Assembly: GCA_025062045.1 (NCBI GenBank)
Contig: JANXAF010000001.1
Coordinates: forward strand, 1-64,000
Source of the DNA: Thermodesulfobacteriota bacterium
GTDB lineage: Bacteria > Desulfobacterota > Syntrophorhabdia > Syntrophorhabdales > JANXAF01
Length of the DNA stretch: 64,000 nucleotides
Direction: 5' to 3'
In this document: piece after piece, positions 1 to 64,000 of the stretch
Layout: each line of letters opens with the position of its first letter
Position numbering within the stretch: position 1 is the first letter of the stretch
Made by a program: the position numbers and the translations under genes
The notes under the pieces: generated by a model
The model's database searches: none
The model's input: only the letters and a program-made list of their open reading frames with translations
What the model was told of the DNA's origin: nothing

Positions 1-674
1 GCACCACACATTCCTGTCCCGTCAACCATTATGGAATTTAGACTCACGATCGTCTTTATCCCGTACTCCTTTGTGAGAAGACTTACGTATTTCATCATCT
101 GAACAGGACCAATCCCCACAACGAGCTTTAGATCTTTTCTATTATCAAGTATCCTTTTAAGTGCGTGGGTGACAAACCCTTTTTCTCCGTAAGTACCGTC
201 ATCAGTCGTGACATACAGCTCATCGCTTATGGTTCTCATTTCATCTTCGAGGATAATTAGATCTTTAGTTCGTGCTCCAATGACGGATATAACGTAATTG
301 CCTGCCTCTTTGTAAGCTTTCGCAATAGGGTAAAGGACGGCAACCCCGGTACCACCTCCAACGCATACGACGTTTCCGAGCCTTTCTATTACCGTTGGTT
401 TACCGAGAGGACCAACTACATCCAAAATGTAGTCTCCGGGCTCTTTAGTGCTTAAAAGGGCTGTCGTCTTTCCTACGATCTGAAATATGAGGTCTATTGT
501 ACCTTCTTCTGGATTCGTACGCGCCATTGTTAAAGGGATTCGCTCACCTCGCTCATCTACCCTTAGGATCACAAACTGACCCGGTTTTGCCTTTTCTGCT
601 ATCTTTTTCGCCTCAACTACCATATGGACAACTGTCCCCTTTGCAAGACTCTTCTTCGAGATTATTCTGTGCAA
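1..674 (-). CDS. sudB: Sulfide dehydrogenase/NfnA-type FAD/NAD-binding subunit (partial, C-terminus off the window)
   Basis: The N-terminal 224 codons of a ferredoxin-NADP reductase-like flavoprotein. Near the start it reads AKPGQFVILRVDERGERIPL, the FAD-binding strand typical of SudB and NfnA. A glycine-rich NAD(P) segment (GGGTGVAVLYPIAKA) follows, and at the window edge MVDGTGMCG, where the Cys ligates a 2Fe-2S cluster in this family. These proteins pair with a GltD-like SudA/NfnB subunit and move electrons between NADPH, NADH, ferredoxin or sulfide/polysulfide; the partner would lie left of position 1. I chose TTG at 674 because GGGGGA precedes it by a few bases and no ATG is better placed. 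It diverges from the IclR gene. Sulfide dehydrogenase versus transhydrogenase cannot be decided here. Confidence 0.85.
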   Translation of the reverse strand, partial: MHRIISKKSLAKGTVVHMVVEAKKIAEKAKPGQFVILRVDERGERIPLTMARTNPEEGTIDLIFQIVGKTTALLSTKEPGDYILDVVGPLGKPTVIERLGNVVCVGGGTGVAVLYPIAKAYKEAGNYVISVIGARTKDLIILEDEMRTISDELYVTTDDGTYGEKGFVTHALKRILDNRKDLKLVVGIGPVQMMKYVSLLTKEYGIKTIVSLNSIMVDGTGMCG

Positions 675-717
675 TTTTTATCCCCCGTATTCAACAGTTT
701 TACCTACCGGTTATATG

Positions 718-747
718 ATTATATCTCCTATTAGGTTTCATCAACAA
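718..747 (-). promoter_or_regulatory. Promoter for the sudB-like gene
   Basis: On the minus strand TTGTTG, an 18-base spacer, then a perfect TATAAT. A TTGATG at a 15-base spacer is an alternative -35. The leader to the TTG start is about 35 bases. It is divergent from the iclR promoter. Confidence 0.45.
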
Positions 748-757
748 ATTTTTCTTT

Positions 758-787
758 TTGAACTCGGGTAAGCCCGTATGCTATAAG
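758..787 (+). promoter_or_regulatory. Promoter of the IclR gene with an internal palindrome
   Basis: TTGAAC, an 18-base spacer and TATAAG. The spacer holds the short inverted repeat CGGG-TAAG-CCCG (765-776). A repeat between -35 and -10 is a plausible autoregulatory operator; that it binds IclR is inference. Transcription would start near 794, about 10 bases before the ATG. Confidence 0.45.
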
Positions 788-803
788 ATACAGTTTCAGA
801 AGC

Positions 804-1574
804 ATGTATACGGCCCCCGTCGTAAAAAAAGCCTTTCGGATCTTAAGGCTAATCCTAGAAAAGAATAGACCTTTGAATGTGACTGAAATATCAAGACATC
901 TCTCTATAAGCAAGAGCACAACTTATGGGATTCTAAAGGCCCTAGAAGAGGAGCAGCTTGTACTCAAGGACAGAGGTACAAAAAAATACGTTGTCGGAAA
1001 AGGCCTCATGGAGCTCTCAAAAAAGGTCTTCAGATGGTTTGAATTAACAAGGGTTGCAAAACCTTTAATGGAGGACTTGGTCAAAAAGGTCGACGAAACT
1101 GCTTTTCTGGGAATAAAGGAAGGAGAAAAGGTGAGGGTGATAGACGTAGTAGAAGCCCACAAAGAGCTCAAGGTTTCCCCAAAAGTCGACACGCTCTTCC
1201 CCATAACTGCATCCGCTTTTTTGAAACTTTATCTTTCAAAATTCGATATCTCAGAAGCAAAGGACATTATTAAAGAGATGAGAATTCCCAAGTACACGGA
1301 AAACACCATCACGGATTGCGAAAAACTTATCCCGGAGATTCAAAAGACGCAAGATCAAGGCTTCAGCGTAGATAGGGAGGAATACATCAAGGGAATTGTA
1401 GCATGCGCTGCTTTAGTGCCAAATGTTGCCAATTACATTGTGATACTTTGTGTGCTCGGATTCGCAAATTCTTTAACTGACGAAAAGCTAATATGGGTTG
1501 GACGGACTCTCAAAGATATCGCCCTTTCTATATCCGAAAGGATGCAAATTCTAAACGGCCAAAATCGCTCTTGA
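804..1574 (+). CDS. IclR-family transcriptional regulator
   Basis: 256 residues, the usual IclR length. The N-terminal winged helix (residues about 1-70) contains NVTEISRHLSISKSTTYGIL, the expected helix-turn-helix. The C-terminal GAF-like effector domain follows (about 75-250), with the conserved core around GIVACAALVPN. IclR proteins bind promoters as tetramers or dimers and respond to small carboxylic or aromatic metabolites. The ligand is not visible. It diverges from the sudB-like gene and precedes the NEW3/ABC operon after 90 bases, so either could be the target. The ATG at 804 is preceded only by a weak GAAG. Confidence 0.88.
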   Translation: MYTAPVVKKAFRILRLILEKNRPLNVTEISRHLSISKSTTYGILKALEEEQLVLKDRGTKKYVVGKGLMELSKKVFRWFELTRVAKPLMEDLVKKVDETAFLGIKEGEKVRVIDVVEAHKELKVSPKVDTLFPITASAFLKLYLSKFDISEAKDIIKEMRIPKYTENTITDCEKLIPEIQKTQDQGFSVDREEYIKGIVACAALVPNVANYIVILCVLGFANSLTDEKLIWVGRTLKDIALSISERMQILNGQNRS

Positions 1575-1575
1575 G

Positions 1576-1605
1576 TTGAAAGGATAAGAGGTTTCGTTGT
1601 ATAAA
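1576..1605 (+). promoter_or_regulatory. Promoter for the NEW3/ABC operon
   Basis: TTGAAA, an 18-base spacer and TATAAA just after the iclR stop codon. The predicted start lies at the 5' edge of the inverted repeat at 1610-1634. Confidence 0.45.
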
Positions 1606-1609
1606 AGGT

Positions 1610-1634
1610 AGTGACTAAAGAGGTCTTAGTTACT
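1610..1634 (+). promoter_or_regulatory. Inverted repeat in the 5' leader of the NEW3/ABC operon
   Basis: AGTGACTAA pairs with TTAGTTACT (9 bp, one G-T) around a 7-base loop. No T-run follows, so it is not a typical terminator. It begins at or just before the predicted transcription start, fitting either an operator or a leader hairpin. IclR is encoded directly upstream. Confidence 0.35.
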
Positions 1635-1664
1635 CATCGGATAGTCGAATAAGGGAGGGTGAAG

Positions 1665-2876
1665 ATGAAAAAAAAGGCTACGATTGTAACCTTTGCTACT
1701 TTCTTATGTTTGCTCCTTTTTACTCCCCTTTACTCTTCTGAAACGAAAAAAAAGGCGGAAGATTACGAGAAACTTCCTGAGAGGGCCCTTTCAATGGCTG
1801 CCGAGTTTCCCGGCATAGAGATCCCCCCTGGAGAATCAGTGAATATGAACATAACCTTTTTTAACAGGGGAAGAACTCCAGAAGTCGTTGAATTGAAAGT
1901 CGTCTCTAAGCCTGAGAACTGGCGAACTAGGTTCAAAAGTGACGTATTTACGATAACCAGTGTTTCTGTCCCTTGGGGAGAAGATAAAACTATTGTTTTT
2001 GAGGCCGAACCTGACAGAGCCGTAAGGCCAGGAGATTACACGTTTGTGATTGAAGCAAAGACCCCGGATGAGAAGATCGTGTTAAACCAGAAGATCCTAG
2101 TAAAGGTAAGGGAGTACCAGAGGGGCGTTGCCAGGGGAATAAGGCTTTCAGCGGCATATCCGGTTCTCAAAGGGCCTTCGGACGCAAAATTTGAGTTCTC
2201 TGTTGAAGCTGAAAATAAACTAGACAGAGACGCAGTCTTCAATCTTTCAGCCCACGTACCTGAAGGTTGGGAGGTGAATTTTAAGCCTGCGTATGAGTAC
2301 AAAACCATATCGAGTCTTAAACTTAAAGCAAACTCAAGCCAGACAATCACTGTAGAGGTCACACCGTATAAGGATTCCAAGCCAGGAAGTTACCCTGTAA
2401 TCGTAAGAGCAGCTTATGGGGATATAAAGGCGGAAATACCTCTAACGGTGGTTATTACCGGAACCTATTCAATAGATGCTGGTACACTTACGGGATTGCT
2501 GAGTCTTGAGGCACAGCAGGGCAAAAAGACCACAATAACCGTCTTTTTGAAGAACACTGGCAGTGCAACTCTCACCAACATAAGTTTCACTTCGTTTAAA
2601 CCCGAAAACTGGAAGGTCGAATTTAATCCCGAAAGGATAGCTGTACTCGAGCCCAATCAGGTGAAACAGGTTGAGGTCTCGATCACCCCGTACGAAGACG
2701 CGCTTGTCGGTGACTATTCGGTAGGAATGAATATCGATGCGGGAAGGGCAACCAAAAATCTCGAATTCCGTGTGACTGTTAGAGCTCGCGCAGTCTGGGG
2801 TTGGATAGGTGTGGGGATCATCGCCTTCGTACTGGTAGGTCTTATGGTCCTTTTTAGGACTTTCGGGAGAAGGTAG
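1665..2876 (+). CDS. Exported NEW3-domain protein with C-terminal membrane anchor, ABC-linked
   Basis: About 403 residues. A Lys-rich N-terminus and hydrophobic run (ATIVTFATFLCLLLFTPLYS) form a signal peptide. Then come about three Ig-like beta-sandwich segments of roughly 110 residues each with the NEW3-type pattern of a polar strand, then P-NW or P-GW (KPENWRTRF, VPEGWEVNF, KPENWKVEF). A single helix (WIGVGIIAFVLVGLMVLF) and RTFGRR end the protein, so the bulk is periplasmic or outside. I start at ATG 1665, six bases after GGGAGG; a GTG at 1659 abuts that site. It is one base from the ATPase gene. Its substrate role is not known to me; it may be the accessory subunit of the ABC exporter. 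Confidence 0.75.
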   Translation: MKKKATIVTFATFLCLLLFTPLYSSETKKKAEDYEKLPERALSMAAEFPGIEIPPGESVNMNITFFNRGRTPEVVELKVVSKPENWRTRFKSDVFTITSVSVPWGEDKTIVFEAEPDRAVRPGDYTFVIEAKTPDEKIVLNQKILVKVREYQRGVARGIRLSAAYPVLKGPSDAKFEFSVEAENKLDRDAVFNLSAHVPEGWEVNFKPAYEYKTISSLKLKANSSQTITVEVTPYKDSKPGSYPVIVRAAYGDIKAEIPLTVVITGTYSIDAGTLTGLLSLEAQQGKKTTITVFLKNTGSATLTNISFTSFKPENWKVEFNPERIAVLEPNQVKQVEVSITPYEDALVGDYSVGMNIDAGRATKNLEFRVTVRARAVWGWIGVGIIAFVLVGLMVLFRTFGRR

Positions 2877-2877
2877 T

Positions 2878-3627
2878 ATGGCAGACATAGTCATTGAGGC
2901 TGAAAATCTCACAAAACAATACGGAGACCAAAAGGCTGTTGACAACGTCACATTTAACGTTTACGAGGGCGAGATATTTGGCCTCCTTGGACCGAACGGT
3001 GCGGGAAAGACAACCATTCTCCTTATGCTTCTTGGTCTTACAGAACCCACAAGCGGCAGATTAAAAGTGCTAGGAGTCGATCCTACGCGGGAATCGATAA
3101 AAGTTAAAGGGATGATCGGATACATGCCAGAAAATGTCGGTTTCTACAACGACATGAACGCCATTCAGAGTCTGAAATTTATAGGTGAGTTAAACGGGAT
3201 TCCAAAAAATGTTTTAGAAGAAAGGATCGAAAAGGCGCTCATCACCGTTGGTCTTAAAGATGAAGCTAAAAAGAAAGTGGGAGCCTATTCTAGAGGGATG
3301 AGACAGAGGTTAGCTATTGCGGAGCTACTCATTAAGGAACCTAAGGTTGCGTTCCTCGACGAACCTACCCTCGGACTTGACCCGGATGCAACCGCAAAGA
3401 TGATCGAGCTTATAGCAAACTTAAGAAAAGAGAGGGGGATGACCATCATCCTTTGCTCCCACTACCTTGAGATGGTTCAAAAGTTATGCGACAGGATCGG
3501 AATAATGATAAAGGGAAAGATGGTGGCTCAAGGCGAGATAGAAACACTCGCCAGAGAAAAATTCGGTATTGGCCAGGAAGAATACACGCTTGAGGAGATT
3601 TACATGCGGTATTTCATGGAGGCTTAA
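2878..3627 (+). CDS. ABC transporter ATP-binding protein (CcmA/NosF-like)
   Basis: 249 residues, a single nucleotide-binding domain. Walker A is GPNGAGKTT (about residues 40-48), the ABC signature YSRGMRQRLA, Walker B VAFLDEPTLGLDP and the switch histidine in LCSHYLEM. The signature has SRGM instead of SGGQ, common in the ABC-2 exporter subfamily. It is one base after the NEW3 gene and three bases before the permease gene, so the three form one transporter operon. It energises an ABC-2 permease; substrate unknown. Confidence 0.9.
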   Translation: MADIVIEAENLTKQYGDQKAVDNVTFNVYEGEIFGLLGPNGAGKTTILLMLLGLTEPTSGRLKVLGVDPTRESIKVKGMIGYMPENVGFYNDMNAIQSLKFIGELNGIPKNVLEERIEKALITVGLKDEAKKKVGAYSRGMRQRLAIAELLIKEPKVAFLDEPTLGLDPDATAKMIELIANLRKERGMTIILCSHYLEMVQKLCDRIGIMIKGKMVAQGEIETLAREKFGIGQEEYTLEEIYMRYFMEA

Positions 3628-3630
3628 ATT

Positions 3631-4587
3631 ATGGGAGGGCTGAAGGTCATATTCAAAAAAGAGCTTCAAGACCATTTCACAAGTTACAGATTCCTTATCA
3701 TTTTTTCCCTAATCTGGATGGTTAGTTTACTCATAACTTACATGGTGGGAACGAGCGTACGGGACGAACTGTCTGGCATAGCAAAACCAAAATACGTCTT
3801 TTTACTCCTTTTTATGTCTTCCGGGGGCTTATTCTCATTTATTCAATTTGTCGCATTCTTCGGTCCATTAATCGGTATAATCCTCGGTTTTGACCTCATA
3901 AATAGGGAGAAAAATGAGGGGACTTTAAGCAGGATACTGGCTCAGCCCATATACAGGGACGCGGTTATAAACGGAAAGTTCCTAGCAGGGGTAGTGACGA
4001 TAAGTATCATGATGACTTCAATAGTTCTAGTTATTACGGGACTCGGGTTAAAAGTGGTAGGTGTTGTGCCGGGCTTAGATGAGTTACTAAGAATAGTCAT
4101 GTATCTGATTTTAAGCATCGTTTACATTTCATTTTGGCTCGGGATAAGTATTCTTTTCTCCATTCTATTTAGGAGCGTCACAACTTCTGCCTTGGCAGCT
4201 CTCGCAGCATGGATATTCTTTACTTTTTTCGTTCCGCTTGGTGCCGGAATCATCGCAAAATCTTTTGTTCCCCCTTCTGAAACAGAAAAGACTGAGGCAA
4301 TTCTCAAACAACTGTCCATCCAGAGATCAATATCTTTGGCCTCTCCCGTTTCTCTTTACTCTGAAGCGGCGTCTACCATAATAGATCCTACAAAGAAAAC
4401 GACAAGAGCCTATGTGCTCGTTGGACCGTTTGAAAAGCTCTCGATAGAGAGATTTTCCGGTCCACTACCGGTTTCACAGAGTCTCCTTATAGTCATCCCG
4501 TATATAATTTCTATAGTAGCGATAACCGCTATCTGCTTTGCTGTATCGTACACCGTATTTTTAAGACAGGAGATAAGGTCTCTCTGA
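3631..4587 (+). CDS. ABC-2 type transporter permease (NosY-like)
   Basis: 318 residues with about six hydrophobic helices: near 20-40, 65-90, 115-140, 155-180, 185-205 and 285-310. The N-terminus (KVIFKKELQDHFTSYRFLI) and the motif NREKNEGTLSRILAQP after helix 2 are standard for ABC-2 permeases of the NosY/GldF type. A periplasmic loop at about 210-275 separates helices 5 and 6. It is last in the NEW3-ATPase-permease operon. GldF and NosY relatives act in gliding or copper maturation, but the lack of neighbouring marker genes leaves the role open. Confidence 0.85.
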   Translation: MGGLKVIFKKELQDHFTSYRFLIIFSLIWMVSLLITYMVGTSVRDELSGIAKPKYVFLLLFMSSGGLFSFIQFVAFFGPLIGIILGFDLINREKNEGTLSRILAQPIYRDAVINGKFLAGVVTISIMMTSIVLVITGLGLKVVGVVPGLDELLRIVMYLILSIVYISFWLGISILFSILFRSVTTSALAALAAWIFFTFFVPLGAGIIAKSFVPPSETEKTEAILKQLSIQRSISLASPVSLYSEAASTIIDPTKKTTRAYVLVGPFEKLSIERFSGPLPVSQSLLIVIPYIISIVAITAICFAVSYTVFLRQEIRSL

Positions 4588-4624
4588 TTTATAGTCGGCA
4601 AAGGGTTTTTTGCGTAAGATACTA

Positions 4625-4653
4625 TTGCAAAAAGAGACCGCCAAGGTTATATT
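4625..4653 (+). promoter_or_regulatory. Promoter for the bS22-like microgene
   Basis: TTGCAA, a 17-base spacer and TATATT. The leader to the ATG at 4698 is about 38 bases and carries GAGGTG as ribosome-binding site. It supports independent expression of the 30-codon gene. Confidence 0.55.
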
Positions 4654-4697
4654 TTTCGCGTTTTAAGCCTAAAACAAGAGTCTATTGAGGTGCCAAT

Positions 4698-4790
4698 ATG
4701 GGGAGCGTTTTAAAATGGAGAAGAAAGAAAATGAGAAAACATAAGTATCGCAAGTTAAGAAAGAGGATGAGACATCAGAGGAAGAAGTAA
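4698..4790 (+). CDS. bS22/AURKAIP1-COX24-like small ribosomal protein (30 residues)
   Basis: A 30-codon gene starting MGSVLKWRRKKMRKHKYRKL and ending with RMRHQRKK and TAA. MGSV, then a run of Lys/Arg with a KMRKHKYRKL core, matches the AURKAIP1/COX24 domain found in mitochondrial small-subunit protein mS38 and in the tiny bacterial ribosomal protein bS22 of mycobacteria. Over half of the residues are Lys or Arg, as expected for an rRNA-embedded peptide. GAGGTG lies 7-8 bases before the ATG and a good promoter is upstream. Its last 36 bases overlap the convergent nfo gene. Such genes are usually missed for size. A role in the small subunit is inferred from the family. Confidence 0.8.
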   Translation: MGSVLKWRRKKMRKHKYRKLRKRMRHQRKK

Positions 4791-5588
4791 AGATTTTGCC
4801 CTTTTCATATTTTCATAATCATACATACCCATGCCGGGTGTTTCCATAATGGCGCAGAGATTCGAAACCCTTGGATCGTTAATTACTTGAGTTAGGGCTC
4901 TTCTACCAAGCTTTCCTAGGCCTATATGCCAGTGTCTGTCGACTCTGCTTCCCATTTCAGTCCTTGAATCGTTAAAATGCAAAAGTCCCACAATTTGAGG
5001 GCCCAAATTTCTGCAAACGGATTCAAAAAACTCTTCCCACACCCCTTCTTCCTTGATGTTGATCCCGGCTTGAAATAGATGGGCTGTATCAATACAGAGC
5101 TTTACTCTCTCCTTTTCTTTTATCTTCTCGTAGATTTTCGCGATCTCTTCGAGATTGCTTCCTATGGAGTTCCCTGATCCAGCTGAATTTTCAAGGAGAA
5201 CCTGTATAGGAACTTGCTCCAATAACGTATTTACACTTTCGGATACCCGTCTTATCCCCAAAGCTTTGTCCTCCAGCGAGCCACAATGAACAACTATAAA
5301 TTTTATACCTAGCCTCAGCGCTGTTTCAGCTTCATCCATAAATGCCTCCACATCTTTTTTTTCGGCTCTGGCTAAATTTGGTAGGTAGGAAAGATGAGCA
5401 AATACGGGAACGGAAGAGAAACTCTTTTTAAAAATCTCAAGCTCCTCATCTTTCCATTCCTTTCTTCTCCAAGACCTAGGATTTTTAACAAATATCTGGA
5501 GACATTCGCAGCCCAATTTAATAAATTCCTTATAAAGCTTATCGAAACCAGAAGAAATACTCATGTGGAATCCAAGTTTCACTCGCAT
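4755..5588 (-). CDS. nfo: Endonuclease IV, AP endonuclease
   Basis: 277 residues, the normal Nfo length. It is a TIM barrel with three zinc ions that cuts the backbone 5' of abasic sites in base excision repair. Visible metal-site motifs are GFHMSISSGF near the N-terminus, FIVVHCGSLEDKA, LLENSAGSGNS, LCIDTAHLFQAG and LLHFNDSRTEMGSRVDRHWH. The usual HPGS appears as HCGS, a common variation. Its 3' end overlaps the bS22-like gene by 36 bases in convergent orientation. It could act downstream of the endonuclease-Q-like protein at 55.4 kb. Confidence 0.93.
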   Translation of the reverse strand: MRVKLGFHMSISSGFDKLYKEFIKLGCECLQIFVKNPRSWRRKEWKDEELEIFKKSFSSVPVFAHLSYLPNLARAEKKDVEAFMDEAETALRLGIKFIVVHCGSLEDKALGIRRVSESVNTLLEQVPIQVLLENSAGSGNSIGSNLEEIAKIYEKIKEKERVKLCIDTAHLFQAGINIKEEGVWEEFFESVCRNLGPQIVGLLHFNDSRTEMGSRVDRHWHIGLGKLGRRALTQVINDPRVSNLCAIMETPGMGMYDYENMKRAKSLLLPLMSHPLS

Positions 5589-5675
5589 ATCTATCTAAGA
5601 TTAAGAAGCAATTTTTAACTTCGATTTACCGTCCCCTTGCATCCTAAGATCAAATATAATAAAAATAGACTATAC

Positions 5676-6923
5676 ATGCACAGGAAAAAACTCGCCCTCG
5701 TTGTTGGTGGCGGCCCAGCACCTGGTATAAATGGGGTGATAAGTGCAGCCACAATCGAGGCTTCAAACCATGGATTAGAGGTCTACGGAGTTGTGGGTGG
5801 GTTTAAAAGCCTATTCGAGGGAAATAAGGGTAGTTTCCTCCCATTAAGGATCGATGATGTCTCAAGGATCCACACAACAGGCGGTTCGATTCTCAAAACA
5901 TCGAGGGACAGACCAGAAAATATCCACGAAAAGATAAAGGTTCTCATCCAAACACTATACGATGTGGGTATAGATTACCTCATAACTATAGGGGGAGAGG
6001 GAACCCTATATATGGCTTCTCTCATAGAGAGGGAGACGAGAGGCAGGATCTCAATCGTACACACTCCGAAAACTATAGACAACGATATACCCTTACCCGG
6101 AGGATTCTCCACTTTCGGATACCAGACAGCGCGCCATGTGGGTGTAAATCTCGTAAAAAATATAATGGAAGATGCCCGCACCATGGACAGATGGTACTTT
6201 ATCACGACAATGGGGCGGCACACAGGACATCTGGCACTTGGAATTGGAAAGGCAGCTGGAGCCACCCTCACCCTCATACCTGAGGAATTTCCAGAAAAGA
6301 GGCTTTCCGTTCAGAAGGTAGCGGACATATTGGCTGGTGCCATCATAAAGAGGTACTCTATGGGTAGATCTTATGGAGTTGCCATCCTTGCCGAAGGGAT
6401 AGTAGAAAAATTCGACATTGATGAGCTTTCAAAGATGGAGTCAGTCGAAACGGACGAAGTATCGGGAAAAATTAGGATATCGGATATCCAGCTCGGAAGG
6501 GTTCTTAAAAGTTTTGTGCTTAAAACACTTGCAGAATGCGGGATAAAGACGACCATAGTCACAATGAACATAGGCTATGAGCTGAGAGCGGCAGATCCGA
6601 TCCCTTTCGATATTGAGTACACGAGGGATTTAGGCTACGGTGCTGTAAACTACTTAATGAAAGGCGGAACAGGAGCGCTCATTACTGTTTACGAAGGTAA
6701 AATTATGCCGGTTCCTTTTGTCGAGATGTTCGATTCCAATGGGAATATAAAAATAAGAAGGGTCAATATAGAGTCGGAAAGGTACAAAGTTGCAAGGGAA
6801 TACATGATAAGGCTCGAAAAAGAGGATTTTCAAGGGGAAAGGCTCGAAAAACTCGCCGATTCAGTAAAGATGACTCCCGAAAGATTCAAAAACCGCTTCG
6901 GTTATCTTTTTGACCTCTCTTGA
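5676..6923 (+). CDS. 6-phosphofructokinase (PfkA superfamily, PKTIDND type)
   Basis: 415 residues from ATG 5676 (HRKKLALVVGGGPAPGINGV). It phosphorylates fructose 6-phosphate in glycolysis. Motifs: GGGPAPGING nucleotide loop, IGGEGTLYMA, TPKTIDNDIPLPGG with the catalytic Asp, and MGRHTGHLAL. The phosphoryl-donor positions read Gly (GEGT) and Lys (PKTIDND), the combination seen in ATP-dependent enzymes related to the PPi class, so ATP use is favoured but unproven. Oddity: the usual GGDG metal Asp is Glu (residue 108). An in-frame TTG at 5637 is upstream, but TATAAT at 5655-5660 would place transcription after it. No Shine-Dalgarno precedes the ATG. The 3' end overlaps the repeat-protein gene by 38 bases. 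Confidence 0.88.
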   Translation: MHRKKLALVVGGGPAPGINGVISAATIEASNHGLEVYGVVGGFKSLFEGNKGSFLPLRIDDVSRIHTTGGSILKTSRDRPENIHEKIKVLIQTLYDVGIDYLITIGGEGTLYMASLIERETRGRISIVHTPKTIDNDIPLPGGFSTFGYQTARHVGVNLVKNIMEDARTMDRWYFITTMGRHTGHLALGIGKAAGATLTLIPEEFPEKRLSVQKVADILAGAIIKRYSMGRSYGVAILAEGIVEKFDIDELSKMESVETDEVSGKIRISDIQLGRVLKSFVLKTLAECGIKTTIVTMNIGYELRAADPIPFDIEYTRDLGYGAVNYLMKGGTGALITVYEGKIMPVPFVEMFDSNGNIKIRRVNIESERYKVAREYMIRLEKEDFQGERLEKLADSVKMTPERFKNRFGYLFDLS

Positions 6924-8211
6924 AGGGAACAAAAAAGACGGTCAATTTTGAATTTCCCACTTCCAAAAGACCTGATAGGAATCTAAAGGAGATCTCTTCA
7001 TCCTCTTGCTTTACCTCGAAAATAAAGCCAACTCTTTTCTTCCACTTTTTTTTCCACCTCTCCTGCGTATATAGGCCGTAAAGAATGTTAAGACCTTCCC
7101 AATCGCCCTCTTTTCTATACTCTAAGAGAGAAAATAGGGGATTTAGTATCTTCTGGAATTTCTCAAACTTTAAAGGAAAAATGAACGGAAAGTTCACCTC
7201 CGTCTCCGTTTCTGAGACTTTATACCCCAAAAGGGGCCAAAGACTTAGAACGAATTGTGAATCTTCTTTCTCGTACCTGCTAAGAAGTAAAAAAGCGGTC
7301 TCCGTCCCTTTTTTTCTCTCATCGAAAAATTCTTTCCTGGTATAGAAAAAAGGCCAAAGTATCCCAAGTGTCTCATGGTCTTCAGTTTTTATTTTTCTTA
7401 TAAGCGGAAAGATACTTACTCCTTCTTCCTCTCCCTCAACTTTTTCCACAAAAGGCCAAAGATAGTACTTTTTTACTTTCCCTGGGCTCTTCAGACGACA
7501 GTAAAGCGGAAACATAATGCAATATGAGTCAAATGATCCAGATTCTGTCTTACCGGAAAGATAAAATGGCAAAAGATAGATTGATCGAAACGGGTCATCC
7601 GTGTCAAGGTTTTTTCTCTCTTTATAAAAAAAAGGCCACAAGAAAAATTGGGACTCCCGAATGTCAGGTCTTTCGTGCTTGCCGTAGATGGGAAAGATTT
7701 TGTAGCCTTTCTCTTCACCGCTATAGAGAGAAAAAAAAGGCCAAAGGTAATTCTCCTTTTTAGCCCCATCTATTTCCGTCGCACCATATAGGGGCCAAAG
7801 AAAAAAACGGATTCTATCCTTTCCAAACCTTTTTTTCACCTCCCCATAAAAAGGAAAGAAACCCCCATAGTTTTCCCCTTCTGACTCTCCCCAATAAACA
7901 AGTAAGAATGAGTAGTCCTTTTTTTCTTCTCTTCTTTGCGCCATAAAGAATGGCACAAAATACGATTTCTCATTTTCGAATCTCCCGAGTGGGTATGGAA
8001 AGTGAAGGACCTTCTTTTCGTTCTCCTCGTATATTAAAAGGAGTGGACGGACTACAAGTTCTTTTTTTTCCTCTTTTTTAGCTTTCCAAGATATGAGAGG
8101 GCCTAAAAACCTCTTTTCTTCGCCGAATTCGTAATAGATGGGCCAAAATGCAAAAGAGTAAGACGAAGTAAGAAAAAAAAGGGATGATATTAGCAGTATC
8201 CTTTTGAGCAT
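6886..8211 (-). CDS. Exported aromatic/proline-repeat protein linked to the Mla operon
   Basis: 441 residues. An N-terminal hydrophobic run (ILLISSLFFLTSSYSFAF) suggests a signal peptide. The rest is built from units with the pattern hydrophobic-hydrophobic-(W/F)-P-(F/L/I)-aromatic, for example FLWPLYG, YLWPFFSLY, IFPIYGK, FLWPFFYKE, LLPFYLSG, MFPLYCRL, YLWPFVEK, IFPLIRKI and ILWPFFYTR. The central prolines fall near residues 120, 140, 158, 174, 193, 215, 235, 253, 269, 287, 326 and 346, about every 19 residues, separated by charged turns. This looks like a beta-strand repeat, possibly an outer-membrane or periplasmic beta structure. I do not recognise a named family. It overlaps mlaD by one base and is last in the operon, so a lipid or envelope role is inferred. 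Confidence 0.65.
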   Translation of the reverse strand: MLKRILLISSLFFLTSSYSFAFWPIYYEFGEEKRFLGPLISWKAKKEEKKELVVRPLLLIYEENEKKVLHFPYPLGRFENEKSYFVPFFMAQRREEKKDYSFLLVYWGESEGENYGGFFPFYGEVKKRFGKDRIRFFLWPLYGATEIDGAKKENYLWPFFSLYSGEEKGYKIFPIYGKHERPDIRESQFFLWPFFYKERKNLDTDDPFRSIYLLPFYLSGKTESGSFDSYCIMFPLYCRLKSPGKVKKYYLWPFVEKVEGEEEGVSIFPLIRKIKTEDHETLGILWPFFYTRKEFFDERKKGTETAFLLLSRYEKEDSQFVLSLWPLLGYKVSETETEVNFPFIFPLKFEKFQKILNPLFSLLEYRKEGDWEGLNILYGLYTQERWKKKWKKRVGFIFEVKQEDEEISFRFLSGLLEVGNSKLTVFFVPFKRGQKDNRSGF

Positions 8212-9236
8212 TAAAAGAGTATGCCAAGTAAAGTGCCGAGTACCGTGATGGGCGTCATCTCCTGAATACCGTCCGATGCCCTCTGAATGCCCTTTATGGC
8301 TTTTTTCGTCTCTTTGTAAAGGGTCTCATCCTTTGTTAGCTTTCCAAGAGTCCCCTCCCCTCTGTTCACATATTCCGCTATCTCTTTAAGATTTCTTACA
8401 GTCTCTTTGGTTTCCACGTACATCGATTCGTCCTTTAGAAATTTACCAAGTGTACCCTTCCCTTCTTCTACATCTTTGGCGATATTCTTTATTGAGCCCA
8501 GGGTTTCTTTTGCCTCAGTTATGAGCTCTTTTGCCTCTTTATACACCGAATCGTCTTTTATGAGAAGCCCAAGTGTACCTTTACCCTCTTCCACATCCTG
8601 GACCATCTTTTTAAGTCCGGACACTGCCTCATCGGCATTGGAGATAACCCTTGCCACACTCTCTCTATTTTTTGAGATGAGTTCGCTAAATTCGGCCGTG
8701 GCACTCCTTATATTTTTTAAGCTTTCCTTTAAGTTCATCTTTTCTCTTTCTCCGACTAACCCTTTTAGATCTCCCATTACGTCACCGAAGTTGGAAGCTG
8801 CCCTGTCTATCTTTTTTAGCATCTCCTCAAGGGATGGGGAGATATCTACGTATTCAATAACACCATACGGTCCTAAAAAGGTCTTCTCCTTTCCTGGGAT
8901 TATCTCGATGTATTTATCTCCAAGAACCCCTTCTGTTCTCAGAGCCACAATGCTATCTTTCGGGATCTTTACATCCTCTCTTATAAGCATCACGATTTTG
9001 GCCTTGAATCCCTCGAGAGTCACCCTTCTTACCTGCCCAACAGTAACTCCGGCAACTTGTACAGGGGAACGGGCATCAATACCGGATGCATTATCTAAAT
9101 AAACGTAAATCTCGTACCCTTTTTCTTTTAATGCGCCGAACCTCTCTATCTTTATCGACATGTAAAAGAGCAAAGTTATCCCTAAAAGAATGAGAAGCCC
9201 GACTTTTAGTTCCGGGCTCAATTTACCTTTTTTCAT
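8211..9236 (-). CDS. mlaD: MlaD-family MCE substrate-binding protein
   Basis: 341 residues. An N-terminal membrane helix (VGLLILLGITLLFYMSI, about 12-28) is followed by the MCE domain (about 35-115) with YVYLDNASGIDARSPVQVAG, VTVGQVRRV and LGDKYIEIIPG. A long helical tail carries three related units of about 42 residues (near 210-325), each with E-GKGTLG or RGEGTLG then KD(D/E)-Y-E(A/T)K. MlaD hexamers bind phospholipid on the periplasmic face of the MlaFE transporter; the helical tail should form the tunnel seen in long MCE proteins. It overlaps mlaF by 14 bases. No mlaB or mlaC is present locally. Confidence 0.88.
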   Translation of the reverse strand: MKKGKLSPELKVGLLILLGITLLFYMSIKIERFGALKEKGYEIYVYLDNASGIDARSPVQVAGVTVGQVRRVTLEGFKAKIVMLIREDVKIPKDSIVALRTEGVLGDKYIEIIPGKEKTFLGPYGVIEYVDISPSLEEMLKKIDRAASNFGDVMGDLKGLVGEREKMNLKESLKNIRSATAEFSELISKNRESVARVISNADEAVSGLKKMVQDVEEGKGTLGLLIKDDSVYKEAKELITEAKETLGSIKNIAKDVEEGKGTLGKFLKDESMYVETKETVRNLKEIAEYVNRGEGTLGKLTKDETLYKETKKAIKGIQRASDGIQEMTPITVLGTLLGILF

Positions 9237-9993
9237 TTTGCCCTCCTATATCTTTTATTCTCGATGCCTCCAAAAACTCAGCGATTTCGGCATCTTTGCT
9301 CAATTCTATATCTTTTGGAGTTCCATAGGCGACAATCTTTCCTTCATTCAACATCGCAACTCTATCCGCAATCCTGAACATGCCTATTATATCATGGCTT
9401 ATAATCACGTAGGTCTTTTTTAATTTCCTCTGGGTATCCCTTATAAGATCGCAAATCGTATGTGCCATAATCGGATCTAAGGCACTCGTTGGCTCATCAA
9501 AAAGGACTATTGGAGGGTCAAGCACAAGTGCCCGGGCAAGACCCGCTCTCTTTTTCATTCCACCGGAAATTTCGCTTGGAAGTTTATCCGCATGTTCCAA
9601 AAGTCCAACCTGCTCTAGTTTTTCATCCACGATTCTCTTTATCTCATCCCTTTTAAGCTTTGTTCTTTCGACAAGCGGAAAAGCAACGTTTTCCCAGACT
9701 GTCATTGAATCAAAGAGAGCTGCTTCCTGAAAGAGCATTCCAAACCTCAGTCTTACCTTATTGAGTTCTTTTTCTTTTAGTTTTGTTATGTCGACTCCAT
9801 CAACCCAGATCTCTCCACCGTCAGGTTTTATAAGGCCTATTATGTGTTTCAAAAGGACAGTCTTTCCACTTCCGCTTTTCCCGATGATAACCGTTATCTT
9901 TCCCCTCTCTATCTCAAGATTTATGCCGTCGAGTACCTTTCGCCCATCAAAGCTCTTTTTTAAGTCAATAATGCGGATTGCCGACTCAGACAT
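9223..9993 (-). CDS. mlaF: Phospholipid ABC transporter ATP-binding protein MlaF
   Basis: 256 residues. Walker A GKSGSGKTVLLKHI (about 37-50), Q-loop FGMLFQEAALFDSMTV, signature EISGGMKKRAGLARAL, Walker B IVLFDEPTSALDP, switch His in VIISHDI. GGMKKR in the signature and the ALFDSMTVWENVAFPL stretch are typical of MlaF/Ttg2A. It drives lipid movement between inner and outer membrane with MlaE and MlaD. The gene starts one base after mlaE ends and overlaps mlaD at its 3' end. Confidence 0.93.
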   Translation of the reverse strand: MSESAIRIIDLKKSFDGRKVLDGINLEIERGKITVIIGKSGSGKTVLLKHIIGLIKPDGGEIWVDGVDITKLKEKELNKVRLRFGMLFQEAALFDSMTVWENVAFPLVERTKLKRDEIKRIVDEKLEQVGLLEHADKLPSEISGGMKKRAGLARALVLDPPIVLFDEPTSALDPIMAHTICDLIRDTQRKLKKTYVIISHDIIGMFRIADRVAMLNEGKIVAYGTPKDIELSKDAEIAEFLEASRIKDIGGQNEKR

Positions 9994-9994
9994 A

Positions 9995-10759
9995 CTAAAA
10001 GAGTAACGAAGTTAAAATATAATCTGCAATGAGGATCGTCACACATGAGACTACAACAGCCTCAGTTGTGGCTCTGCCTACTCCTTCGGCTCCGCCTTTT
10101 GTGTAAAACCCTTTATAACACGCAACCACACTAAATATGACACCGAAACAGGCGGACTTTACGAGGCCAACGTATATGTCTTGGAATTCCAAATACCTGT
10201 AAATCCTGTTCAAAAAAGCGCTCTCATCTACCCCTAGTAATTTTACAGCAACGATATATCCTCCTGATATGCCGAGAAAGTCAGCAATAATAGTAAGCAC
10301 AGGTAACATGGCAAAAGAGGCGAGCACTCTCGGAACCACAAGGTACTTAACGGGATTTAGGGCCATTACCAAAAGGGCATCTATCTGTTCCGTCACTCTC
10401 ATCGTCCCTATCTCTGCAGCCATAGCCGACCCTGCCCTTCCTGCAACCATAAGGCCCGTAAGGACAGGTCCCAACTCTCTTGTCATGCTCAAAGCGATTG
10501 TGATGCCGATGAGACCTTCAGCACCGAATTTACTGAAACCGTAGTAAGTTTGAAGGGCAAGTACCATCCCGGTGAAGGTCCCAGTAAGGAGCACAACAGG
10601 GACTGACTTTACGCCGACAAATTCCATCTGCTTAAGCAGGTAATCGAATTTAAAAGGTCTCGTGAAAGTAAGGACCACACATTGAAAGAACATCATTCCT
10701 GCAAGTCCCAACTCCTGGATGAACCTCTTTAAGGGATCGAGAATGCTTAAAGTGCTCAT
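9995..10759 (-). CDS. mlaE: Phospholipid ABC transporter permease MlaE
   Basis: 254 residues from ATG 10759. The first codons (MSTLSILDPLKRFIQELGLA) and the conserved region GLIGITIALSMTRELGPVLTGLMVAGR, here split over residues about 100-130, with GSAMAAEIGTMRVTEQIDAL, identify MlaE. Five or so membrane helices are visible. A longer in-frame reading would start at 10840 inside alr, but the ATG at 10759 overlaps the alr stop as ATGA, the normal coupling arrangement, and gives the family length. Confidence 0.93.
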   Translation of the reverse strand: MSTLSILDPLKRFIQELGLAGMMFFQCVVLTFTRPFKFDYLLKQMEFVGVKSVPVVLLTGTFTGMVLALQTYYGFSKFGAEGLIGITIALSMTRELGPVLTGLMVAGRAGSAMAAEIGTMRVTEQIDALLVMALNPVKYLVVPRVLASFAMLPVLTIIADFLGISGGYIVAVKLLGVDESAFLNRIYRYLEFQDIYVGLVKSACFGVIFSVVACYKGFYTKGGAEGVGRATTEAVVVSCVTILIADYILTSLLF

Positions 10760-11904
10760 ATGTAGTATCTCTTGATCGAAGAGGAGAGTCCGCAAAATAT
10801 TTCGTACGGAATAGTGCCTAGTTTTTCTGCCAGGTCCCACGCTGTTATTTTTACGTCTCTTTCTTTTCCCAAAAGGATGACCAAATCACCCGCTTTGGCC
10901 TCGGTATCAGTTATGTCCACAAGTGTCCAATCCATGCATATCCTTCCAACAACGGGACACATCTTCCCACCCACAATGACGTTGGCCAGGTTTGAAAGCC
11001 CTCTTCTATATCCGTCCGAGTATCCACAAGGCACGAATCCGATTCTCGTCCTCCTTTTTGTCACATAGGTTCTTCCATAGCTTAAGTAAACTCCCGCTTC
11101 AAACTCCTTGACAAACGCGACGATGCTCTTTAAAGAGAGGGCTTCCTCGATAGGTAAAGAGCCTTCTAGCTCTTTTGCCGGATAGGAACCGTAAAGACCG
11201 ATCCCAATCCTTACCATGTTGAAATAAGACTCGGGATAGTTTATAAGAGCCCCCGTGTTAGCCATATGGACAAATCTGGGCTTTATACCGGTAGAAGAAA
11301 AGAGCTTCACAATGCTTTTTACAATCTCAATTTGCTTTAGTCCATAACTGTCTCTCTTTTCCGACTCGGAGAAATGGCTCATAATCCCTTCTACGAAGAG
11401 ATTCCTCTCATGTTTAAAAATCTCTAGGAGATAATTCGCATCTTCTGGCATAAAACCAAGCCTTCCCATACCTGAGTCGAATTTTACGTGGATCCCTATT
11501 TTCTTTTTGTTATTCTTTGTAAACTCGCAAAGCCTCTTTAGTCCTTCTATCTCGTGTACTACCGGGGTCAATTGGTACTCGATCACTTGGGCTGGATCTT
11601 CACTAGGAAGGAGCCCACCGAGTATTAGAATTTTTCCCTCGATACCGGATCTTCTAAGCCTTACCCCTTCTTCTACTGACGATACACCAAAAAAAAAGCA
11701 TCCACACTCTGATAGCCTTCTAGATACCCGAGTCATTCCGTGACCATAAGCATCGGCTTTAACAACGCAAAGCACATCCACGTCCTGCCCAGCCTTTTTT
11801 CTTATGGCCTTAAAGTTCTTTTCGATCGTACCAAGGTCTATCTCGGCAAAAACCCTAGATTTGCTTTTAATTTGTGAGTCTTTGGAAGACCTTTTCATAG
11901 GCAT
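10756..11904 (-). CDS. alr: Alanine racemase
   Basis: About 382 residues. PLP-dependent interconversion of L- and D-alanine for peptidoglycan. The N-terminal barrel has the PLP lysine in VVKADAYGHG; HMANTGALINYP and GIGLYGSYP complete the cofactor site. The C-terminal beta domain has the catalytic Tyr in LSYGRTYV and CGYSDGYRR. Candidate starts are TTG 11907, ATG 11904 and ATG 11898, none with a clear ribosome site; all lie inside the 3' end of hemL, so translation is probably coupled. The stop overlaps the mlaE start as ATGA. Confidence 0.93.
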   Translation of the reverse strand: MPMKRSSKDSQIKSKSRVFAEIDLGTIEKNFKAIRKKAGQDVDVLCVVKADAYGHGMTRVSRRLSECGCFFFGVSSVEEGVRLRRSGIEGKILILGGLLPSEDPAQVIEYQLTPVVHEIEGLKRLCEFTKNNKKKIGIHVKFDSGMGRLGFMPEDANYLLEIFKHERNLFVEGIMSHFSESEKRDSYGLKQIEIVKSIVKLFSSTGIKPRFVHMANTGALINYPESYFNMVRIGIGLYGSYPAKELEGSLPIEEALSLKSIVAFVKEFEAGVYLSYGRTYVTKRRTRIGFVPCGYSDGYRRGLSNLANVIVGGKMCPVVGRICMDWTLVDITDTEAKAGDLVILLGKERDVKITAWDLAEKLGTIPYEIFCGLSSSIKRYYI

Positions 11905-13156
11905 CAAGGGTGGCTACGATCTCTCTTTCTCCGTGGGACAAAGTCAAAAACGACGCTTCGAATGGACTCGGAGGAAAAAAGATCTTCGATTCGAGCATAA
12001 GCTTAAAAAACTTTTCGTAAAGAGATCTATTCGTTTTTATTGCACTTTCGTAATCGTTAACCTTGCTTTCCGTGAAAAACCCTGAGAACATTCCGCAGAT
12101 TCCGTTGATAGTGTATGGTATTTTATACTTTTTCGCTAACTCTACGGCCCCATCCATTATCGTCTTCGTCTTCTTTTCAAGTTCAGAATAAACCCACCTG
12201 TTATCCTTAAGATATTTAAGCACAAAAAGCCCCGCTCGAAGTGCCAATGGATTTCCAGATAGCGTACCCGCCTGGTAGACCGGACCAATGGGAGCGAGAT
12301 TTTCCAAAATCTTCTTTTTTCCCCCAAACGCTCCGCAGGGGAACCCACCCCCAATTATTTTTCCGAGACACGTAATATCCGGCTCTATCCCTAAGAGCGT
12401 CTGGACACCTCCATAAGTCACCCTAAAGCCGGTTATAACTTCATCGAATATAAGGACTGAGCCGTATTCTTTACAGATCGATTGAAGGTCTTCCAGGAAA
12501 CCTTTCTCAGGAAGGATCACTCCAATATTTCCCATAATCGGTTCCACAATCACGCAGGCTATATCCCCGCATTCCTTAAAGAGTCTCCAAACCGAGTCTA
12601 TCTTATTGAAATCAGCAATTAGTGTGTTTTGGACGTGTTCTAATAGGACCCCTTTACTTTCAGGTTGACTGAAAGTGGCCATCCCGGAGCCTCCACTCGT
12701 TAAAAGAAAATCCGCGTGGCCGTGATAAGCGCCTCTAAATTTCACGATGTTTCTCTTATTTGTGTAGGCCCTGGCAAGCCTTATGGCGCTCATCGTGGCT
12801 TCGGTACCAGAGTTTGTAAACCTAACGAGCTCTAAAGAAGGGAATGCATCCACGATTAGCTCCGCAATCTCCACTTCGTAGGGATGGCAAACTCCGTAAC
12901 TTGTACCGTTCTCAATAGCGAGTTTTATCTCTTCTACTAAACCATCGTGACTGTGACCCAAAATTATTGCTCCCCAAGATGCGACATAGTCTATGTAAGA
13001 GTTTCCATCCACATCATAAAGGTAAGCACCCTTTGCCCTTTCCACGTAAAAAGGGGTGCTATTTACTGAGATGAAGGACCGTACGGGACTATTTACCCCG
13101 CCAGGAATTACCCTTTTTGCCCTATCGAAGAGTTTTTGGGACTTTTCTTTAATCAT
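11867..13156 (-). CDS. hemL: Glutamate-1-semialdehyde 2,1-aminomutase
   Basis: 429 residues, the standard length. Converts glutamate-1-semialdehyde to 5-aminolevulinate, the C5 route to all tetrapyrroles. Visible: IPGGVNSPVRSF at the N-terminus, RFTNSGTEATMSAIRLARA, RGAYHGHAD, FDEVITGFR, the PLP lysine at residue 266 in CLGKIIGGGFPCGAFGG, and AGTLSGNPLA. It overlaps ahbB by 8 bases upstream and alr by about 38-41 bases downstream. Sitting next to AhbB, it supplies the early part of the siroheme-dependent heme route. Confidence 0.95.
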   Translation of the reverse strand: MIKEKSQKLFDRAKRVIPGGVNSPVRSFISVNSTPFYVERAKGAYLYDVDGNSYIDYVASWGAIILGHSHDGLVEEIKLAIENGTSYGVCHPYEVEIAELIVDAFPSLELVRFTNSGTEATMSAIRLARAYTNKRNIVKFRGAYHGHADFLLTSGGSGMATFSQPESKGVLLEHVQNTLIADFNKIDSVWRLFKECGDIACVIVEPIMGNIGVILPEKGFLEDLQSICKEYGSVLIFDEVITGFRVTYGGVQTLLGIEPDITCLGKIIGGGFPCGAFGGKKKILENLAPIGPVYQAGTLSGNPLALRAGLFVLKYLKDNRWVYSELEKKTKTIMDGAVELAKKYKIPYTINGICGMFSGFFTESKVNDYESAIKTNRSLYEKFFKLMLESKIFFPPSPFEASFLTLSHGEREIVATLDAYEKVFQRLTN

Positions 13157-13610
13157 CTTTAAGCGAAAGGCCCGTCTTTTTGAATTCCCTTTTGCTTAAA
13201 AAGATCTTGTAATCGTAAAGTCCTGTCGCTCGGGATATCTCTTTTACCTTTTCATAAAACTCACTTTCGTTTCTCGTGTGGATCACTGTGTACAAGTTAT
13301 AATCCCAAAATCCGGCTTTTTCTCTTTCGTAACAGTGGCTCACCTCAGGATAAGAGGCCATGATCTTTCCCTTTTCTTCCACTTCCTCCTCCTTTACTTT
13401 CCAAACTACCATCCCATTGTAAAGGTATGATACTTTTCTATGCTGGAGGATTGCCGCAACTCTCCTTAATTTTCCCTCCTTTTTCAATCTTTTCAGAGCA
13501 TCTATAAGATCAGTCTCTTCCATCCCGATACTCTTCGCAAGAGCTTCGTATGGCCTTTTGACTAGAGGAAAATCTGCGGGAATTTTTCTAAGAACATCCT
13601 CCAAACCCAT
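13149..13610 (-). CDS. ahbB: Siroheme decarboxylase subunit, AhbB-like (Lrp/AsnC fold)
   Basis: 153 residues. An N-terminal winged helix (DVLRKIPADFPLVKRPYEAL; then DLIDALKRLKKEGKLRRVAA) is followed by a RAM-like domain containing LYNGMVVWKV, ASYPEVSHCYERE and DYNLYTVIHTRNESE. SHCYER and NLYT are hallmarks of AhbA/AhbB, which decarboxylate siroheme to didecarboxysiroheme in the alternative heme pathway of sulfate reducers and archaea. Only one of the usual pair is here; the partner may be elsewhere. A transcriptional regulator of the Lrp family is the alternative, but hemL next door favours the enzyme. The start has no Shine-Dalgarno and lies at about +3 of a good promoter. Confidence 0.85.
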   Translation of the reverse strand: MGLEDVLRKIPADFPLVKRPYEALAKSIGMEETDLIDALKRLKKEGKLRRVAAILQHRKVSYLYNGMVVWKVKEEEVEEKGKIMASYPEVSHCYEREKAGFWDYNLYTVIHTRNESEFYEKVKEISRATGLYDYKIFLSKREFKKTGLSLKDD

Positions 13611-13618
13611 ACCCCATA

Positions 13619-13647
13619 GTTATACACACAAGTCAAAATCATTTCAA
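13619..13647 (-). promoter_or_regulatory. Promoter of the ahbB-hemL-alr-mla operon, probably leaderless
   Basis: On the minus strand TTGAAA, a 17-base spacer and TATAAC. The expected start at about 13612 is two bases before the ahbB ATG, leaving no room for a ribosome-binding site. Confidence 0.55.
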
Positions 13648-13664
13648 ACAAAACGAAAAATTTT

Positions 13665-13694
13665 TTGCTGTAAAAGCTGATTCTGTGTTATAAG
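13665..13694 (+). promoter_or_regulatory. Promoter of the multi-PAS hybrid kinase
   Basis: TTGCTG, an 18-base spacer and TATAAG, divergent from the ahbB promoter. Expected start about 13701, so the ATG at 13705 would also have a very short leader. Confidence 0.45.
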
Positions 13695-13704
13695 AAGTGA
13701 AATT

Positions 13705-16700
13705 ATGAACATGAATGAGAAGATCGACATTTTAGGTACGATCCAAAATTTAACTCCTGAATTCATCTGTATTGTCGGTAAGGACAGAAAAGTACTATTC
13801 GCTAATAGGGCTTTCTCCCGAGAAATTATGAAAGTCCCGGAAGAGATTGTCGGTCATGAAATCTCTGAGATCCTTCCGGAAAAGGTCGCAAAAAGAAAGA
13901 TAGGTTATTTAGAAGAGGTTTTCAGGAACAAAACTCCTTTCAAATATGAGGAAGAAATCTCGGGTAAATACTTTGAGATCCACATAAATCCTCTTCTCGA
14001 TGAAAAAGGAGAGGTAAGCCAGGTACTGGTTGTGGGATTCGATATAACAGACAGAAAGGAGGCGGAAAGCAAAGCTTTAGCTGAAAGGGACCAGATGTTC
14101 TCCATATTTGAGAGTATCGACGAAGTCATATACGTATCGGACATGGATACATATGAGGTTCTCTACGCCAACGATTTTCTAAAAAGGATGTTAGGGAAAG
14201 ATCCTGTTGGCGGAAAGTGTTATAAAGAGTTTCAGGGTTTTGACGAACCCTGTAGCTTCTGTACAAACGAAATTATAATTGAGCTTAAAGGACAGCCGTA
14301 TAGGTGGGAATATTATAATCCCATCCTTAATCGATACTATTATATCACCGACAGAACGATCAAATGGATAAACGGCAAAGATGTAAGGTTCGAACTTGCA
14401 ATAGACATAACAGATAAGAAAAACGCGGAGACCGCATTAAGGATAAGCGAGGAATTTTATAGGTCTTCAATAGCAAGTCTTAGAGAAGGCTTTGGCAGGG
14501 TGGCATTTGATGGAAAAATCATAATGGTCAATCCTTCATTTGCAAGAATATACGGATATTCCTCCCCTGACGAAATGATAACGTCCGTCCGGAATATCCG
14601 CGACCTGTACGTTAATCCTAATGAGAGAGAGATATTTTTACGGCAATTGATGGAGAAGGGATACGTGGAAAACTTTGAAAGCCAAAGAAAGACAAAGGAT
14701 GGAAGAATCATTTGGGTTTCGATTAACGCAACCCTTGTAAGGGATGAAAATGGAAAGCCCCTTTACATAAATTCAACTGTTATGGACATAACGGAAAAAA
14801 AGAAGGCATACGAGGAACTTTTAGAAGAGAGACAGAAGTTCTCGATCCTAGTAGAAAATATACCGTTTGGGGTCTTACTTATCGATCGATCTGGGAAGTA
14901 TCTTTACGCGAATAAGAGATTCACTGAGATTACCGGATACACTTTAGATGATGTACCTGATGGCAAAACCTTTATTATTAAAGCTTTTCCTGACGAAGAA
15001 TCGAAACGAATGGTAATATCCCTTTGGCGAGAAGATGTAAAGAAGTTTAAGGTTGGGGTTTCTATCCCCAGGACATTTACTGTCAAATGCAAATCAGGAG
15101 AGTTAAAAAGAATCACAATAATGACAGTACAAGTAGCCCAAAACCGTTTTGTCATGACCTTCGAAGACGTAACCGAAAAGGAGGAAAAAGAGATTCTCCT
15201 AAGGGAAAGCGAAAAAAGATTCAGATCCATATTTGAGAATGCCTTCGAAGGGATTTTTCAGACAACAAGAGATGGCAAGTTTATAATGGCAAATCCGGCA
15301 TTTGTTCAGATGCTCGGCTACTCATCCTTTGAGGAACTCAAGCAAGAAGTGAAAGATATAGCAAAACAACTCTACGTAAACCCTTCTGACAGAGAAAGAC
15401 TCTTAAACCTCCTCGATGAGAAGGGAAAGGTGATAAACTTCGAAACTCAATTTTTAAGAAAAGACGGGGAGATAATCTGGGTCAATACAACAGCTTGGCC
15501 AGTCTTTGACGAAAAGGGCAACTTCCTTTACATTCAAGGAATTACAGAGGACGTTACGGAAAGGAAGAAGAAGGAGGAGGAGTTAAACTTACTTAGGGAA
15601 CAGTTTCTCCAGGCTCAAAAGATGGAGGCCATAGGAAGGCTTGCAGGAGGAATAGCCCATGACTTTAATAACATCTTAACGGTCATAATCGGAACATGTC
15701 AGCTCGCTCTTCTCAACCTGAAAGACGAACAAAGACTCAAAAGAAACATTGAGACAATTTTAGATTCCGCAGAAAAGGCTGCCTCCCTCACAAAACAGCT
15801 TTTGGCTTACAGCAGAAGACAGTTGATGAAACTAGAAGTTGTGAACCTTAACAAGCTGATAGAGGACATGCGGGGGATGCTAGAAAGGATCCTCGGTGAA
15901 GATATAGAGATACTAACATATCTCGAAAAAAACTTGGGAAACATAAAGGCAGATCCAGCGCAGATGCAGCAGGTAATAATAAATCTGGCTGTAAACGCCA
16001 GGGATGCGATGCCTGACGGTGGTAAGCTCATCATAGAAACTTACAATGTGGATTTAACAGAGCAATACGCGAAGACCCATTTTGGCGTGAGCCCAGGAAG
16101 ATACGTCCTTCTCTCGATAACGGACACCGGTATGGGCATCCCAAAGGAGATCATGCCTTATATCTTCGAGCCGTTTTTCACGACAAAAGAGGGGGAAGGA
16201 ACTGGTCTTGGGCTTTCCACAGTTTACGGGATAGTGAAGCAGCTTGGAGGACACATATACGTTTACAGCGAAGAAAAGAAGGGAACAACATTTAAAATAT
16301 ACTTACCACGGATAGACACAGAAGAAATGGTGGAAGCAAAGCCGAAGATTGGAGAGGAGAAGCCTGTAGAACCGTCAGAGAAGACAATACTTCTCATCGA
16401 GGATGACAAAAGTGTTCTTAAAGTTATATCGGAGATGCTTCAAGGGTCTGGGTTTTCTGTTCTTGAGGCCGAGAATGAGTCTAGAGCTTTGGAGATCGCG
16501 AAGAGTTTTGAGGGTAAAATCGATGTCATTTTAACTGATGTTATCATGCCACGCATCAAAGCCCCGGCGCTCATCGTAAAGATAAGATCTCTACATCCCG
16601 AGGCAAAGGTGATCTTTATGTCAGGGTATACCGAAAATGTCATCGCTCAATATGGAATTCTCTATCCCGGTGTCAACTATATCCAAAAACCTTTCACGCC

Positions 16701-16746
16701 TGAAGAGCTCAAAAAGAAGATTTTAGAGGTTTTAAAAAAAGATTAG
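13705..16746 (+). CDS. Multi-PAS hybrid sensor histidine kinase with C-terminal receiver
   Basis: 1013 residues, no membrane helix, so cytoplasmic. Order: five PAS/PAC modules (about 10-120, 125-238, 245-365, 372-490, 498-628), a HisKA dimerisation domain with phospho-acceptor His652 in IAHDFNNILTVI, an HATPase domain (about 752-868; NLAVNARDAMPDGG, DTGMGIP, TGLGLSTVYGIV), and a receiver (about 892-1010; LLIEDDKSV, acceptor Asp945 in ILTDVIMPR, KPF near the end). PAS2 carries Cys172, Cys183 and Cys186 (CYKEF then PCSFC), a possible redox or metal site. HDFNN-class kinases with an attached receiver often signal through a separate output protein, none of which is adjacent. Signal unknown. Confidence 0.92.
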   Translation: MNMNEKIDILGTIQNLTPEFICIVGKDRKVLFANRAFSREIMKVPEEIVGHEISEILPEKVAKRKIGYLEEVFRNKTPFKYEEEISGKYFEIHINPLLDEKGEVSQVLVVGFDITDRKEAESKALAERDQMFSIFESIDEVIYVSDMDTYEVLYANDFLKRMLGKDPVGGKCYKEFQGFDEPCSFCTNEIIIELKGQPYRWEYYNPILNRYYYITDRTIKWINGKDVRFELAIDITDKKNAETALRISEEFYRSSIASLREGFGRVAFDGKIIMVNPSFARIYGYSSPDEMITSVRNIRDLYVNPNEREIFLRQLMEKGYVENFESQRKTKDGRIIWVSINATLVRDENGKPLYINSTVMDITEKKKAYEELLEERQKFSILVENIPFGVLLIDRSGKYLYANKRFTEITGYTLDDVPDGKTFIIKAFPDEESKRMVISLWREDVKKFKVGVSIPRTFTVKCKSGELKRITIMTVQVAQNRFVMTFEDVTEKEEKEILLRESEKRFRSIFENAFEGIFQTTRDGKFIMANPAFVQMLGYSSFEELKQEVKDIAKQLYVNPSDRERLLNLLDEKGKVINFETQFLRKDGEIIWVNTTAWPVFDEKGNFLYIQGITEDVTERKKKEEELNLLREQFLQAQKMEAIGRLAGGIAHDFNNILTVIIGTCQLALLNLKDEQRLKRNIETILDSAEKAASLTKQLLAYSRRQLMKLEVVNLNKLIEDMRGMLERILGEDIEILTYLEKNLGNIKADPAQMQQVIINLAVNARDAMPDGGKLIIETYNVDLTEQYAKTHFGVSPGRYVLLSITDTGMGIPKEIMPYIFEPFFTTKEGEGTGLGLSTVYGIVKQLGGHIYVYSEEKKGTTFKIYLPRIDTEEMVEAKPKIGEEKPVEPSEKTILLIEDDKSVLKVISEMLQGSGFSVLEAENESRALEIAKSFEGKIDVILTDVIMPRIKAPALIVKIRSLHPEAKVIFMSGYTENVIAQYGILYPGVNYIQKPFTPEELKKKILEVLKKD

Positions 16747-16801
16747 GGTTGACCTCTTAAAGAAATCGGATCCTATTATTTTTATCCTCACGGTCCCTTT
16801 G

Positions 16802-16813
16802 TTTGATATCAAA
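16802..16813 (+). promoter_or_regulatory. Palindrome upstream of glnA
   Basis: A perfect 12-base palindrome, TTTGATATCAAA, about 110 bases before the glnA start and 45 bases before a TTGACA. It could be an operator for a nitrogen regulator, but no known consensus is matched. Confidence 0.3.
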
Positions 16814-16857
16814 GTTTTAAGATTTTCCATGTACTGTAAGAAAAAGAGACCTAAAAT

Positions 16858-16886
16858 TTGACATGGGCGTGACCTCTAGAATAAAC
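16858..16886 (+). promoter_or_regulatory. Possible glnA promoter
   Basis: A perfect TTGACA at 16858-16863, but the -10 is poor: ATAAAC at a 17-base spacer or GAATAA at 15. A weak -10 could mean activator dependence. No sigma-54 GG-N10-GC element is seen. Confidence 0.3.
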
Positions 16887-16923
16887 CTTAAATGTTGAAA
16901 GACTATAAAAGGAGGAGTCGCAC

Positions 16924-18246
16924 ATGACTAAGGAAGAGGTTCTTAGGTTCGTAAAAGAAAAGAACGTAAAATTCATAAAGCTATGGTTTACTGACATACT
17001 GGGATTCGCAAAGAGCTTCACAATAACGGCCGATGAATTGGAAGTTGCCCTAGAAGAAGGGATGGGATTTGACGGCTCATCGATCCAGGGATTTGCAAGA
17101 ATCGACGAAAGCGATATGGTTGCAAAACCCGACATAAGTACATTTGTTATCCTTCCTTATAGATCGACGAAAGACTATCTTGTGGCAAGGATGTTCTGCG
17201 ACATATACGAGCCCGATGGGACCCCCTATAAAGGTGATCCGAGATACGTTCTAAAGAGAAACTTAAAGATCGCAAAAGACATGGGTTTCACATTTTATGT
17301 GGGACCGGAACTCGAGTATTTCTATTTTAAGTCTGACAAAGACACAGAAATATTAGACAGAGGTGGATACTTTGACCATTCTCCTCTCGACGAAGCCATG
17401 GACCTAAGAAGGGATACAATATTGATGTTAGAAGAGATGGGTATAAAAGTCGAATACAGCCACCATGAGGTAGCCCCATCCCAGCATGAGATCGATCTTA
17501 GGTATGAGGAAGCTTTGAGAATGGCTGATAACACCATTACTTACAGGATAATAGTGAAAGAGGTTGCGCGTAAACATGGGGTATACGCGACATTTATGCC
17601 GAAACCGATCTTCGGGGTAAATGGGAGTGGTATGCATGTCCACCAGTCCCTCTTTATCGGAGACAAAAATGCTTTTTTCGATCCTAACGACAAGTACTAC
17701 CTTTCTGATGTGGCTAAACATTACATTGCTGGCCTTCTGCGACATGCCCGTGAAATTACACTAGTGACGAGTCAATGGGTGAATTCGTATAAAAGGCTCG
17801 TTCCTGGATACGAGGCTCCGGTATACATATCCTGGGCAAGGAGAAATAGATCCACTCTAGTGAGAGTTCCGCTATACAAACCCGGAAAAGAGAAAGCCAC
17901 AAGGGTGGAATACAGAAGCCCGGATCCGGCTTGTAATCCTTATCTTGCCTTTGCATGTATGTTGAGGGCCGGTCTCGAAGGCATAAAGAATAAATACCCA
18001 CTTCCCGATCCTATAGAGGAAGATCTGTATGAGATGTCAGCAGAGAGACGGAAGGAGCTCAAAATCGAATCCCTTCCAGGAAGCCTATACGAAGCTATTG
18101 AGTGCGCGGAAAAAAGCGAATTGGTTAGAGACACACTCGGAGACCATGTTTTCGAAAAACTAATAACGAGCAAAAAGATCGAGTGGGACAGGTTCAGAAT
18201 CCACGTTTCTAGATACGAGATAGAAACATACCTACCTATACTTTAG
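16924..18246 (+). CDS. glnA: Glutamine synthetase type I (GSI-alpha class)
   Basis: 440 residues. ATP-dependent amidation of glutamate, dodecameric. The beta-grasp N-terminus has KFIKLWFTDILG and MGFDGSSIQGFARIDESDM; the catalytic barrel has GPELEYFYF, NGSGMHVHQSLF, VNSYKRLVPGYEAPVYISWA and RVEYRSPDPACNPY. The length (no GSI-beta insertion) and Arg in GFARIDESDM, equivalent to the Bacillus feedback-sensing Arg62, place it in the alpha class, regulated by glutamine feedback rather than adenylylation. A strong AGGAGG site lies 11 bases before the ATG. It stands alone; no glnB or amtB is adjacent. Confidence 0.95.
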   Translation: MTKEEVLRFVKEKNVKFIKLWFTDILGFAKSFTITADELEVALEEGMGFDGSSIQGFARIDESDMVAKPDISTFVILPYRSTKDYLVARMFCDIYEPDGTPYKGDPRYVLKRNLKIAKDMGFTFYVGPELEYFYFKSDKDTEILDRGGYFDHSPLDEAMDLRRDTILMLEEMGIKVEYSHHEVAPSQHEIDLRYEEALRMADNTITYRIIVKEVARKHGVYATFMPKPIFGVNGSGMHVHQSLFIGDKNAFFDPNDKYYLSDVAKHYIAGLLRHAREITLVTSQWVNSYKRLVPGYEAPVYISWARRNRSTLVRVPLYKPGKEKATRVEYRSPDPACNPYLAFACMLRAGLEGIKNKYPLPDPIEEDLYEMSAERRKELKIESLPGSLYEAIECAEKSELVRDTLGDHVFEKLITSKKIEWDRFRIHVSRYEIETYLPIL

Positions 18247-18263
18247 CTACTTTCCAGAAATTG

Positions 18264-18292
18264 TTGATTTTGGAGTTTCGTTATTTTATAAA
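18264..18292 (+). promoter_or_regulatory. Promoter of the Fe-S membrane oxidoreductase gene
   Basis: TTGATT, a 17-base spacer and TATAAA, between glnA and the oxidoreductase gene. The leader is about 33 bases and includes CGGAGG before the ATG at 18332. Confidence 0.55.
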
Positions 18293-18331
18293 TAGCTTGT
18301 GCAAAAAATAACAAACTTCGGAGGCTAAGTC

Positions 18332-20326
18332 ATGGAGATAACAAGGGAAATATTTTGGAATGTCGGTGAGAATGCGAGGTATTTGGCTTATGCCTTTATG
18401 GGTTTGACGTTCTTCATCCTCGGCTATGGCATCTACAAAAGGTACAAGATGTGGATGATAGGAAAACCTTCCGCCTTTAATTTTAAGAATAGGCTTTCGG
18501 AGAGGATCCTGTACTTCATAAAAAACGGTATATTCCATAGAACTATTCTTAGGGAACCATATCCCGGTCTTATGCACCTTTTTCTCTTTTGGGGATTTTT
18601 AATTCTCGCCATTGGAACTGCCATTGTAGCCTTCCAGGACGATGTTCTAAGACCACTCTTTGACATAAACATCCTCAAAGGGAAGTTTTACCTTGCCTTT
18701 TCCTTCATTCTTGATCTTGCCGGTCTTTTTGCCATTTTTGGTGTCTTGATCGCACTAGTCAGAAGATACATTGAGCGGCCAGAAAGGCTCGATTCCAAAA
18801 CGGACGATCTTTTAAGCCTTATTTGGATACTTTCCGTGCTTCTTAGCGGCTTTTTCGTTGAAGCATTAAGAATCGCTGTGCAGGAAGCAGATTTTGAGGT
18901 TTGGAGTTTTGTGGGCTGGAATATTGCCAAAGCGTTTAAAGGAGCCGAAAAAGAATCTATAAGGTCCCTCCATGCTTTTTTCTGGTACTTGCATATGTTT
19001 TTGTCCTTTGGTCTTATAGCGTATGTGGCCTATTCAAAGCTTCTCCACATAGTGACTTCATCCATAAACATGATGATTAGGGGGGTCGAAGATACTCCAA
19101 AAGGAGCCATAGCTCCAATTCCAGATTTCGAAACCGCAGAAGAATTTGGCGTAAATAAGATAGAAAACTTCACTAGAAACCAGTTATTCGATCTCGACGC
19201 CTGTACAAGGTGCGGCAGATGCCAGGATGTTTGTCCTGCCTACGCAAGTGAAAAGCCCCTTTCTCCTAAAAAATTCATTCAAGATTTAAAAGCGGAGTGG
19301 GAAAAAGTGGCCAAAGGAAAGAAAGATGAAGATGGGTTATTGGATAGAGTCATTTCAGAGGAGACGGTTTGGTCATGTACGGCATGTCTTGCCTGCCAGG
19401 TAAATTGTCCTATATCCATTCCCACTTTCGACAAAAACATAGAGCTCAGAAGATATCTAACCTTAACCTTGAGTAAAACCACACCCGAAACGCGTCTCCT
19501 TTTCAAAAATCTCCAGCAAAAATATGACCCCTATGGGATGGGAAAAAGACAGAGAACAGAATGGATAGAGAATCTAAATATCAAAAACGCTCTCGAGGAG
19601 GAGGTTGAATACCTCTTCTGGGTCGGATGTGTCGCTTCTCTGGACGATAGGAACAGAAAGGTGGCAAAAGCATTCGTGAATATCCTTCATAAAGCTCAGG
19701 TGTCCTTCGGAATTTTGGGACAGGAAGAGGCTTGCTGCGGGGATCCTGCAAGGAGATGCGGAAATGAGGATCTTTACCTTGGTATTGCCCAGAGCAACGT
19801 TGAGTTATTAAAAGAACTGAAGATAAAGAAAATAGTTACAACATGCCCTCACTGTTATAATACCTTAAAGAACGAATATCCGCAGATTGGGGGAACCTTC
19901 GAAGTTTACCATCACTCCCAGTTGATATGGCAGCTTTTGAGAGACCAAAGACTTAAGATCTCAAAGGCAACTGATGAACTAGTTACTTATCATGATCCCT
20001 GCTACCTCGGAAGAGTAAATCGTATCTACGACGATCCACGCAGAATCATTGAGGCAGTAAGCACACGGGGTCTTGTAGAGATGGAAAGACACCATGACAG
20101 AAGCTTCTGCTGCGGCGGTGGAGGGGGGAGGATCTGGATGGAGGAACACCACAAAAGGATAAACCACATAAGGATCGAGGATGCGGCAAAAACAAACGCT
20201 AATATACTCCTTACCGGCTGTCCCTATTGTCTTATCATGATGGAGGATGCGGTAAAGGACAAAGAACTCTCGGATAGGATGCGAGTCCTCGATCTTTCAG
20301 AACTTATCTCAGGTTCAATCTCTTGA
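18332..20326 (+). CDS. Membrane-bound Fe-S oxidoreductase (HdrD/GlpC-like, ETF-quinone type)
   Basis: 664 residues. N-terminal half: about five hydrophobic helices (near 15-35, 85-105, 125-150, 165-185, 215-240) resembling nitrate reductase gamma (NarI), a b-type heme/quinone module. Then two 4Fe-4S motifs, CTRCGRCQDVCP and CTACLACQVNCP, and two CCG domains with CCGDPARRC and CCGGGGGRIW, the cysteine sets that hold the noncubane cluster in HdrB/HdrD. Such fusions pass electrons between an electron-transfer flavoprotein or dehydrogenase and menaquinone in anaerobic fatty-acid oxidisers. No etfAB is adjacent, so the donor is inferred. A strong terminator follows. Confidence 0.87.
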   Translation: MEITREIFWNVGENARYLAYAFMGLTFFILGYGIYKRYKMWMIGKPSAFNFKNRLSERILYFIKNGIFHRTILREPYPGLMHLFLFWGFLILAIGTAIVAFQDDVLRPLFDINILKGKFYLAFSFILDLAGLFAIFGVLIALVRRYIERPERLDSKTDDLLSLIWILSVLLSGFFVEALRIAVQEADFEVWSFVGWNIAKAFKGAEKESIRSLHAFFWYLHMFLSFGLIAYVAYSKLLHIVTSSINMMIRGVEDTPKGAIAPIPDFETAEEFGVNKIENFTRNQLFDLDACTRCGRCQDVCPAYASEKPLSPKKFIQDLKAEWEKVAKGKKDEDGLLDRVISEETVWSCTACLACQVNCPISIPTFDKNIELRRYLTLTLSKTTPETRLLFKNLQQKYDPYGMGKRQRTEWIENLNIKNALEEEVEYLFWVGCVASLDDRNRKVAKAFVNILHKAQVSFGILGQEEACCGDPARRCGNEDLYLGIAQSNVELLKELKIKKIVTTCPHCYNTLKNEYPQIGGTFEVYHHSQLIWQLLRDQRLKISKATDELVTYHDPCYLGRVNRIYDDPRRIIEAVSTRGLVEMERHHDRSFCCGGGGGRIWMEEHHKRINHIRIEDAAKTNANILLTGCPYCLIMMEDAVKDKELSDRMRVLDLSELISGSIS

Positions 20327-20350
20327 TGGGATTTTTGAAAATGGAAGGTA

Positions 20351-20379
20351 TAAAAGGATGGGTTTTACCCATCCTTTTA
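20351..20379. terminator. Bidirectional intrinsic terminator
   Basis: A perfect 12-bp stem, TAAAAGGATGGG with CCCATCCTTTTA, loop of 5, followed by a T-rich stretch on the plus strand and preceded by a near A-rich tract for the other strand. It separates the convergent oxidoreductase and ferredoxin genes. It is the clearest terminator in the window. Confidence 0.85.
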
Positions 20380-20394
20380 TAGTTTTTTGCTTTT

Positions 20395-20568
20395 TCATTC
20401 TTCGAGTGTGATTGCTTCAACAGGACATTCTTCAACACAAGCACCGCAATCGGTGCAGAGTTCTGGGTCCACCTTAGCCACATCATTAACCGTGATTGCT
20501 TCGGCAGGGCAGACCTCTGCACATGCACCACATCCGGTGCAAGTTTCTTCGTCAACTCGTGCTGGCAT
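20395..20568 (-). CDS. Small 2[4Fe-4S] ferredoxin
   Basis: 57 residues. Two full cluster motifs, CTGCGACAEVCP (residues 10-21) and CTDCGACVEECP (residues 38-49), in the near-duplicate halves expected of clostridial-type ferredoxins (PAEAIT and PVEAIT follow the respective motifs). It is a low-potential electron carrier for enzymes such as pyruvate:ferredoxin oxidoreductase or NfnAB/SudAB. AGGAGG lies six bases before the ATG and a promoter with perfect TTGACA is upstream, so it is monocistronic and probably well expressed. It faces a bidirectional terminator. Confidence 0.95.
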   Translation of the reverse strand: MPARVDEETCTGCGACAEVCPAEAITVNDVAKVDPELCTDCGACVEECPVEAITLEE

Positions 20569-20598
20569 CTTTTACCTCCTTCTTCGAATTTTTAGAAT

Positions 20599-20627
20599 TT
20601 ACTAAACGAAGAGGGGTGGAATGTCAA
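20599..20627 (-). promoter_or_regulatory. Ferredoxin promoter
   Basis: TTGACA, a 17-base spacer and TAGTAA on the minus strand; leader about 25 bases with AGGAGG. The -35 is about 12 bases from the divergent tRNA promoter. Confidence 0.65.
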
Positions 20628-20639
20628 TAAAAAATCGAA

Positions 20640-20668
20640 TTGACTTTAGATGCCTTTTGTAATATATA
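20640..20668 (+). promoter_or_regulatory. Promoter of the tRNA-Gly/tRNA-Cys pair
   Basis: TTGACT, a 17-base spacer and TATATA, ending 11 bases before the first tRNA nucleotide. Confidence 0.6.
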
Positions 20669-20679
20669 AGAGTTAGAAG

Positions 20680-20754
<75 letters not shown>

Positions 20755-20757
20755 AAT

Positions 20758-20829
20758 GGCGGCATAGCCAAGCGGAAAGGCGGCGGTCTGCAAAACCGCT
20801 ATTCTCCGGTTCAAATCCGGATGCCGCCT
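20758..20829 (+). tRNA. tRNA-Cys (GCA)
   Basis: 72 bases without encoded CCA. Acceptor GGCGGCA/TGCCGCC, discriminator T as expected for Cys. Anticodon stem GCGGT/ACCGC with loop CTGCAAA gives GCA; T-arm GGTTCAAATCC. The convergent prmA stop codon begins two bases downstream. Confidence 0.97.
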
Positions 20830-20830
20830 C

Positions 20831-21643
20831 TTAGGGTTTTTTAAACCGAAATCCTACCCAAGAACCTATTCTGAGTTCTTCCTTTAAGTGTAGATTTTCG
20901 GTGAGTTTTAAGAATCTTTTTTTTTCTCTTCCTAATATACCGGAGATTATAAGTGTTCCGCCCCTCCTTGCCAGTCTCTTTACATGTTCCATATGTGACA
21001 TAAAGGTGTAAAGGTCTAGGTTTGCCAGAACTACATCGAATTCGCCTTGAACATCTTTAAGATCCATCTTTTCTATCCTTACGTTACTTAAGCGATTTAG
21101 ATCTACGTTTTTTTTCGCGCACAGAGTGGCATTTCCATCGATATCGACACCAAGTATTTCCTTGGCGCCAAGAATCGATGCGTAAATCGAAAGAATCGCA
21201 GAACCGCAACCCAAATCTGCAACATCTTTGGACTTGAAGTTCGTTTTGGACATAAGAAGCATCATAATCTTTGTGCTTTCGTGTCTTCCTGTCCCGAATG
21301 CCATACCCGGCTCTATGACTATACTCTTTGTAGGAGACTTAACTTTATGCCAGGGACAAACTACGTAGATATCGCCTATTTTTACAGGTTTATAGAGGTT
21401 TTTTACGATTTTTTCGTAGTCCTTAGGCTCTTCTCGGGAGAGAGAATATTCGATTACTTGAACTTTCTCCTCAAGTAACGAAAGAAGGGTTTCTGGGTTT
21501 TTTGTGTAAAAGATGAGGTTTAAAAGGTCATAATCCTTTTCTTCCAGGATTATGCCACCATTTGCCAATTCGTAGACGTCTTCTGGAAGAAGTTCTTCTG
21601 TCCCTTTTGGAACGGAGATTCTGAGCTTCCAGATATCCATCAC
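20831..21643 (-). CDS. prmA: Ribosomal protein L11 methyltransferase
   Basis: 270 residues. SAM-dependent trimethylation of L11. The SAM-binding fold begins with VIEPGMAFGTGRHESTKIMM, then VADLGCGSAILSIYAS (motif I) and GVDIDGNA; DVVLANLDLY is the NxDPF-equivalent segment. The N-terminal substrate-recognition part is short. Start choice: GTG 21643 lies exactly at +1 of a promoter (TTGTAA-17-TTATAT), with ATG 21640 at +4; no Shine-Dalgarno is present, so a leaderless mRNA is likely. The stop abuts tRNA-Cys. Confidence 0.9.
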   Translation of the reverse strand: MMDIWKLRISVPKGTEELLPEDVYELANGGIILEEKDYDLLNLIFYTKNPETLLSLLEEKVQVIEYSLSREEPKDYEKIVKNLYKPVKIGDIYVVCPWHKVKSPTKSIVIEPGMAFGTGRHESTKIMMLLMSKTNFKSKDVADLGCGSAILSIYASILGAKEILGVDIDGNATLCAKKNVDLNRLSNVRIEKMDLKDVQGEFDVVLANLDLYTFMSHMEHVKRLARRGGTLIISGILGREKKRFLKLTENLHLKEELRIGSWVGFRFKKP

Positions 21644-21649
21644 TTAAAA

Positions 21650-21678
21650 ATATAAAAATAGTCCTTGTGCCTTTACAA
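21650..21678 (-). promoter_or_regulatory. prmA promoter, probably leaderless
   Basis: TTGTAA, a 17-base spacer and TTATAT on the minus strand. The seventh base after the -10 is the G of the GTG start at 21643. Confidence 0.5.
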
Positions 21679-21733
21679 TTTTCCCTCCTTATGTCAAAAT
21701 TTCTCACATCCAAAAAGGAGGATAGATTCAAGA

Positions 21734-22657
21734 ATGAAGTACGATGCTATTGTGATAGGTGGAGGTCCTGCAGGACTTACAGCGGGAATTTATCTTGTAC
21801 GGGAAGGAGTAAAGACCCTTCTTTTAGAGAAGATGGTTGTAGGTGGAACCCCACTCAACACGGAAAAAATAGAGAATTATCCGGGATTTCCAGAAGCAAT
21901 CTCAGGAAAAGATCTCATGGAGAGATTCATCTTTCAGGCAAAAAATTGCGGATTGGAGATCAAAGAGTTTCAAGAGGTGAAAGGTGTAGAAAGGGTCGGA
22001 AATCTCTTTTCGGTTCATACTGCCGATACGGAATACGAGGCTTACGGCTTGATAGTTGCAACAGGAACAAGCCCTCTAAAACTTGGAATCCCTGGAGAAG
22101 ATAGATACTTTGGTAGGGGAATCTCTTATTGTGCGACGTGCGACGGTCCATTCTTCAAGGATAAAACTGTTGCTGTGATAGGGGGCGGAGATAGCGCCTT
22201 GGAGGAGGCTCTCTTTCTCACAAAGATTGCAAATCATGTATATTTAATCCACAGAAGGGAGACCCTTAGGGCGCAAAAGATTCTTCAAGATAGGGCATTC
22301 AAAAACCCAAAAATTACTTTTTGGCTAAATAAAATACCCTTAGAGATAAAAGGGGGCGAGTTCGTAGAAAAGATCGTAATCGAGGATACAAAGACTGGTG
22401 AAAGAGGAACCATTTCCGTAGATGGGGTATTCATATACGTCGGTTCAAAGCCGGACACCACCTTCCTCGGAGATCTCGTAGAAAGGGACGAAAATGGATT
22501 CGTACTTACGGATGAGAACCTCTTCACAAAGACGATGGGTATTTTGGCCGCCGGAGATGTTAGAAAGAAAATGCTAAGACAGATCGCAACTGCCGTTGGT
22601 GATGGGGCTTTAGCAGCTTACAACCTCCAAAGATATCTTTTAAACAGTAAAATATGA
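21734..22657 (+). CDS. trxB: Thioredoxin-disulfide reductase
   Basis: 307 residues. FAD loop DAIVIGGGPAGLTAG at the N-terminus, redox-active Cys133-Cys136 in YCATCDGPFF, NAD(P) loop VAVIGGGDSALEEALFL, and GILAAGDVRKKMLRQIATA at the C-terminal FAD site. It reduces thioredoxin with NAD(P)H. A longer in-frame reading starts upstream, but ATG 21734 begins the FAD motif and AAGGAGG lies about 13 bases before it. The stop overlaps the next start as ATGA. HRRETLRAQK has the Arg cluster expected for NADPH. Confidence 0.95.
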   Translation: MKYDAIVIGGGPAGLTAGIYLVREGVKTLLLEKMVVGGTPLNTEKIENYPGFPEAISGKDLMERFIFQAKNCGLEIKEFQEVKGVERVGNLFSVHTADTEYEAYGLIVATGTSPLKLGIPGEDRYFGRGISYCATCDGPFFKDKTVAVIGGGDSALEEALFLTKIANHVYLIHRRETLRAQKILQDRAFKNPKITFWLNKIPLEIKGGEFVEKIVIEDTKTGERGTISVDGVFIYVGSKPDTTFLGDLVERDENGFVLTDENLFTKTMGILAAGDVRKKMLRQIATAVGDGALAAYNLQRYLLNSKI

Positions 22658-23616
22658 CCGTTTGTGGTTTTGGGGCCTTAAACTTAGATTTCATTTATGA
22701 GGTCGAAGATTTGAGATTCTTCAAATGTAAGGATTTTGAGCTTAACCCTGGAAGCGAAATTGTAATCGAAGAAAAATTTCTTGGTAATTTTTTGGAAAAG
22801 TTGACAAGATTCTGTGTTTTAAAGAAGATCTCGCCTGGTGGTTCCGCATCAAACGCATGTTACATGATCTCCCTTATGGGAATCGATACTCTTCTTTTTG
22901 GAGTTCTGGGTCTTGACAGAGAAGGCGAGTTTTATTTGAGTAAAATCGGAAACGAATCTAAGGAGGGAATAATAAGGAGAGGCAAAACCGGTTTTACATA
23001 CATATTGAACGAAAGGAGTAATAGCTTGGATAGTCCCGACAGGGCAATAGCCTTGGTCCCAAATAGTAACAGTGACTTAAAAATTACCGACATCGATATC
23101 TCAAAGTTATCAAAATGCTCGTGGATACACATGTCCTCTTTTGTGAGTGATTCTGCGATGGAAGCTCAGCTTTACGTCAAAGAGAAGATTATGGGAAAGG
23201 CCGGGCTAAGTCTGGACCCCGGAGAGATTTACGCGCGCAAAGGTCAAAAGACTCTCGATCTTATAGAAGGTATGGATATCCTTTTTTGCTCTGAAAAGGA
23301 ACTCTGTATGCTTTTCGGTTCTGATGTCGAACTTTCACTAGCAAAGGCTCTCAAGCTAGTAAAGATAGTTATTGTCAAAAAGGGCAAAGAAGGTGCCTCT
23401 TTTTATTCGAGAGAAGAATCATACCATGTAAAAGCTGAAAAAATCAGAGCCGTAGACACAACCGGAGCGGGTGATGTGTTAGACGGAGTGTTTCTTGGTC
23501 TTTACCTTATGGGTCAAGATCCTCGAATTGCTCTAAAGAGGGCAGTCATTGCAGCATCCGAAAGCACAAAAGGTTACGGAAGAGATTCTTATCCCCAAGA
23601 GATTCCGGAGGCATGA
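22654..23616 (+). CDS. PfkB-family carbohydrate/nucleoside kinase
   Basis: 320 residues of the ribokinase fold. The substrate motif GGSASNACYMISLMGIDTLLFG (split across the N-terminal third) and the catalytic anion hole DTTGAGDVLDGVFLG near residue 270 are intact. ATG overlaps the trxB stop by four bases. Members phosphorylate ribose, adenosine, fructose derivatives and similar sugars; GGSASN suggests adenosine or sugar kinase types but no substrate can be fixed. It sits between trxB and a formyltransferase-like gene in a tightly coupled operon. Confidence 0.85.
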   Translation: MTVCGFGALNLDFIYEVEDLRFFKCKDFELNPGSEIVIEEKFLGNFLEKLTRFCVLKKISPGGSASNACYMISLMGIDTLLFGVLGLDREGEFYLSKIGNESKEGIIRRGKTGFTYILNERSNSLDSPDRAIALVPNSNSDLKITDIDISKLSKCSWIHMSSFVSDSAMEAQLYVKEKIMGKAGLSLDPGEIYARKGQKTLDLIEGMDILFCSEKELCMLFGSDVELSLAKALKLVKIVIVKKGKEGASFYSREESYHVKAEKIRAVDTTGAGDVLDGVFLGLYLMGQDPRIALKRAVIAASESTKGYGRDSYPQEIPEA

Positions 23617-23619
23617 TCC

Positions 23620-24414
23620 GTGCTTAACATCTGTTGGTTCTCCACAGGAAGAGACGAGGAGGCTTTTAAGTTACTGGTGGATGTCGTTCATGCCACAAAG
23701 ACAAAAAAAATCGATGGAAGGATCTCCCTTTGTTTTTTCAATCGGGACCCTGAAGAATCGATCTATTCCCAAAGAATGGTGGAATTCGCAAAGACGGAAG
23801 GGATACCATGTGAGATCTTAAGTACTCGGGAATTTTTATTTAAAAAAGGCCTTTCGTTGAAAGAGGGCAGAAGACTCTTCGATGAAGAGGTTTTGAAAAT
23901 AATCGAAAATTATAGATTTGACCTCATATTTCTTGCTGGCTACATGCTCATAGTTTCAGAGGTGCTATTCGATAGATTCACTATTTTAAATCTCCACCCT
24001 TCTTTGCCCGGAAGACACAAGGGCAAGTGGGAAGACGTTATAAAAAAAGTAATTGAGAACGGAGAGACGACATTTGGAGCAATGATCCACATTGTCGATG
24101 GGACCTTAGATGGTGGACCTTGTGTGACATTTTGCAAAAGTGAGGTTTCAGAAAATGAGGTACTCTCCCTTTACGAGGGTGCAAAAAGAAAAGAGAAAGA
24201 AGCTTTTGAGAAGCTTTTTTGGCTCATAAGGGAAAGAGAATTTAGGCTTGAGACGCCTCTTATTATTGAGACCCTATCTCTTCTCTCGAAAGGCAAAATA
24301 AGAATACTTGGGAAAAAGGTTTACTTCGAGGGCAAAGAGATCCAGGGAGGAATAGATATTACAGACCTTATTGTCTATGGGGAAGGTAAAGAGTGGAGAG
24401 ATTCATCTACGTGA
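23620..24414 (+). CDS. Formyltransferase-family protein (PurN-like)
   Basis: 264 residues. The Rossmann-like fold carries DLIFLAGYMLIVSEVL, then LNLHPSLPGRHKGKWEDVI with the Asn-x-His pair, and GAMIHIVDGTLDGGP with the catalytic Asp, so the Asn-His-Asp triad of 10-formyl-THF transferases is preserved. It differs from PurN in an N-terminal insertion (ATKTKKIDGRISLCF region) and an extra C-terminal 60-70 residues. GTG start nine bases after GGAGG. It may act on glycinamide ribotide or another amine; context (PfkB kinase upstream, HAD protein overlapping by 22 bases downstream) does not settle this. Confidence 0.75.
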   Translation: MLNICWFSTGRDEEAFKLLVDVVHATKTKKIDGRISLCFFNRDPEESIYSQRMVEFAKTEGIPCEILSTREFLFKKGLSLKEGRRLFDEEVLKIIENYRFDLIFLAGYMLIVSEVLFDRFTILNLHPSLPGRHKGKWEDVIKKVIENGETTFGAMIHIVDGTLDGGPCVTFCKSEVSENEVLSLYEGAKRKEKEAFEKLFWLIREREFRLETPLIIETLSLLSKGKIRILGKKVYFEGKEIQGGIDITDLIVYGEGKEWRDSST

Positions 24415-25382
24415 CCGACTGTGAAGGTCCAGTTACAAAGAACGATAATGCGTACGAAGTAGCTGATCACTTCATAAAAAATGGGGGCAATCTTTTCACA
24501 CTCCTTAGTGCCTTCGATGATTACCTTGGCCTCTTTGGGGGTATAAAGAATTATAGGTACGGAAGTACGCTAAAATATCTTTTTCCTTTCCTTAAAGCCG
24601 CAGGCATTAAAGACGCTCACCTACGTGAATTTTCGCGAAATACTCTTCTTGTAACTCCTCAAGTGAAAGAAACATTGGCAAAGATAAGACAAAAGATGGA
24701 CGTTTATATGATAAGTACAAGCTATGAGCATTACATAGCTGAGGTTACAGAGTACTTAAAACTTGAAAAGGATAAGGTTTTCTCTACAAAAATGAGCCTT
24801 GATAGCTACGTAATGGACCGAAGAGAAAAAGAAATCATCGAAACTTACAAAGAAAAAATACTCGAACTTTCTCCCATAAAGTGGGACGAACAGGGAAACC
24901 TTATGGGAGATTCTTTTGAGACCGTCCGCATACTAAAAGAATTCTTTTTCGATGTAATTCCCACTCTGCCTATCTTTCCCTTTATGGAATCAATAGTGCC
25001 AGTAGGGGGGGTGGAAAAGAAAAGGGTACTGGATGAGATCATAAGGAGCCTTGATATACCTTATAAAAATGTCGTCTACGTTGGAGACAGCATAACGGAT
25101 TCTGAACCTTTCGAGTATCTTAGAGAAAAGGGTGGAATTACTCTGAGTTTTAACGGGAATAGATATGCCATTGACCGCGCAGAGTACGTGGTGATAAGTG
25201 AAGATGCAAGGATACTTTCTGAGATAGTTGAAGCGTATTGTAGTTTGGGAAAAGAAGGGCTTAAAAATTTAAAAACGAAAAAAGGCGTGATATTTACCGA
25301 CGAACATGGGCCAGATATCGTGCTCTTAAGTGAAAAGATGAGACGGGCCCTACGTGGTGAAAAGATCGGAGCTTTGGGATGA
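24393..25382 (+). CDS. HAD-superfamily hydrolase-like protein
   Basis: 329 residues. HAD motif I is altered at the N-terminus: YVTDCEGPVTKND (DxE rather than DxD), motif II lies in DVYMISTSYEHYI, and motif IV in NVVYVGDSITDSEPFEYL. A cap-like helical insertion separates them. The DCEGPVTKNDNA start resembles a group of archaeal HAD-like proteins (EhaR-type); this is from memory of the family and unverified. A Glu in place of the second Asp occurs in non-phosphatase HAD members. GTG start within the preceding gene; stop overlaps the next start as ATGA. Confidence 0.65.
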   Translation: MERFIYVTDCEGPVTKNDNAYEVADHFIKNGGNLFTLLSAFDDYLGLFGGIKNYRYGSTLKYLFPFLKAAGIKDAHLREFSRNTLLVTPQVKETLAKIRQKMDVYMISTSYEHYIAEVTEYLKLEKDKVFSTKMSLDSYVMDRREKEIIETYKEKILELSPIKWDEQGNLMGDSFETVRILKEFFFDVIPTLPIFPFMESIVPVGGVEKKRVLDEIIRSLDIPYKNVVYVGDSITDSEPFEYLREKGGITLSFNGNRYAIDRAEYVVISEDARILSEIVEAYCSLGKEGLKNLKTKKGVIFTDEHGPDIVLLSEKMRRALRGEKIGALG

Positions 25383-25921
25383 GAGATGGGATCATAGTTC
25401 TACTTCTTATTCTCTTTCCCGCCATAAGCTATTCTCAAACCATATACTTTTACGTTGTTTCTCCGATGGAAGAAGAAATAAGGAGGGACTTAATTAGGAC
25501 TCTCAAAAAGAGTGGAATTGAGTTTTCTTTTTACCAAGGAAAACGAGATTTGGAGGAACATTTGCGTCTAATTAGCGAGATAAACGAAAAAAGGAAGGGA
25601 GTCTTCTGTGCAATCGATCTAAGAAAAAAAGAAGTGTCAAGTATTCTTGTTGCCGTATCCAATGCGAGAAAACAGGATGGAAGATTCTTGAGGATACATG
25701 AAATACCCGCTATTCATATCGGTCTCTCTCTCAAAATAGCTGAGCATGTAGCCTCATCCTACGGAAAAAATGTTATAAGACTGCCCCTCTTTCCCCTTTT
25801 GGGGGTTGACATGCCCGGTCTTTTTTTTAGGTTTTATGGGCCAGAATTAAAGGCAGCACATGTTCTCAACCCTCTGATTGAGGCTGTAAAAAAATACTCA
25901 CCCAGGGAGCAAAAGCTATGA
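25379..25921 (+). CDS. Exported protein of unknown function (possible degenerate amidase-like)
   Basis: 180 residues with a signal peptide ([16 protein letters not shown]). The rest alternates strands and helices: [52 protein letters not shown] and [15 protein letters not shown]. The order and the MPG-FF tail faintly recall the C-terminal part of amidase_3 cell-wall amidases, but the zinc Glu is absent, so I do not assign a function. It overlaps the HAD gene and rph by four bases each. Confidence 0.6.
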
Positions 25922-26646
25922 GAGCAGATGGTAGACCCAACGACAAGATAAGGGATCTTAAAATAACCCGTGAATATTTAAAATTTCCAGAGGGATCGGT
26001 GCTTGTGGAGATGGGAGATACAAAGGTTATATGTTCTGTGAGTGTGGAGGAGAAGGTTCCTCCTTTTCTTAAGAATACGGGAAAGGGATGGATCACAGCG
26101 GAATACTCCATGTTACCTAGGGCCACCCACGCTAGATCTATAAGGGAATCGGTGGCGGGAAGAATAGGTGGAAGGACGCACGAAATTCAAAGGCTTATCG
26201 GTCGGGCTTTAAGGGCCATAATCAACCTTGATCTTATAGGGGAAAGAACCCTCTGGATAGACTGCGATGTAATCCAGGCGGATGGTGGAACGAGAACCGC
26301 AAGTATAACCGGAGCTTATGTGGCCCTCGTGGATGCATTATGGAATCTAAAAAGGAGAGGACTTATAGAAAAGATCCCTCTTAGTGATTCTGTTGCTGCG
26401 GTAAGTGTAGGGATAGTGGAGGGAGAAATCCTTTTGGACCTGACATATGAAGAAGACTCAAAGGCCGAGGTCGACATGAATTTTGTGATGACAGGAAAAG
26501 GAAACATAGTGGAGATTCAAGGAACAGCAGAAAGGGTACCCTTCAGTAAGGAAAAGCTAGACGCGATGTATAAATACGCGGAGAAAGGCATCCAAGAAAT
26601 TACTAAAATTCAAAAGATGGTACTTGGATCTCTCTTCCCTATATGA
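25918..26646 (+). CDS. rph: Ribonuclease PH
   Basis: 242 residues, normal length. Phosphorolytic trimming of tRNA 3' ends. [16 protein letters not shown] start, [37 protein letters not shown] and [16 protein letters not shown] are all diagnostic. ATGA overlaps on both sides couple it to the exported protein gene upstream and rdgB downstream; rph-rdgB is a common pair. Confidence 0.96.
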
Positions 26647-27236
26647 AGCACATAAAAGAAGTTATAGTTGCAACAAGAAATGTGGGTAAGTTCAGAGAAT
26701 TCGAGCAAGCCCTCAGAGAATCTAACCTTCGGATTTATTCCCTTTCGGATCTTGGGTTCGTAGAGGATATAGAGGAGGATGATACATCATACGTCATGAA
26801 TGCCCTAAAGAAGGCAAGAAAGATAGGGGATAGATTCAACCTCCCTTCTCTTGCTGACGATTCGGGACTTGAGGTTGAGTACTTAAAAAAAAGGCCGGGT
26901 GTGAAAAGTGCAAGGTACGGAAGGACAGACGAAGAAAGAATTCAAAGACTTCTTTTGGAACTTGCGGATGTCCCATGGGAGAGAAGATCGGCAAAATTTA
27001 AGGCCTATTTAGCCCTATATCTGCCTGGCCACGAAAGGCAGTACATATTCTACGGAGAGCTCAAAGGTTACATAGGGTTCGAGAAAAAAGAAAAGTATGG
27101 GTTTGGGTACGACCCAATATTCTACGTACCTGACATTGGTAAGTTTTTATCCGAGCTTTCAGTGGAAGAGAAAAACGAAATTAGCCACAGGGGAAAGGCT
27201 TTAAAAGCACTAAAAAAATTCCTTTTCGGTCCCTAA
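26643..27236 (+). CDS. rdgB: XTP/dITP diphosphatase (RdgB/HAM1)
   Basis: 197 residues. House-cleaning pyrophosphatase for non-canonical purine nucleotides. [16 protein letters not shown] at the N-terminus, the metal site [23 protein letters not shown], and [12 protein letters not shown] with [10 protein letters not shown] at the end. Last gene of the trxB-rdgB operon; tRNA-Glu lies convergent 13 bases downstream. Confidence 0.95.
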
Positions 27237-27249
27237 AAACTAAATTTAC

Positions 27250-27322
27250 TGGTCCCAGCGAGATTCGAACTCGCGTTTCCGGCGTGAGAGGCCGGTGTCC
27301 TAAACCACTAGACGATGGGACC
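27250..27322 (-). tRNA. tRNA-Glu (CTC)
   Basis: 73 bases on the minus strand, no encoded CCA. Acceptor GGTCCCA/TGGGACC, discriminator A. Anticodon stem CCGGC/GCCGG with loop CTCTCAC gives CTC; T-arm GAGTTCGAATCTC. D-arm begins GTCTAG as in other tRNA-Glu. Confidence 0.95.
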
Positions 27323-27393
27323 CAGCTTCACAATTTTAGCAGAAATGATGAGCAATTTCCATCGAAATCAGGATCAATTTTTTTTAGCCTTAC

Positions 27394-27422
27394 TTGACCT
27401 CAAAGATCTAAAGCCTTACAAT
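27394..27422 (+). promoter_or_regulatory. Promoter of the cooC-like/plsC/ftsK operon
   Basis: TTGACC, a 17-base spacer and TACAAT. The leader is about 58 bases. A second TTGACA at 27459 has no -10 before the start codon. Confidence 0.6.
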
Positions 27423-27486
27423 GACTATTAAGCCTGAGTTTAAAAAGTTCTAAAGAATTGACAAAAGGGACTAAAAGGAGGAGATG

Positions 27487-28257
27487 ATGAAGATAGCTAT
27501 ATCGGGAAAGGGAGGGGTAGGGAAAACGACGGTTGCCTCCACAATGGTTCGGCTTCTTTCTGATCTTGGGTATAGGGTTTTAGCTATCGATGCCGATCCT
27601 GCCATGAACCTTCCGGGTCAGATAGGTATAAAACTGGAAGGCACCGAGTTTAAACCTCTTTCAGAAATGAAGGATTTTATAGAGGCGAGAACAGGAGCGA
27701 AAAGGGGTGAATACGGGGGCTTTTTTAAATTAAACCCCAAGGTAGACGACATTCCCGAGATCTATTCCTTAAAAAAAGACCACATAAAGGTCCTAGTTCT
27801 CGGTTCTATAAACAAAGGTGGTGGGGGTTGTTTCTGCCCGGAAAATGTGCTTCTTAGAAATCTTCTGGCCCACGTTTTGATAGAGAGGGATGAATGGGTA
27901 GTCGTTGACATGGATGCGGGCCTTGAGCACCTAGGAAGGGGCACAGCAAGTCATGTCGATAGATTAATAGTAGTTGTGGAACCGGGAATCCAAAGTATAA
28001 AGACAGCAAAGAAAATAAAAGATCTTGCAAAAGATATAGGACTGGATAACGTCGCAATAGTTGCCAATAAAGTAACTGGAAGGGAGGATATTGAATTCAT
28101 AGAGAATAATCTACCCTATATGAAGTTACTCGGTTCTGTGAGTTTCAGTGAAAGAATAAAAGAGGCCGAAAGGCAAGGGATTTCACCGTACGATATGGAT
28201 GAAAATTTAAAAACAGAGGTAAGAAAAATAGTTGATGCTCTATCCCAGAAACTATGA
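27487..28257 (+). CDS. CooC-like nickel-insertion ATPase (CODH accessory)
   Basis: 256 residues. A deviant Walker A with signature lysine, SGKGGVGKTTVAS (residues 6-18), AIDADPAMNLPGQIG, then GGGGCFCPENVLLRNLLAH with the Cys-x-Cys pair used by CooC for metal binding at the dimer interface, and VDMDAGLEHLGRGTASHVD. CooC loads nickel into carbon monoxide dehydrogenase. ATG 27487 is chosen over the adjacent ATG 27484 because GGAGG then has a five-base spacer. No CODH gene is in the window; the downstream neighbour is plsC with ATGA overlap. Confidence 0.88.
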   Translation: MKIAISGKGGVGKTTVASTMVRLLSDLGYRVLAIDADPAMNLPGQIGIKLEGTEFKPLSEMKDFIEARTGAKRGEYGGFFKLNPKVDDIPEIYSLKKDHIKVLVLGSINKGGGGCFCPENVLLRNLLAHVLIERDEWVVVDMDAGLEHLGRGTASHVDRLIVVVEPGIQSIKTAKKIKDLAKDIGLDNVAIVANKVTGREDIEFIENNLPYMKLLGSVSFSERIKEAERQGISPYDMDENLKTEVRKIVDALSQKL

Positions 28258-28976
28258 GAAGAGCTTTTTGTCTATTATGTCTTGTCATATCGACCATCGT
28301 ACTTTCAATTGTTGCCTTTTTTGTGTTTCTCTTTGACAGAAGGGGGTATGTACTCCACGGAATCGAAAGACTCTGGGCAAAGATTTATCTTTTTTCAGCA
28401 AAGATCGATGTCTTTTTGGAAGGGGAAGAGAATCTTAGGAACGGACCTTATGTTTTTATGTGTAACCACCAAAGTGCCCTGGATATATTCGTTCTTCTCG
28501 CCAAAATCCCTCTTTCCTTTAGATTTGTGGCAAAAAAGGAGCTTTTCAGAATACCCTTTATGGGTTGGGCTATGAAGTGTGTTGGTCACATAAGTATAGA
28601 CAGGGAAAGCTTAAGAGAGTCAAAAAAGGCGCTTGACGAAGTAGTATCAAAAGTTAAGAGAGGAGTTAGTGTCCTAATATTTCCAGAGGGAACGAGAAGT
28701 GAGGACGGAAACTTGCTTCCCTTCAAGAAGGGAGCATTTCATATAGTACATAGAATCGATGCTCAGATAGTTCCTTGCGCGATTTACGGAACATTTCTTC
28801 TTCAGCCAAAAGGGAAGTTCCTTCCTATAAAGAGCGGGTCTGTCTGGGTCGAGATAGGAAAACCAATCGAAATAAAAGACTCAGGGCTTAAGAAATCTGC
28901 TGTCGCGGAAATGGTTTGGAAAGATATAGATCGTTTGTTGACAAAAAATAAAATAAAAACGCAAAATGTCGTCTGA
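28254..28976 (+). CDS. plsC: 1-acyl-sn-glycerol-3-phosphate acyltransferase
   Basis: 240 residues. An N-terminal membrane helix (LCLLVISTIVLSIVAFFVFL), then the acyltransferase motifs NHQSALDIF (His-x4-Asp), GHISIDRES, and FPEGTRSEDG, ending with a motif IV-like VPCAIYGTF. Makes phosphatidic acid at the inner membrane. It overlaps the CooC-like gene by four bases and ftsK by 11. Confidence 0.93.
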   Translation: MRRAFCLLCLVISTIVLSIVAFFVFLFDRRGYVLHGIERLWAKIYLFSAKIDVFLEGEENLRNGPYVFMCNHQSALDIFVLLAKIPLSFRFVAKKELFRIPFMGWAMKCVGHISIDRESLRESKKALDEVVSKVKRGVSVLIFPEGTRSEDGNLLPFKKGAFHIVHRIDAQIVPCAIYGTFLLQPKGKFLPIKSGSVWVEIGKPIEIKDSGLKKSAVAEMVWKDIDRLLTKNKIKTQNVV

Positions 28977-30996
28977 TTTAAAAAAGGAACTTGCGGGTGT
29001 TTCCCTTTTTGGGATCTTTCTCTTTTTACTCTTCTCCCTCATATCCTACCATCCTTTCGATCCCTCCTTCACTACGGTCTCTTCAGTGGTTCATAATTAC
29101 TGCGGAAAGGCAGGATCCTACATATCAGATCTCTTAATTCAGTGTTTTGGACTTTCAAGCTATATCTTACTTTTTTACATTCTAGTCTTTTCTTTCCTCC
29201 TTTTGAGAAAGAAAAAATTGGCGAGTTACTCCACTTTTTTTGCGGGTCTTGTTTTGCTTTTCGTTTCAATTTCTGCGTTTCTACAGATCTTTGTGAGGTC
29301 AATAAAATTAAAGGGGATGGAATATCCGATTTCAGGTCTTTTCGGTGTTCTCCTTGAGAGCTCACTCCTTCACTTTTTCGGCTATCTCGGAACCTCAATC
29401 ATTCTATCCTTTGTTTTCATCTCATCCATCTTTCTTATAGTTCATGCGCCGCTCATAAAGCACCTAGAAGATAGGATCAAAAGGAAAAAACAGAAGGAGA
29501 GAAAGAGGGAGATTAAGGTAGCAGGGATGGACGATACAAAAGTGGAGCCTCAGGAAATGAAAAAAGAGTTTGTCCAGGAGTCCTTCGAGTTTTTTAAGAG
29601 CCTCGGGCCTTATAAACTTCCTCCAATTGACCTTTTAGATCCTGTGGAGAAGAAGGATATAAAGATTGACAAAGAAACGATAAACCTTAACGCAAAGATA
29701 TTAGAAAAAAAACTCAAAGATTATGGTATCGAAGGAGCGGTAAGGGAGGTTACCCCCGGTCCCGTTATAACACTATATGAGTTCGAACCTGCCCCCGGCA
29801 TAAAGATAAGTAGAATAGCAAACCTGTCGGATGATCTCGCAATGGCTCTAAGCGCAACTTCAATAAGAATCGTTGCTCCTATACCTGGTAAATCAGTTGT
29901 CGGGATCGAGATTCCAAACCCTGTAAGACAGACGGTTTATCTGCGTGAAATAATAGAGTCGAGAGCTTTTGTCGAATCGCACTCATATCTCACGCTTGCA
30001 CTCGGAAAAACGATATACGGGGAACCTTTTGTTGCGGACCTCGCAAAGATGCCTCATCTACTCGTTGCGGGTTCTACTGGATCTGGAAAGAGTGTCTCCC
30101 TAAACAGTATGATATGCAGCATACTTTTCAAAGCAACCCCGATCCATGTCCGATTCCTCATGATAGACTTAAAAATGCTTGAGCTTTCGTTTTACGATGG
30201 AATTCCTCACCTACTTTTGCCTGTTGTTACAAACCCCAAAAATGCAAAGCTTTCTTTGAGGTGGTTAATAGATGAAATGGAGAGACGTTATACGATCATG
30301 GCCCAGAAAGGAGTTAGGAACATAGACAAATATAACCAGAAAATGGAAAAGGAAGGTAACGAACTCTTACCGTATATCGTAGTTGTGATAGACGAGCTTG
30401 CGGACTTAATGATGGTTTCCACAAGAGAGGTGGAAGAGTACATAGCCAGGCTCGCACAGATGGCGAGGGCCTCCGGTATTCACCTTATAATTGCGACTCA
30501 GAGACCTTCTGTTGACGTTCTTACAGGGATCATAAAGGCCAATTTTCCAGCCCGCATCTCCTTTCAAGTATCCTCCAAAGTGGACTCTCGGACTATCCTA
30601 GATACGAATGGTGCGGAGAGTCTCCTCGGTCAGGGAGATATGCTTTTTCTGAGCCCCGGCATTGGAAGACTTCAACGAATACATGGACCTTTCGTCTCAG
30701 AAAACGAGATAAGAAGGATCGTGGACTTTTTGAAGAGTCAGGGCCAGCCTTCCTACCAGACTGAGATATTGGAAGAGAAAGAGACAAAGGAGGATGAAGA
30801 CGAATTCTACGACGAAAAGTACGAAGAGGCGAAAGAATTCGTGATCGAAAGGGGGGAAGCCTCCATAAGTATGATCCAGAGGAGATTTAGAATCGGCTAT
30901 AACAGGGCGGCAAGGATCATAGAGAGAATGGAGAAAGAAGGTATCATTGGACCCTCGGATGGAGTAAGACCAAGGGAGGTCCTAAAGAGAAAATGA
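28966..30996 (+). CDS. ftsK: DNA translocase FtsK/SpoIIIE
   Basis: 676 residues. Four N-terminal membrane helices (about 10-30, 48-72, 82-108, 140-162), a short linker, the motor (about 240-600) with Walker A AGSTGSGKSVSLNSM near residue 370 and Walker B VVVIDELADLMMV, and a C-terminal gamma winged helix (ASISMIQRRFRIGYNRAARI) that reads KOPS/SRS polarity sites. It pumps chromosomes at the septum. The linker is far shorter than in E. coli, like SpoIIIE. It overlaps plsC by 11 and lolA by four bases. Confidence 0.95.
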   Translation: MSSDLKKELAGVSLFGIFLFLLFSLISYHPFDPSFTTVSSVVHNYCGKAGSYISDLLIQCFGLSSYILLFYILVFSFLLLRKKKLASYSTFFAGLVLLFVSISAFLQIFVRSIKLKGMEYPISGLFGVLLESSLLHFFGYLGTSIILSFVFISSIFLIVHAPLIKHLEDRIKRKKQKERKREIKVAGMDDTKVEPQEMKKEFVQESFEFFKSLGPYKLPPIDLLDPVEKKDIKIDKETINLNAKILEKKLKDYGIEGAVREVTPGPVITLYEFEPAPGIKISRIANLSDDLAMALSATSIRIVAPIPGKSVVGIEIPNPVRQTVYLREIIESRAFVESHSYLTLALGKTIYGEPFVADLAKMPHLLVAGSTGSGKSVSLNSMICSILFKATPIHVRFLMIDLKMLELSFYDGIPHLLLPVVTNPKNAKLSLRWLIDEMERRYTIMAQKGVRNIDKYNQKMEKEGNELLPYIVVVIDELADLMMVSTREVEEYIARLAQMARASGIHLIIATQRPSVDVLTGIIKANFPARISFQVSSKVDSRTILDTNGAESLLGQGDMLFLSPGIGRLQRIHGPFVSENEIRRIVDFLKSQGQPSYQTEILEEKETKEDEDEFYDEKYEEAKEFVIERGEASISMIQRRFRIGYNRAARIIERMEKEGIIGPSDGVRPREVLKRK

Positions 30997-31607
30997 AAAA
31001 ACATATACTCGGGATTTGCGTCTTAATATTTGTCTGTTTTAGTTCTATTTTCGCAACCGAAGATGTAAGAGAGAAATACTCAAATGTGACAACATTTCAA
31101 GCCAAGTTTAAGCAGACTATCCACATATCCAGCTCAGACTCTTTAAGGGAATTTTCCGGAGAGTTCTTTTACAAAAAGAAGAGGGGATTTTTATGGGTTT
31201 ATAAAAGTCCGAGACTTAGATACTTTCTATTTGATGGGCAGTATCTCTATCAGTACGATGAGGAAAGGCCGTTTATCATAAAAGAGAAAGTCGATCCTTC
31301 AAAAACTAAGAAGTACTTCTTAGACTTAATCGAGGATCTTACGAATCTGGAGACACACTTTCGTCTTAAAGAACGGATCTCTGACAAAAACTACGAGATT
31401 TTAAACCTCGAACCGAAAACGGATGAGATGATAACAGCATTAAGGATATGGTTTGGCAAAGACTTAACCGTAAAGAAGATCGAAATAGTTGAGAAAACTG
31501 GGAATAGAAACACACTCATTTTCAATTCTGTCGTGCTAAACGGTGAAATAAGTGATGAGAGGTTTGTATTCAAAAAGGATAGAAGAAAGGAAGTAATCGA
31601 GCGATAA
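30993..31607 (+). CDS. lolA: Outer-membrane lipoprotein carrier protein LolA
   Basis: 204 residues. Signal peptide (HILGICVLIFVCFSSIFA), then the LolA pattern: TTFQAKFKQTI, EFSGEFFYKKKRGFLWVYKSP, YLFDGQYLYQYDEE-like segment and a C-terminal LRIWFG. It carries lipoproteins across the periplasm to the outer membrane. ftsK-lolA is a frequent pair in Gram-negative genomes; here the start overlaps the ftsK stop. Confidence 0.88.
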   Translation: MKKHILGICVLIFVCFSSIFATEDVREKYSNVTTFQAKFKQTIHISSSDSLREFSGEFFYKKKRGFLWVYKSPRLRYFLFDGQYLYQYDEERPFIIKEKVDPSKTKKYFLDLIEDLTNLETHFRLKERISDKNYEILNLEPKTDEMITALRIWFGKDLTVKKIEIVEKTGNRNTLIFNSVVLNGEISDERFVFKKDRRKEVIER

Positions 31608-31610
31608 AGT

Positions 31611-32354
31611 ATGGGTCTTGTAAAGGATGAAGCTATAGTTACTAGGAAACTCTCATACGGCGAGTCCGACAGAATCGTACACCTCTTTACCCTAAACTCT
31701 GGAAAGATTTCGGCGATCGCAAAGGGTGGAGCTAAAAGTGTAAAAAGGTTTATGAACACTTTGGAACCCATGCAGATCATAAATGTCGAATATTTTGACA
31801 AGTCATTTAAGGGTCATCTATCTAGGATTGAGAGTGCCCACATAGTTGAGGATATGTCTGGCATTGAGAGGGATTTTCAGAGATTCTCTCTGGCAAGCTT
31901 CTTTATCGAAGTGGCAGATAGGCTTACAAAGGAAAGGCAACCTTTCCCCACATTATTTCACCTTCTTTCAGGAATCTTACGGAGATTAAAGACGTCTTCT
32001 GTTCCATTACCCGAGGTATTAATGCTCCTTCTCAAAATTTTAGAAACCATCGGGTTTCTTCCCAACTTCAAAAGCTGCGTTCACTGTGGAAAAACGGTCG
32101 AGCAAAAGATTTATTTTTCCAGCGAGAAAGGTGGCATCCTATGTGAGAGGTGTACTCAATTTTGTCCGTCGGAGGTTTATCCGGATCAGCTTTTAAATTT
32201 TTTGGCCACAGGCAAAAAAGAGCTAAGTGACCAGCTTATCAGTTTTGCTTTCGATTTACTCGAAAGTTTTATAAAATTCCATCTAGATGTGGAACTTAGG
32301 ACCTTTAAATTCATAAAACCCAAAGACGGTTCATTAGGAATCGGTCTTAAGTAA
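31611..32354 (+). CDS. recO: DNA repair protein RecO
   Basis: 247 residues. N-terminal OB fold (VKDEAIVTRKLSYGESDRIV, LFTLNSGKISAIAKGG) and a helical C-terminal part with a zinc site CVHCGK and CERCTQFC. RecO loads RecA with RecF/RecR by annealing SSB-coated strands. Three bases after lolA. The 3' end overlaps the convergent DUF1847 gene by 21 bases. Confidence 0.92.
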   Translation: MGLVKDEAIVTRKLSYGESDRIVHLFTLNSGKISAIAKGGAKSVKRFMNTLEPMQIINVEYFDKSFKGHLSRIESAHIVEDMSGIERDFQRFSLASFFIEVADRLTKERQPFPTLFHLLSGILRRLKTSSVPLPEVLMLLLKILETIGFLPNFKSCVHCGKTVEQKIYFSSEKGGILCERCTQFCPSEVYPDQLLNFLATGKKELSDQLISFAFDLLESFIKFHLDVELRTFKFIKPKDGSLGIGLK

Positions 32355-33017
32355 CCTTGCATAGTAAGTCTCACACGTATAAAGCGCAGCAAGGGGATTG
32401 TGTCCAGTGACCCTATCCTTGACAGCTAAAACAGTAGTCGGTGCCTCTGCGTATTTAAAAAAGAGTGAATCGTGCCCGACGCAAAGTCCGAGTAGAACAT
32501 TAAAATCAGTCTTTTCGCGGTTTACGATGAAAGCCTGAAGTATGGGGTTACAGGCGGACTCAAATTCACCTATAAAGATCTTCTCCTCATCTTTGAGACC
32601 GAGTTCCTCTTTGGCGATTCTACCAGCCTTACAGATAACGGAGATGACATCGAAGCCTTGAGTTTTAAATACCATATTTGCAATCTCGGCTTCTCTTTTA
32701 AGCCCAATACAGAAAACGAGCCCAAGCTTCCTATACCCCATCTTTTTCGCAAATTCGTATATCTCCTCGATCCTAGTCTTATAAGGATGCATTACGTATG
32801 GTCTTCTCTCCCTATTGGCGTAGCATTCTGCCTCTTGGATGGAAGCTTTCTGTGCGAATTTCAGTATGTCTGGTTTTTCGTATTCTTTTTTAGAGTCTTC
32901 AACTATCTCTTTCTTCAATGTCGGACATCCAGGAAAACTCTTTCCATTTGGGCTTAGGCATATCTTTTCTTCTTTTTTTAAGTCACATTCCGCACAGTGT
33001 GGACTTGCTTTACCCAT
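32334..33017 (-). CDS. DUF1847 family, Cys-rich putative metal-binding protein
   Basis: 227 residues. The N-terminus has CAECDLKKEEKIC and a later CP, then SIQEAECYANRERRPYV, GYRKLGLVFCIGL, ICKAGRIAKEELG, ACNPILQAFIVN, LLGLCVGHDSLFF and DRVTGHNPLAALYTC. This string of conserved Cys and His segments matches DUF1847, found in anaerobes; function unknown, metal binding inferred from cysteines. GGAGG lies before the ATG, and it has its own promoter. Confidence 0.8.
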   Translation of the reverse strand: MGKASPHCAECDLKKEEKICLSPNGKSFPGCPTLKKEIVEDSKKEYEKPDILKFAQKASIQEAECYANRERRPYVMHPYKTRIEEIYEFAKKMGYRKLGLVFCIGLKREAEIANMVFKTQGFDVISVICKAGRIAKEELGLKDEEKIFIGEFESACNPILQAFIVNREKTDFNVLLGLCVGHDSLFFKYAEAPTTVLAVKDRVTGHNPLAALYTCETYYARLLKTDS

Positions 33018-33042
33018 GGCATCCTCCAGATTCTTTTTTTGT

Positions 33043-33071
33043 ATTATGCCGCTAATTAGTAGCTTTGTCGA
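33043..33071 (-). promoter_or_regulatory. Promoter of the DUF1847 gene
   Basis: TCGACA, a 17-base spacer and CATAAT on the minus strand; leader about 20 bases with GGAGG. Confidence 0.45.
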
Positions 33072-33079
33072 GAAAAAGC

Positions 33080-33108
33080 TTGCTACAGGGGATCAAAGAA
33101 GCTAAATT
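33080..33108 (+). promoter_or_regulatory. Promoter of the histone-deacetylase-like gene
   Basis: TTGCTA, a 17-base spacer and TAAATT, divergent from the DUF1847 promoter. Confidence 0.4.
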
Positions 33109-33152
33109 AAGAACAGAAGTGTACTTCCAATATGCGAAAAGATGGGGGTGCC

Positions 33153-33905
33153 ATGAAGATAGTCTTCCACGAGAGGTTTACGGAAGTCTACTCAACCGAT
33201 CCCGCCTCCCAACCAGGAAGAATGGAAGCGATAATGAAAGAACTTACGGGTTTATTTGATGTCGTAGAACCTCAAATGGCAAGTTACAATGATTTATTGC
33301 TTGCCCACTCAAAATCGCATATAGAAAGGATAAAAAAAGACCATCACGTTTTCGAAATTGCTTCCCTTTCGGCTGGAGGCGCTATTCTCTGTGCAAAAAT
33401 TGCAAAAGAAGGCGAACCCTCTTTCGGGGTCATAAGACCCCCAGGCCACCACGCAGGCTATGATTCACATTGGGGTTTCTGCTATTTCAACAACATAGCC
33501 ATTGCCATAAAAAAACTCATGAGCTTAAAGGAGATAGAAAGCGCCTTGATAGTTGACTTTGACCTCCACTTTGGCGACGGCACGGCAAACATTTTTAAAA
33601 AGACAAAAGAGGTCACGTACTACCACGTTCCGGGTGGCGATAGAATAAACCAGTTAAAATCCTTAGAGCAATTTCTCGAAAAAGAAAAAACGTACAGTAT
33701 TCTTGCTGTCTCTGCCGGTTTTGATAGGGCAAAAAAGGATTGGGGCGGAACTTTGGAGATCGAAGATTATAGTCTCATAGGAGAGCTGCTCAAAAATGCA
33801 AGTGAGAGGATCTGTCGGGGTCTGAGATTTGCTGTCTTAGAAGGCGGTTACAATCACTCTGTTCTTGGCAAGAACGTGCTCTCCTTTATTGAGGGTTTTA
33901 AGTAG
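33153..33905 (+). CDS. Histone deacetylase-like amidohydrolase
   Basis: 250 residues from ATG 33153, which has GGGGGTG just upstream; an ATG at 33132 has no site. The arginase/deacetylase fold has GVIRPPGHHAGYDSH (tandem His), VDFDLHFGDGTANIF (zinc ligands), SAGFDRAKKDWGG (third ligand) and LEGGYN (catalytic Tyr). Bacterial members remove acetyl from polyamines or acetoin-utilisation enzymes. It is about 50 residues shorter than typical, mainly between the DGT and SAGFD motifs, where the substrate rim lies. All catalytic residues are kept. Confidence 0.88.
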   Translation: MKIVFHERFTEVYSTDPASQPGRMEAIMKELTGLFDVVEPQMASYNDLLLAHSKSHIERIKKDHHVFEIASLSAGGAILCAKIAKEGEPSFGVIRPPGHHAGYDSHWGFCYFNNIAIAIKKLMSLKEIESALIVDFDLHFGDGTANIFKKTKEVTYYHVPGGDRINQLKSLEQFLEKEKTYSILAVSAGFDRAKKDWGGTLEIEDYSLIGELLKNASERICRGLRFAVLEGGYNHSVLGKNVLSFIEGFK

Positions 33906-34758
33906 TCAAAAGATGGCTTCCGTCACAGGACGCGGAGCTTTTTAGGTCAAAAAATCCCTCCCTGCATGTTGAAAAACTAATACCGTATGTGTCACATGCA
34001 ATCTTCACCCTCTCCATTATGCTTCGCCTTCTTTTCTCGTCAAGGTATAAGCTGTTTCTCATTCTTTTTCCATTCTCCAAATAATCTCTAACAAACCTAT
34101 CTCTCAGCTTAGGAAAAGCTTCTGTGAGTTTTGCGAAACTTCTTTTTCGTGCCTTGTAAGTACTACTCGTTATATGGGATGCACCCCTTCTTTTTACCTC
34201 TTTGACAATAGTTTCTATTTCGTTTTCGTTGAGGTACGGGATAATAGGATCGATTCTTACTCCACAGCGGATTCCATTTTTAGTCAACGTCTCAAGAGCA
34301 TCCAGTCTGGAGGATGGATCTGGAGCGGATGGTTCGAGTTTTTTCCCGAGTTTTTCATCGAGTGTGGTTATTGTTATCATCACAGCGCAACCTATCCTTT
34401 TTAGGATGTCCAAGTCCCTCAAGACCAAGTCACTTTTTGTTGTGATTAATATTTTTACGGGAAAATGTGCCGCAAACTCTAGGAAATTTCTGAAATCACG
34501 GAACTTTTCCTCCATAGGTTGGTAAGGATCTGACGAGTTTGAGACAGAGATGATACTAAAAGGGTTTATGGATTTCATGTCAATTTCCACCATTCTCATC
34601 AGATCTTTTTTTCTCCTCGGTTCTTCGAATCTTGGAACGTAGTCCACATAGCAGTAAATACACCCATGCCCGCAGCCAGTATAAGGGCAAAAAGAGTATT
34701 TATCTGGACATGTACACAAAGGCGACATCCAGGGATCGAATTTTCTTATCACTTTCAT
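33898..34758 (-). CDS. SPL-like radical SAM protein
   Basis: 286 residues. The cluster motif CGHGCIYCYVDYVP (Cys-x3-Cys-x2-Cys) is preceded by CTCPDKYSFCPYTG, giving extra cysteines. ISVSNSSDPYQPMEEKF and VMITITTLDEKLGKKLEPSAP are typical of the Rv2578c/spore photoproduct lyase-like radical SAM group; SPL itself is not implied. The reaction is unknown. Convergent with the deacetylase gene (8-base overlap) and divergent from the MFS gene. Confidence 0.82.
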   Translation of the reverse strand: MKVIRKFDPWMSPLCTCPDKYSFCPYTGCGHGCIYCYVDYVPRFEEPRRKKDLMRMVEIDMKSINPFSIISVSNSSDPYQPMEEKFRDFRNFLEFAAHFPVKILITTKSDLVLRDLDILKRIGCAVMITITTLDEKLGKKLEPSAPDPSSRLDALETLTKNGIRCGVRIDPIIPYLNENEIETIVKEVKRRGASHITSSTYKARKRSFAKLTEAFPKLRDRFVRDYLENGKRMRNSLYLDEKRRRSIMERVKIACDTYGISFSTCREGFFDLKSSASCDGSHLLTT

Positions 34759-34809
34759 CTTTTTTTAGCCGTTTTAGCTTACAACTTGAATCTTTCTTTT
34801 TCAAAATCC

Positions 34810-34837
34810 TTGACACCTAAATCTTCCCTCGGATAAT
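34810..34837 (+). promoter_or_regulatory. Promoter of the Fsr-like MFS gene
   Basis: Perfect TTGACA, a 16-base spacer and GATAAT. The start at about 34844 is four bases before the ATG, again almost leaderless. Confidence 0.55.
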
Positions 34838-34847
34838 CTTAGTCCAG

Positions 34848-36002
34848 ATGAAAAAGAAAGAGCTTCTGCTTCTTAGCCTTTCACATTTCGCAACGGATGT
34901 GAATCAAGGTGCCCTTCCCGCGATCCTTCCCTTTTTCAGAGATGCTCTCAACCTTTCTTATACACTTGCTGGCACTGTGGTACTTTTTTCCAACCTTTCC
35001 TCCTCTATAATTCAGCCCCTATTCGGATACATATCGGATAGAAAATCTATAAGATGGATACTGCCTTTATCCCCTTCCATTGCGGGAGCCGGTCTCGCTC
35101 TAAGTGGGTATGCTCCCAATTATTTTTTGCTTATACTTTGTGTTGTGATAAGCGGGATAGGGGTTGCCCTCTTTCACCCCGAAGGGTTTAAAGTTGCTCA
35201 CTCTTTTACAGGAGAAAAAAAAGCAACAGGTGTCTCCATCTTTGCCTTCGGTGGAAGTCTTGGATTGGCACTAGGTCCCATAATCGCCATATTTTTTTGC
35301 ACACATTTTGGACTTAAGGGGACCCCTTTTATCATGTTTCCTGCTGTACTTGTCTCTTTTCTTATCTTTCTCTCTCTAGACTCTCTAAGACTGCCTGAAA
35401 GACAGATAACGAAGAGAAAAGAGGAGAAGGAAAAGGACGTGAAGGAGGACAAATTCTCCTTCTCAATTCTTGCTTTTGTTTCAACGATTAGAGCTTGTAC
35501 GCAATTCGGGATGGCCACCTACATCCCTTTTTACTACATAAATTACCTAAGGGGTAATCCTCTTTACGCTGGAAAACTCTCTACAACTTTTCTTTTGTCT
35601 GGTGCGATCGGAACCTTAATTGGAGGAGTACTTGCCGATAAGATAGGCCATAAGAGGTTTCTCCTTTTGACCCTTATCATATCTTCGGTACTTTTAAATC
35701 TTTTCTTTGAAACGAGCGGGTTTTCGACTTTTATCCTCCTTGCCGTATCCGGAATGGTCCTTATATCCTCATTCGGGACTACAACTGCAATGGGCCAGAT
35801 TCTGCTTCCACGTCATCTTGGTATGGCATCAGGAATTATGGTGGGCCTCACGATAAGTGCCGGCGGACTCGGTCTTACCCTTCTCGGGGTACTTGCTGAC
35901 AGATGGGGTGTTCCGTTTACCATTCGTGTAATAGCTCTGCTTCCACTTTTGGGCTTCCTTTTAGGTCTACTCATTAAGTACCCACCAAAGTCAAAAAATT
36001 GA
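34848..36002 (+). CDS. MFS exporter, fosmidomycin-resistance (Fsr) type
   Basis: 384 residues with 12 hydrophobic segments. LSHFATDVNQGALPAILPFF at the N-terminus is the Fsr hallmark, followed by GYISDRKSIRW (loop 2-3 motif), GVALFHPEGFKVAHSF and, in the second half, GVLADKIGHKRF. Fsr exports fosmidomycin-like antibiotics in E. coli; the natural substrate is unclear. The central loop is rich in Lys and Glu. No clear ribosome site; the leader is predicted to be only a few bases. Confidence 0.85.
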   Translation: MKKKELLLLSLSHFATDVNQGALPAILPFFRDALNLSYTLAGTVVLFSNLSSSIIQPLFGYISDRKSIRWILPLSPSIAGAGLALSGYAPNYFLLILCVVISGIGVALFHPEGFKVAHSFTGEKKATGVSIFAFGGSLGLALGPIIAIFFCTHFGLKGTPFIMFPAVLVSFLIFLSLDSLRLPERQITKRKEEKEKDVKEDKFSFSILAFVSTIRACTQFGMATYIPFYYINYLRGNPLYAGKLSTTFLLSGAIGTLIGGVLADKIGHKRFLLLTLIISSVLLNLFFETSGFSTFILLAVSGMVLISSFGTTTAMGQILLPRHLGMASGIMVGLTISAGGLGLTLLGVLADRWGVPFTIRVIALLPLLGFLLGLLIKYPPKSKN

Positions 36003-36043
36003 GAGTAAGACTTGCGTATTAGTAGTCACCAAAAGATCCTAGG

Positions 36044-36072
36044 TTGAAAAGGAAAAATAAAAGATATAAAAT
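36044..36072 (+). promoter_or_regulatory. Promoter of the moaD-like/iscU/iscS-like cluster
   Basis: TTGAAA, a 17-base spacer and TAAAAT; TATAAA at a 15-base spacer overlaps it. Start near 36079, five bases before the ATG at 36084, giving a very short leader. Confidence 0.45.
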
Positions 36073-36083
36073 TAGCTCGTTCT

Positions 36084-36377
36084 ATGAAGGTCAAAGTGAC
36101 ATTAAGCACGAATCTCGTACCTTCCGGATCTTCTTCGATTCCAAAAGAGATCGAGCTTCCAGGTGATAAAAATACTCTCCTTTCACTTCTTAAGATTCTA
36201 AACGAAAAGTTTCCTCACCTAAAGCTTATTGAGGACGAACATATGGGAGAAGACCTAAGGTACGTGTACCTAAACGGTGTTAGCCATTTTGAGCTTCCTT
36301 TGGGCTTGAAGACGCCTATCAGTGACTCAGACAAAGTACATGTGGAGATCTTCATGGAGCCACTTGCAGGAGGTTAA
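36084..36377 (+). CDS. MoaD/ThiS-family ubiquitin-like sulfur carrier
   Basis: 97 residues of beta-grasp type ending in EIFMEPLAGG. The C-terminal Gly-Gly is what is adenylated and thiocarboxylated in MoaD, ThiS and CysO. KEIELPGDKNTLLSLLKIL is the helix region. Family members carry sulfur for molybdopterin, thiamin, cysteine or tungsten cofactor. Next to IscU and an IscS homologue, it suggests a sulfur-transfer role. Fourteen bases separate it from iscU. Confidence 0.85.
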   Translation: MKVKVTLSTNLVPSGSSSIPKEIELPGDKNTLLSLLKILNEKFPHLKLIEDEHMGEDLRYVYLNGVSHFELPLGLKTPISDSDKVHVEIFMEPLAGG

Positions 36378-36391
36378 AAAAGGAGGAAAAG

Positions 36392-36901
36392 ATGGAGTAC
36401 ACTGAAAAAGTCCTCGACCATTTCAAAAATCCCAGAAATGTAGGTGTCATTGAAGATGCTGATGGAGTGGGTGAGGTTGGAAACCCTATCTGCGGGGATA
36501 TGATGAAGATTACGATAAAAGTTGAGGAAGAAAGGATAAAGGACATAAAATTCGTTACCTTTGGATGTGGTGCGGCAATTGCGGTATCCAGTATGGTTAC
36601 GGAGATGGCAAAGGGTAAAACTCTGGAAGAGGCTTTAAAAATCACAAATACAGAGGTAGCAGAAGCTTTAGGAGGACTTCCCAAGAATAAGCTTCACTGC
36701 TCAAATCTGGGAGCCGATGCGCTAAAAAAAGCGATAATGGACTACTACGAGAGAAAAACTGGGAAAAAGAAACAAAAGACCGAACCTTCCCATACAGAAT
36801 ACATAGGGGAAAGGGAAGGAACCTGTGTCTGTCCATATTGCGAAGAAAAGTTACCGAAAGATGTGCCTTTCTGTACTAAATGTGGAAGATTAATTAGTTA
36901 A
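36392..36901 (+). CDS. iscU: IscU/NifU-type Fe-S scaffold with C-terminal zinc ribbon
   Basis: 169 residues. The scaffold domain (1-125) keeps the three cluster cysteines and Asp: NPICGDMM, FGCGAAIAVSS and KLHCSNLGADAL. A charged linker (KKKQKTEPSHTEY) leads to a C-terminal zinc ribbon with CPYCEEKL and CTKCGRL (two CxxC). Standard IscU is about 128 residues and lacks the ribbon, while NifU has other added domains. It builds [2Fe-2S]/[4Fe-4S] clusters for transfer. AAAGGAGG precedes the ATG by 7-8 bases. Followed by the IscS homologue. Confidence 0.92.
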   Translation: MEYTEKVLDHFKNPRNVGVIEDADGVGEVGNPICGDMMKITIKVEEERIKDIKFVTFGCGAAIAVSSMVTEMAKGKTLEEALKITNTEVAEALGGLPKNKLHCSNLGADALKKAIMDYYERKTGKKKQKTEPSHTEYIGEREGTCVCPYCEEKLPKDVPFCTKCGRLIS

Positions 36902-36932
36902 CTTCCTATAGAATCCAAAAAAAGGAGAGACG

Positions 36933-38099
36933 ATGAACGTAATTTACCTCGACCACATATCTGCAAACCCGCTTCATCCAGAAGTAAAAAAAGCCATGAT
37001 CGAATACATCGAAACCGATGGGTTCGGCAACCCCCAAGGTCAACATAAAATAGGAGATAGGGCAAATGAGATTTTGGAGGCTCAAAGAGAAAAAGTTGCG
37101 GCTCTTATAGGAGCAAAACCAGAAGAGATAGTCTTCACTTCAGGCGGGACAGAGTCCACGAATCACGCGATAAAAGGTGTTGCCTTTGCTCTCCAGAAAA
37201 AAGGTAAACACATAATAACTTCCAATATTGAACACCAAGCCGTTTCTAGGCCATTGAGAGTTCTCATGAAGATGGGCTTCCACGTAACATCCGTAAGTGT
37301 TGATAGATATGGACTTGTAGATCCTGAAGATGTTAAAAAGGCCATAAGAAGCGACACGATTCTTATAACGATCATGCACGCCAATAACGAAATAGGAACC
37401 ATAGAACCTATAGCAGAGATAGGAAAAATAGCGAAAGAGCGGGGAATAGTTTTCCACACTGATGCCGTAGCCTCCTGCGGGAATATTCCAGTTAACGTGG
37501 ACGAACTGAACGTGGACCTTCTGAGTCTCTCTGCTAACCAGTTCTATGGGCCATCAGGAGTAGGTGCCCTCTACATAAGGCAAAAGACTCCGATCGTTCC
37601 AATTCTAGATGGGGGTATACAGGAAGGTGGAAGAAGGGCCGGAACGCACAACATGATTGGGATAGTTGGACTAGGGAAAGCTGCAGAACTAGCAATGATT
37701 GAGATGCCCCAAAGGATGGAAAAGTTGAAGTTTCTAAAGAAAGAGATGATAAAGAGGGTACTGGAGATAGAAGATGTGACAATAAACGGTCATCCAGAAC
37801 AGAGTCTTCCAGGGCTTCTTTCCTGTTCGTTCGATTATATAGAAGGAGAGTCCCTGATGCTTTTACTCGATGAGGCGGGAATATGTGTCTCAACGAGATC
37901 AGCCTGTGCCTCAGGTTCGCTTAGAGCATCCCATGTTTTAACAGCGATAGGACTCGACTATGTAAGGGCGCAGGGGACAATCATATTTTCCTTCGGGAGA
38001 GATAATACGATTGAGGATATAGAACGGACATTCGAGGCCTTGAAGAAGTCGGTTAACTTTTTAAGAGAGATGTCACCCCTTTATAAACGTAAGAAGTAG
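36933..38099 (+). CDS. IscS/NifS-family cysteine desulfurase homologue lacking the PLP lysine
   Basis: 388 residues, full length for class I desulfurases. Fold type I PLP segments: YLDHISANPLHPEV, VFTSGGTESTNHAIKG, the PLP-stacking His101 in SNIEHQAV, ANNEIGTIEPI, Asp177 in FHTDAVASCG, and the sulfur-accepting Cys325 in STRSACASGSLRASH. The Schiff-base site reads SANQFYGPSGVGALY: Gln203 replaces the Lys of the usual SAHKFYGPKG, and the neighbouring His is Asn. The Gln that normally follows the PLP Asp is Ala180. The reading frame is intact and the persulfide loop is kept, so this looks like a functional protein with altered chemistry. It resembles Archaeoglobus IscS, reported to lack this Lys. 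Probable partner of the adjacent IscU. Confidence 0.9.
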   Translation: MNVIYLDHISANPLHPEVKKAMIEYIETDGFGNPQGQHKIGDRANEILEAQREKVAALIGAKPEEIVFTSGGTESTNHAIKGVAFALQKKGKHIITSNIEHQAVSRPLRVLMKMGFHVTSVSVDRYGLVDPEDVKKAIRSDTILITIMHANNEIGTIEPIAEIGKIAKERGIVFHTDAVASCGNIPVNVDELNVDLLSLSANQFYGPSGVGALYIRQKTPIVPILDGGIQEGGRRAGTHNMIGIVGLGKAAELAMIEMPQRMEKLKFLKKEMIKRVLEIEDVTINGHPEQSLPGLLSCSFDYIEGESLMLLLDEAGICVSTRSACASGSLRASHVLTAIGLDYVRAQGTIIFSFGRDNTIEDIERTFEALKKSVNFLREMSPLYKRKK

Positions 38100-38103
38100 T
38101 ACC

Positions 38104-38565
38104 TTACTCGATCTCCAAAACCTCGTAAATCTTTTCTCCCCCTGGCGCAGAGAATCGTACTTCTTCTCCTACTCGCCTTCCAAGTAGTGCTTTACCCAAA
38201 GGAGACGTGACAGATATTCTTCCCGATTTAACGTCCGATTCAAAGGGACCTACTAGCTGATAGATAACTATGTCCCCTGTATCAACGTTCTTCAATTTCA
38301 CCTTCGATCCGAAAGCACATTCCGAGCTATTCGAGTTGGGCTCCATTACGGTCGATTTTTCTAGCATCTCCTCTATTTCCGCTATCTTTTTCTGGAGTAA
38401 CTGATACTCTTCCTTTGCCGCATCGTACTCCGCATTCTCAGAAAGATCGCCATGGGCCCTTGCCTCTTCTATTGCTTTTAGAATTTCTGGCCTTTTTTTC
38501 GAGATGAGATAGTCCCTTTCTCTTTTTAACTTTTCGTAACCTTCTTTTGTTATAGGAATCTTCAT
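38104..38565 (-). CDS. greA: Transcription elongation factor GreA
   Basis: 153 residues from ATG 38565, which follows GAGGGGG; an upstream in-frame ATG at 38631 lies inside the promoter. Coiled-coil N-terminus (ITKEGYEKLKRERDYLISKK, ARAHGDLSENAEYDAAKEEY with the acidic tip) and FKBP-like C-terminal domain (SPLGKALLGRRVGEEVRF). It rescues backtracked RNA polymerase. Convergent with the IscS-like gene, four bases apart. Confidence 0.95.
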   Translation of the reverse strand: MKIPITKEGYEKLKRERDYLISKKRPEILKAIEEARAHGDLSENAEYDAAKEEYQLLQKKIAEIEEMLEKSTVMEPNSNSSECAFGSKVKLKNVDTGDIVIYQLVGPFESDVKSGRISVTSPLGKALLGRRVGEEVRFSAPGGEKIYEVLEIE

Positions 38566-38602
38566 ATCAGCCCCCTCTTGGAAAAAACAGGTATTGTGGT
38601 TT

Positions 38603-38631
38603 ATTATATTGAAAACTGCTTCTTTCCGCAA
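38603..38631 (-). promoter_or_regulatory. greA promoter
   Basis: TTGCGG, a 17-base spacer and perfect TATAAT on the minus strand. Start near 38596, leader about 30 bases. It excludes the longer greA reading frame. Confidence 0.6.
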
Positions 38632-38654
38632 ATGATAGTCAAAAATATGAGGAC

Positions 38655-38873
38655 ATGAAGTTCGAAGAGGGTATTAAAAGACTCGAAGAAATTGTTCGGT
38701 CATTGGAAGAGGGAAATCTAGGTTTAGATGAGGCATTAGAGCTCTTCAAGGAAGGGATTGCTCTCACAAATGAGCTTTCAAGACGCTTGGATGAGGCCGA
38801 AAAGAAAGTGGAGCTTATAGTCAAGAAGGAAAACGGAACAGTAGAAAAGGTCCCTTTTTTGGTAGAGGAATGA
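38655..38873 (+). CDS. xseB: Exodeoxyribonuclease VII small subunit
   Basis: 72 residues, typical XseB. KFEEGIKRLEEIVRSLEEGN, GLDEALELFKEGI and LDEAEKKVEL match the family. It pairs with XseA, which is not in the window. GAGG precedes the ATG. The stop overlaps the ispA start (ATGA), the usual xseB-ispA-dxs order. Confidence 0.95.
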   Translation: MKFEEGIKRLEEIVRSLEEGNLGLDEALELFKEGIALTNELSRRLDEAEKKVELIVKKENGTVEKVPFLVEE

Positions 38874-39757
38874 TGAATCTCCAATCCTACCTCAACGAGA
38901 AAAGGCTTCTTGTGGAGAATTGTCTGCGAGAAATATTCGTATCGTTAAAGGATGTTCCTGCTATATTAAAAGAGTCCATGGAGTATATGCTCTTTTCAGA
39001 AGGGAAGAAGATAAGGCCGATTCTAGCGATTGCCACATGCGAGTCCCTTGGCAAACCTATAGACAAACTCCTTCCGTTTGCCTGTGCGATAGAAATGATC
39101 CACACTTATTCTCTTATCCACGACGATCTTCCAAGCATAGATAACGACGACATAAGAAGGGGTAAACCTACTTGCCATAAGGTCTTTGGGGAAGCTGTGG
39201 CCATTCTTGCCGGAGATGCCCTTTTGACTGAGGCCTTCAGAATAATGAGTGACAACCGATTCACTGAGGATGTGAACCCTAAAACGGTAAAGAGGATAAT
39301 ATTCGAGATAGCTCAGGCAGCGGGTGCAGAAGGAATGGTGGGAGGACAGATCCTAGATGTTATGTACGATGGCCAAGAAGGATCTAAAAGCATAGTCGAC
39401 TATATCCACTGGCACAAGACTTGTGCCCTGATCAGAGCCTCTGTCAGGGTTGGGGCGATCATGGGAGGAGCAAAAAAGAAGGAACTAAAGGCCCTTACCC
39501 GCTATGGGGAGTGCGTAGGTTTAGCCTTCCAGATAGTTGATGACATTTTAGACTTTGAGGGAGACGAGGGGTTGGTTGGAAAAAGATTGAAAAAAGATAC
39601 AGCAAAGCAGACCTACGTTAAACACTACGGAATAACGACATCGAAGCTTAAAGTGGAAAAACTGATAGAAGAGGCTATAGAGTCTTTAAGCTTTATGGGA
39701 GAGAGAGGAAAAATACTCCGAGAGCTTGCATTTTACATAGGAAGAAGGACCTTTTAA
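38870..39757 (+). CDS. ispA: Polyprenyl (farnesyl/geranylgeranyl) diphosphate synthase
   Basis: 295 residues. First aspartate-rich motif in HTYSLIHDDLPSIDNDD, GKPTCHKVFGEA, second motif in AFQIVDDILDFEGDEG. Chain elongation of isoprenoid precursors made with Dxs next door. ATG 38870 overlaps xseB; a second ATG follows directly at 38873. Product length (FPP versus GGPP) is not certain. Confidence 0.93.
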   Translation: MMNLQSYLNEKRLLVENCLREIFVSLKDVPAILKESMEYMLFSEGKKIRPILAIATCESLGKPIDKLLPFACAIEMIHTYSLIHDDLPSIDNDDIRRGKPTCHKVFGEAVAILAGDALLTEAFRIMSDNRFTEDVNPKTVKRIIFEIAQAAGAEGMVGGQILDVMYDGQEGSKSIVDYIHWHKTCALIRASVRVGAIMGGAKKKELKALTRYGECVGLAFQIVDDILDFEGDEGLVGKRLKKDTAKQTYVKHYGITTSKLKVEKLIEEAIESLSFMGERGKILRELAFYIGRRTF

Positions 39758-41622
39758 TGTACCTCGAAAAAGTCGATTACCCGAGTGACTTAAAAAAACT
39801 GAGCCTTAACGACCTAAGTCATCTGTGCTCCGAAATTCGGGAACTTATCGTAAAAACAGTATCCCGCACAGGCGGCCACCTCTCTTCAAGCCTAGGTGTT
39901 GTTGAACTTACAGTCGCAATTCATTATGTCTTTGACGCTCCAAAGGATAAGATAATCTGGGATGTGGGACATCAGTGTTACGCACATAAGATTTTGACTG
40001 GCAGAAAGAATCTCTTTCACACACTGAGACAGGACGGCGGAATCAGCGGATTTCCATCAAGACAAGAAAGCGTTTTTGATACCTTCAACACAGGTCATGC
40101 CAGCAATTCCATATCTGTTGCAGTAGGTCTTGCGGAAGCAAAAAAAAAGCTAAACTCAGATGAAAAGATAATAGTCGTTATCGGCGACGGGGCTCTCTCC
40201 GGGGGTATGGCATTCGAAGCCCTAAACCACGCAGGACACGCAAAAAGCGACATACTAGTCATACTTAACGATAACGAGATGTCGATCTCCCGCAATATTG
40301 GTGCCCTTTCTTCTTACCTTAATCGAATAATGACGGGTGAGTTTGTATCAAAAGCGAGAGAAAGGGTAAAAACCATCCTTAAGAATATTCCCGCGTTCGG
40401 GAACAGAGTTTATAAAGTGGCACGGTATATGGAAGAGGTAGCAAAAGGCCTCGTCGTTCCTGGGATCTTTTTCGAAGAATTAGGATTCCAATATTTTGGA
40501 CCGACAGATGGACATAATCTCCACGTACTCGTTGAAACCTTAAGGAATTTAAAAAGGCTTAAAGGGCCCATTCTCCTCCATGTAGTGACAAAGAAGGGTA
40601 AGGGTTACGAGCATGCCGAAAAAGACCCGGAAAAATTTCACGGTGTCACGCCGTTCGATTTGCGTACAGGGGAAATAAAGAAGGAGGCACTTCCCACATA
40701 TACCGACATCTTTGGTTCAACTATTCTTAAGCTTGCGGAAATGGATGACAAAGTCATTGCCATAACTGCGGCGATGAGTCTTGGGACAGGGCTTTCCCGT
40801 TTTGCCAAGGTTTTTCCTGATAGGTTTTACGATATAGGGATAGCAGAAGAACATGCGGTAACATTCGCGGCAGGGCTTTCCCTTATGGGTTTTAAGCCGT
40901 ACGTGGCAATATATTCTACTTTCCTACAGAGGGCCTACGACCAGATTCTTATGGACGTATGTTTACAGAATATCCCTCTCTGTTTCTGTATCGATAGGGG
41001 AGGTATAGTTGGGCCAGACGGGCCAACCCATAATGGAGTCTTTGATCTATCTTATCTACGCCATATGCCGAATATGGTAGTTATGGCCCCAAAGGATGAA
41101 AATGAGCTCAAAAACATGCTCTTTTCAGCTTACTATTATGGAAGGCCTGTCGCGATTAGGTATCCAAGGGGTGAAGTTCTTGGTGTTCAAGTGGACGATG
41201 ATTTCAGTCTCGTTCCCTTCGCAACCTGGGAGATCCTAAAAGATGGAAAGGAAATCTTCATTTTGGCGTGTGGAAGAATGGTCTCTGAGGCTATGGGTGC
41301 GGCCGATAGACTTAAGGAATACGGGATAAGTTGTGGGGTTGTAAACGGAAGATTTGTGAAACCTATCGACTATGAGACGTTAAAAGAGGTTGCAAAAAGA
41401 GCAGAAAGACTGGTCACTCTCGAGGAAAACTCCCTAATAGGTGGTTTCGGTTCAGGAATACTTGAAGCTCTGACTGACATGGAAATTTTTATTCCGGTAA
41501 AGAGGATCGGTGTGCCAGATCAATTTTTGCCCCACGGAAGCCAAAAAACCCTAAGACAGAAGCTTGGATTAACGGAAGATAAGATAGCAGAAACCATAAG
41601 GGAGTGGCTAAGGAAAGACTAG
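39757..41622 (+). CDS. dxs: 1-deoxy-D-xylulose-5-phosphate synthase
   Basis: 621 residues. Thiamine-diphosphate enzyme at the entry of the MEP isoprenoid pathway. TGGHLSSSLGVVELTVA, WDVGHQCYAHKILTGR, VIGDGALSGGMAFEALNHAG, GPTDGHN, then IAEEHAVTFAAGLS, IDRGGIVGPDGPTHNG and the transketolase C domain. One-base overlap with ispA (TAATG) and 19 bases with tlyA. Confidence 0.97.
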   Translation: MYLEKVDYPSDLKKLSLNDLSHLCSEIRELIVKTVSRTGGHLSSSLGVVELTVAIHYVFDAPKDKIIWDVGHQCYAHKILTGRKNLFHTLRQDGGISGFPSRQESVFDTFNTGHASNSISVAVGLAEAKKKLNSDEKIIVVIGDGALSGGMAFEALNHAGHAKSDILVILNDNEMSISRNIGALSSYLNRIMTGEFVSKARERVKTILKNIPAFGNRVYKVARYMEEVAKGLVVPGIFFEELGFQYFGPTDGHNLHVLVETLRNLKRLKGPILLHVVTKKGKGYEHAEKDPEKFHGVTPFDLRTGEIKKEALPTYTDIFGSTILKLAEMDDKVIAITAAMSLGTGLSRFAKVFPDRFYDIGIAEEHAVTFAAGLSLMGFKPYVAIYSTFLQRAYDQILMDVCLQNIPLCFCIDRGGIVGPDGPTHNGVFDLSYLRHMPNMVVMAPKDENELKNMLFSAYYYGRPVAIRYPRGEVLGVQVDDDFSLVPFATWEILKDGKEIFILACGRMVSEAMGAADRLKEYGISCGVVNGRFVKPIDYETLKEVAKRAERLVTLEENSLIGGFGSGILEALTDMEIFIPVKRIGVPDQFLPHGSQKTLRQKLGLTEDKIAETIREWLRKD

Positions 41623-42335
41623 ACGTTCTCCTAACAAATAGAAGGTTAGCTCCCTCGAGGGAAAAAGCAAAAATTATGATCGTCGCAGGGGAAGTGTACG
41701 TCTCAGGGGAAAAAGTGACAAGACCGGATAGAAGATTCACTCCAGACGTCGAGATAGAAGTAAGAAAAAATCCTCTAAAGTACGTGAGCTTTGGAGGAAT
41801 AAAGCTCGAAAAAGCTTTAAGACAACTGAACATAGATGTCAAAGGAAAAAAGGCTATCGACATAGGCTCATCTACGGGCGGATTTACGGATTGCCTTCTG
41901 AAGTTCGGTGCTTCCTACGTATTGGCAGTAGATGTGGGTAAAAACCAGCTTCACTACTCTTTAAGGAGCGACCCTAGAGTCGGTATTTTGGAAGGTGTCA
42001 ACGCCCGGTATCTCACGTATGAAATGGTAGGTCAGCTTTTTGATCTTGCTACTATCGATGTGTCATTCATATCTCTTAAGAAGATCTTGCCCAATGCAAT
42101 TGAACTCGTAAAGACAGGGGGCAGTATTTTATCACTTGTTAAGCCACAATTCGAGGTTGGAAGGTTTGAAGTGGGAAAGGGAGGAGTAGTGAGAGATGCG
42201 GATAAGATAAAAAAGGTGTTAGAAGACATAAAAGCTTTCGCCAAAGAGCTAGGATTAACATTTAAGGGGGAAGTAGAAGCTCCTAGGGAAAACGAAAAAA
42301 AGAACAGGGAATATTTCCTACTTTGGGAGAAGTAA
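41604..42335 (+). CDS. tlyA: TlyA-family rRNA 2'-O-methyltransferase / hemolysin-like
   Basis: 243 residues. N-terminal S4 RNA-binding domain (ERLDVLLTNRRLAPSREKAK, MIVAGEVYVSG) and an FtsJ-like SAM domain (KKAIDIGSSTGGFTDCLLKFGA, VLAVDVGKNQL, LVKPQFEVGR). In mycobacteria TlyA methylates 16S and 23S rRNA. GTG start within the dxs 3' end; overlaps the DUF4416 gene by 13 bases. Confidence 0.9.
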   Translation: MAKERLDVLLTNRRLAPSREKAKIMIVAGEVYVSGEKVTRPDRRFTPDVEIEVRKNPLKYVSFGGIKLEKALRQLNIDVKGKKAIDIGSSTGGFTDCLLKFGASYVLAVDVGKNQLHYSLRSDPRVGILEGVNARYLTYEMVGQLFDLATIDVSFISLKKILPNAIELVKTGGSILSLVKPQFEVGRFEVGKGGVVRDADKIKKVLEDIKAFAKELGLTFKGEVEAPRENEKKNREYFLLWEK

Positions 42336-42859
42336 GATACCCGAAACCCGCACTATACTTTGCAAGTGTAATTTACCGCAACTACGGTTTTTACGTTCAA
42401 TCGCTCCATAAACTCACTGAGCTTTTGGGAGAGATCGAAGAAACAACTGATGAGCTCGATTTTACCCACACCCAATATTATAACGAGGAGATGGGAGAAA
42501 ACCTAAAGAGGAGATTCGTACTATTTAAGCCACTTAGGGGTAGAGAGGAGCTGCCACAGGTAAAGATAAAGACGAACGCTATAGAGAGAGATCTTTCTTA
42601 CGAAAATAAAAGGACGGTGAATGTCGATCCTGGATACATCACACTTGAGAACGTAATCCTCGCCACAACAAAAAACTACACACACAGGATCTATCTCAGA
42701 GATGGTATATATGCTGATCTCACCCTCATTTACAAAAAAGGGTCGTACAGACCGTTAGAATGGACATATCCGGACTACTCGGAAGAAAAAACAGTGGCTC
42801 TCTTTAACGCCTGGAGGGCCATCTTAAAAAAAAAGTTAAAATTGGAGAGCAAATGGTAA
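42323..42859 (+). CDS. DUF4416 family protein
   Basis: 178 residues. Features GEVRYPKPALYFASVIYR, FTHTQYYNEEMGENLKRRF, TNAIERDLS, RTVNVDPGYITLENVILATT and HRIYLRDGIYADLTLIY, matching the DUF4416 family common in Desulfobacterota. Function unknown. TTG start inside tlyA, no separate ribosome site, so likely coupled. Conserved next to yicC and gmk in this group, as far as I recall. Confidence 0.82.
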   Translation: MGEVRYPKPALYFASVIYRNYGFYVQSLHKLTELLGEIEETTDELDFTHTQYYNEEMGENLKRRFVLFKPLRGREELPQVKIKTNAIERDLSYENKRTVNVDPGYITLENVILATTKNYTHRIYLRDGIYADLTLIYKKGSYRPLEWTYPDYSEEKTVALFNAWRAILKKKLKLESKW

Positions 42860-43716
42860 AGAGCATGACAGGCTTTTCAAAAATAGAAAAAGATTTTCCT
42901 GAGGGAAAGATCTACGGAGAAGCGAGATCACTCAACAACAGGTATTTGGAACTCAACATAAAGATTCCAAAAGCAGACTTCTCACTGGAACAGAGATTGA
43001 GAGAAATTGCGAAAAAATATTTAAGGAGAGGACGTGTGGATGTGGTCCTTAGATGGGAGAAGGCTATCCATTCTTGTCCGGTTCCAAGGGTGAACGAGGT
43101 TGCGGTTTCTCGTTATCTCGAATTAGTTCGTGAACTTAAAGAGAAGTTTGGAATCGAAGGTTCTATCGGTTTAGAAAACCTTTTTGGACTTAAAGACGTC
43201 ATCTTTTACGAGGAACAACCTCCACCAAATGAAACTTATCTAGTCGAAGCTTTCGAAGAACTCCTTCGCGCTCTAGACGACGAGAGACGAAGGGAGGGAA
43301 GATCGATTCAGGAAGACTTAGAAAAAACGCTAAAAAGAATTGGCTTATTCATCGATGAGATAGAGATCCGCATCCCCCATTCCCGGGCTCAGTACGAGAA
43401 AAAACTCAAAGACAAATTAAAGGAAGCCGTTGGATTTGTAAATGAAGAAAGACTTCTCGAAGAGTTACTCCTTTACGCTGAAAGATGTGACGTAGCCGAA
43501 GAGATCTCTAGGCTTAGGGGCCACATGGAGAACTTTATAAGCTCGATGCAGCAAACCGAACCGATCGGCAGAAAACTCGACTTTATTATCCAAGAGATGT
43601 TGAGAGAGGCCAATACTATCGGGAGCAAATCTACAGACCTTTATATAAGTGAAAGGGTCGTGAGCATAAAGGTGGAACTGGAAAAATTGAGGGAGCAAGT
43701 TCAGAATGTTGAATAG
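42853..43716 (+). CDS. yicC: YicC/YloC family endoribonuclease
   Basis: 287 residues. KSMTGFSK at the N-terminus, EARSLNNRYLELNIKIP, and the C-terminal EEISRLRGHMENFIS, GRKLDFIIQEMLREANTIGSK segments are diagnostic. E. coli YicC is an RNase acting in small-RNA turnover. Overlaps DUF4416 by seven bases and gmk by 11, in the standard yicC-gmk-rpoZ order. Confidence 0.93.
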   Translation: MVKSMTGFSKIEKDFPEGKIYGEARSLNNRYLELNIKIPKADFSLEQRLREIAKKYLRRGRVDVVLRWEKAIHSCPVPRVNEVAVSRYLELVRELKEKFGIEGSIGLENLFGLKDVIFYEEQPPPNETYLVEAFEELLRALDDERRREGRSIQEDLEKTLKRIGLFIDEIEIRIPHSRAQYEKKLKDKLKEAVGFVNEERLLEELLLYAERCDVAEEISRLRGHMENFISSMQQTEPIGRKLDFIIQEMLREANTIGSKSTDLYISERVVSIKVELEKLREQVQNVE

Positions 43717-44281
43717 GGGAAAGGTATTTGTGGTCTCGGGCCCATCTGGGGCTGGAAAGACAACTATTCTCACAAGGTTTTTAAAAGAGGACAAAAATTC
43801 AGCATTTTCAGTCTCCTATACAACCAGGCAGAAGAGAGAAGGTGAAAGGGAAGGAATCGATTATCACTTCGTAACGAGAAGTACATTTGAAGAGCTAATA
43901 AGGAAAGGATTTTTCCTCGAGTGGGAAGAGGTGCACGGTGAGATGTATGGCACGCCTAAGGAACCACTCTTAGAAATGATAGAAAAGGGAATAGATGTCT
44001 TTATGGATCTGGACGTAAACGGTGCCATGAAAATAAAACGGGTTTTTCCGCAGGCAATTCTTATTTTTATTCAACCGCCAAGCGAAGAAGAACTAATAAT
44101 GAGGCTCAAAAACCGTAAAGAGAAGGCTATCATTAAACGTTTGGAGCGTCTAAGAAAGGAACTTGAAGCGAAGAGATTCTTTGATTATGTTATAATTAAC
44201 GATTCTATTGAAAAAGCGTTAAGCGAATTCAAAAACATAGTAGAGGAGGTTCGAAGCTGCCATGGCAAGAATAACGGTTGA
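43706..44281 (+). CDS. gmk: Guanylate kinase
   Basis: 191 residues. P-loop [15 protein letters not shown]-binding [20 protein letters not shown], and [12 protein letters not shown]. Phosphorylates GMP to GDP. Overlaps yicC by 11 and rpoZ by 20 bases. Confidence 0.96.
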
Positions 44282-44501
44282 AGATTGCATGAAGCATGTG
44301 GAGAATAGATTCGAACTTGTCCACCTTGCCGTAAAAAGGGCAAAACAGCTCCTAAAAGGGGAAAAACCTCTTGTCAAAAGTGACAACAAAGAGATAGTGA
44401 CAGCGCTTAGAGAAATCGCCGAGGGGCTCGTCTACTTCGAAAAGAAGGAACTACCACAGAAGCAAGAGGAGCGTTACCAGCTTTCTAGCTTTACTCCTTA
44501 A
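44262..44501 (+). CDS. rpoZ: RNA polymerase omega subunit
   Basis: 79 residues. [20 protein letters not shown] and [11 protein letters not shown], then [16 protein letters not shown], the conserved RpoZ pattern. Promotes RNA polymerase assembly. Last gene of the xseB-rpoZ operon; ends ten bases from the convergent gene below. Confidence 0.95.
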
Positions 44502-44510
44502 CTCGAGATC

Positions 44511-44822
44511 CTATCTTTTCTTATCCTTTAGTTTTACGATCTCGATCCCGAAATTCGTGTATCTTACTTTTACTCTATCACCTGGCTTTATCTCTTTTAT
44601 GTCTTTTACTCCATAAGTCGTGGGATTACTGATGTCTAGAGTTACTTGACCCCTCCAACTTTTCACTGTCATCAGTTTTGCTTCATGGTTTACAGAGATT
44701 ACACTTCCGAAAAGGTACCGCCCGTAGGTTTTTCCTTTTTCAGCAAAGCAAGTATCAACCAAAGTCCAGATCCAAACTACAGCTAGTAGACAAGCAAAAG
44801 CGAACACTTTTGATCTTCTCAT
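44511..44822 (-). CDS. Small exported protein with an OB-like beta domain
   Basis: 103 residues. Signal peptide (VFAFACLLAVVWIWTLVDTCFA) then about 75 residues with strands GSVISVNHEAKLMTVKS, GQVTLDISNPTTYG, IKPGDRVKVRYTN and IEIVKL. The layout resembles DUF5666-type periplasmic OB domains, but I cannot name a family securely. GGAGGG lies before the ATG. It follows the heptose operon on the same strand after 16 bases and may be cotranscribed. Confidence 0.7.
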   Translation of the reverse strand: MRRSKVFAFACLLAVVWIWTLVDTCFAEKGKTYGRYLFGSVISVNHEAKLMTVKSWRGQVTLDISNPTTYGVKDIKEIKPGDRVKVRYTNFGIEIVKLKDKKR

Positions 44823-44838
44823 TTCACCCTCCTTACAT

Positions 44839-45336
44839 TTATTCTAAATTCCTACACGTAGGACTGCCAGCCTTTATCCGTTCTATAATTTCCGAGGTGG
44901 AATGAGTCTTTTCATCTCCGACTATTGCTACTCTTCCTCCGTATGAGAGGACAACCTCCCTTTCAGGTACTGTTTCTTGAGTATAGTCGGTACCTTTGGC
45001 GTGAATATCGGGTTTTAGAAGCCTCAACAAGTTCTCTACAGATCGCTCTGAAAAAAGGGTTACATAGTCAACGTATTTGATGGAAGCCACAATCTCTGCC
45101 CTCTCAATTGCAGGAGTGACTATCAAATCCCTCTTCTTTAAGGCTTTCATAGATTCGTCGTCGTTTATAGCAACGATCAACACATCTCCAAGCTTTTTTG
45201 CAGCCTTTAGGTACCTTATGTGGCCTACGTGGATGATTTCAAAGCATCCGTTGCCGAAAACGACAATCCTTCCTTGACTTTTTTTCCGATCAACGATGCT
45301 TTTTAGCTTTGCATGATCAAGTACTATCCTTCCCAT
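44839..45336 (-). CDS. hldE2: D-glycero-beta-D-manno-heptose 1-phosphate adenylyltransferase
   Basis: 165 residues, the cytidylyltransferase-like half of HldE. VVFGNGCFEIIHVGHIRYLK carries the nucleotidyltransferase HxGH, AINDDESMKALK and DYTQETVPEREVV, SYGGRVAIVGDEKTHSTSEI (last motif split by text limits) are typical. It makes ADP-heptose for the lipooligosaccharide core. Overlaps the kinase gene by 20 bases, so the two HldE activities are separate polypeptides. Confidence 0.93.
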   Translation of the reverse strand: MGRIVLDHAKLKSIVDRKKSQGRIVVFGNGCFEIIHVGHIRYLKAAKKLGDVLIVAINDDESMKALKKRDLIVTPAIERAEIVASIKYVDYVTLFSERSVENLLRLLKPDIHAKGTDYTQETVPEREVVLSYGGRVAIVGDEKTHSTSEIIERIKAGSPTCRNLE

Positions 45337-46309
45337 GGTTTTTAATCGCCTCTTTCAGCTCAAATCTCGTGGCCACTGCAGTTCCCCTTTTCATCACCAC
45401 AATCCCTGCCGCAAAGTTCGCTATTTTGGCGGCTGAGTAAAAATCGGCACCAGTAGCTAAAGAGAGGGTAAGGGCGGCACAAACCGTATCGCCAGCTCCC
45501 GTTACATCCGTAACCTCGTCCTTTCCTGAGATGGGAATATGCTCTACTTTGCCATCTTCCGTGAAAAGGGCCATTCCTAGATTTCCCCTCGTGATAAGAA
45601 GGGCTCTAAGATCAAGCATTTTAAGGATCTTTTTCCCTAGAGCCTCTATACTAGGGATTTTTCTGTTTTTCAAAAGTTCTGTCGCTTCCTGTTCATTAGG
45701 TGTGATTATCGTAAAGCCACGAAATGAAGAAAGGTTATACCTTGAGTCACCAACGATGAGAATCTCCTTCCTAAAACCTCTCACAATTTCTATAACCTTT
45801 CTGTCAACAACTCCATGACCGTAATCTGAGACTATGAATGCATCAACCTTTTCTTTGATCTTAAAGATAGACTCAACTATCTTTTTTTTGGTTTTTTTTG
45901 ATGGGGGCTTCTCCTCTATCCTGTCTATCCTTATCACTTGCTGCTTAGAGGTATGTTTATCTCCCGCAAGAATCCTCGTCTTCGTTGTCGTCATCCTATC
46001 ATCTACAATGATGCCTTCCGGATCAACGCGGCCCAATTTCAAAAAATATTCCATGAGTCTTTGTCCCATCTCATCTTTTCCAATAGTACCGATCGGATAA
46101 ACGTAGGCTCCAAGCGCAACCAGGTTATTTACGGTGTTTCCTGCGCTTCCAGGAAACACTTTTTCACCTTCGTACTTCACGACCACAACTGGTGCTTCTC
46201 TAGAAAGCCTGTAAGGACGACCGAATACGAATACGTCAGCTATTATATCCCCTATGACACAGATCTTTTTTCCCTCGAATCGTTCCACAATTTTAAGCAG
46301 ATCGTTCAT
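45317..46309 (-). CDS. hldE1: D-glycero-beta-D-manno-heptose-7-phosphate kinase
   Basis: 330 residues of the PfkB fold, matching the RfaE1/HldE N-terminal domain. IGDIIADVFVFGRPYRLSRE, VFPGSAGNTVNNLVALG, VSDYGHGVVD and DVTGAGDTVCAALTLSL. Overlaps waaF by 17 bases upstream and the adenylyltransferase gene by 20 bases downstream. Confidence 0.93.
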   Translation of the reverse strand: MNDLLKIVERFEGKKICVIGDIIADVFVFGRPYRLSREAPVVVVKYEGEKVFPGSAGNTVNNLVALGAYVYPIGTIGKDEMGQRLMEYFLKLGRVDPEGIIVDDRMTTTKTRILAGDKHTSKQQVIRIDRIEEKPPSKKTKKKIVESIFKIKEKVDAFIVSDYGHGVVDRKVIEIVRGFRKEILIVGDSRYNLSSFRGFTIITPNEQEATELLKNRKIPSIEALGKKILKMLDLRALLITRGNLGMALFTEDGKVEHIPISGKDEVTDVTGAGDTVCAALTLSLATGADFYSAAKIANFAAGIVVMKRGTAVATRFELKEAIKNHGKDST

Positions 46310-47294
46310 TGGAGAGGATCTCCTCTATCTTTTCAAACACGTCTTCAGGTTTTATCCCTCTCATACATTCATGTTCTTTGTCACAGATCCGCTTGTTGCA
46401 CGGACTACACGGAACTGGAGACTTCATAACAAAAGTGTGGGGTGAAAAATAGGTGGTATAGGTTTCATCCATAGGACCGAGAAGCACAATAGTCGGTATC
46501 CCAAGGGCAGAACCGATATGTCTCGGACCGGTATCGTTCGTAAGGAGAAAGGAAGCTCCCGAGATGCACACTTTGAGATCTCGAACGTTGAAGTACTTCA
46601 CTTCCACTCTCTCAGGTTTTTTAACCTTTTTGATTATCCTTGACACTTTCTCTTCCTCACCAAAGTCAGGCAATATGTATATCCACAAAGTTTTACTAAT
46701 TGCCAGCATATCTATTAATGCTGCATAGTACTCTTCCGGCCAACACTTTGAAGGTCCGTATTTTGCCCCAACGGTAAATACAGCGTAAGGAATCTTTAGC
46801 TCTCCGTGTCTTTCAAAAAAACTCCTTTCTTCGTCCTGTGTTACTACGAGAATGGGGTTTTTAAGAACCTTTTCTATCTGGAGAACATCTGCAATTTTAA
46901 GATAATGCTCAATTGTTGGTTCGACGCGCTTTTTAGGCTTTATTCTCTTTGTAAGTAAAAATCCTCTTCCGTTCTTTTCGTATCCGATTCTCTCCTTTAT
47001 TCTTGCTAAAAAGAAAAGAAGGGCGGACCGAAACGAATGGGGTAAAATTATACCAGTAGAGAAGCTTTTTTCTCTGAGATCCGCTGCTGCTTTCAACAGA
47101 TCCGTAACACCCTTCCCGTGGAGAGCAAAAAATCTGTCGAAGAGATCAAGTCCGTTATAAAGATGCACAGCCTTTATATTTCCGCAATACCAAATTTCGT
47201 CATTTCTATGCCTACGTAGCGAATAAAGAAACGGTATGGCCATGACCATGTCCCCGAGCCAGTTAGGAAGATAAACTATCGTCCTTCCAATCAC
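46293..47294 (-). CDS. waaF: Lipooligosaccharide heptosyltransferase II (GT9)
   Basis: 333 residues. VYLPNWLGDMVMAIPFLYSL at the N-terminus, FTVGAKYGPSKCWP for the acceptor side, LTNDTGPRHIGSALGIPTIV for the ADP-heptose site, and a Cys motif CSPCNKRICDKEHECM near the end, typical for WaaF. Adds heptose to the inner core at the inner membrane. GTG start with no strong ribosome site, inside the upstream radical SAM gene (32-base overlap). Confidence 0.88.
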   Translation of the reverse strand: MIGRTIVYLPNWLGDMVMAIPFLYSLRRHRNDEIWYCGNIKAVHLYNGLDLFDRFFALHGKGVTDLLKAAADLREKSFSTGIILPHSFRSALLFFLARIKERIGYEKNGRGFLLTKRIKPKKRVEPTIEHYLKIADVLQIEKVLKNPILVVTQDEERSFFERHGELKIPYAVFTVGAKYGPSKCWPEEYYAALIDMLAISKTLWIYILPDFGEEEKVSRIIKKVKKPERVEVKYFNVRDLKVCISGASFLLTNDTGPRHIGSALGIPTIVLLGPMDETYTTYFSPHTFVMKSPVPCSPCNKRICDKEHECMRGIKPEDVFEKIEEILSNERSA

Positions 47295-48768
47295 TTCTTA
47301 CACCCATAAAAGGATTGTATTTGACTTTGTAAAAAATCCTTCCCTTTTTTTCCGTTTCGGAATCTATCGTCTCTAAAAGCCTCAGAAACTCTTCCTTTTT
47401 CAGTTCGAACTCCTCTTTTGAAGCTTCCATTATTTCCTCAATTACGTTCATGTATTTGCCCTCGGTATCAGCATTCGCGTGTGCGTTAACGAAAGCGCAA
47501 AAGAAGGTTTTTAATTTTTCTATTAAAAGATCAACCTCATCACCGAGTCTCATGCAGGTGCCATCCGTGAAATTATCAAGCTCAACCATTTTTTCAAAAT
47601 CGATCATATTGTTCTCCTTTGCTATTTTGTAAGCCTCGGTACCTACAAAAGGAAAAAATAAAGACCATCTCATCCGACCAGGTTTTATTTTCGCAAGGAG
47701 CTTGACTGTTTCTAAAAGATCAGAAACGGTCTCGTGGGGAAGACCCAGCATCACGAATGCAGACGTGTGCAGTCCGTACTTATGGGCAAGTGAAAACGCC
47801 TTCTCTATGTCGGCATTAGACATGAAACGTTTAAGAACACCTTTTCGTATCCTTTCACTACCACTTTCCAGTCCAAATTTCACTATTCTACACCCGGCCT
47901 CCTTAAGGAGGGAAGCTATCTCTTCATCGAAGATTTTAGGATGAGCGTTACAGACAAAACCAATTTTTGTTACTTTTTTATAATTTTTGGCAAACTCGTA
48001 GAGCCATTCTTTGTCAAAGGTGAATATGTCGTCGTCAAATATGAACATTTTTATCCTTCTGTACTTGCTTAGTAGATACTCAATCTCCTCAAGAACTTCC
48101 TCTACTTTGTGTCTTCGGATGTAAAATCTCGGAAGGTGTCCGTTCTTCCTGTAAAGATCTATGATTTTGTGGTTTAAGCAGTACGTACACCTAAAAGGAC
48201 AACCCCTTGAAGCCAGAAGCCCGACCCATCCATCTTTGGCATCTATCATTTTTTGAAAATCGAATATCTCGTAATCCTTGAACGGGAGCTTCGATATATC
48301 GGTAAAAGGTCGCAGAGGTTCAAGGACAAAAAAATCTCCTTTTTTGTATCCTATGTTTTTGATTCCTATTCCCTCACCTTTATTTGCGAGTTCCAAAATG
48401 GCCTCTTCCCCTTCTCCCATGCAGATGTAATCGACATGTGGATTTTTTAGAGTCTCAATAGGATCCATCGTTGGGTGAATCCCTCCGAAGATTATTGGAG
48501 TTTCGAGCTTCTTCTTCAATCTTTTCGCTATCTCTGAGGCGTATTTATACTGGTTCGTCAAAACTGAAAAACCTATAAGATCCGGATTAAAGTTCAAAAC
48601 GTCTTCTACTATCCGTTCGTAGTCTAAAGGGTAACCAAGCTTCTCATTGATATTTATTAGCTTAGTTTCTATTCCTCCCATCTTGAGTACGGAAGAGATA
48701 AATGATATGCCGTAGTTAAAACCGATTTGGGTATTTACGTTGGGATAAACAAATACTATTCTTTTCAC
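47263..48768 (-). CDS. B12-binding-domain radical SAM protein in the LOS core operon
   Basis: 501 residues. An N-terminal cobalamin-binding Rossmann domain (about 1-140; VYPNVNTQIGFNYGISFISS, LIGFSVLTNQYKYASEIAK) precedes the radical SAM core with RGCPFRCTYCLNH (Cys-x3-Cys-x2-Cys), FIFDDDIFTFDKEW, LESGSERIRKGVLKR and FVMLGLPHET. Such class B enzymes often methylate unactivated carbons. The substrate is unknown; location between two heptosyltransferases suggests a lipid A/core or other glycan target. ATG 48768 is seven bases after the upstream GT9 gene ends. Confidence 0.88.
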   Translation of the reverse strand: MKRIVFVYPNVNTQIGFNYGISFISSVLKMGGIETKLININEKLGYPLDYERIVEDVLNFNPDLIGFSVLTNQYKYASEIAKRLKKKLETPIIFGGIHPTMDPIETLKNPHVDYICMGEGEEAILELANKGEGIGIKNIGYKKGDFFVLEPLRPFTDISKLPFKDYEIFDFQKMIDAKDGWVGLLASRGCPFRCTYCLNHKIIDLYRKNGHLPRFYIRRHKVEEVLEEIEYLLSKYRRIKMFIFDDDIFTFDKEWLYEFAKNYKKVTKIGFVCNAHPKIFDEEIASLLKEAGCRIVKFGLESGSERIRKGVLKRFMSNADIEKAFSLAHKYGLHTSAFVMLGLPHETVSDLLETVKLLAKIKPGRMRWSLFFPFVGTEAYKIAKENNMIDFEKMVELDNFTDGTCMRLGDEVDLLIEKLKTFFCAFVNAHANADTEGKYMNVIEEIMEASKEEFELKKEEFLRLLETIDSETEKKGRIFYKVKYNPFMGVRSDWKDDSLSS

Positions 48769-48775
48769 TTCTTAC

Positions 48776-49834
48776 TCAACCTTCTTTGTCAAGGGATTTT
48801 ACAACTTCCAAGACTTCTTTTGGGGTTATTTCCCAAAGACACCTTCTGTCCTTGCAGTTTCTATTTTTACAAGGGTTGCAACCTATGTTTTTTTTCACGA
48901 TTCTCACATTTCCAAAAAAGGGGCTGTTGATCCTCTCGTCGGACGGCCCAAATATCACAACAATTGGAGCTCCACTCAAACTTGCAACGTGTGTTATACC
49001 CGAATCTCCGCCAATGTACATATCCACCTTAGAGAGAAGAGCTAAAAGCTGAGGCACAGTTGTGGGACAACTTATCTTGACGTTTTCACCGAGTCCATCT
49101 TTAAGCATTTGAGCCTCTATTCTCTCCTCTTTTGTTCCCCAAAGCAGAATGATTGAAGCTTTAAACTCTCTTTGAATTTCTCCTATTAGTTCACGGTAGT
49201 ACTTGAGTGGCCATCTTTTATAAAGGCCTTTTTTGCTCGAAAAAGGGTTGACGGCAAAGACTTTTCCATTAAAACTTTCCCTTCGAAAAAAGTCTTCTAT
49301 GTACTCTCTTTCTTTTTCAGGGATAGTGAAGGGAACTTCAGAAATAGTTTCCCTTATGTTCAGATGCTTTACGATGAGCATATTTCTATGTACTTTGTGC
49401 AAGAAAGGATCAAATCCATTTACTTTTTCGTTGTAAAATAAATCCGCAAATTCCTTCACGTAAGGTTTTCCAAACCCTATGATTCTTTCTCCCTTTGCAA
49501 GGGCGCAGATGATACCAGTCTTTAAGATCCCATGAAAGTCCAAAATCAAATCGAACTTCTCCTTCCGTAATAACCTTACGAAACTGAGTAACGTCTTTGC
49601 GGCCTGAATCAATCTTCCAGTACGAAAGTAATTAAAAATTTCGTATCTCGGAAATTTTATCACTCCGTCGATAAAATCGATGCATTCCAGAAGCCCTATG
49701 GATGAGCCCTCGCACACCCAGTAGATTTTAGGATCTGAAAGACCTCTCTTTAAGGCGTAGATTGCAGGAAGTGTCATTACCACATCTCCAAGGGAAGAGA
49801 GCCTAACTACTAAAATGTTCTTAGGCTGTGGCAT
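48776..49834 (-). CDS. Glycosyltransferase family 9 (heptosyltransferase-like)
   Basis: 352 residues. VVRLSSLGDVVMTLPAIYAL, LILDFHGILKTGIICALAKG, VNPFSSKKGLYKRWP and IGGDSGITHVASLSGAPIV fit GT9, and the C-terminal CNPCKNRNCKDRRCLWEI is a Cys-rich tail as in the WaaF gene. Probably heptosyltransferase I (WaaC-like) acting before WaaF. It overlaps the thioesterase gene by 14 bases. Confidence 0.87.
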   Translation of the reverse strand: MPQPKNILVVRLSSLGDVVMTLPAIYALKRGLSDPKIYWVCEGSSIGLLECIDFIDGVIKFPRYEIFNYFRTGRLIQAAKTLLSFVRLLRKEKFDLILDFHGILKTGIICALAKGERIIGFGKPYVKEFADLFYNEKVNGFDPFLHKVHRNMLIVKHLNIRETISEVPFTIPEKEREYIEDFFRRESFNGKVFAVNPFSSKKGLYKRWPLKYYRELIGEIQREFKASIILLWGTKEERIEAQMLKDGLGENVKISCPTTVPQLLALLSKVDMYIGGDSGITHVASLSGAPIVVIFGPSDERINSPFFGNVRIVKKNIGCNPCKNRNCKDRRCLWEITPKEVLEVVKSLDKEG

Positions 49835-50240
49835 CTTTTAAAATCTCTAGAAATTCGGAAGGGAACGAGACAGGTTTCCTTTTGGTGTCAACGCACACAT
49901 GCCTTGTGTACCCCCTCACGATATCCTTTCCGTCCTTGGTGATTATGTACTCAAATTTGAGACTTCTCGATTTGAGCTCGCTGACACTCGTGCGAACGAT
50001 CAAAAGGTCGTCGTAGGTTGCCGAGGAAAGATAGTTTATGATAAGTTCCGTGACGACCAGATAATAACCTCTTTCCTCCAACTCCCTGTAGGTAAAACCT
50101 AGATGTCTTAAGTATTCGCTTCGGGCTATCTCAAAATATATGGGATACGTCCCGTAATAAACTATCCCCATCCGATCCGTGTCGGCGTACCGTACCCTTA
50201 TTGGCACATCTATGTACTTTCTTTGGCTATCTTTCTCCAT
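49821..50240 (-). CDS. YbgC-like acyl-CoA thioesterase (4HBT hot-dog fold)
   Basis: 139 residues from ATG 50240, four bases after AGGTGGGG; a GTG just upstream is less likely. VRYADTDRMGIVYYGTYPIYFE contains the catalytic Asp of the 4HBT family (split here as YADTD then GIVYYGTY), and ARSEYLRHLGF follows. Hydrolyses acyl-CoA or acyl-ACP thioesters. Directly before the LOS operon. Confidence 0.88.
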   Translation of the reverse strand: MEKDSQRKYIDVPIRVRYADTDRMGIVYYGTYPIYFEIARSEYLRHLGFTYRELEERGYYLVVTELIINYLSSATYDDLLIVRTSVSELKSRSLKFEYIITKDGKDIVRGYTRHVCVDTKRKPVSFPSEFLEILKDATA

Positions 50241-50259
50241 CACCCCACCTTTTCGGGAA

Positions 50260-51135
50260 TTAAAGGGCTCTTAAGTATTCTGGTCTCAAAAAAGAGGGAT
50301 CTTTAGTCGAGAGTACGTATCTTATAGCCTGGAGCATCTTTTCTTTTTCCTCAGGTAACCATCCTTTAAGAGCAAGATAGTTGGAAGCGTGGTTGGATGC
50401 GAAAAATGTTCTTTTAACATTTATATTCTCAACCATGGTGTAAAGTTCTTCAAGGAGTTTGTACCGATCTGGAAGTTTGAACTTTCCTTCTCTTTGCTCT
50501 TCTGCAAGTGGCGTACCCGGTATGATGATAAGAGTTAAGGCACCTACATAGTCAGGCTCTATGCGGCTTAAAAGTTTTCCGGTCTCCTCCGCATGGATTC
50601 TGCTCCTCTCCTCACCACCAACGCCCAAAAGGACTGTAACGGAAAGTAGGATCCCGGCCTCTTTCACTCGCCTTGCCGCTTCTTCTATTTTATCTATGGT
50701 CGTTCCCTTATTCATTCTATCCAGTGTGACCTGATCTCCTGATTCTACACCGAGATAGATAATCCCAAGCTTCAATTCTTTAAGACTTCTTAAATCATCA
50801 ACGCTTTTTTTCAAAATTGATTTAACATTTCCGTAGATCCCTATCCTTTCAAGCCTAGGAAAAGTATTCCTTATCTCGGCAAAAATAGGAAGAAGCATTC
50901 TCTGTGGCACGACCAAGGCATCGCCGTCGGCAATAAAAACCCTCCTTATTAGCCTTGCGTACCCTTTTGTCTCTTTTAAGTCCTCCTTTATCTCTTCTAG
51001 AGATCTCACTTTAAACCGTTTCTCTTTATAAGAACCGCAGAATTTGCACTTGTTATGGCTACAGCCTATGGTGACCTGTAGTATTAAGCTTTCTGCCTCG
51101 CTTGGAGGTCTGAAGATAGCTCCTTCGTACCTCAT
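50260..51135 (-). CDS. Radical SAM protein, RPPSEA paralogue A
   Basis: 291 residues. Begins with FRPPSEAESLILQVTIGC; the cluster motif is CSHNKCKFC, Cys25-x4-Cys30-x2-Cys33, not the usual x3. Then RRVFIADGDALVVP, KELKLGIIYLGVESGDQVTL and VLLGVGGEERSRIHAEET. Elp3/HemN-like barrel. Function unknown. It is clearly paralogous to the gene at 56764-57819. Overlaps ftsB by four bases. Confidence 0.85.
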   Translation of the reverse strand: MRYEGAIFRPPSEAESLILQVTIGCSHNKCKFCGSYKEKRFKVRSLEEIKEDLKETKGYARLIRRVFIADGDALVVPQRMLLPIFAEIRNTFPRLERIGIYGNVKSILKKSVDDLRSLKELKLGIIYLGVESGDQVTLDRMNKGTTIDKIEEAARRVKEAGILLSVTVLLGVGGEERSRIHAEETGKLLSRIEPDYVGALTLIIIPGTPLAEEQREGKFKLPDRYKLLEELYTMVENINVKRTFFASNHASNYLALKGWLPEEKEKMLQAIRYVLSTKDPSFLRPEYLRAL

Positions 51136-51410
51136 CGTTCGAACCTATAAACCTTTTCTCCCTCCCTTATCAGTCCGTACTTTTTACGCACTATATCTTC
51201 AAGATACTCTTTATCGTTCCTTAACCGGTCAATTTCCATTCTCATATTTTTGTTTTCCTCTTGAAGCATAGCGATTCTTTTAGTTGAATCTCTGAGATTT
51301 TTTTTAAGTTTCAGATACGTCAAAAGCCCATCCTCTCCAAATATCAAAACATAAAGGAGTGAAAGCACAAAAATGAATAATAAGGCTCTATTTGCGGCTC
51401 CTTCAAGCAT
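51132..51410 (-). CDS. ftsB: FtsB/DivIC-family septum protein
   Basis: 92 residues. One membrane helix (LLFIFVLSLLYVLIFG, about 9-24) then a coiled coil (LKKNLRDSTKRIAMLQEENK) and EYLEDIVRKKYGLIREGEKV, the conserved C-terminal DivIC/FtsB segment. It bridges FtsL and FtsQ at the divisome. The ATG is at about +3 of a strong promoter with no ribosome site, suggesting a leaderless mRNA. It leads the group ftsB-radical SAM-thioesterase-LOS core. Confidence 0.87.
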   Translation of the reverse strand: MLEGAANRALLFIFVLSLLYVLIFGEDGLLTYLKLKKNLRDSTKRIAMLQEENKNMRMEIDRLRNDKEYLEDIVRKKYGLIREGEKVYRFER

Positions 51411-51418
51411 CCGAACAT

Positions 51419-51447
51419 ATATTAGCGGCTAACCGGGAAAATGTCAA
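51419..51447 (-). promoter_or_regulatory. ftsB promoter, probably leaderless
   Basis: Perfect TTGACA, a 17-base spacer and TAATAT on the minus strand. Start expected at 51412, two bases before the ATG at 51410. Confidence 0.65.
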
Positions 51448-51506
51448 TTTTCGGATACTTGCCAAAAGACGCACCACCCAACGCAAAACCCTTCCTCATC
51501 CTTTAT

Positions 51507-51851
51507 TCACTTTTTTATGACCTCAATTTCAATTTGGTCATTAAACTCTTTTTTTAGTTCTTCATTTAGCCTTTCCAAGTCAGACAGCGTTTCACATTCA
51601 AAAACGAGGTCTCTGTCATCGAGGACCTTCAAAACACCGTATTTTCGCACTATCTCGATCACTCTTTTAGGATCTACAGTTATCCATCCTTTCATCCTCA
51701 TGAGCAGTTCTTCTCCTTTGAAAGATCGCTCTATCGTAAGATCTATTTTTCTCATTTTTGCATCCCACCCTATAAGTGCCGGTCGAACCTGTATGGGAGT
51801 TACAGGGTCACCTAAAGCTGCACATCGAAACCAGAGTTTGGCTCTTACCAT
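51507..51851 (-). CDS. Conserved hypothetical protein
   Basis: 114 residues. N-terminus RAKLWFRCAALGDPVTPIQV, middle IDLTIERSFKGEELLMRMKG, then VDPKRVIEIVRKYGVLKVLD and an acidic/amphipathic C-terminus (LERLNEELKKEFNDQIEIEV). No signal peptide or membrane helix; I recognise no domain. GGAGGG lies eight bases before the ATG and codon use looks like its neighbours, supporting a real gene. It is divergent from the nitroreductase gene. Confidence 0.65.
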   Translation of the reverse strand: MVRAKLWFRCAALGDPVTPIQVRPALIGWDAKMRKIDLTIERSFKGEELLMRMKGWITVDPKRVIEIVRKYGVLKVLDDRDLVFECETLSDLERLNEELKKEFNDQIEIEVIKK

Positions 51852-51884
51852 GCCCTTTCCCTCCTTTTGTATAATTTTTCACAT

Positions 51885-51913
51885 TTTCATCGTAATATCA
51901 ACGGTGGTATAAT
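51885..51913 (+). promoter_or_regulatory. Promoter of the nitroreductase gene
   Basis: TTTCAT, a 17-base spacer and perfect TATAAT; leader about 24 bases containing AGGAGG. Confidence 0.5.
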
Positions 51914-51943
51914 TTCGAGCCAAGTAATCTCAGGAGGTCAAAG

Positions 51944-52597
51944 ATGGAGCTCATCGAAGCAATGAAAACGAGAAAAAGCGTTAGGGCCTTCAGGGATGAT
52001 CCGGTTCCGAAAGAGAAAATAGAAGAGATTCTAAAGTGTGCTTTACTTGCGCCATCAGCAATAAATTTACAACCTTGGGAGTTTTTCGTCGTATCGGGGG
52101 AGGAAAAGCAAAGACTCTCGAGACGCCTTATTAAGGCTTACCAGGAAAAAAGGATACCCTGCGGTCCTGGAAACGTAAAACCACTCCCCGAAACTTTACT
52201 TAAGAGAGGACAGGACTCTTTTGTCGCCCTGAGTACCTACGTGAAACAGATTGGCCGAGAGTTTGATGAGTTTATAAATATGGGAAGTTGCGAATTCTAT
52301 GGGGCTCCTACCGCCATTATCATCTGTCTTGATTTGGCTTTTTCGCAAAGAAGGTTCATCGATATAGGTATTGTACTCGCATATATTCTTCTTGCTGTCC
52401 ACGATTTCGGCCTTGGCGCATGTCCAATAGGTCTTATAGCCGCATACGAGGATGAAATCAAGGAGGTTTTAAACATTCCAGAAAATAAGACTGTTGTGAT
52501 CGGGGTCGCAGTAGGGTATCCTGACTACGAGAGTCCTGTCAATGCCTTTAAAGCTCAAAGGGATGACTTGGATAAGTTTGTTCGCTGGATAGGATGA
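51944..52597 (+). CDS. Nitroreductase-family FMN oxidoreductase
   Basis: 217 residues. The FMN-binding start TRKSVRAFRDDPVPKEKIEE and CALLAPSAINLQPWEFFVV, then HDFGLGACPIGLIAAYEDEI and VAVGYPDYESPVNAFK. Reduces nitro or quinone substrates with NAD(P)H; physiological substrate unknown. Monocistronic with its own promoter. Convergent with glgP, two bases apart. Confidence 0.9.
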   Translation: MELIEAMKTRKSVRAFRDDPVPKEKIEEILKCALLAPSAINLQPWEFFVVSGEEKQRLSRRLIKAYQEKRIPCGPGNVKPLPETLLKRGQDSFVALSTYVKQIGREFDEFINMGSCEFYGAPTAIIICLDLAFSQRRFIDIGIVLAYILLAVHDFGLGACPIGLIAAYEDEIKEVLNIPENKTVVIGVAVGYPDYESPVNAFKAQRDDLDKFVRWIG

Positions 52598-52599
52598 TC

Positions 52600-55032
52600 C
52601 TAATCTATCGGCTTAACTTTCCAAATCTTCTCTGCGTACTCTTTTACCGCTCTGTCAGATGAGAAATTCGAAGATCTTGCTATGTTCAATATAGCCATCT
52701 TTTGCCAGAGGAACTTATTAGAGTATGTCTGGGCAACACGGTTTTGGCATTCCACGTAAGATTCATAATCTAGAAGGACAAAGTACTGATCTTTACTTAA
52801 AAGAGCATCTACTATAGGCCTAAAGAGGGTTCTGTTCTCCGGAGAAAAGTAACCATCCCTTATCTGATCGATCGCTTTTTTCAGCTCACCTATCCTCTCA
52901 TAATACTCCATCGGGCTATAACTGCTTCGGATCTTATCGAGTTCTTCAACTGTGGCACCGAAGGCGAAGAAATTCTCTTCTCCTACTGCTTCTCTTATCT
53001 CTATATTTGCCCCATCTAGCGTACCAATCGTCAAAACCCCATTCATGGCGAACTTCATGTTACCTGTTCCGGATGCCTCATACCCTGCAGTGGAGATCTG
53101 TTCTGAAAGGTCTGCGGCTGGAATTATCTTTTGCGCATGACTTACGCTGTAGTTCGGAACAAAAACGACCCTTATCCTCTCCCTGACCCAAGGAATCGAG
53201 TCTATGGCCAAGGCAACATTATGGATAAGTTTTATTATCAGCTTGCAGATATAGTATCCAGGCGCGCTTTTTCCAGAGAATAGAAATATCCGTTTTTCTA
53301 TTTCACTGTCGAATCTTCCCTCCATTATGCGGTTAAAAAGGGTGATTATGTGGAGAACGTTTAGTAACTGCCTTTTGTACTCGTGGAATCTCTTTATCTG
53401 GCAGTCCAAGAATGCGGTATTATCGAAGTCTATTCCAAAAATTTTTTTAAGGAACTCTCCCAGTTCCTTTTTATTCTCCTCCTTCACCTTCGCGAATTCC
53501 TGCTGGAATTCCATATCCTCTGCAAACCGTTCCAGTTTACGTATCTCTTCGAAGTTAGTCACCCATGAGTCACCAATGGCCTCCATGATGAGTGCCGAAA
53601 GACCAGGGTTTGATTCTAAAAGCCATCTCCTGTGGGTAACACCGTTCGTTATATTGATAAAGGATTCAGGCGAAATCTCGTAAAAATTTTTAAACACTTT
53701 CTTTTTCAGTATCTCCGTGTGCAATTTCGAGACTCCGTTTATAGTGTGGCTTCCAATTATTGCAAGATGAGCCATGTTTATGAGTCTTTTTCCGGACTCC
53801 CCCTTGAATATCGACACCTCCTTCAACTTTTCTTCTTCCTGCGGATAGATCTCCTTTACCTGTATGAGAAACCTTCTGTCCAACTCCTGAATTATCTCTA
53901 GATGTCTCGGTAAAAGTCTTCCAAACATTTCTTCCGGCCAGACTTCTAAAGCCTCAGGAAGGATGGTGTGGTTTGTGAAGGAAAAAGTTCTTTTCGTTAT
54001 CTCATAGGCCCTCTCCCACGGTAGGTTTTCTTCGTCAACGAGGATCCTCATCAGTTCCGCAATGGCGATGGATGGGTGTGTGTCATTTAGCTGGATTGCC
54101 ACTTTTTCTGGGAAGGCAAGGTAGGTGCGGTGTGTCTTTTTGTACCTTCTTATTATGTCACGGAGGGTTGCACTCACAAAGAAGTATTCCTGCTTTAGCC
54201 TCAATTCTTTACCAGCTACTGACTGATCCGGAGGGTAAAGGACCTTCGATATGTTCTCGCTTAAGGATTTGTCTTCAACTGCTTTTATGTAATCGCCGCT
54301 TATGAAGTAGTCGAGGTTAAATTCTCTTGTGGATTTAGCAGCCCAAAGTCTTAGAGTGTTAACTACGTCGTTTTTATAACCGGGGATCGGGTAGTCGTAG
54401 GCCATGGCCATGACTTCTTCGGTATCCACCCACTCTTTTCTGAATTTTCCTCCGGGTTCGACAATCGTCCGGACCTTTCCGTAAAATTTCACGAGATAGA
54501 TACGTTCGGGTCTTGGAAATTCCCAGGGATTTCCGTATCTTAGCCAGTTATCGGGAGATTCGACCTGAAAACCATCCTTAATCGTCTGCTTAAATATGCC
54601 GTACTCGTATCTTATTCCGTAGCCGTACGCGGGGTACCCTAACGTGCTTAATGATTCTAGGAAACAGGCGGCGAGCCTTCCCAATCCTCCATGCCCCAAA
54701 CCCGCTTCCCACTCTTCCTCAGCTATCTCCTCAAAGGTTAAGCCGAAGATCTCAACAGCGTGTTTGAATTCAGGCGGGAGACCAAGACACATAACGTAAT
54801 TCCGTAAGAGCCTACCTAAAAGAAACTCAAGGGATAGATAATAGACCCGTTTGACATCGAGATGGTAATATCTCTGCTGGGTCCTTATCCACTTCTCGTT
54901 TAAGTACCTTCTCAAAGTCAGTACCGTCGCCTCGTACTTGTCACGGGGCGTTGCGGAATAGAGATCTTTGGCCAGTCCGTAAACGAGACTGTCCATTAAG
55001 TTGGAAGAGATTTCTTTGATCGTTAGTGTCAC
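52600..55032 (-). CDS. glgP: Glycogen/alpha-glucan phosphorylase
   Basis: 810 residues, the usual GT35 length. N-terminal RYYHLDVKRVYYLSLEFLLG and GLGHGGLGRLAACFLESLST; the PLP site TAGYEASGTGNMKFAMNG with its Lys; FVPNYSVSHAQKIIPAAD for phosphate binding. Releases glucose 1-phosphate from storage polysaccharide. GTG start 17 bases after tRNA-Pro with no ribosome site or clear promoter, so it may be read through from nfu/tRNA-Pro. An internal ATG at codon 13 is possible. Confidence 0.95.
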   Translation of the reverse strand: MTLTIKEISSNLMDSLVYGLAKDLYSATPRDKYEATVLTLRRYLNEKWIRTQQRYYHLDVKRVYYLSLEFLLGRLLRNYVMCLGLPPEFKHAVEIFGLTFEEIAEEEWEAGLGHGGLGRLAACFLESLSTLGYPAYGYGIRYEYGIFKQTIKDGFQVESPDNWLRYGNPWEFPRPERIYLVKFYGKVRTIVEPGGKFRKEWVDTEEVMAMAYDYPIPGYKNDVVNTLRLWAAKSTREFNLDYFISGDYIKAVEDKSLSENISKVLYPPDQSVAGKELRLKQEYFFVSATLRDIIRRYKKTHRTYLAFPEKVAIQLNDTHPSIAIAELMRILVDEENLPWERAYEITKRTFSFTNHTILPEALEVWPEEMFGRLLPRHLEIIQELDRRFLIQVKEIYPQEEEKLKEVSIFKGESGKRLINMAHLAIIGSHTINGVSKLHTEILKKKVFKNFYEISPESFINITNGVTHRRWLLESNPGLSALIMEAIGDSWVTNFEEIRKLERFAEDMEFQQEFAKVKEENKKELGEFLKKIFGIDFDNTAFLDCQIKRFHEYKRQLLNVLHIITLFNRIMEGRFDSEIEKRIFLFSGKSAPGYYICKLIIKLIHNVALAIDSIPWVRERIRVVFVPNYSVSHAQKIIPAADLSEQISTAGYEASGTGNMKFAMNGVLTIGTLDGANIEIREAVGEENFFAFGATVEELDKIRSSYSPMEYYERIGELKKAIDQIRDGYFSPENRTLFRPIVDALLSKDQYFVLLDYESYVECQNRVAQTYSNKFLWQKMAILNIARSSNFSSDRAVKEYAEKIWKVKPID

Positions 55033-55049
55033 GGTAGGCTAGATCGATA

Positions 55050-55125
55050 TCGGGGCGACTGGATTTGAACCAGCGACCTCTTGCTCCCAAGGCAAGCGCG
55101 CTTAACCATGCTGCGCCACGCCCCG
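55050..55125 (-). tRNA. tRNA-Pro (TGG)
   Basis: 76 bases on the minus strand, no encoded CCA. Acceptor CGGGGCG/CGCCCCG, discriminator A. Anticodon stem CTTGC/GCAAG with loop CTTGGGA gives TGG; T-arm CTGGTTCAAATCCAG. Eight bases after nfu and 17 before glgP, all on one strand. Confidence 0.96.
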
Positions 55126-55133
55126 AAACTTCA

Positions 55134-55352
55134 TTAAACTGATATGACCTCTTTTACCTCAGGTACCTCATCTTTGATAGCCTTTTCTACTCCCATCTTT
55201 AACGTCATAAGGCTCATAGGACAAGCGCCGCAGGCTCCTTTAAGTCTCACCTTTACTATCCCATCTTCGTAATCTACGAACTCTATGTCGCCACCGTCCC
55301 TTTGAAGAAATGGCTTTATTTTTTCTATTGCTTTCTCAATCCTCTCGCGCAT
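55134..55352 (-). CDS. nfu: Nfu/NifU C-terminal-domain Fe-S carrier
   Basis: 72 residues. FLQRDGGDIEFVDYEDGIV and the cluster motif GACGACPMSLMTLKMGVEKA (CxxC). Homodimers hold a [4Fe-4S] cluster and deliver it to targets, fed by IscU. AGGAGG precedes the ATG. Stands upstream of tRNA-Pro. Confidence 0.94.
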   Translation of the reverse strand: MRERIEKAIEKIKPFLQRDGGDIEFVDYEDGIVKVRLKGACGACPMSLMTLKMGVEKAIKDEVPEVKEVISV

Positions 55353-55410
55353 ATTACCTCCTTTTTGAAAAATAGTATAAACGGAAAGTGAAAAAATTGT
55401 AAACAGATAA

Positions 55411-56682
55411 CTAGTCGAAAAGAGTCCACTGTCTTTTCTTTTCTAATCCTTTTTCATCGTCGAATATTCTTATTTTGCCGTAGACACCGTCATAACCGGG
55501 ACTGATCTTTATATCTCCGGATCTTACTTTACTTACGCCTTGAGCGACTAGGAATGAATACTTTGAAATTTCGTCTATATCGGCTTCGGTTAGGATGTAA
55601 AATTCATTTCCAATCGAACTTATAAGTTTTAAGTACTCACTCTCCGCAACACTCGATGATGGGCTAACACCCAAAGCCTCCGATATAATCTCGATCAGTG
55701 GAACCAAAGAAACGTACGAGGAAGCACCTTCTGGAATTTTGCCATCCTCCCTGTCGGCTAAAACTTCGACCCTGTGCATCACTCCAACTGTGAGTTTTTC
55801 TCCACATCTGGGACATAAATAGTTTAGCCGCATCGTCTCTTTGGGCGAAAGAACCACACCACACTCTCTGTGCCCATCAAAATGGTATTTACCTTCTTCG
55901 GGAAAGAACTCGCAAGTTCCAACAAAACCCCTCTTTGTTACTATGGCTTCTCTTATCGAATCGTACGATAACTCACAGTCGAATATGTTCGCCTCCCTAC
56001 CTATCCTAATGGGCGAATGGGCATCCGAATTGGAAAGCAGTGTTAATCTGTCGAGGTCCGAAACTCTCCAATTCATAGGAGGATTGGAGGAAAGCCCAGT
56101 TTCTATAGCGCATATACAATTCGTCAATTCTTCAAAACACTCTCTTAACGAATCGAAACCCGATTCAGAACCGAAGACCGAAAAGTGGGGTGTCCATGCG
56201 TGGGCAGGAATAAAAATCGCATCTTGACAGATGTCTGTTACAATCTTTAAAAGATCTTTTACATCCAATCCCAGAACAGGCCTTCCATCAACATCAAGGT
56301 TAGCCATTCTGGAAAGCGCGAGCTGGACTTTAAGCGCATGCTCTATCGTAGGTAAAAGAATGAGTGTATGGATCTTTCTCAGCTTGCCATTCTTTTTATA
56401 GATCGTGCTTATCTCACCTGAAACCATAAAATATGGCTCCGACTTTACCTTTGGAGGAACATCTTTTGGTCTAAAATCTTCTTTTAGGGTGTATAGGCCG
56501 TTTTGGGCTCTTTTTAGTTTAATTGTGAGCTCTTTAAGCCAGAGGGGGTGGGTAAAATCACCGGTTCCTATCACGTTTATACCCTTTATCTGAGCCCACA
56601 TCCAAAGCTTTTCCGGTGTCATTTCCCTACTTGTGGCTCGAGAGTAACGAGAATGTACGTGCAAGTCCGCAAGAAATCTCAT
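55411..56682 (-). CDS. Endonuclease Q-like PHP-domain nuclease
   Basis: 423 residues. The PHP metal site starts at once: RFLADLHVHSRYSRATSREM, then GTGDFTHPLW, PAHAWTPHFSVFGS and LLSNSDAHSPIRIGREAN. The C-terminal part has a zinc finger, CGVVLSP with CPRCGEKL, and HRVEVLADRE. These match the EndoQ/TIGR00375 group, which cuts DNA 5' of deaminated bases and abasic sites; first described in archaea. An in-frame ATG 18 bases upstream exists, but the -10 TATACT puts +1 exactly on ATG 56682. Confidence 0.87.
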   Translation of the reverse strand: MRFLADLHVHSRYSRATSREMTPEKLWMWAQIKGINVIGTGDFTHPLWLKELTIKLKRAQNGLYTLKEDFRPKDVPPKVKSEPYFMVSGEISTIYKKNGKLRKIHTLILLPTIEHALKVQLALSRMANLDVDGRPVLGLDVKDLLKIVTDICQDAIFIPAHAWTPHFSVFGSESGFDSLRECFEELTNCICAIETGLSSNPPMNWRVSDLDRLTLLSNSDAHSPIRIGREANIFDCELSYDSIREAIVTKRGFVGTCEFFPEEGKYHFDGHRECGVVLSPKETMRLNYLCPRCGEKLTVGVMHRVEVLADREDGKIPEGASSYVSLVPLIEIISEALGVSPSSSVAESEYLKLISSIGNEFYILTEADIDEISKYSFLVAQGVSKVRSGDIKISPGYDGVYGKIRIFDDEKGLEKKRQWTLFD

Positions 56683-56688
56683 GGCGTG

Positions 56689-56694
56689 AGTATA
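56689..56694 (-). promoter_or_regulatory. -10 box of the EndoQ-like gene, leaderless
   Basis: TATACT on the minus strand; the seventh base after it is the A of the ATG at 56682. The -35 (TTTCAA at 17 bases) is weak. Confidence 0.4.
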
Positions 56695-56763
56695 ACACAT
56701 AAGTCAAAAACTTGAAATCCCAAAGTAAATGGCTATATTCAAATTAGGAATCATGGAGGGATT

Positions 56764-57819
56764 ATGTACGAGCAAGGACCTATAAGGCCACCAAGTGAAG
56801 CAACGAGTCTCCTTGTGAGAGTCACAAGGAACTGTCCTTGGAATCAATGTATTTTTTGTCCCGCATACAAGGGTACCAAGTTTTCGAGAAGGACTGTTGA
56901 GGAAGTGAAAAGGGATATAGATGAAATGGCAGAAGAGTATGAACAGTTCTCTCGGGCCGTACTGACAGTCTTTCTTCAAGATGCAGATAGCCTCATCATA
57001 AAGACTGAAGATTTAATCGAAATACTCTCCCATATAAAGAAAAGATTCCCTACCGTACGAAGGATAACTTCGTACGCCCGGGCAACCACGCTCAGAAAAA
57101 AGAGCTTAGAGGAGCTTAGAATGCTAAGGGCGGCAGGACTAAACCGGATACATGTGGGGATGGAGAGTGGTTCAGAGGAAGTACTTAGGCTTGTAAAAAA
57201 GGGCATCACCAAAGAAGACATAATAGAGGGTGGCCTAAAGGCCAAAGATGCTGGGATGGAACTTTCAGAGTACATAATGCCTGGGCTTGGAGGTAAACTT
57301 TTAAGTGAGACACATGCAAAAGAGACTGCGGAAGTCCTAAATATCATTGAGCCCCATTTTATAAGGGTTAGAACTTTTGCAATCCACCCTCTCTCTCCTC
57401 TTGCAAGGATGGCCAAAGAAGGGACTTTTATCCCTTTAAACGACGAAGAGATAGTGAGGGAGATAAAACTTCTTTTGGAGAATTTAAAAGAGATGAGAAG
57501 TTACTTTTCTTCGGGGGACTTTAGCCTCAATCTACTTATGGAACTGGATGGTTATTTGGGCGAAAAGAAAAGAGAAATGCTTGACCTTATAGATAGGTAC
57601 CTCTCTTTAGACGATACTAAAAAAAAGGTCTACTCCCTCATAAGGAGAGCTTTCCTTTTCAACTATCCACTCGATGTTTTGGAAAATGAGGAACTAGTAT
57701 CGAAACTCTCAAAAGAGATTGAAAGGATCGAAAGCTCATGGAGTGAGGGATTCGACGAGTACATAAGGTACCTGATGAGCCATCAGCTTCCGCAACCTCA
57801 GAAAGCATCGTGGAACTGA
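56764..57819 (+). CDS. Radical SAM protein, RPPSEA paralogue B
   Basis: 351 residues. IRPPSEATSLLVRVTRNC then CPWNQCIFCPAYKGTKF, Cys24-x4-Cys29-x2-Cys32, followed by VFLQDADSLIIKTEDL, LNRIHVGMESGSEEVLRL and EYIMPGLGGKLLSETHAKET. About 60 residues longer at the C-terminus than paralogue A. Function unknown. GGAGGG precedes the ATG. Divergent from the EndoQ-like gene and ten bases from the convergent lon. Confidence 0.87.
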   Translation: MYEQGPIRPPSEATSLLVRVTRNCPWNQCIFCPAYKGTKFSRRTVEEVKRDIDEMAEEYEQFSRAVLTVFLQDADSLIIKTEDLIEILSHIKKRFPTVRRITSYARATTLRKKSLEELRMLRAAGLNRIHVGMESGSEEVLRLVKKGITKEDIIEGGLKAKDAGMELSEYIMPGLGGKLLSETHAKETAEVLNIIEPHFIRVRTFAIHPLSPLARMAKEGTFIPLNDEEIVREIKLLLENLKEMRSYFSSGDFSLNLLMELDGYLGEKKREMLDLIDRYLSLDDTKKKVYSLIRRAFLFNYPLDVLENEELVSKLSKEIERIESSWSEGFDEYIRYLMSHQLPQPQKASWN

Positions 57820-57829
57820 AATAGACCCG

Positions 57830-60178
57830 TTACGTAAGGGATACCTGTATCGCCTCATCCATCTTCTCGATGAATACGAACTCCATATTCTCTTTCACGT
57901 TTTCCGGAACCTCTTCCAAGTCCTTCTCATTTAGTTTGGGTAAAATCACAGTCTTAATTCCTGCTCTTTTCGCTGCAAGGACCTTCTGCTTTATTCCGCC
58001 AACCGGAAGAACGAGCCCTCTCAAAGTTATCTCTCCAGTCATAGCCACATCATTCCTTACTGGTCTGTCGGAAAGAAGCGAGACCAATGCCACAAGCATA
58101 GTGATTCCCGCTGACGGACCATCTTTAGGGATAGCTCCCTGCGGAACATGTATGTGGATGTCATGCTTTTCGAAGAAATCTTCAGGGATATTGAATTCTT
58201 GGGATTTGCTCCTCACGTAGCTCAAGGCAGCCTGGGCAGACTCTTTCATAACATCACCTAAATGACCCGTAAGGCAGAGATTACCTTTCCCCCTCATCTT
58301 TGTTGCTTCCACAAAGATTATGTCCCCACCTGTTGGCGTCCAGGCAAGCCCTGTCGCAACTCCTGAATACTTTGTTCTTTCGGCCACTTCTGAGAAGTAT
58401 TTTATGGGACCTAAAAACTGATGGATATTTTCCTCCGTAATTATCCTTTTTTCTGTCTTCCCTTCAGCCACGTCTTTTGCAACAGCTCTGCAAATTGTGG
58501 CTATTTCCCTTTCAAGATTTCTTACACCAGCCTCCCTCGTGTAGGATCTTATTATCGCCCTTATAGCGTCGTCTTCGAAATCGATGTAATCCGATGTAAG
58601 CCCGTGCTCGGCTATCTGTTTAGGAATGAGGAACTCACGGGCAATCATGAGTTTTTCCTCATCCGTGTATCCTGGAAGCTCAAGGATCTCCATCCTATCT
58701 CTCAAGGCCGGAGGAATAGGGTCAAGCATATTTGCCGTTGCGATGAACATCACCTTTGAAAGGTCAAACGGTACTTCAAGATAATGGTCACTAAATGAGA
58801 AGTTCTGCTCGGGGTCCAAAACTTCAAGAAGGGCACTGGATGGATCTCCTCTAAAGTCCATTCCTATTTTGTCAACCTCATCGAGCATAAACACAGGGTT
58901 ATTAGACCCTGCCTTCTTTATTCCCTGGATTATTCTCCCAGGAAGGGCACCAACATACGTCCTTCTATGACCTCTGATCTCTGCCTCATCTCGTATTCCG
59001 CCCAAAGATATTCTTACGAATTTCCTCCCTAGTGCCCTCGCAATGGATCTTCCGAGGGATGTCTTTCCAACACCGGGTGGCCCAACAAAGCACAAAATGG
59101 GTCCTTTCATATCTGCCTTAAGCTTTCTTACGGCAAGATATTCAAGAATCCTATTTTTTACCTTGTCTAAGTTATAGTGATCCTCGTTGAGGATTTTTCT
59201 CGCCTCCGCTATATCAAGATTATCCTCGGTCTGCTTGGACCACGGAAGTTCAACGAGCCAGTCAAGATAAGTCCTTGAGACAGTGTACTCAGCGGACATA
59301 GTACTCATTCTCGATAGTCTTTCCAACTCCTTTTCTGCTACTTTTTGAACCTCAGGAGGCATTTTGGCTTCAGCTATTTTCTTTCTCAGCTCTTCTATCT
59401 CCGCAAACTTATCATCAGTTTCACCAAGTTCTTTCTGAATGGCTTTTAGCTGTTCCCTTAGGAAATACTCCCTCTGTGTCTTATCTATCCCCTCTTTTAC
59501 ATTCGACTGAATCCTACTACTAAGTTCAAGGGTTTCCAGCTCCCTGTTAAGAAGAATCGTGACCATCTTCAAACGGTCCTTAAGATCTATCCGTTCGAGA
59601 ATGTCCTGTTTTTCAGCAACACTTATATTTATGGTCGATGCGATAAGATCTGCAAGATTCCCGGGAGATTCTATTTTTTGGGCTATCTGTGCCAGTTCAC
59701 TTGAAAGGTAAGGAGCCATTTCGACAGCCTTTTTGTAAAGGCTTTTCAAGTTTATATACATCGCGTCAATCTCTATGTCTTTTTGATACTCTTCGAAGAT
59801 AGGAAGGATTCTCGCTTTTATATAGGGCTCTCTGGCAGTGAACTCTATCAGTTTGAACCTGCAGATCCCCTGAATCACTATCCTCTGGCTTCCATCCACC
59901 ATTTTGACCATCTTCATAACAGTAGCGACGCATCCTACCGTGTAGAGATCTTCCGCACCGGGATCTTCAATGTCAGGATTCTTCTGGGTAAGGATCCCAA
60001 TTATCCTGTCTTTTGCCATCGCATCTTCAATGAGGAGGATTGATTTCTCCCTCCCGACGACTAAAGGCATGACTAGGTCCGGATAAGCCACGGTCCCCCG
60101 GAGAGGGAGAATTGGGACTTCACTTGGGATTATAAGTTTATCTTTTAAGCTTTTATCACTCCGAAATCCGATAACCAT
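57830..60178 (-). CDS. lon: ATP-dependent protease La (Lon)
   Basis: 782 residues. N-terminal LON substrate domain (PILPLRGTVAYPDLVMPLVV), AAA+ domain with Walker A FVGPPGVGKTSLGRSIA near residue 365 and FMLDEVDKIGMDFRGDPSSA, and the serine protease domain with catalytic Ser in PKDGPSAGITM (near residue 686) and Lys in GGIKQKVLAAKRAG. Degrades misfolded proteins. Nine bases downstream of dnaK on the same strand, so both probably share the dnaK promoter, a heat-shock-like pairing. Confidence 0.97.
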   Translation of the reverse strand: MVIGFRSDKSLKDKLIIPSEVPILPLRGTVAYPDLVMPLVVGREKSILLIEDAMAKDRIIGILTQKNPDIEDPGAEDLYTVGCVATVMKMVKMVDGSQRIVIQGICRFKLIEFTAREPYIKARILPIFEEYQKDIEIDAMYINLKSLYKKAVEMAPYLSSELAQIAQKIESPGNLADLIASTINISVAEKQDILERIDLKDRLKMVTILLNRELETLELSSRIQSNVKEGIDKTQREYFLREQLKAIQKELGETDDKFAEIEELRKKIAEAKMPPEVQKVAEKELERLSRMSTMSAEYTVSRTYLDWLVELPWSKQTEDNLDIAEARKILNEDHYNLDKVKNRILEYLAVRKLKADMKGPILCFVGPPGVGKTSLGRSIARALGRKFVRISLGGIRDEAEIRGHRRTYVGALPGRIIQGIKKAGSNNPVFMLDEVDKIGMDFRGDPSSALLEVLDPEQNFSFSDHYLEVPFDLSKVMFIATANMLDPIPPALRDRMEILELPGYTDEEKLMIAREFLIPKQIAEHGLTSDYIDFEDDAIRAIIRSYTREAGVRNLEREIATICRAVAKDVAEGKTEKRIITEENIHQFLGPIKYFSEVAERTKYSGVATGLAWTPTGGDIIFVEATKMRGKGNLCLTGHLGDVMKESAQAALSYVRSKSQEFNIPEDFFEKHDIHIHVPQGAIPKDGPSAGITMLVALVSLLSDRPVRNDVAMTGEITLRGLVLPVGGIKQKVLAAKRAGIKTVILPKLNEKDLEEVPENVKENMEFVFIEKMDEAIQVSLT

Positions 60179-60187
60179 TTAGCCTCC

Positions 60188-62098
60188 TTATTTTTTCACA
60201 TCCTCAAACTCTGCATCGAAAACCTCTCCATCACCCTTCGACCCTCCATGGGATCCTCTGCTTTCCTGTCTCTGTCCAGCATATCCAGCTGTTTCCTGTG
60301 CCCTCCTGTAAAGAGCCTCCGCTAATCTATGAGAAGCCTTTGTAAGTTCATCTAGAGATCTCCTTACCCTACTTATGTCACCACTCTTCAAAGCATCTTT
60401 GGCAGTAGACAGAGTATCCTCTATGCTCCGGATATCTTCCGTAGAGAGTTTGTCCCTATTTTCATTTAGAGTCTTCTCGGTAGTATAAATCAGATTGTCG
60501 AGCTGATTTCTAGTTTCGACCTCTTGCCTCTTCCTTCTGTCCTCCTCGGCGTACATCTCCGCTTCCTTTATCATCCTTTGGATCTCCTCTTCGGTAAGAC
60601 CGGTGGAAGCGGTTATCTTTATGTTCTGTTGTTTACCTGTCGCCAAATCCTTTGCCGTGACGTGAAGAATACCGTTGGCATCTATGTCAAACGTAACTTC
60701 TATCTGAGGAACTCCCCTCGGAGCCGGCGGTATTCCCACGAGATGGAACCTGGCAAGAGTCCTATTGTCTTTCGCCATTTCCCTCTCTCCCTGCAAGACG
60801 TGTATCTCCACACTCGTCTGGTTATCCTCGGCTGTTGTGAATATCTGACTCTTCCTCGTCGGAATAGTCGTATTTCTCTCGATGATCTTCGTCATTACGC
60901 CACCTAGAGTTTCTATTCCTAAAGAGAGAGGAGTAACATCGAGCAGAAGAACATCTTTTACCTCTCCGGCGAGGACACCACCTTGAACTGCTGCACCGAG
61001 CGCGACAACTTCATCAGGGTTTACTCCTTTGTGGGGTTCTTTTCCAAAGAAATTCCTCACGAGTTCTTGTACTTTCGGGATCCTCGTAGATCCGCCAACC
61101 AAAATAACTTCATCTATTTTGTCAGGAGTCAGCTTTGCGTCCTCTAAAGCCCGCTTACAGGGTTCAAGCGTTCTTTGGATTATGTCATCGGCGAGCCTTT
61201 CAAGCTCCGCCCTTCTTAGCTTCATGTTTAGATGCTTGGGGCCAGAACTATCCGCAGTAATAAAAGGAAGGTTTATCTCCGTCTCTAACGTTGTAGAAAG
61301 CTCACATTTTGCCCTTTCAGCAGCTTCCTTTAACCTCTGAAGGGCCATTCTATCTTTTGAAAGATCTATACCGTGTTCCTTTTTGAACTCGGAGATAATC
61401 CAGTTTATGATTCTCTGGTCTATATCGTCTCCACCAAGATGTGTGTCTCCGTTTGTGGCCTTCACTTCCACCACGTTATCTCCAACTTCAAGGATCGAAA
61501 TATCGAAGGTTCCGCCACCGAAGTCGTATACTGCAATTATCTGATCTTTCTTCTTATCGAGCCCGTAAGCAAGAGCTGAAGCAGTAGGCTCGTTTATTAT
61601 CCTTAAAACATTAAGTCCTGCAATTCTTCCGGCATCCTTTGTGGCCTGTCTCTGAGAGTCATTGAAATAGGCAGGAACCGTAATGACAGCGTCTTCGACA
61701 GGATGGCCGAGATATGCCTCGGCAGCTCTTTTGAGTTTTTGTAGAATAAAGGCTGAAATCTCCTGTGGAGTGTACTGTTTACCCCTTACCTCAACTCTGA
61801 CGTTACCATTCGCATCACTTACAACTTTGTACGGTACCATCTTTATCTCTTCCTGGACCTCGTTGTACCTTCTACCCATGAAGCGTTTTATGGAAAAGAT
61901 CGTATTTTCAGGGTTAGTTATCGCCTGCCTTTTTGCGGCTTGTCCGACAAGTATTTCTCCATCTTTCGTGAAAGCCACAACACTTGGAGTTAACCTACTA
62001 CCTTCTTCGTTTATGATTACTTTGGGTTCTCCCCCTTCCATAATAGCAACTACAGAGTTTGTGGTACCAAGGTCAATACCAATAACTTTCCGTGGCAT
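60188..62098 (-). CDS. dnaK: Chaperone DnaK
   Basis: 636 residues. [54 protein letters not shown] and [13 protein letters not shown] in the ATPase domain, the linker [16 protein letters not shown], and a C-terminal lid ending DAEFEDVKK. No grpE or dnaJ adjacent. The operon partner is lon. AGGAGG precedes the ATG. Confidence 0.98.
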
Positions 62099-62136
62099 AA
62101 TCTATCCTCCTTTTAAATTGCTTTCTAACTTGTGGA

Positions 62137-62148
62137 AACTCTTGAGTT
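62137..62148 (-). promoter_or_regulatory. Inverted repeat over the dnaK transcription start
   Basis: AACTC-TT-GAGTT on the plus strand, spanning the predicted +1 (62142). The position fits a repressor operator; it is not CIRCE (no TTAGCACTC). Confidence 0.35.
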
Positions 62149-62177
62149 AATATAATTCCGCTCAAAATTCTTGTCAA
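62149..62177 (-). promoter_or_regulatory. dnaK-lon promoter
   Basis: Perfect TTGACA, a 17-base spacer and TATATT on the minus strand, a strong housekeeping-type promoter. Leader about 45 bases with AGGAGG. Confidence 0.7.
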
Positions 62178-62199
62178 TAGAAGGGGTTTTTGGTATTTG

Positions 62200-63087
62200 C
62201 TATTTACCGCAGTTTGTAAGATATATCCCGGCACTTACAAGAACAAGCCCAGCAATTAGGCCCTTTGTAAGTTCTTCTCCAAGAATCACAGAGCCAAAAA
62301 AAACACCGAATACCGGAGAGAGAAAGGTAAAAACTGCAAGTTCAGAAACTGGATAGGTGTGGATCAGCCTGAACCAGCTAAGATACGACAAAAATGCCAC
62401 AATAACGGACGAGTAGATCAGCGCAAGACAGGGAAGTAGACTTATCTCTTTTACCCATCGCTCCTCAAATACGAGGCTGAATCCAAATAGAATCGGCACC
62501 GAAAGTACGAGTTGGTAAAGAAAGGTGTTTATCGGATGGACCTTCTCGGCGAGATACTTTTTTATGTAGAGTGTCGTTGCACCCCAAAAAAAGGCTGCAA
62601 GTAACTCTAAGATGTCACCTATTAACATCGACCTTCCTGAATAAGATGGCTTTCCCTGAAAAACACAGAAGACTCCGAAAAACGAAAGGATAAGCCCTAA
62701 AATCTTTAGAAGAGTAAGCCTTTCTTTTAGAAAGATATACGCCCCTAAAGCAACAATTATGGGTGAAAAGTTAATAAGGATTCCAGCCCTTGTGGAGTCA
62801 GTGTATAAAAGACCGAGATAAATAAAGACAAACTCAAGTCCAAAAAGGCACCCAACCACAAACCCGTGCAAAAGTCTTCTGTCTTTGTGGAATAGAGGCT
62901 GCCGTATCTTGAGACAGTAACCGATCCCAAAAATAGAGGCGATGGAGGATCTAAGAAACGAATTGAATATGGGAGAAAAACCTGTGTTAGAAATTTTAAT
63001 CGCACTGTAATTTAGACCCCAAAGTAAAGTTAAAATGAGCATGATAAAGAAACCTTTAACATCTATCTGATCTTTTTTCGAACCCAT
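62200..63087 (-). CDS. EamA/DMT-family transporter
   Basis: 295 residues with ten hydrophobic segments in two EamA repeats. LILTLLWGLNYSAIKISNTG opens repeat 1; ELLAAFFWGATTLYIKKYLA opens repeat 2; FTFLSPVFGVFFGSVILGEE and LVLVSAGIYL close it. Drug/metabolite efflux type; substrate unknown. AGGAG abuts the ATG with no spacer and the promoter lies immediately upstream, so initiation may be leaderless-like. Confidence 0.87.
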   Translation of the reverse strand: MGSKKDQIDVKGFFIMLILTLLWGLNYSAIKISNTGFSPIFNSFLRSSIASIFGIGYCLKIRQPLFHKDRRLLHGFVVGCLFGLEFVFIYLGLLYTDSTRAGILINFSPIIVALGAYIFLKERLTLLKILGLILSFFGVFCVFQGKPSYSGRSMLIGDILELLAAFFWGATTLYIKKYLAEKVHPINTFLYQLVLSVPILFGFSLVFEERWVKEISLLPCLALIYSSVIVAFLSYLSWFRLIHTYPVSELAVFTFLSPVFGVFFGSVILGEELTKGLIAGLVLVSAGIYLTNCGK

Positions 63088-63096
63088 CTCCTAACC

Positions 63097-63123
63097 TATA
63101 TAACGAAGCTTCAAAGCTGTCAA
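63097..63123 (-). promoter_or_regulatory. Promoter of the EamA transporter gene
   Basis: Perfect TTGACA, a 15-base spacer and TATATA on the minus strand (TATAGG at 17). Predicted start is 1-3 bases before the ATG. Confidence 0.45.
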
Positions 63124-63207
63124 CCAGTTTTCCATCTTTAGGGATCCATTTTTCCGCAATAGATGGTCTTTCAAAGATGTGATATTTTATCGAACGATTC
63201 CGAAAAG

Positions 63208-64000
63208 ATGGAAAATAGCCTAAAGATCATACTTTTCCTCGGACTTGTGAGTCTATTTTCCGACATCACATACGAAGGCGGAAGAAGTGTTTTCGGGCCT
63301 TACCTTTTTCTTCTCGGTGCAAGCGCGGCTACAGTCGGTTTCATATCAGGTCTCGGCGAACTTATTGGTTTTGCCTTTCGATTTCTCTCTGGCTACTTAG
63401 CCGATAGAACCGGCAAACATTGGGCATTCGTTTTTGTTGGCTATTTTATAAATCTCTTTTCCGTTCCCTTAGTCGGTTTTATGCAAAAATGGGAGTCTGT
63501 ATCTTTTCTCATCCTGATGGAACGCTTCGGAAAAGCGCTCAGGACCCCGGCAAGAGACGCAATAATAGCGCAATCTTTGAAACCGGAAAAGAGAGGTTTC
63601 GGCTTTGGTCTCCACGAAGCATTAGATCAGATAGGAGCCTTTTCTGGACCTTTAATTATGGCTTTTTTGGTGTATTTTTTTGGAAGTTACCAAAAAGGGT
63701 TACTATTTCTTTTTTTTCCGGCTCTTTTGGCCATTACTTTTCTTTTCTTGGCTAGGCGCTCTTCTACTGATGGACGGATCGCAAAAGAAGACACTAAATT
63801 ACATCTAAGTTTTAGGCCTAAGAGAGAATTTCTTCTCTACGTATCCGGTATGTGCCTTTTTGGAGCAGGCTTTTGTGACTTTAGCCTCATCTCTTTTCAC
63901 TTAAGGAAATCTGGTTTCCCCGATAGCTACATTCCGGTTCTTTATGCCTTCGCAATGGCAATAGATGGAGTCTCAGCCCCTTTTTTTGGAAAACTTTACG
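63208..64000 (+). CDS. MFS transporter (partial, C-terminus off the window)
   Basis: 264 codons open to the window edge. Starts ENSLKIILFLGLVSLFSDIT, then YEGGRSVFGPYLFLLGAS, FISGLGELIGFAFRFLSG and YLADRTGKHWAF, the loop 2-3 MFS motif, with RTPARDAIIAQ after helix 4. Eight hydrophobic segments are visible so far. The SDITYEG start is shared by a group of MFS proteins with unknown substrates. ATG 63208 has a weak AAAG upstream. Divergent from the EamA gene. Confidence 0.82.
   Translation, partial: MENSLKIILFLGLVSLFSDITYEGGRSVFGPYLFLLGASAATVGFISGLGELIGFAFRFLSGYLADRTGKHWAFVFVGYFINLFSVPLVGFMQKWESVSFLILMERFGKALRTPARDAIIAQSLKPEKRGFGFGLHEALDQIGAFSGPLIMAFLVYFFGSYQKGLLFLFFPALLAITFLFLARRSSTDGRIAKEDTKLHLSFRPKREFLLYVSGMCLFGAGFCDFSLISFHLRKSGFPDSYIPVLYAFAMAIDGVSAPFFGKLY

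Follow-up and report, generated by a model that had tools for sequence, protein, structure and literature searches.

IscS is taught as the enzyme with which cellular sulfur traffic starts from cysteine, and in class I desulfurases a lysine is required for the internal aldimine. What, then, is the function of an IscS that has no such lysine? Proteins of this kind have previously been known from a few archaea, where they have been a puzzle. The question is raised here in a bacterium by a gene within the window, that is, the whole stretch of 64,000 nucleotides that was analysed, which comes from a Syntrophorhabdales genome assembly of 1.76 Mb (97% complete). Lysine-less IscS occurs intact beside IscU in many anaerobic bacteria and archaea, where its probable role is to hold or hand on sulfur that is made elsewhere, and the matter bears on how clusters are made in sulfide-rich, oxygen-free settings.

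Residues lost and retained in the window protein

The first-pass annotation claimed an IscS homologue with glutamine in place of the PLP-binding lysine, and translation of the open reading frame at 36933-38099 agrees with it throughout. The motif reads SANQFYGPSGVG with Gln203 encoded by CAG at 37539-37541, the histidine before it has become Asn202, and the glutamine that follows the PLP aspartate has become Ala180 (DAVAS). His101, Asp177 and Cys325 (STRSACAS) are all kept, as had been stated, and the frame is open for 388 codons.

Table 1 Features of the lysine-less iscS locus, in window coordinates
Feature	Position	Strand	Basis
Lysine-less IscS homologue, 388 aa	36933..38099	+	profile matches, fold comparison
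Gln203 (codon CAG) replacing PLP Schiff-base Lys	37539..37541	+	translation, homologue alignment
Asn202 replacing preceding His	37536..37538	+	translation, homologue alignment
Ala180 replacing PLP-binding Gln	37470..37472	+	translation, homologue alignment
Cys325, retained persulfide/cluster-ligand Cys, flexible loop (324-328 pLDDT <50)	37905..37907	+	alignment, AlphaFold model
IscU/NifU_N scaffold partner, 169 aa, Cys and Asp ligands kept	36392..36901	+	PF01592 E 2e-53, ligand motifs
Zinc-ribbon-like C-terminal IscU tail, CxCPYC-x10-CxxC (Cys145, 147, 150, 161, 164)	36824..36883	+	PF13240 E 1e-5
MoaD/Urm1-like beta-grasp protein, Gly-Gly end, candidate sulfur carrier	36084..36377	+	fold match; TIGR01687 below cut-off

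The protein has the class V aminotransferase fold, matching PF00266 at E 8e-79, above the Pfam cut-off. Its AlphaFold model (mean pLDDT 91) adopts the IscS fold with a disordered Cys loop at 324-328, and compares with E. coli IscS and human Nfs1 at TM 0.94-0.96 and with Archaeoglobus fulgidus IscS at TM 0.92-0.94. Its scores do not reach the equivalog thresholds of NCBIfam, either that of NifS (467 vs 531) or that of IscS (399 vs 643), the sole NCBIfam cut-off that the protein passes being that of the broad subfamily PRK02948 (316 vs 304). Of what defines a class I cysteine desulfurase, the class V fold and the persulfide cysteine on a mobile loop are present and the Schiff-base lysine, its histidine and the PLP-binding glutamine are missing. 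Without the lysine an internal aldimine cannot form, and the loss of PLP-lysine chemistry in this protein is well supported.

Conservation and ancestry of the lysine loss

Is this change confined to a single gene? In a de-duplicated set of homologues, Gln180, His202 and Lys203 are each found in 92 of 92 lysine-bearing proteins, and among the 54 lysine-less ones Gln180 occurs in none and His202 in 17, with His101, Asp177, Arg235 and Cys325 each kept in all 54 and Thr238 of the PLP pocket mostly retained. With residue 180 always and residue 202 mostly altered along with 203 in the lysine-less set, the change in the window is not a chance event at one site, and the joint loss of Gln180 and His202 suggests that the PLP site is no longer selected for catalysis. 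Position 203 itself is occupied in lysine-less relatives by Gln, Ser, Ala, Pro, Asp, Thr, Leu or Met. Within the Gln type, all 23 typed orthologues have Gln203 and none has lysine, so that the clade-wide conservation for which the first-pass annotation had proposed to look was found; 21 of them come from genomes of the order and two from others of the phylum, all in separate assemblies. Among the 46 Syntrophorhabdales genomes, these 21 have a typed orthologue and two more carry fragments at contig ends. The window comes from a draft assembly, which might have favoured a sequencing error or a decaying gene as the explanation, but this is ruled out for practical purposes by glutamine in 23 orthologues from independent assemblies, by two synonymous codons for it (CAG and CAA), by open frames, and by dN/dS values of 0.03-0.08 between Gln orthologues (from pairs with non-saturated silent sites only). 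The Gln-type IscS is under purifying selection.

When all loci are considered, the cysteine motif is present in all but one of the 89 distinct lysine-less sequences. The exception is a Gln-type IscS of one genome (L029 1498-2619, L044 5998-7119), a near-duplicate omitted from the set of 54, in which an in-frame deletion of 14 residues has removed the Cys325 loop and left the remainder intact.

The trait extends to many bacteria and archaea and is thus wider than the first-pass annotation had it. Bacterial lysine-less IscS (with Gln, Ser, Ala, Pro or Thr) is found in Nitrospirota, Planctomycetota (Scalindua), Aerophobota, WOR-3 and Desulfobacterales, and the archaeal phylum searched holds Asp and Thr types. 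In a tree built without the trait columns the lysine-less proteins form three clades, one bacterial (48 rows, SH-aLRT 99), one archaeal with Asp (17 rows, 99), which includes the A. fulgidus protein, and one archaeal with Thr (five rows, 100), which resembles IscS1 of Methanosarcina acetivorans. In a more careful tree the Asp type is nested among archaeal proteins that bear the lysine (100/99); bacterial and archaeal lysine-less proteins were joined in 0% of bootstraps. Constraining the 54 lysine-less rows of that set to a single group lowers the log-likelihood by 36 units (p-AU 0.096), and holding the 52 bacterial rows together lowers it by 3.4 (AU p 0.22). With a distant outgroup the root of the careful tree fell within the lysine-less group; unrooted, its lysine side is one branch (96/98). 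Two to three origins of the loss are likely on these trees; a single origin is not favoured, though the AU test does not reject it. As the clade of A. fulgidus IscS2 sits beside lysine-bearing archaeal IscS, the archaeal loss was probably independent of the bacterial one (single-clade AU p 0.096). The likeness to the A. fulgidus protein drawn by the first-pass annotation is supported for mechanism; the two proteins are not close relatives and fall in separate clades.

Gene neighbours and other sulfur genes

The claimed pairing with IscU is borne out: 31 bases separate the upstream iscU from iscS in the window, and iscU is adjacent in 20/20 window-type copies, in 12/12 copies of a second bacterial type described below, and in 17/17 Asp-type and 5/5 Thr-type archaeal ones. 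Every Syntrophorhabdales IscU that partners a Gln-type IscS has the five-cysteine tail, as do a few more distant proteins, and most other IscU proteins examined lack it. Ahead of iscU lies a MoaD-like protein of 97 residues, with 63-65% identity in two sister genera, whose AlphaFold model matches MoaD-related, Urm1 and SAMP1 structures. Of the carrier role given to it by the first-pass annotation, the Gly-Gly C-terminus and the MoaD/Urm1/SAMP fold speak in favour; as a general component it was dropped, since only three genera, all of one family, have it ahead of iscU. An upstream MFS gene was likewise dropped as a partner, as it does not adjoin the pair in two family relatives. Elsewhere a MoaE-like gene lies immediately 3' of a Gln-type iscS (L045 3954-4304), and a membrane protein gene of PF03601 (Cons_hypoth698) is divergent from iscU-iscS in several Syntrophorhabdaceae loci (by Pfam at L044 3737-5359 and L046 3763-5298, by likeness at L043 3763-5295).

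How much of cluster assembly rests on such pairs? Five class V proteins of full length are encoded in the window genome, and the window IscS is one of them. Another, at C4:156670, is a second lysine-less IscS (SSHLIHGPKG, with Leu) with a second IscU directly after it; this second type (L127 6632-7870, G000:C4) has a seven-residue insert after the cysteine motif (SACASNIFAKSEVG) that is common across the order, where its lysine position is Gln, Leu or Met. The search for a lysine-bearing desulfurase that had been proposed found two (L001 and L002), this class V pair consisting of a NifS-like protein and a TIGR01977 protein; the fifth is a distant aminotransferase. Both lysine-bearing genes are unlinked and have no IscU neighbour, and with them present the sulfur might in the end still come from cysteine, in trans. 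The NifS-like gene L002 (G000:C1:126278-127366) follows genes for a NIL-domain ferredoxin and a UPF0280 protein, and its type (SDMVQA, HKxYAPKG) is conserved, without IscU, in relatives. NifU_N (PF01592) has two matches in the window genome, each next to a lysine-less IscS. The genome has no SufB/D core (control genomes were positive in 14/14 cases) and no match to the A-type carrier/IscA family (PF01521); it does encode an Mrp-type ParA protein. In two relatives of the family (96-98% complete) there are two IscU each and no SufB/D; in one of them both adjoin a lysine-less IscS (Gln and Met), and the other has its second IscU on its own, with no nearby IscS gene (L123 1584-1994, G002:C44). Lysine-less IscS accompanies nearly all IscU scaffolds found in one bacterial family; further families of the order have an additional long NifU with a lysine-bearing NifS.

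Outside the window type, sulfur-carrier genes are frequent neighbours of lysine-less IscS. These were called as TusA (PF01206) or DsrE-type (PF02635/PF13686) genes on the same strand within 2.5 kb, with Pfam confirmation for a sample. TusA and/or DsrE are found in the operon at 12 of 15 other bacterial loci, 16 of 17 archaeal Asp-type loci and four of five Thr-type loci, and beside one of 91 lysine-bearing loci, where a two-domain TusA-DsrE protein adjoins a type II desulfurase-like gene (L166). Over non-redundant loci the proportions are 32/58 and 2/92 (Fisher, p 2e-14, relatedness uncorrected); an independent-pairs test yields two starred pairs only and has no power, because lysine has been lost only about three times. 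At one locus the protein shares 99.7% identity with the crystallised A. fulgidus IscS, the genome (G191) presumably being of that species, and a DsrE gene ends just upstream; a paralogue has TusA plus DsrE alongside. One exception to the rule is a distant lysine-bearing relative from an archaeon (L294 3987-5336), which keeps His-Lys, has Asp for the PLP glutamine and adjoins TusA, DsrE and IscU; it is possibly an intermediate. No same-operon TusA/DsrE was found at the window-type loci (0/14) or beside those of the second type (0/7), and the window family instead has the MoaD-like protein beside the pair. The window genome holds two TusA genes, both in other contexts and unlinked to IscS-IscU, and no DrsE_2. 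One TusA gene (L204, G000:C7:70866-71072 and upstream) comes right after a gene for a YeeE-like membrane transporter, with which it may form an uptake pair for thiosulfate or selenium, and its product is an unlinked candidate sulfur carrier.

Proposed role, significance and known systems

The suggestion of the first-pass annotation, a cluster-assembly system that does without classical PLP desulfuration, is supported in part. The preferred reading, with a probability of roughly 60%, is that the window protein is an IscS without desulfurase function, which relays to IscU, or presents to it, sulfur supplied from outside. Of IscS it would have kept the half that docks and bears the Cys loop, with its dimer fold, mobile Cys325 loop and IscU pairing, and dropped the half that cuts cysteine. 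Sulfur would arrive from outside as a carrier persulfide (from TusA/DsrE in most relatives) or as sulfide, Cys325 would hold it or act as a cluster ligand, and the cluster would thereby be built on IscU. Candidate donors for the window pair are the MoaD-like protein, an unlinked TusA, a lysine-bearing desulfurase acting in trans, and sulfide itself. Such a relay, with its sulfur source, its direction of transfer and a persulfide on Cys325, is what we infer from Lys203 and Gln180 being always replaced and His202 mostly, from the retained Cys325, from purifying selection, from the constant adjacency of iscU, from both IscU of the window genome lying beside a lysine-less IscS with neither SufB/D nor IscA, and from the carrier genes at the loci of relatives. 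The reported inactivity of A. fulgidus IscS as a desulfurase, and the ligand that it gives to the cluster, also speak for it. An IscS-TusA contact does exist, since Cys328 of E. coli IscS lies about 4 A from Cys19 of TusA (PMC2854127). Against the relay stand the lack of adjacent TusA/DsrE in the window and second types, the lysine-bearing desulfurases in the genome, the carriers beside lysine-bearing L294, and the Cys-loop loss in L029/L044, which is a misfit with an essential Cys325.

Could the protein act without passing sulfur on at all? It may be a structural partner only, lending a cysteine ligand and shielding the nascent cluster as in the published A. fulgidus model, with sulfide reaching IscU directly and no persulfide relay. 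This deserves a hearing even if it is unlikely: in the complex reported for A. fulgidus IscS and IscU a cysteine of IscS serves as ligand (PMC7585200), H2S restores IscU cluster synthesis in E. coli lacking IscS (PMC13015791), and the window pair has no TusA/DsrE at its side; it leaves unexplained, however, why such genes stand beside lysine-less IscS in three clades and hardly ever beside lysine-bearing IscS. Much less probable is a regulatory or chaperone pseudoenzyme that keeps IscU stable or is a competitor of an active desulfurase (L001 or L002), the latter being the real donor. The genome does hold these two enzymes, but neither has an IscU neighbour, the L002 type also lacks an adjacent carrier gene, and a pseudoenzyme sits badly with the near-universal Cys325 (88/89 distinct sequences). 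That the protein is still a PLP enzyme, through another residue or non-covalent PLP, is very improbable: His101, Asp177 and mostly Thr238 remain, which may also be structural, yet the eight residue types at 203 offer no conserved substitute and Gln180 is always lost. Extended to all such proteins, the relay reading becomes tentative and rather doubtful as a whole: lysine-less IscS might be convergent adaptors for sulfur relay in which the IscS-TusA contact works in reverse, from carrier persulfide to clusters on IscU, and in the window family the sole IscU/SUF-type scaffold system, fed by the MoaD-like carrier, an unlinked TusA or sulfide.

What is added here is a bacterial clade, a genome in which the pairing is exclusive, an IscU tail resembling a zinc ribbon, and the linkage to carrier genes. 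None of these, nor any link of lysine-less IscS with TusA/DsrE, is reported in the accessible papers, which were searched by title, abstract and selected passages. Lysine loss marks a large bacterial clade and is IscU-adjacent in all three clades, with carrier genes for many members, and this linkage suggests, in concrete and testable form, where such systems obtain their sulfur.

Among known systems, A. fulgidus IscS2 (PDB 4eb5, 4hvk; Asp199) shares with the window protein the fold, the missing lysine and glutamine, the change of histidine to asparagine, the retained Cys loop and the adjacent iscU. It differs in sequence (44-46% identity), in Asp rather than Gln, in its archaeal clade beside lysine-bearing IscS, and in an adjacent carrier gene, of which the window has none. 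For that protein PMC7585200, citing Pagnier 2014 and Marinoni 2012, reports no desulfurase activity and a cysteine ligand lent to the cluster on IscU. In the same source, M. acetivorans IscS1-IscU1 likewise pairs a lysine-less IscS with an IscU longer than usual (24.2 kDa there), as in the window; the matching SACFS-type archaeal proteins found here have Thr, unlike the window Gln, and four genes of unknown function neighbour the pair there, compared with TusA and DsrE in the Methanosarcina-like genomes here. The minimal ISC system, or MIS (PMC12192291, PMC12442378), consists of IscS and IscU without A-type carriers, as does the window genome (PF01592 two matches, PF01521 none), but its IscS is described as a cysteine desulfurase, whereas both IscU-paired IscS here lack the catalytic lysine. 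The E. coli IscS-TusA relay (PMC2854127) involves the same two families and a Cys-to-Cys contact; there sulfur passes from IscS to TusA, whereas for lysine-less IscS the reverse direction is proposed.
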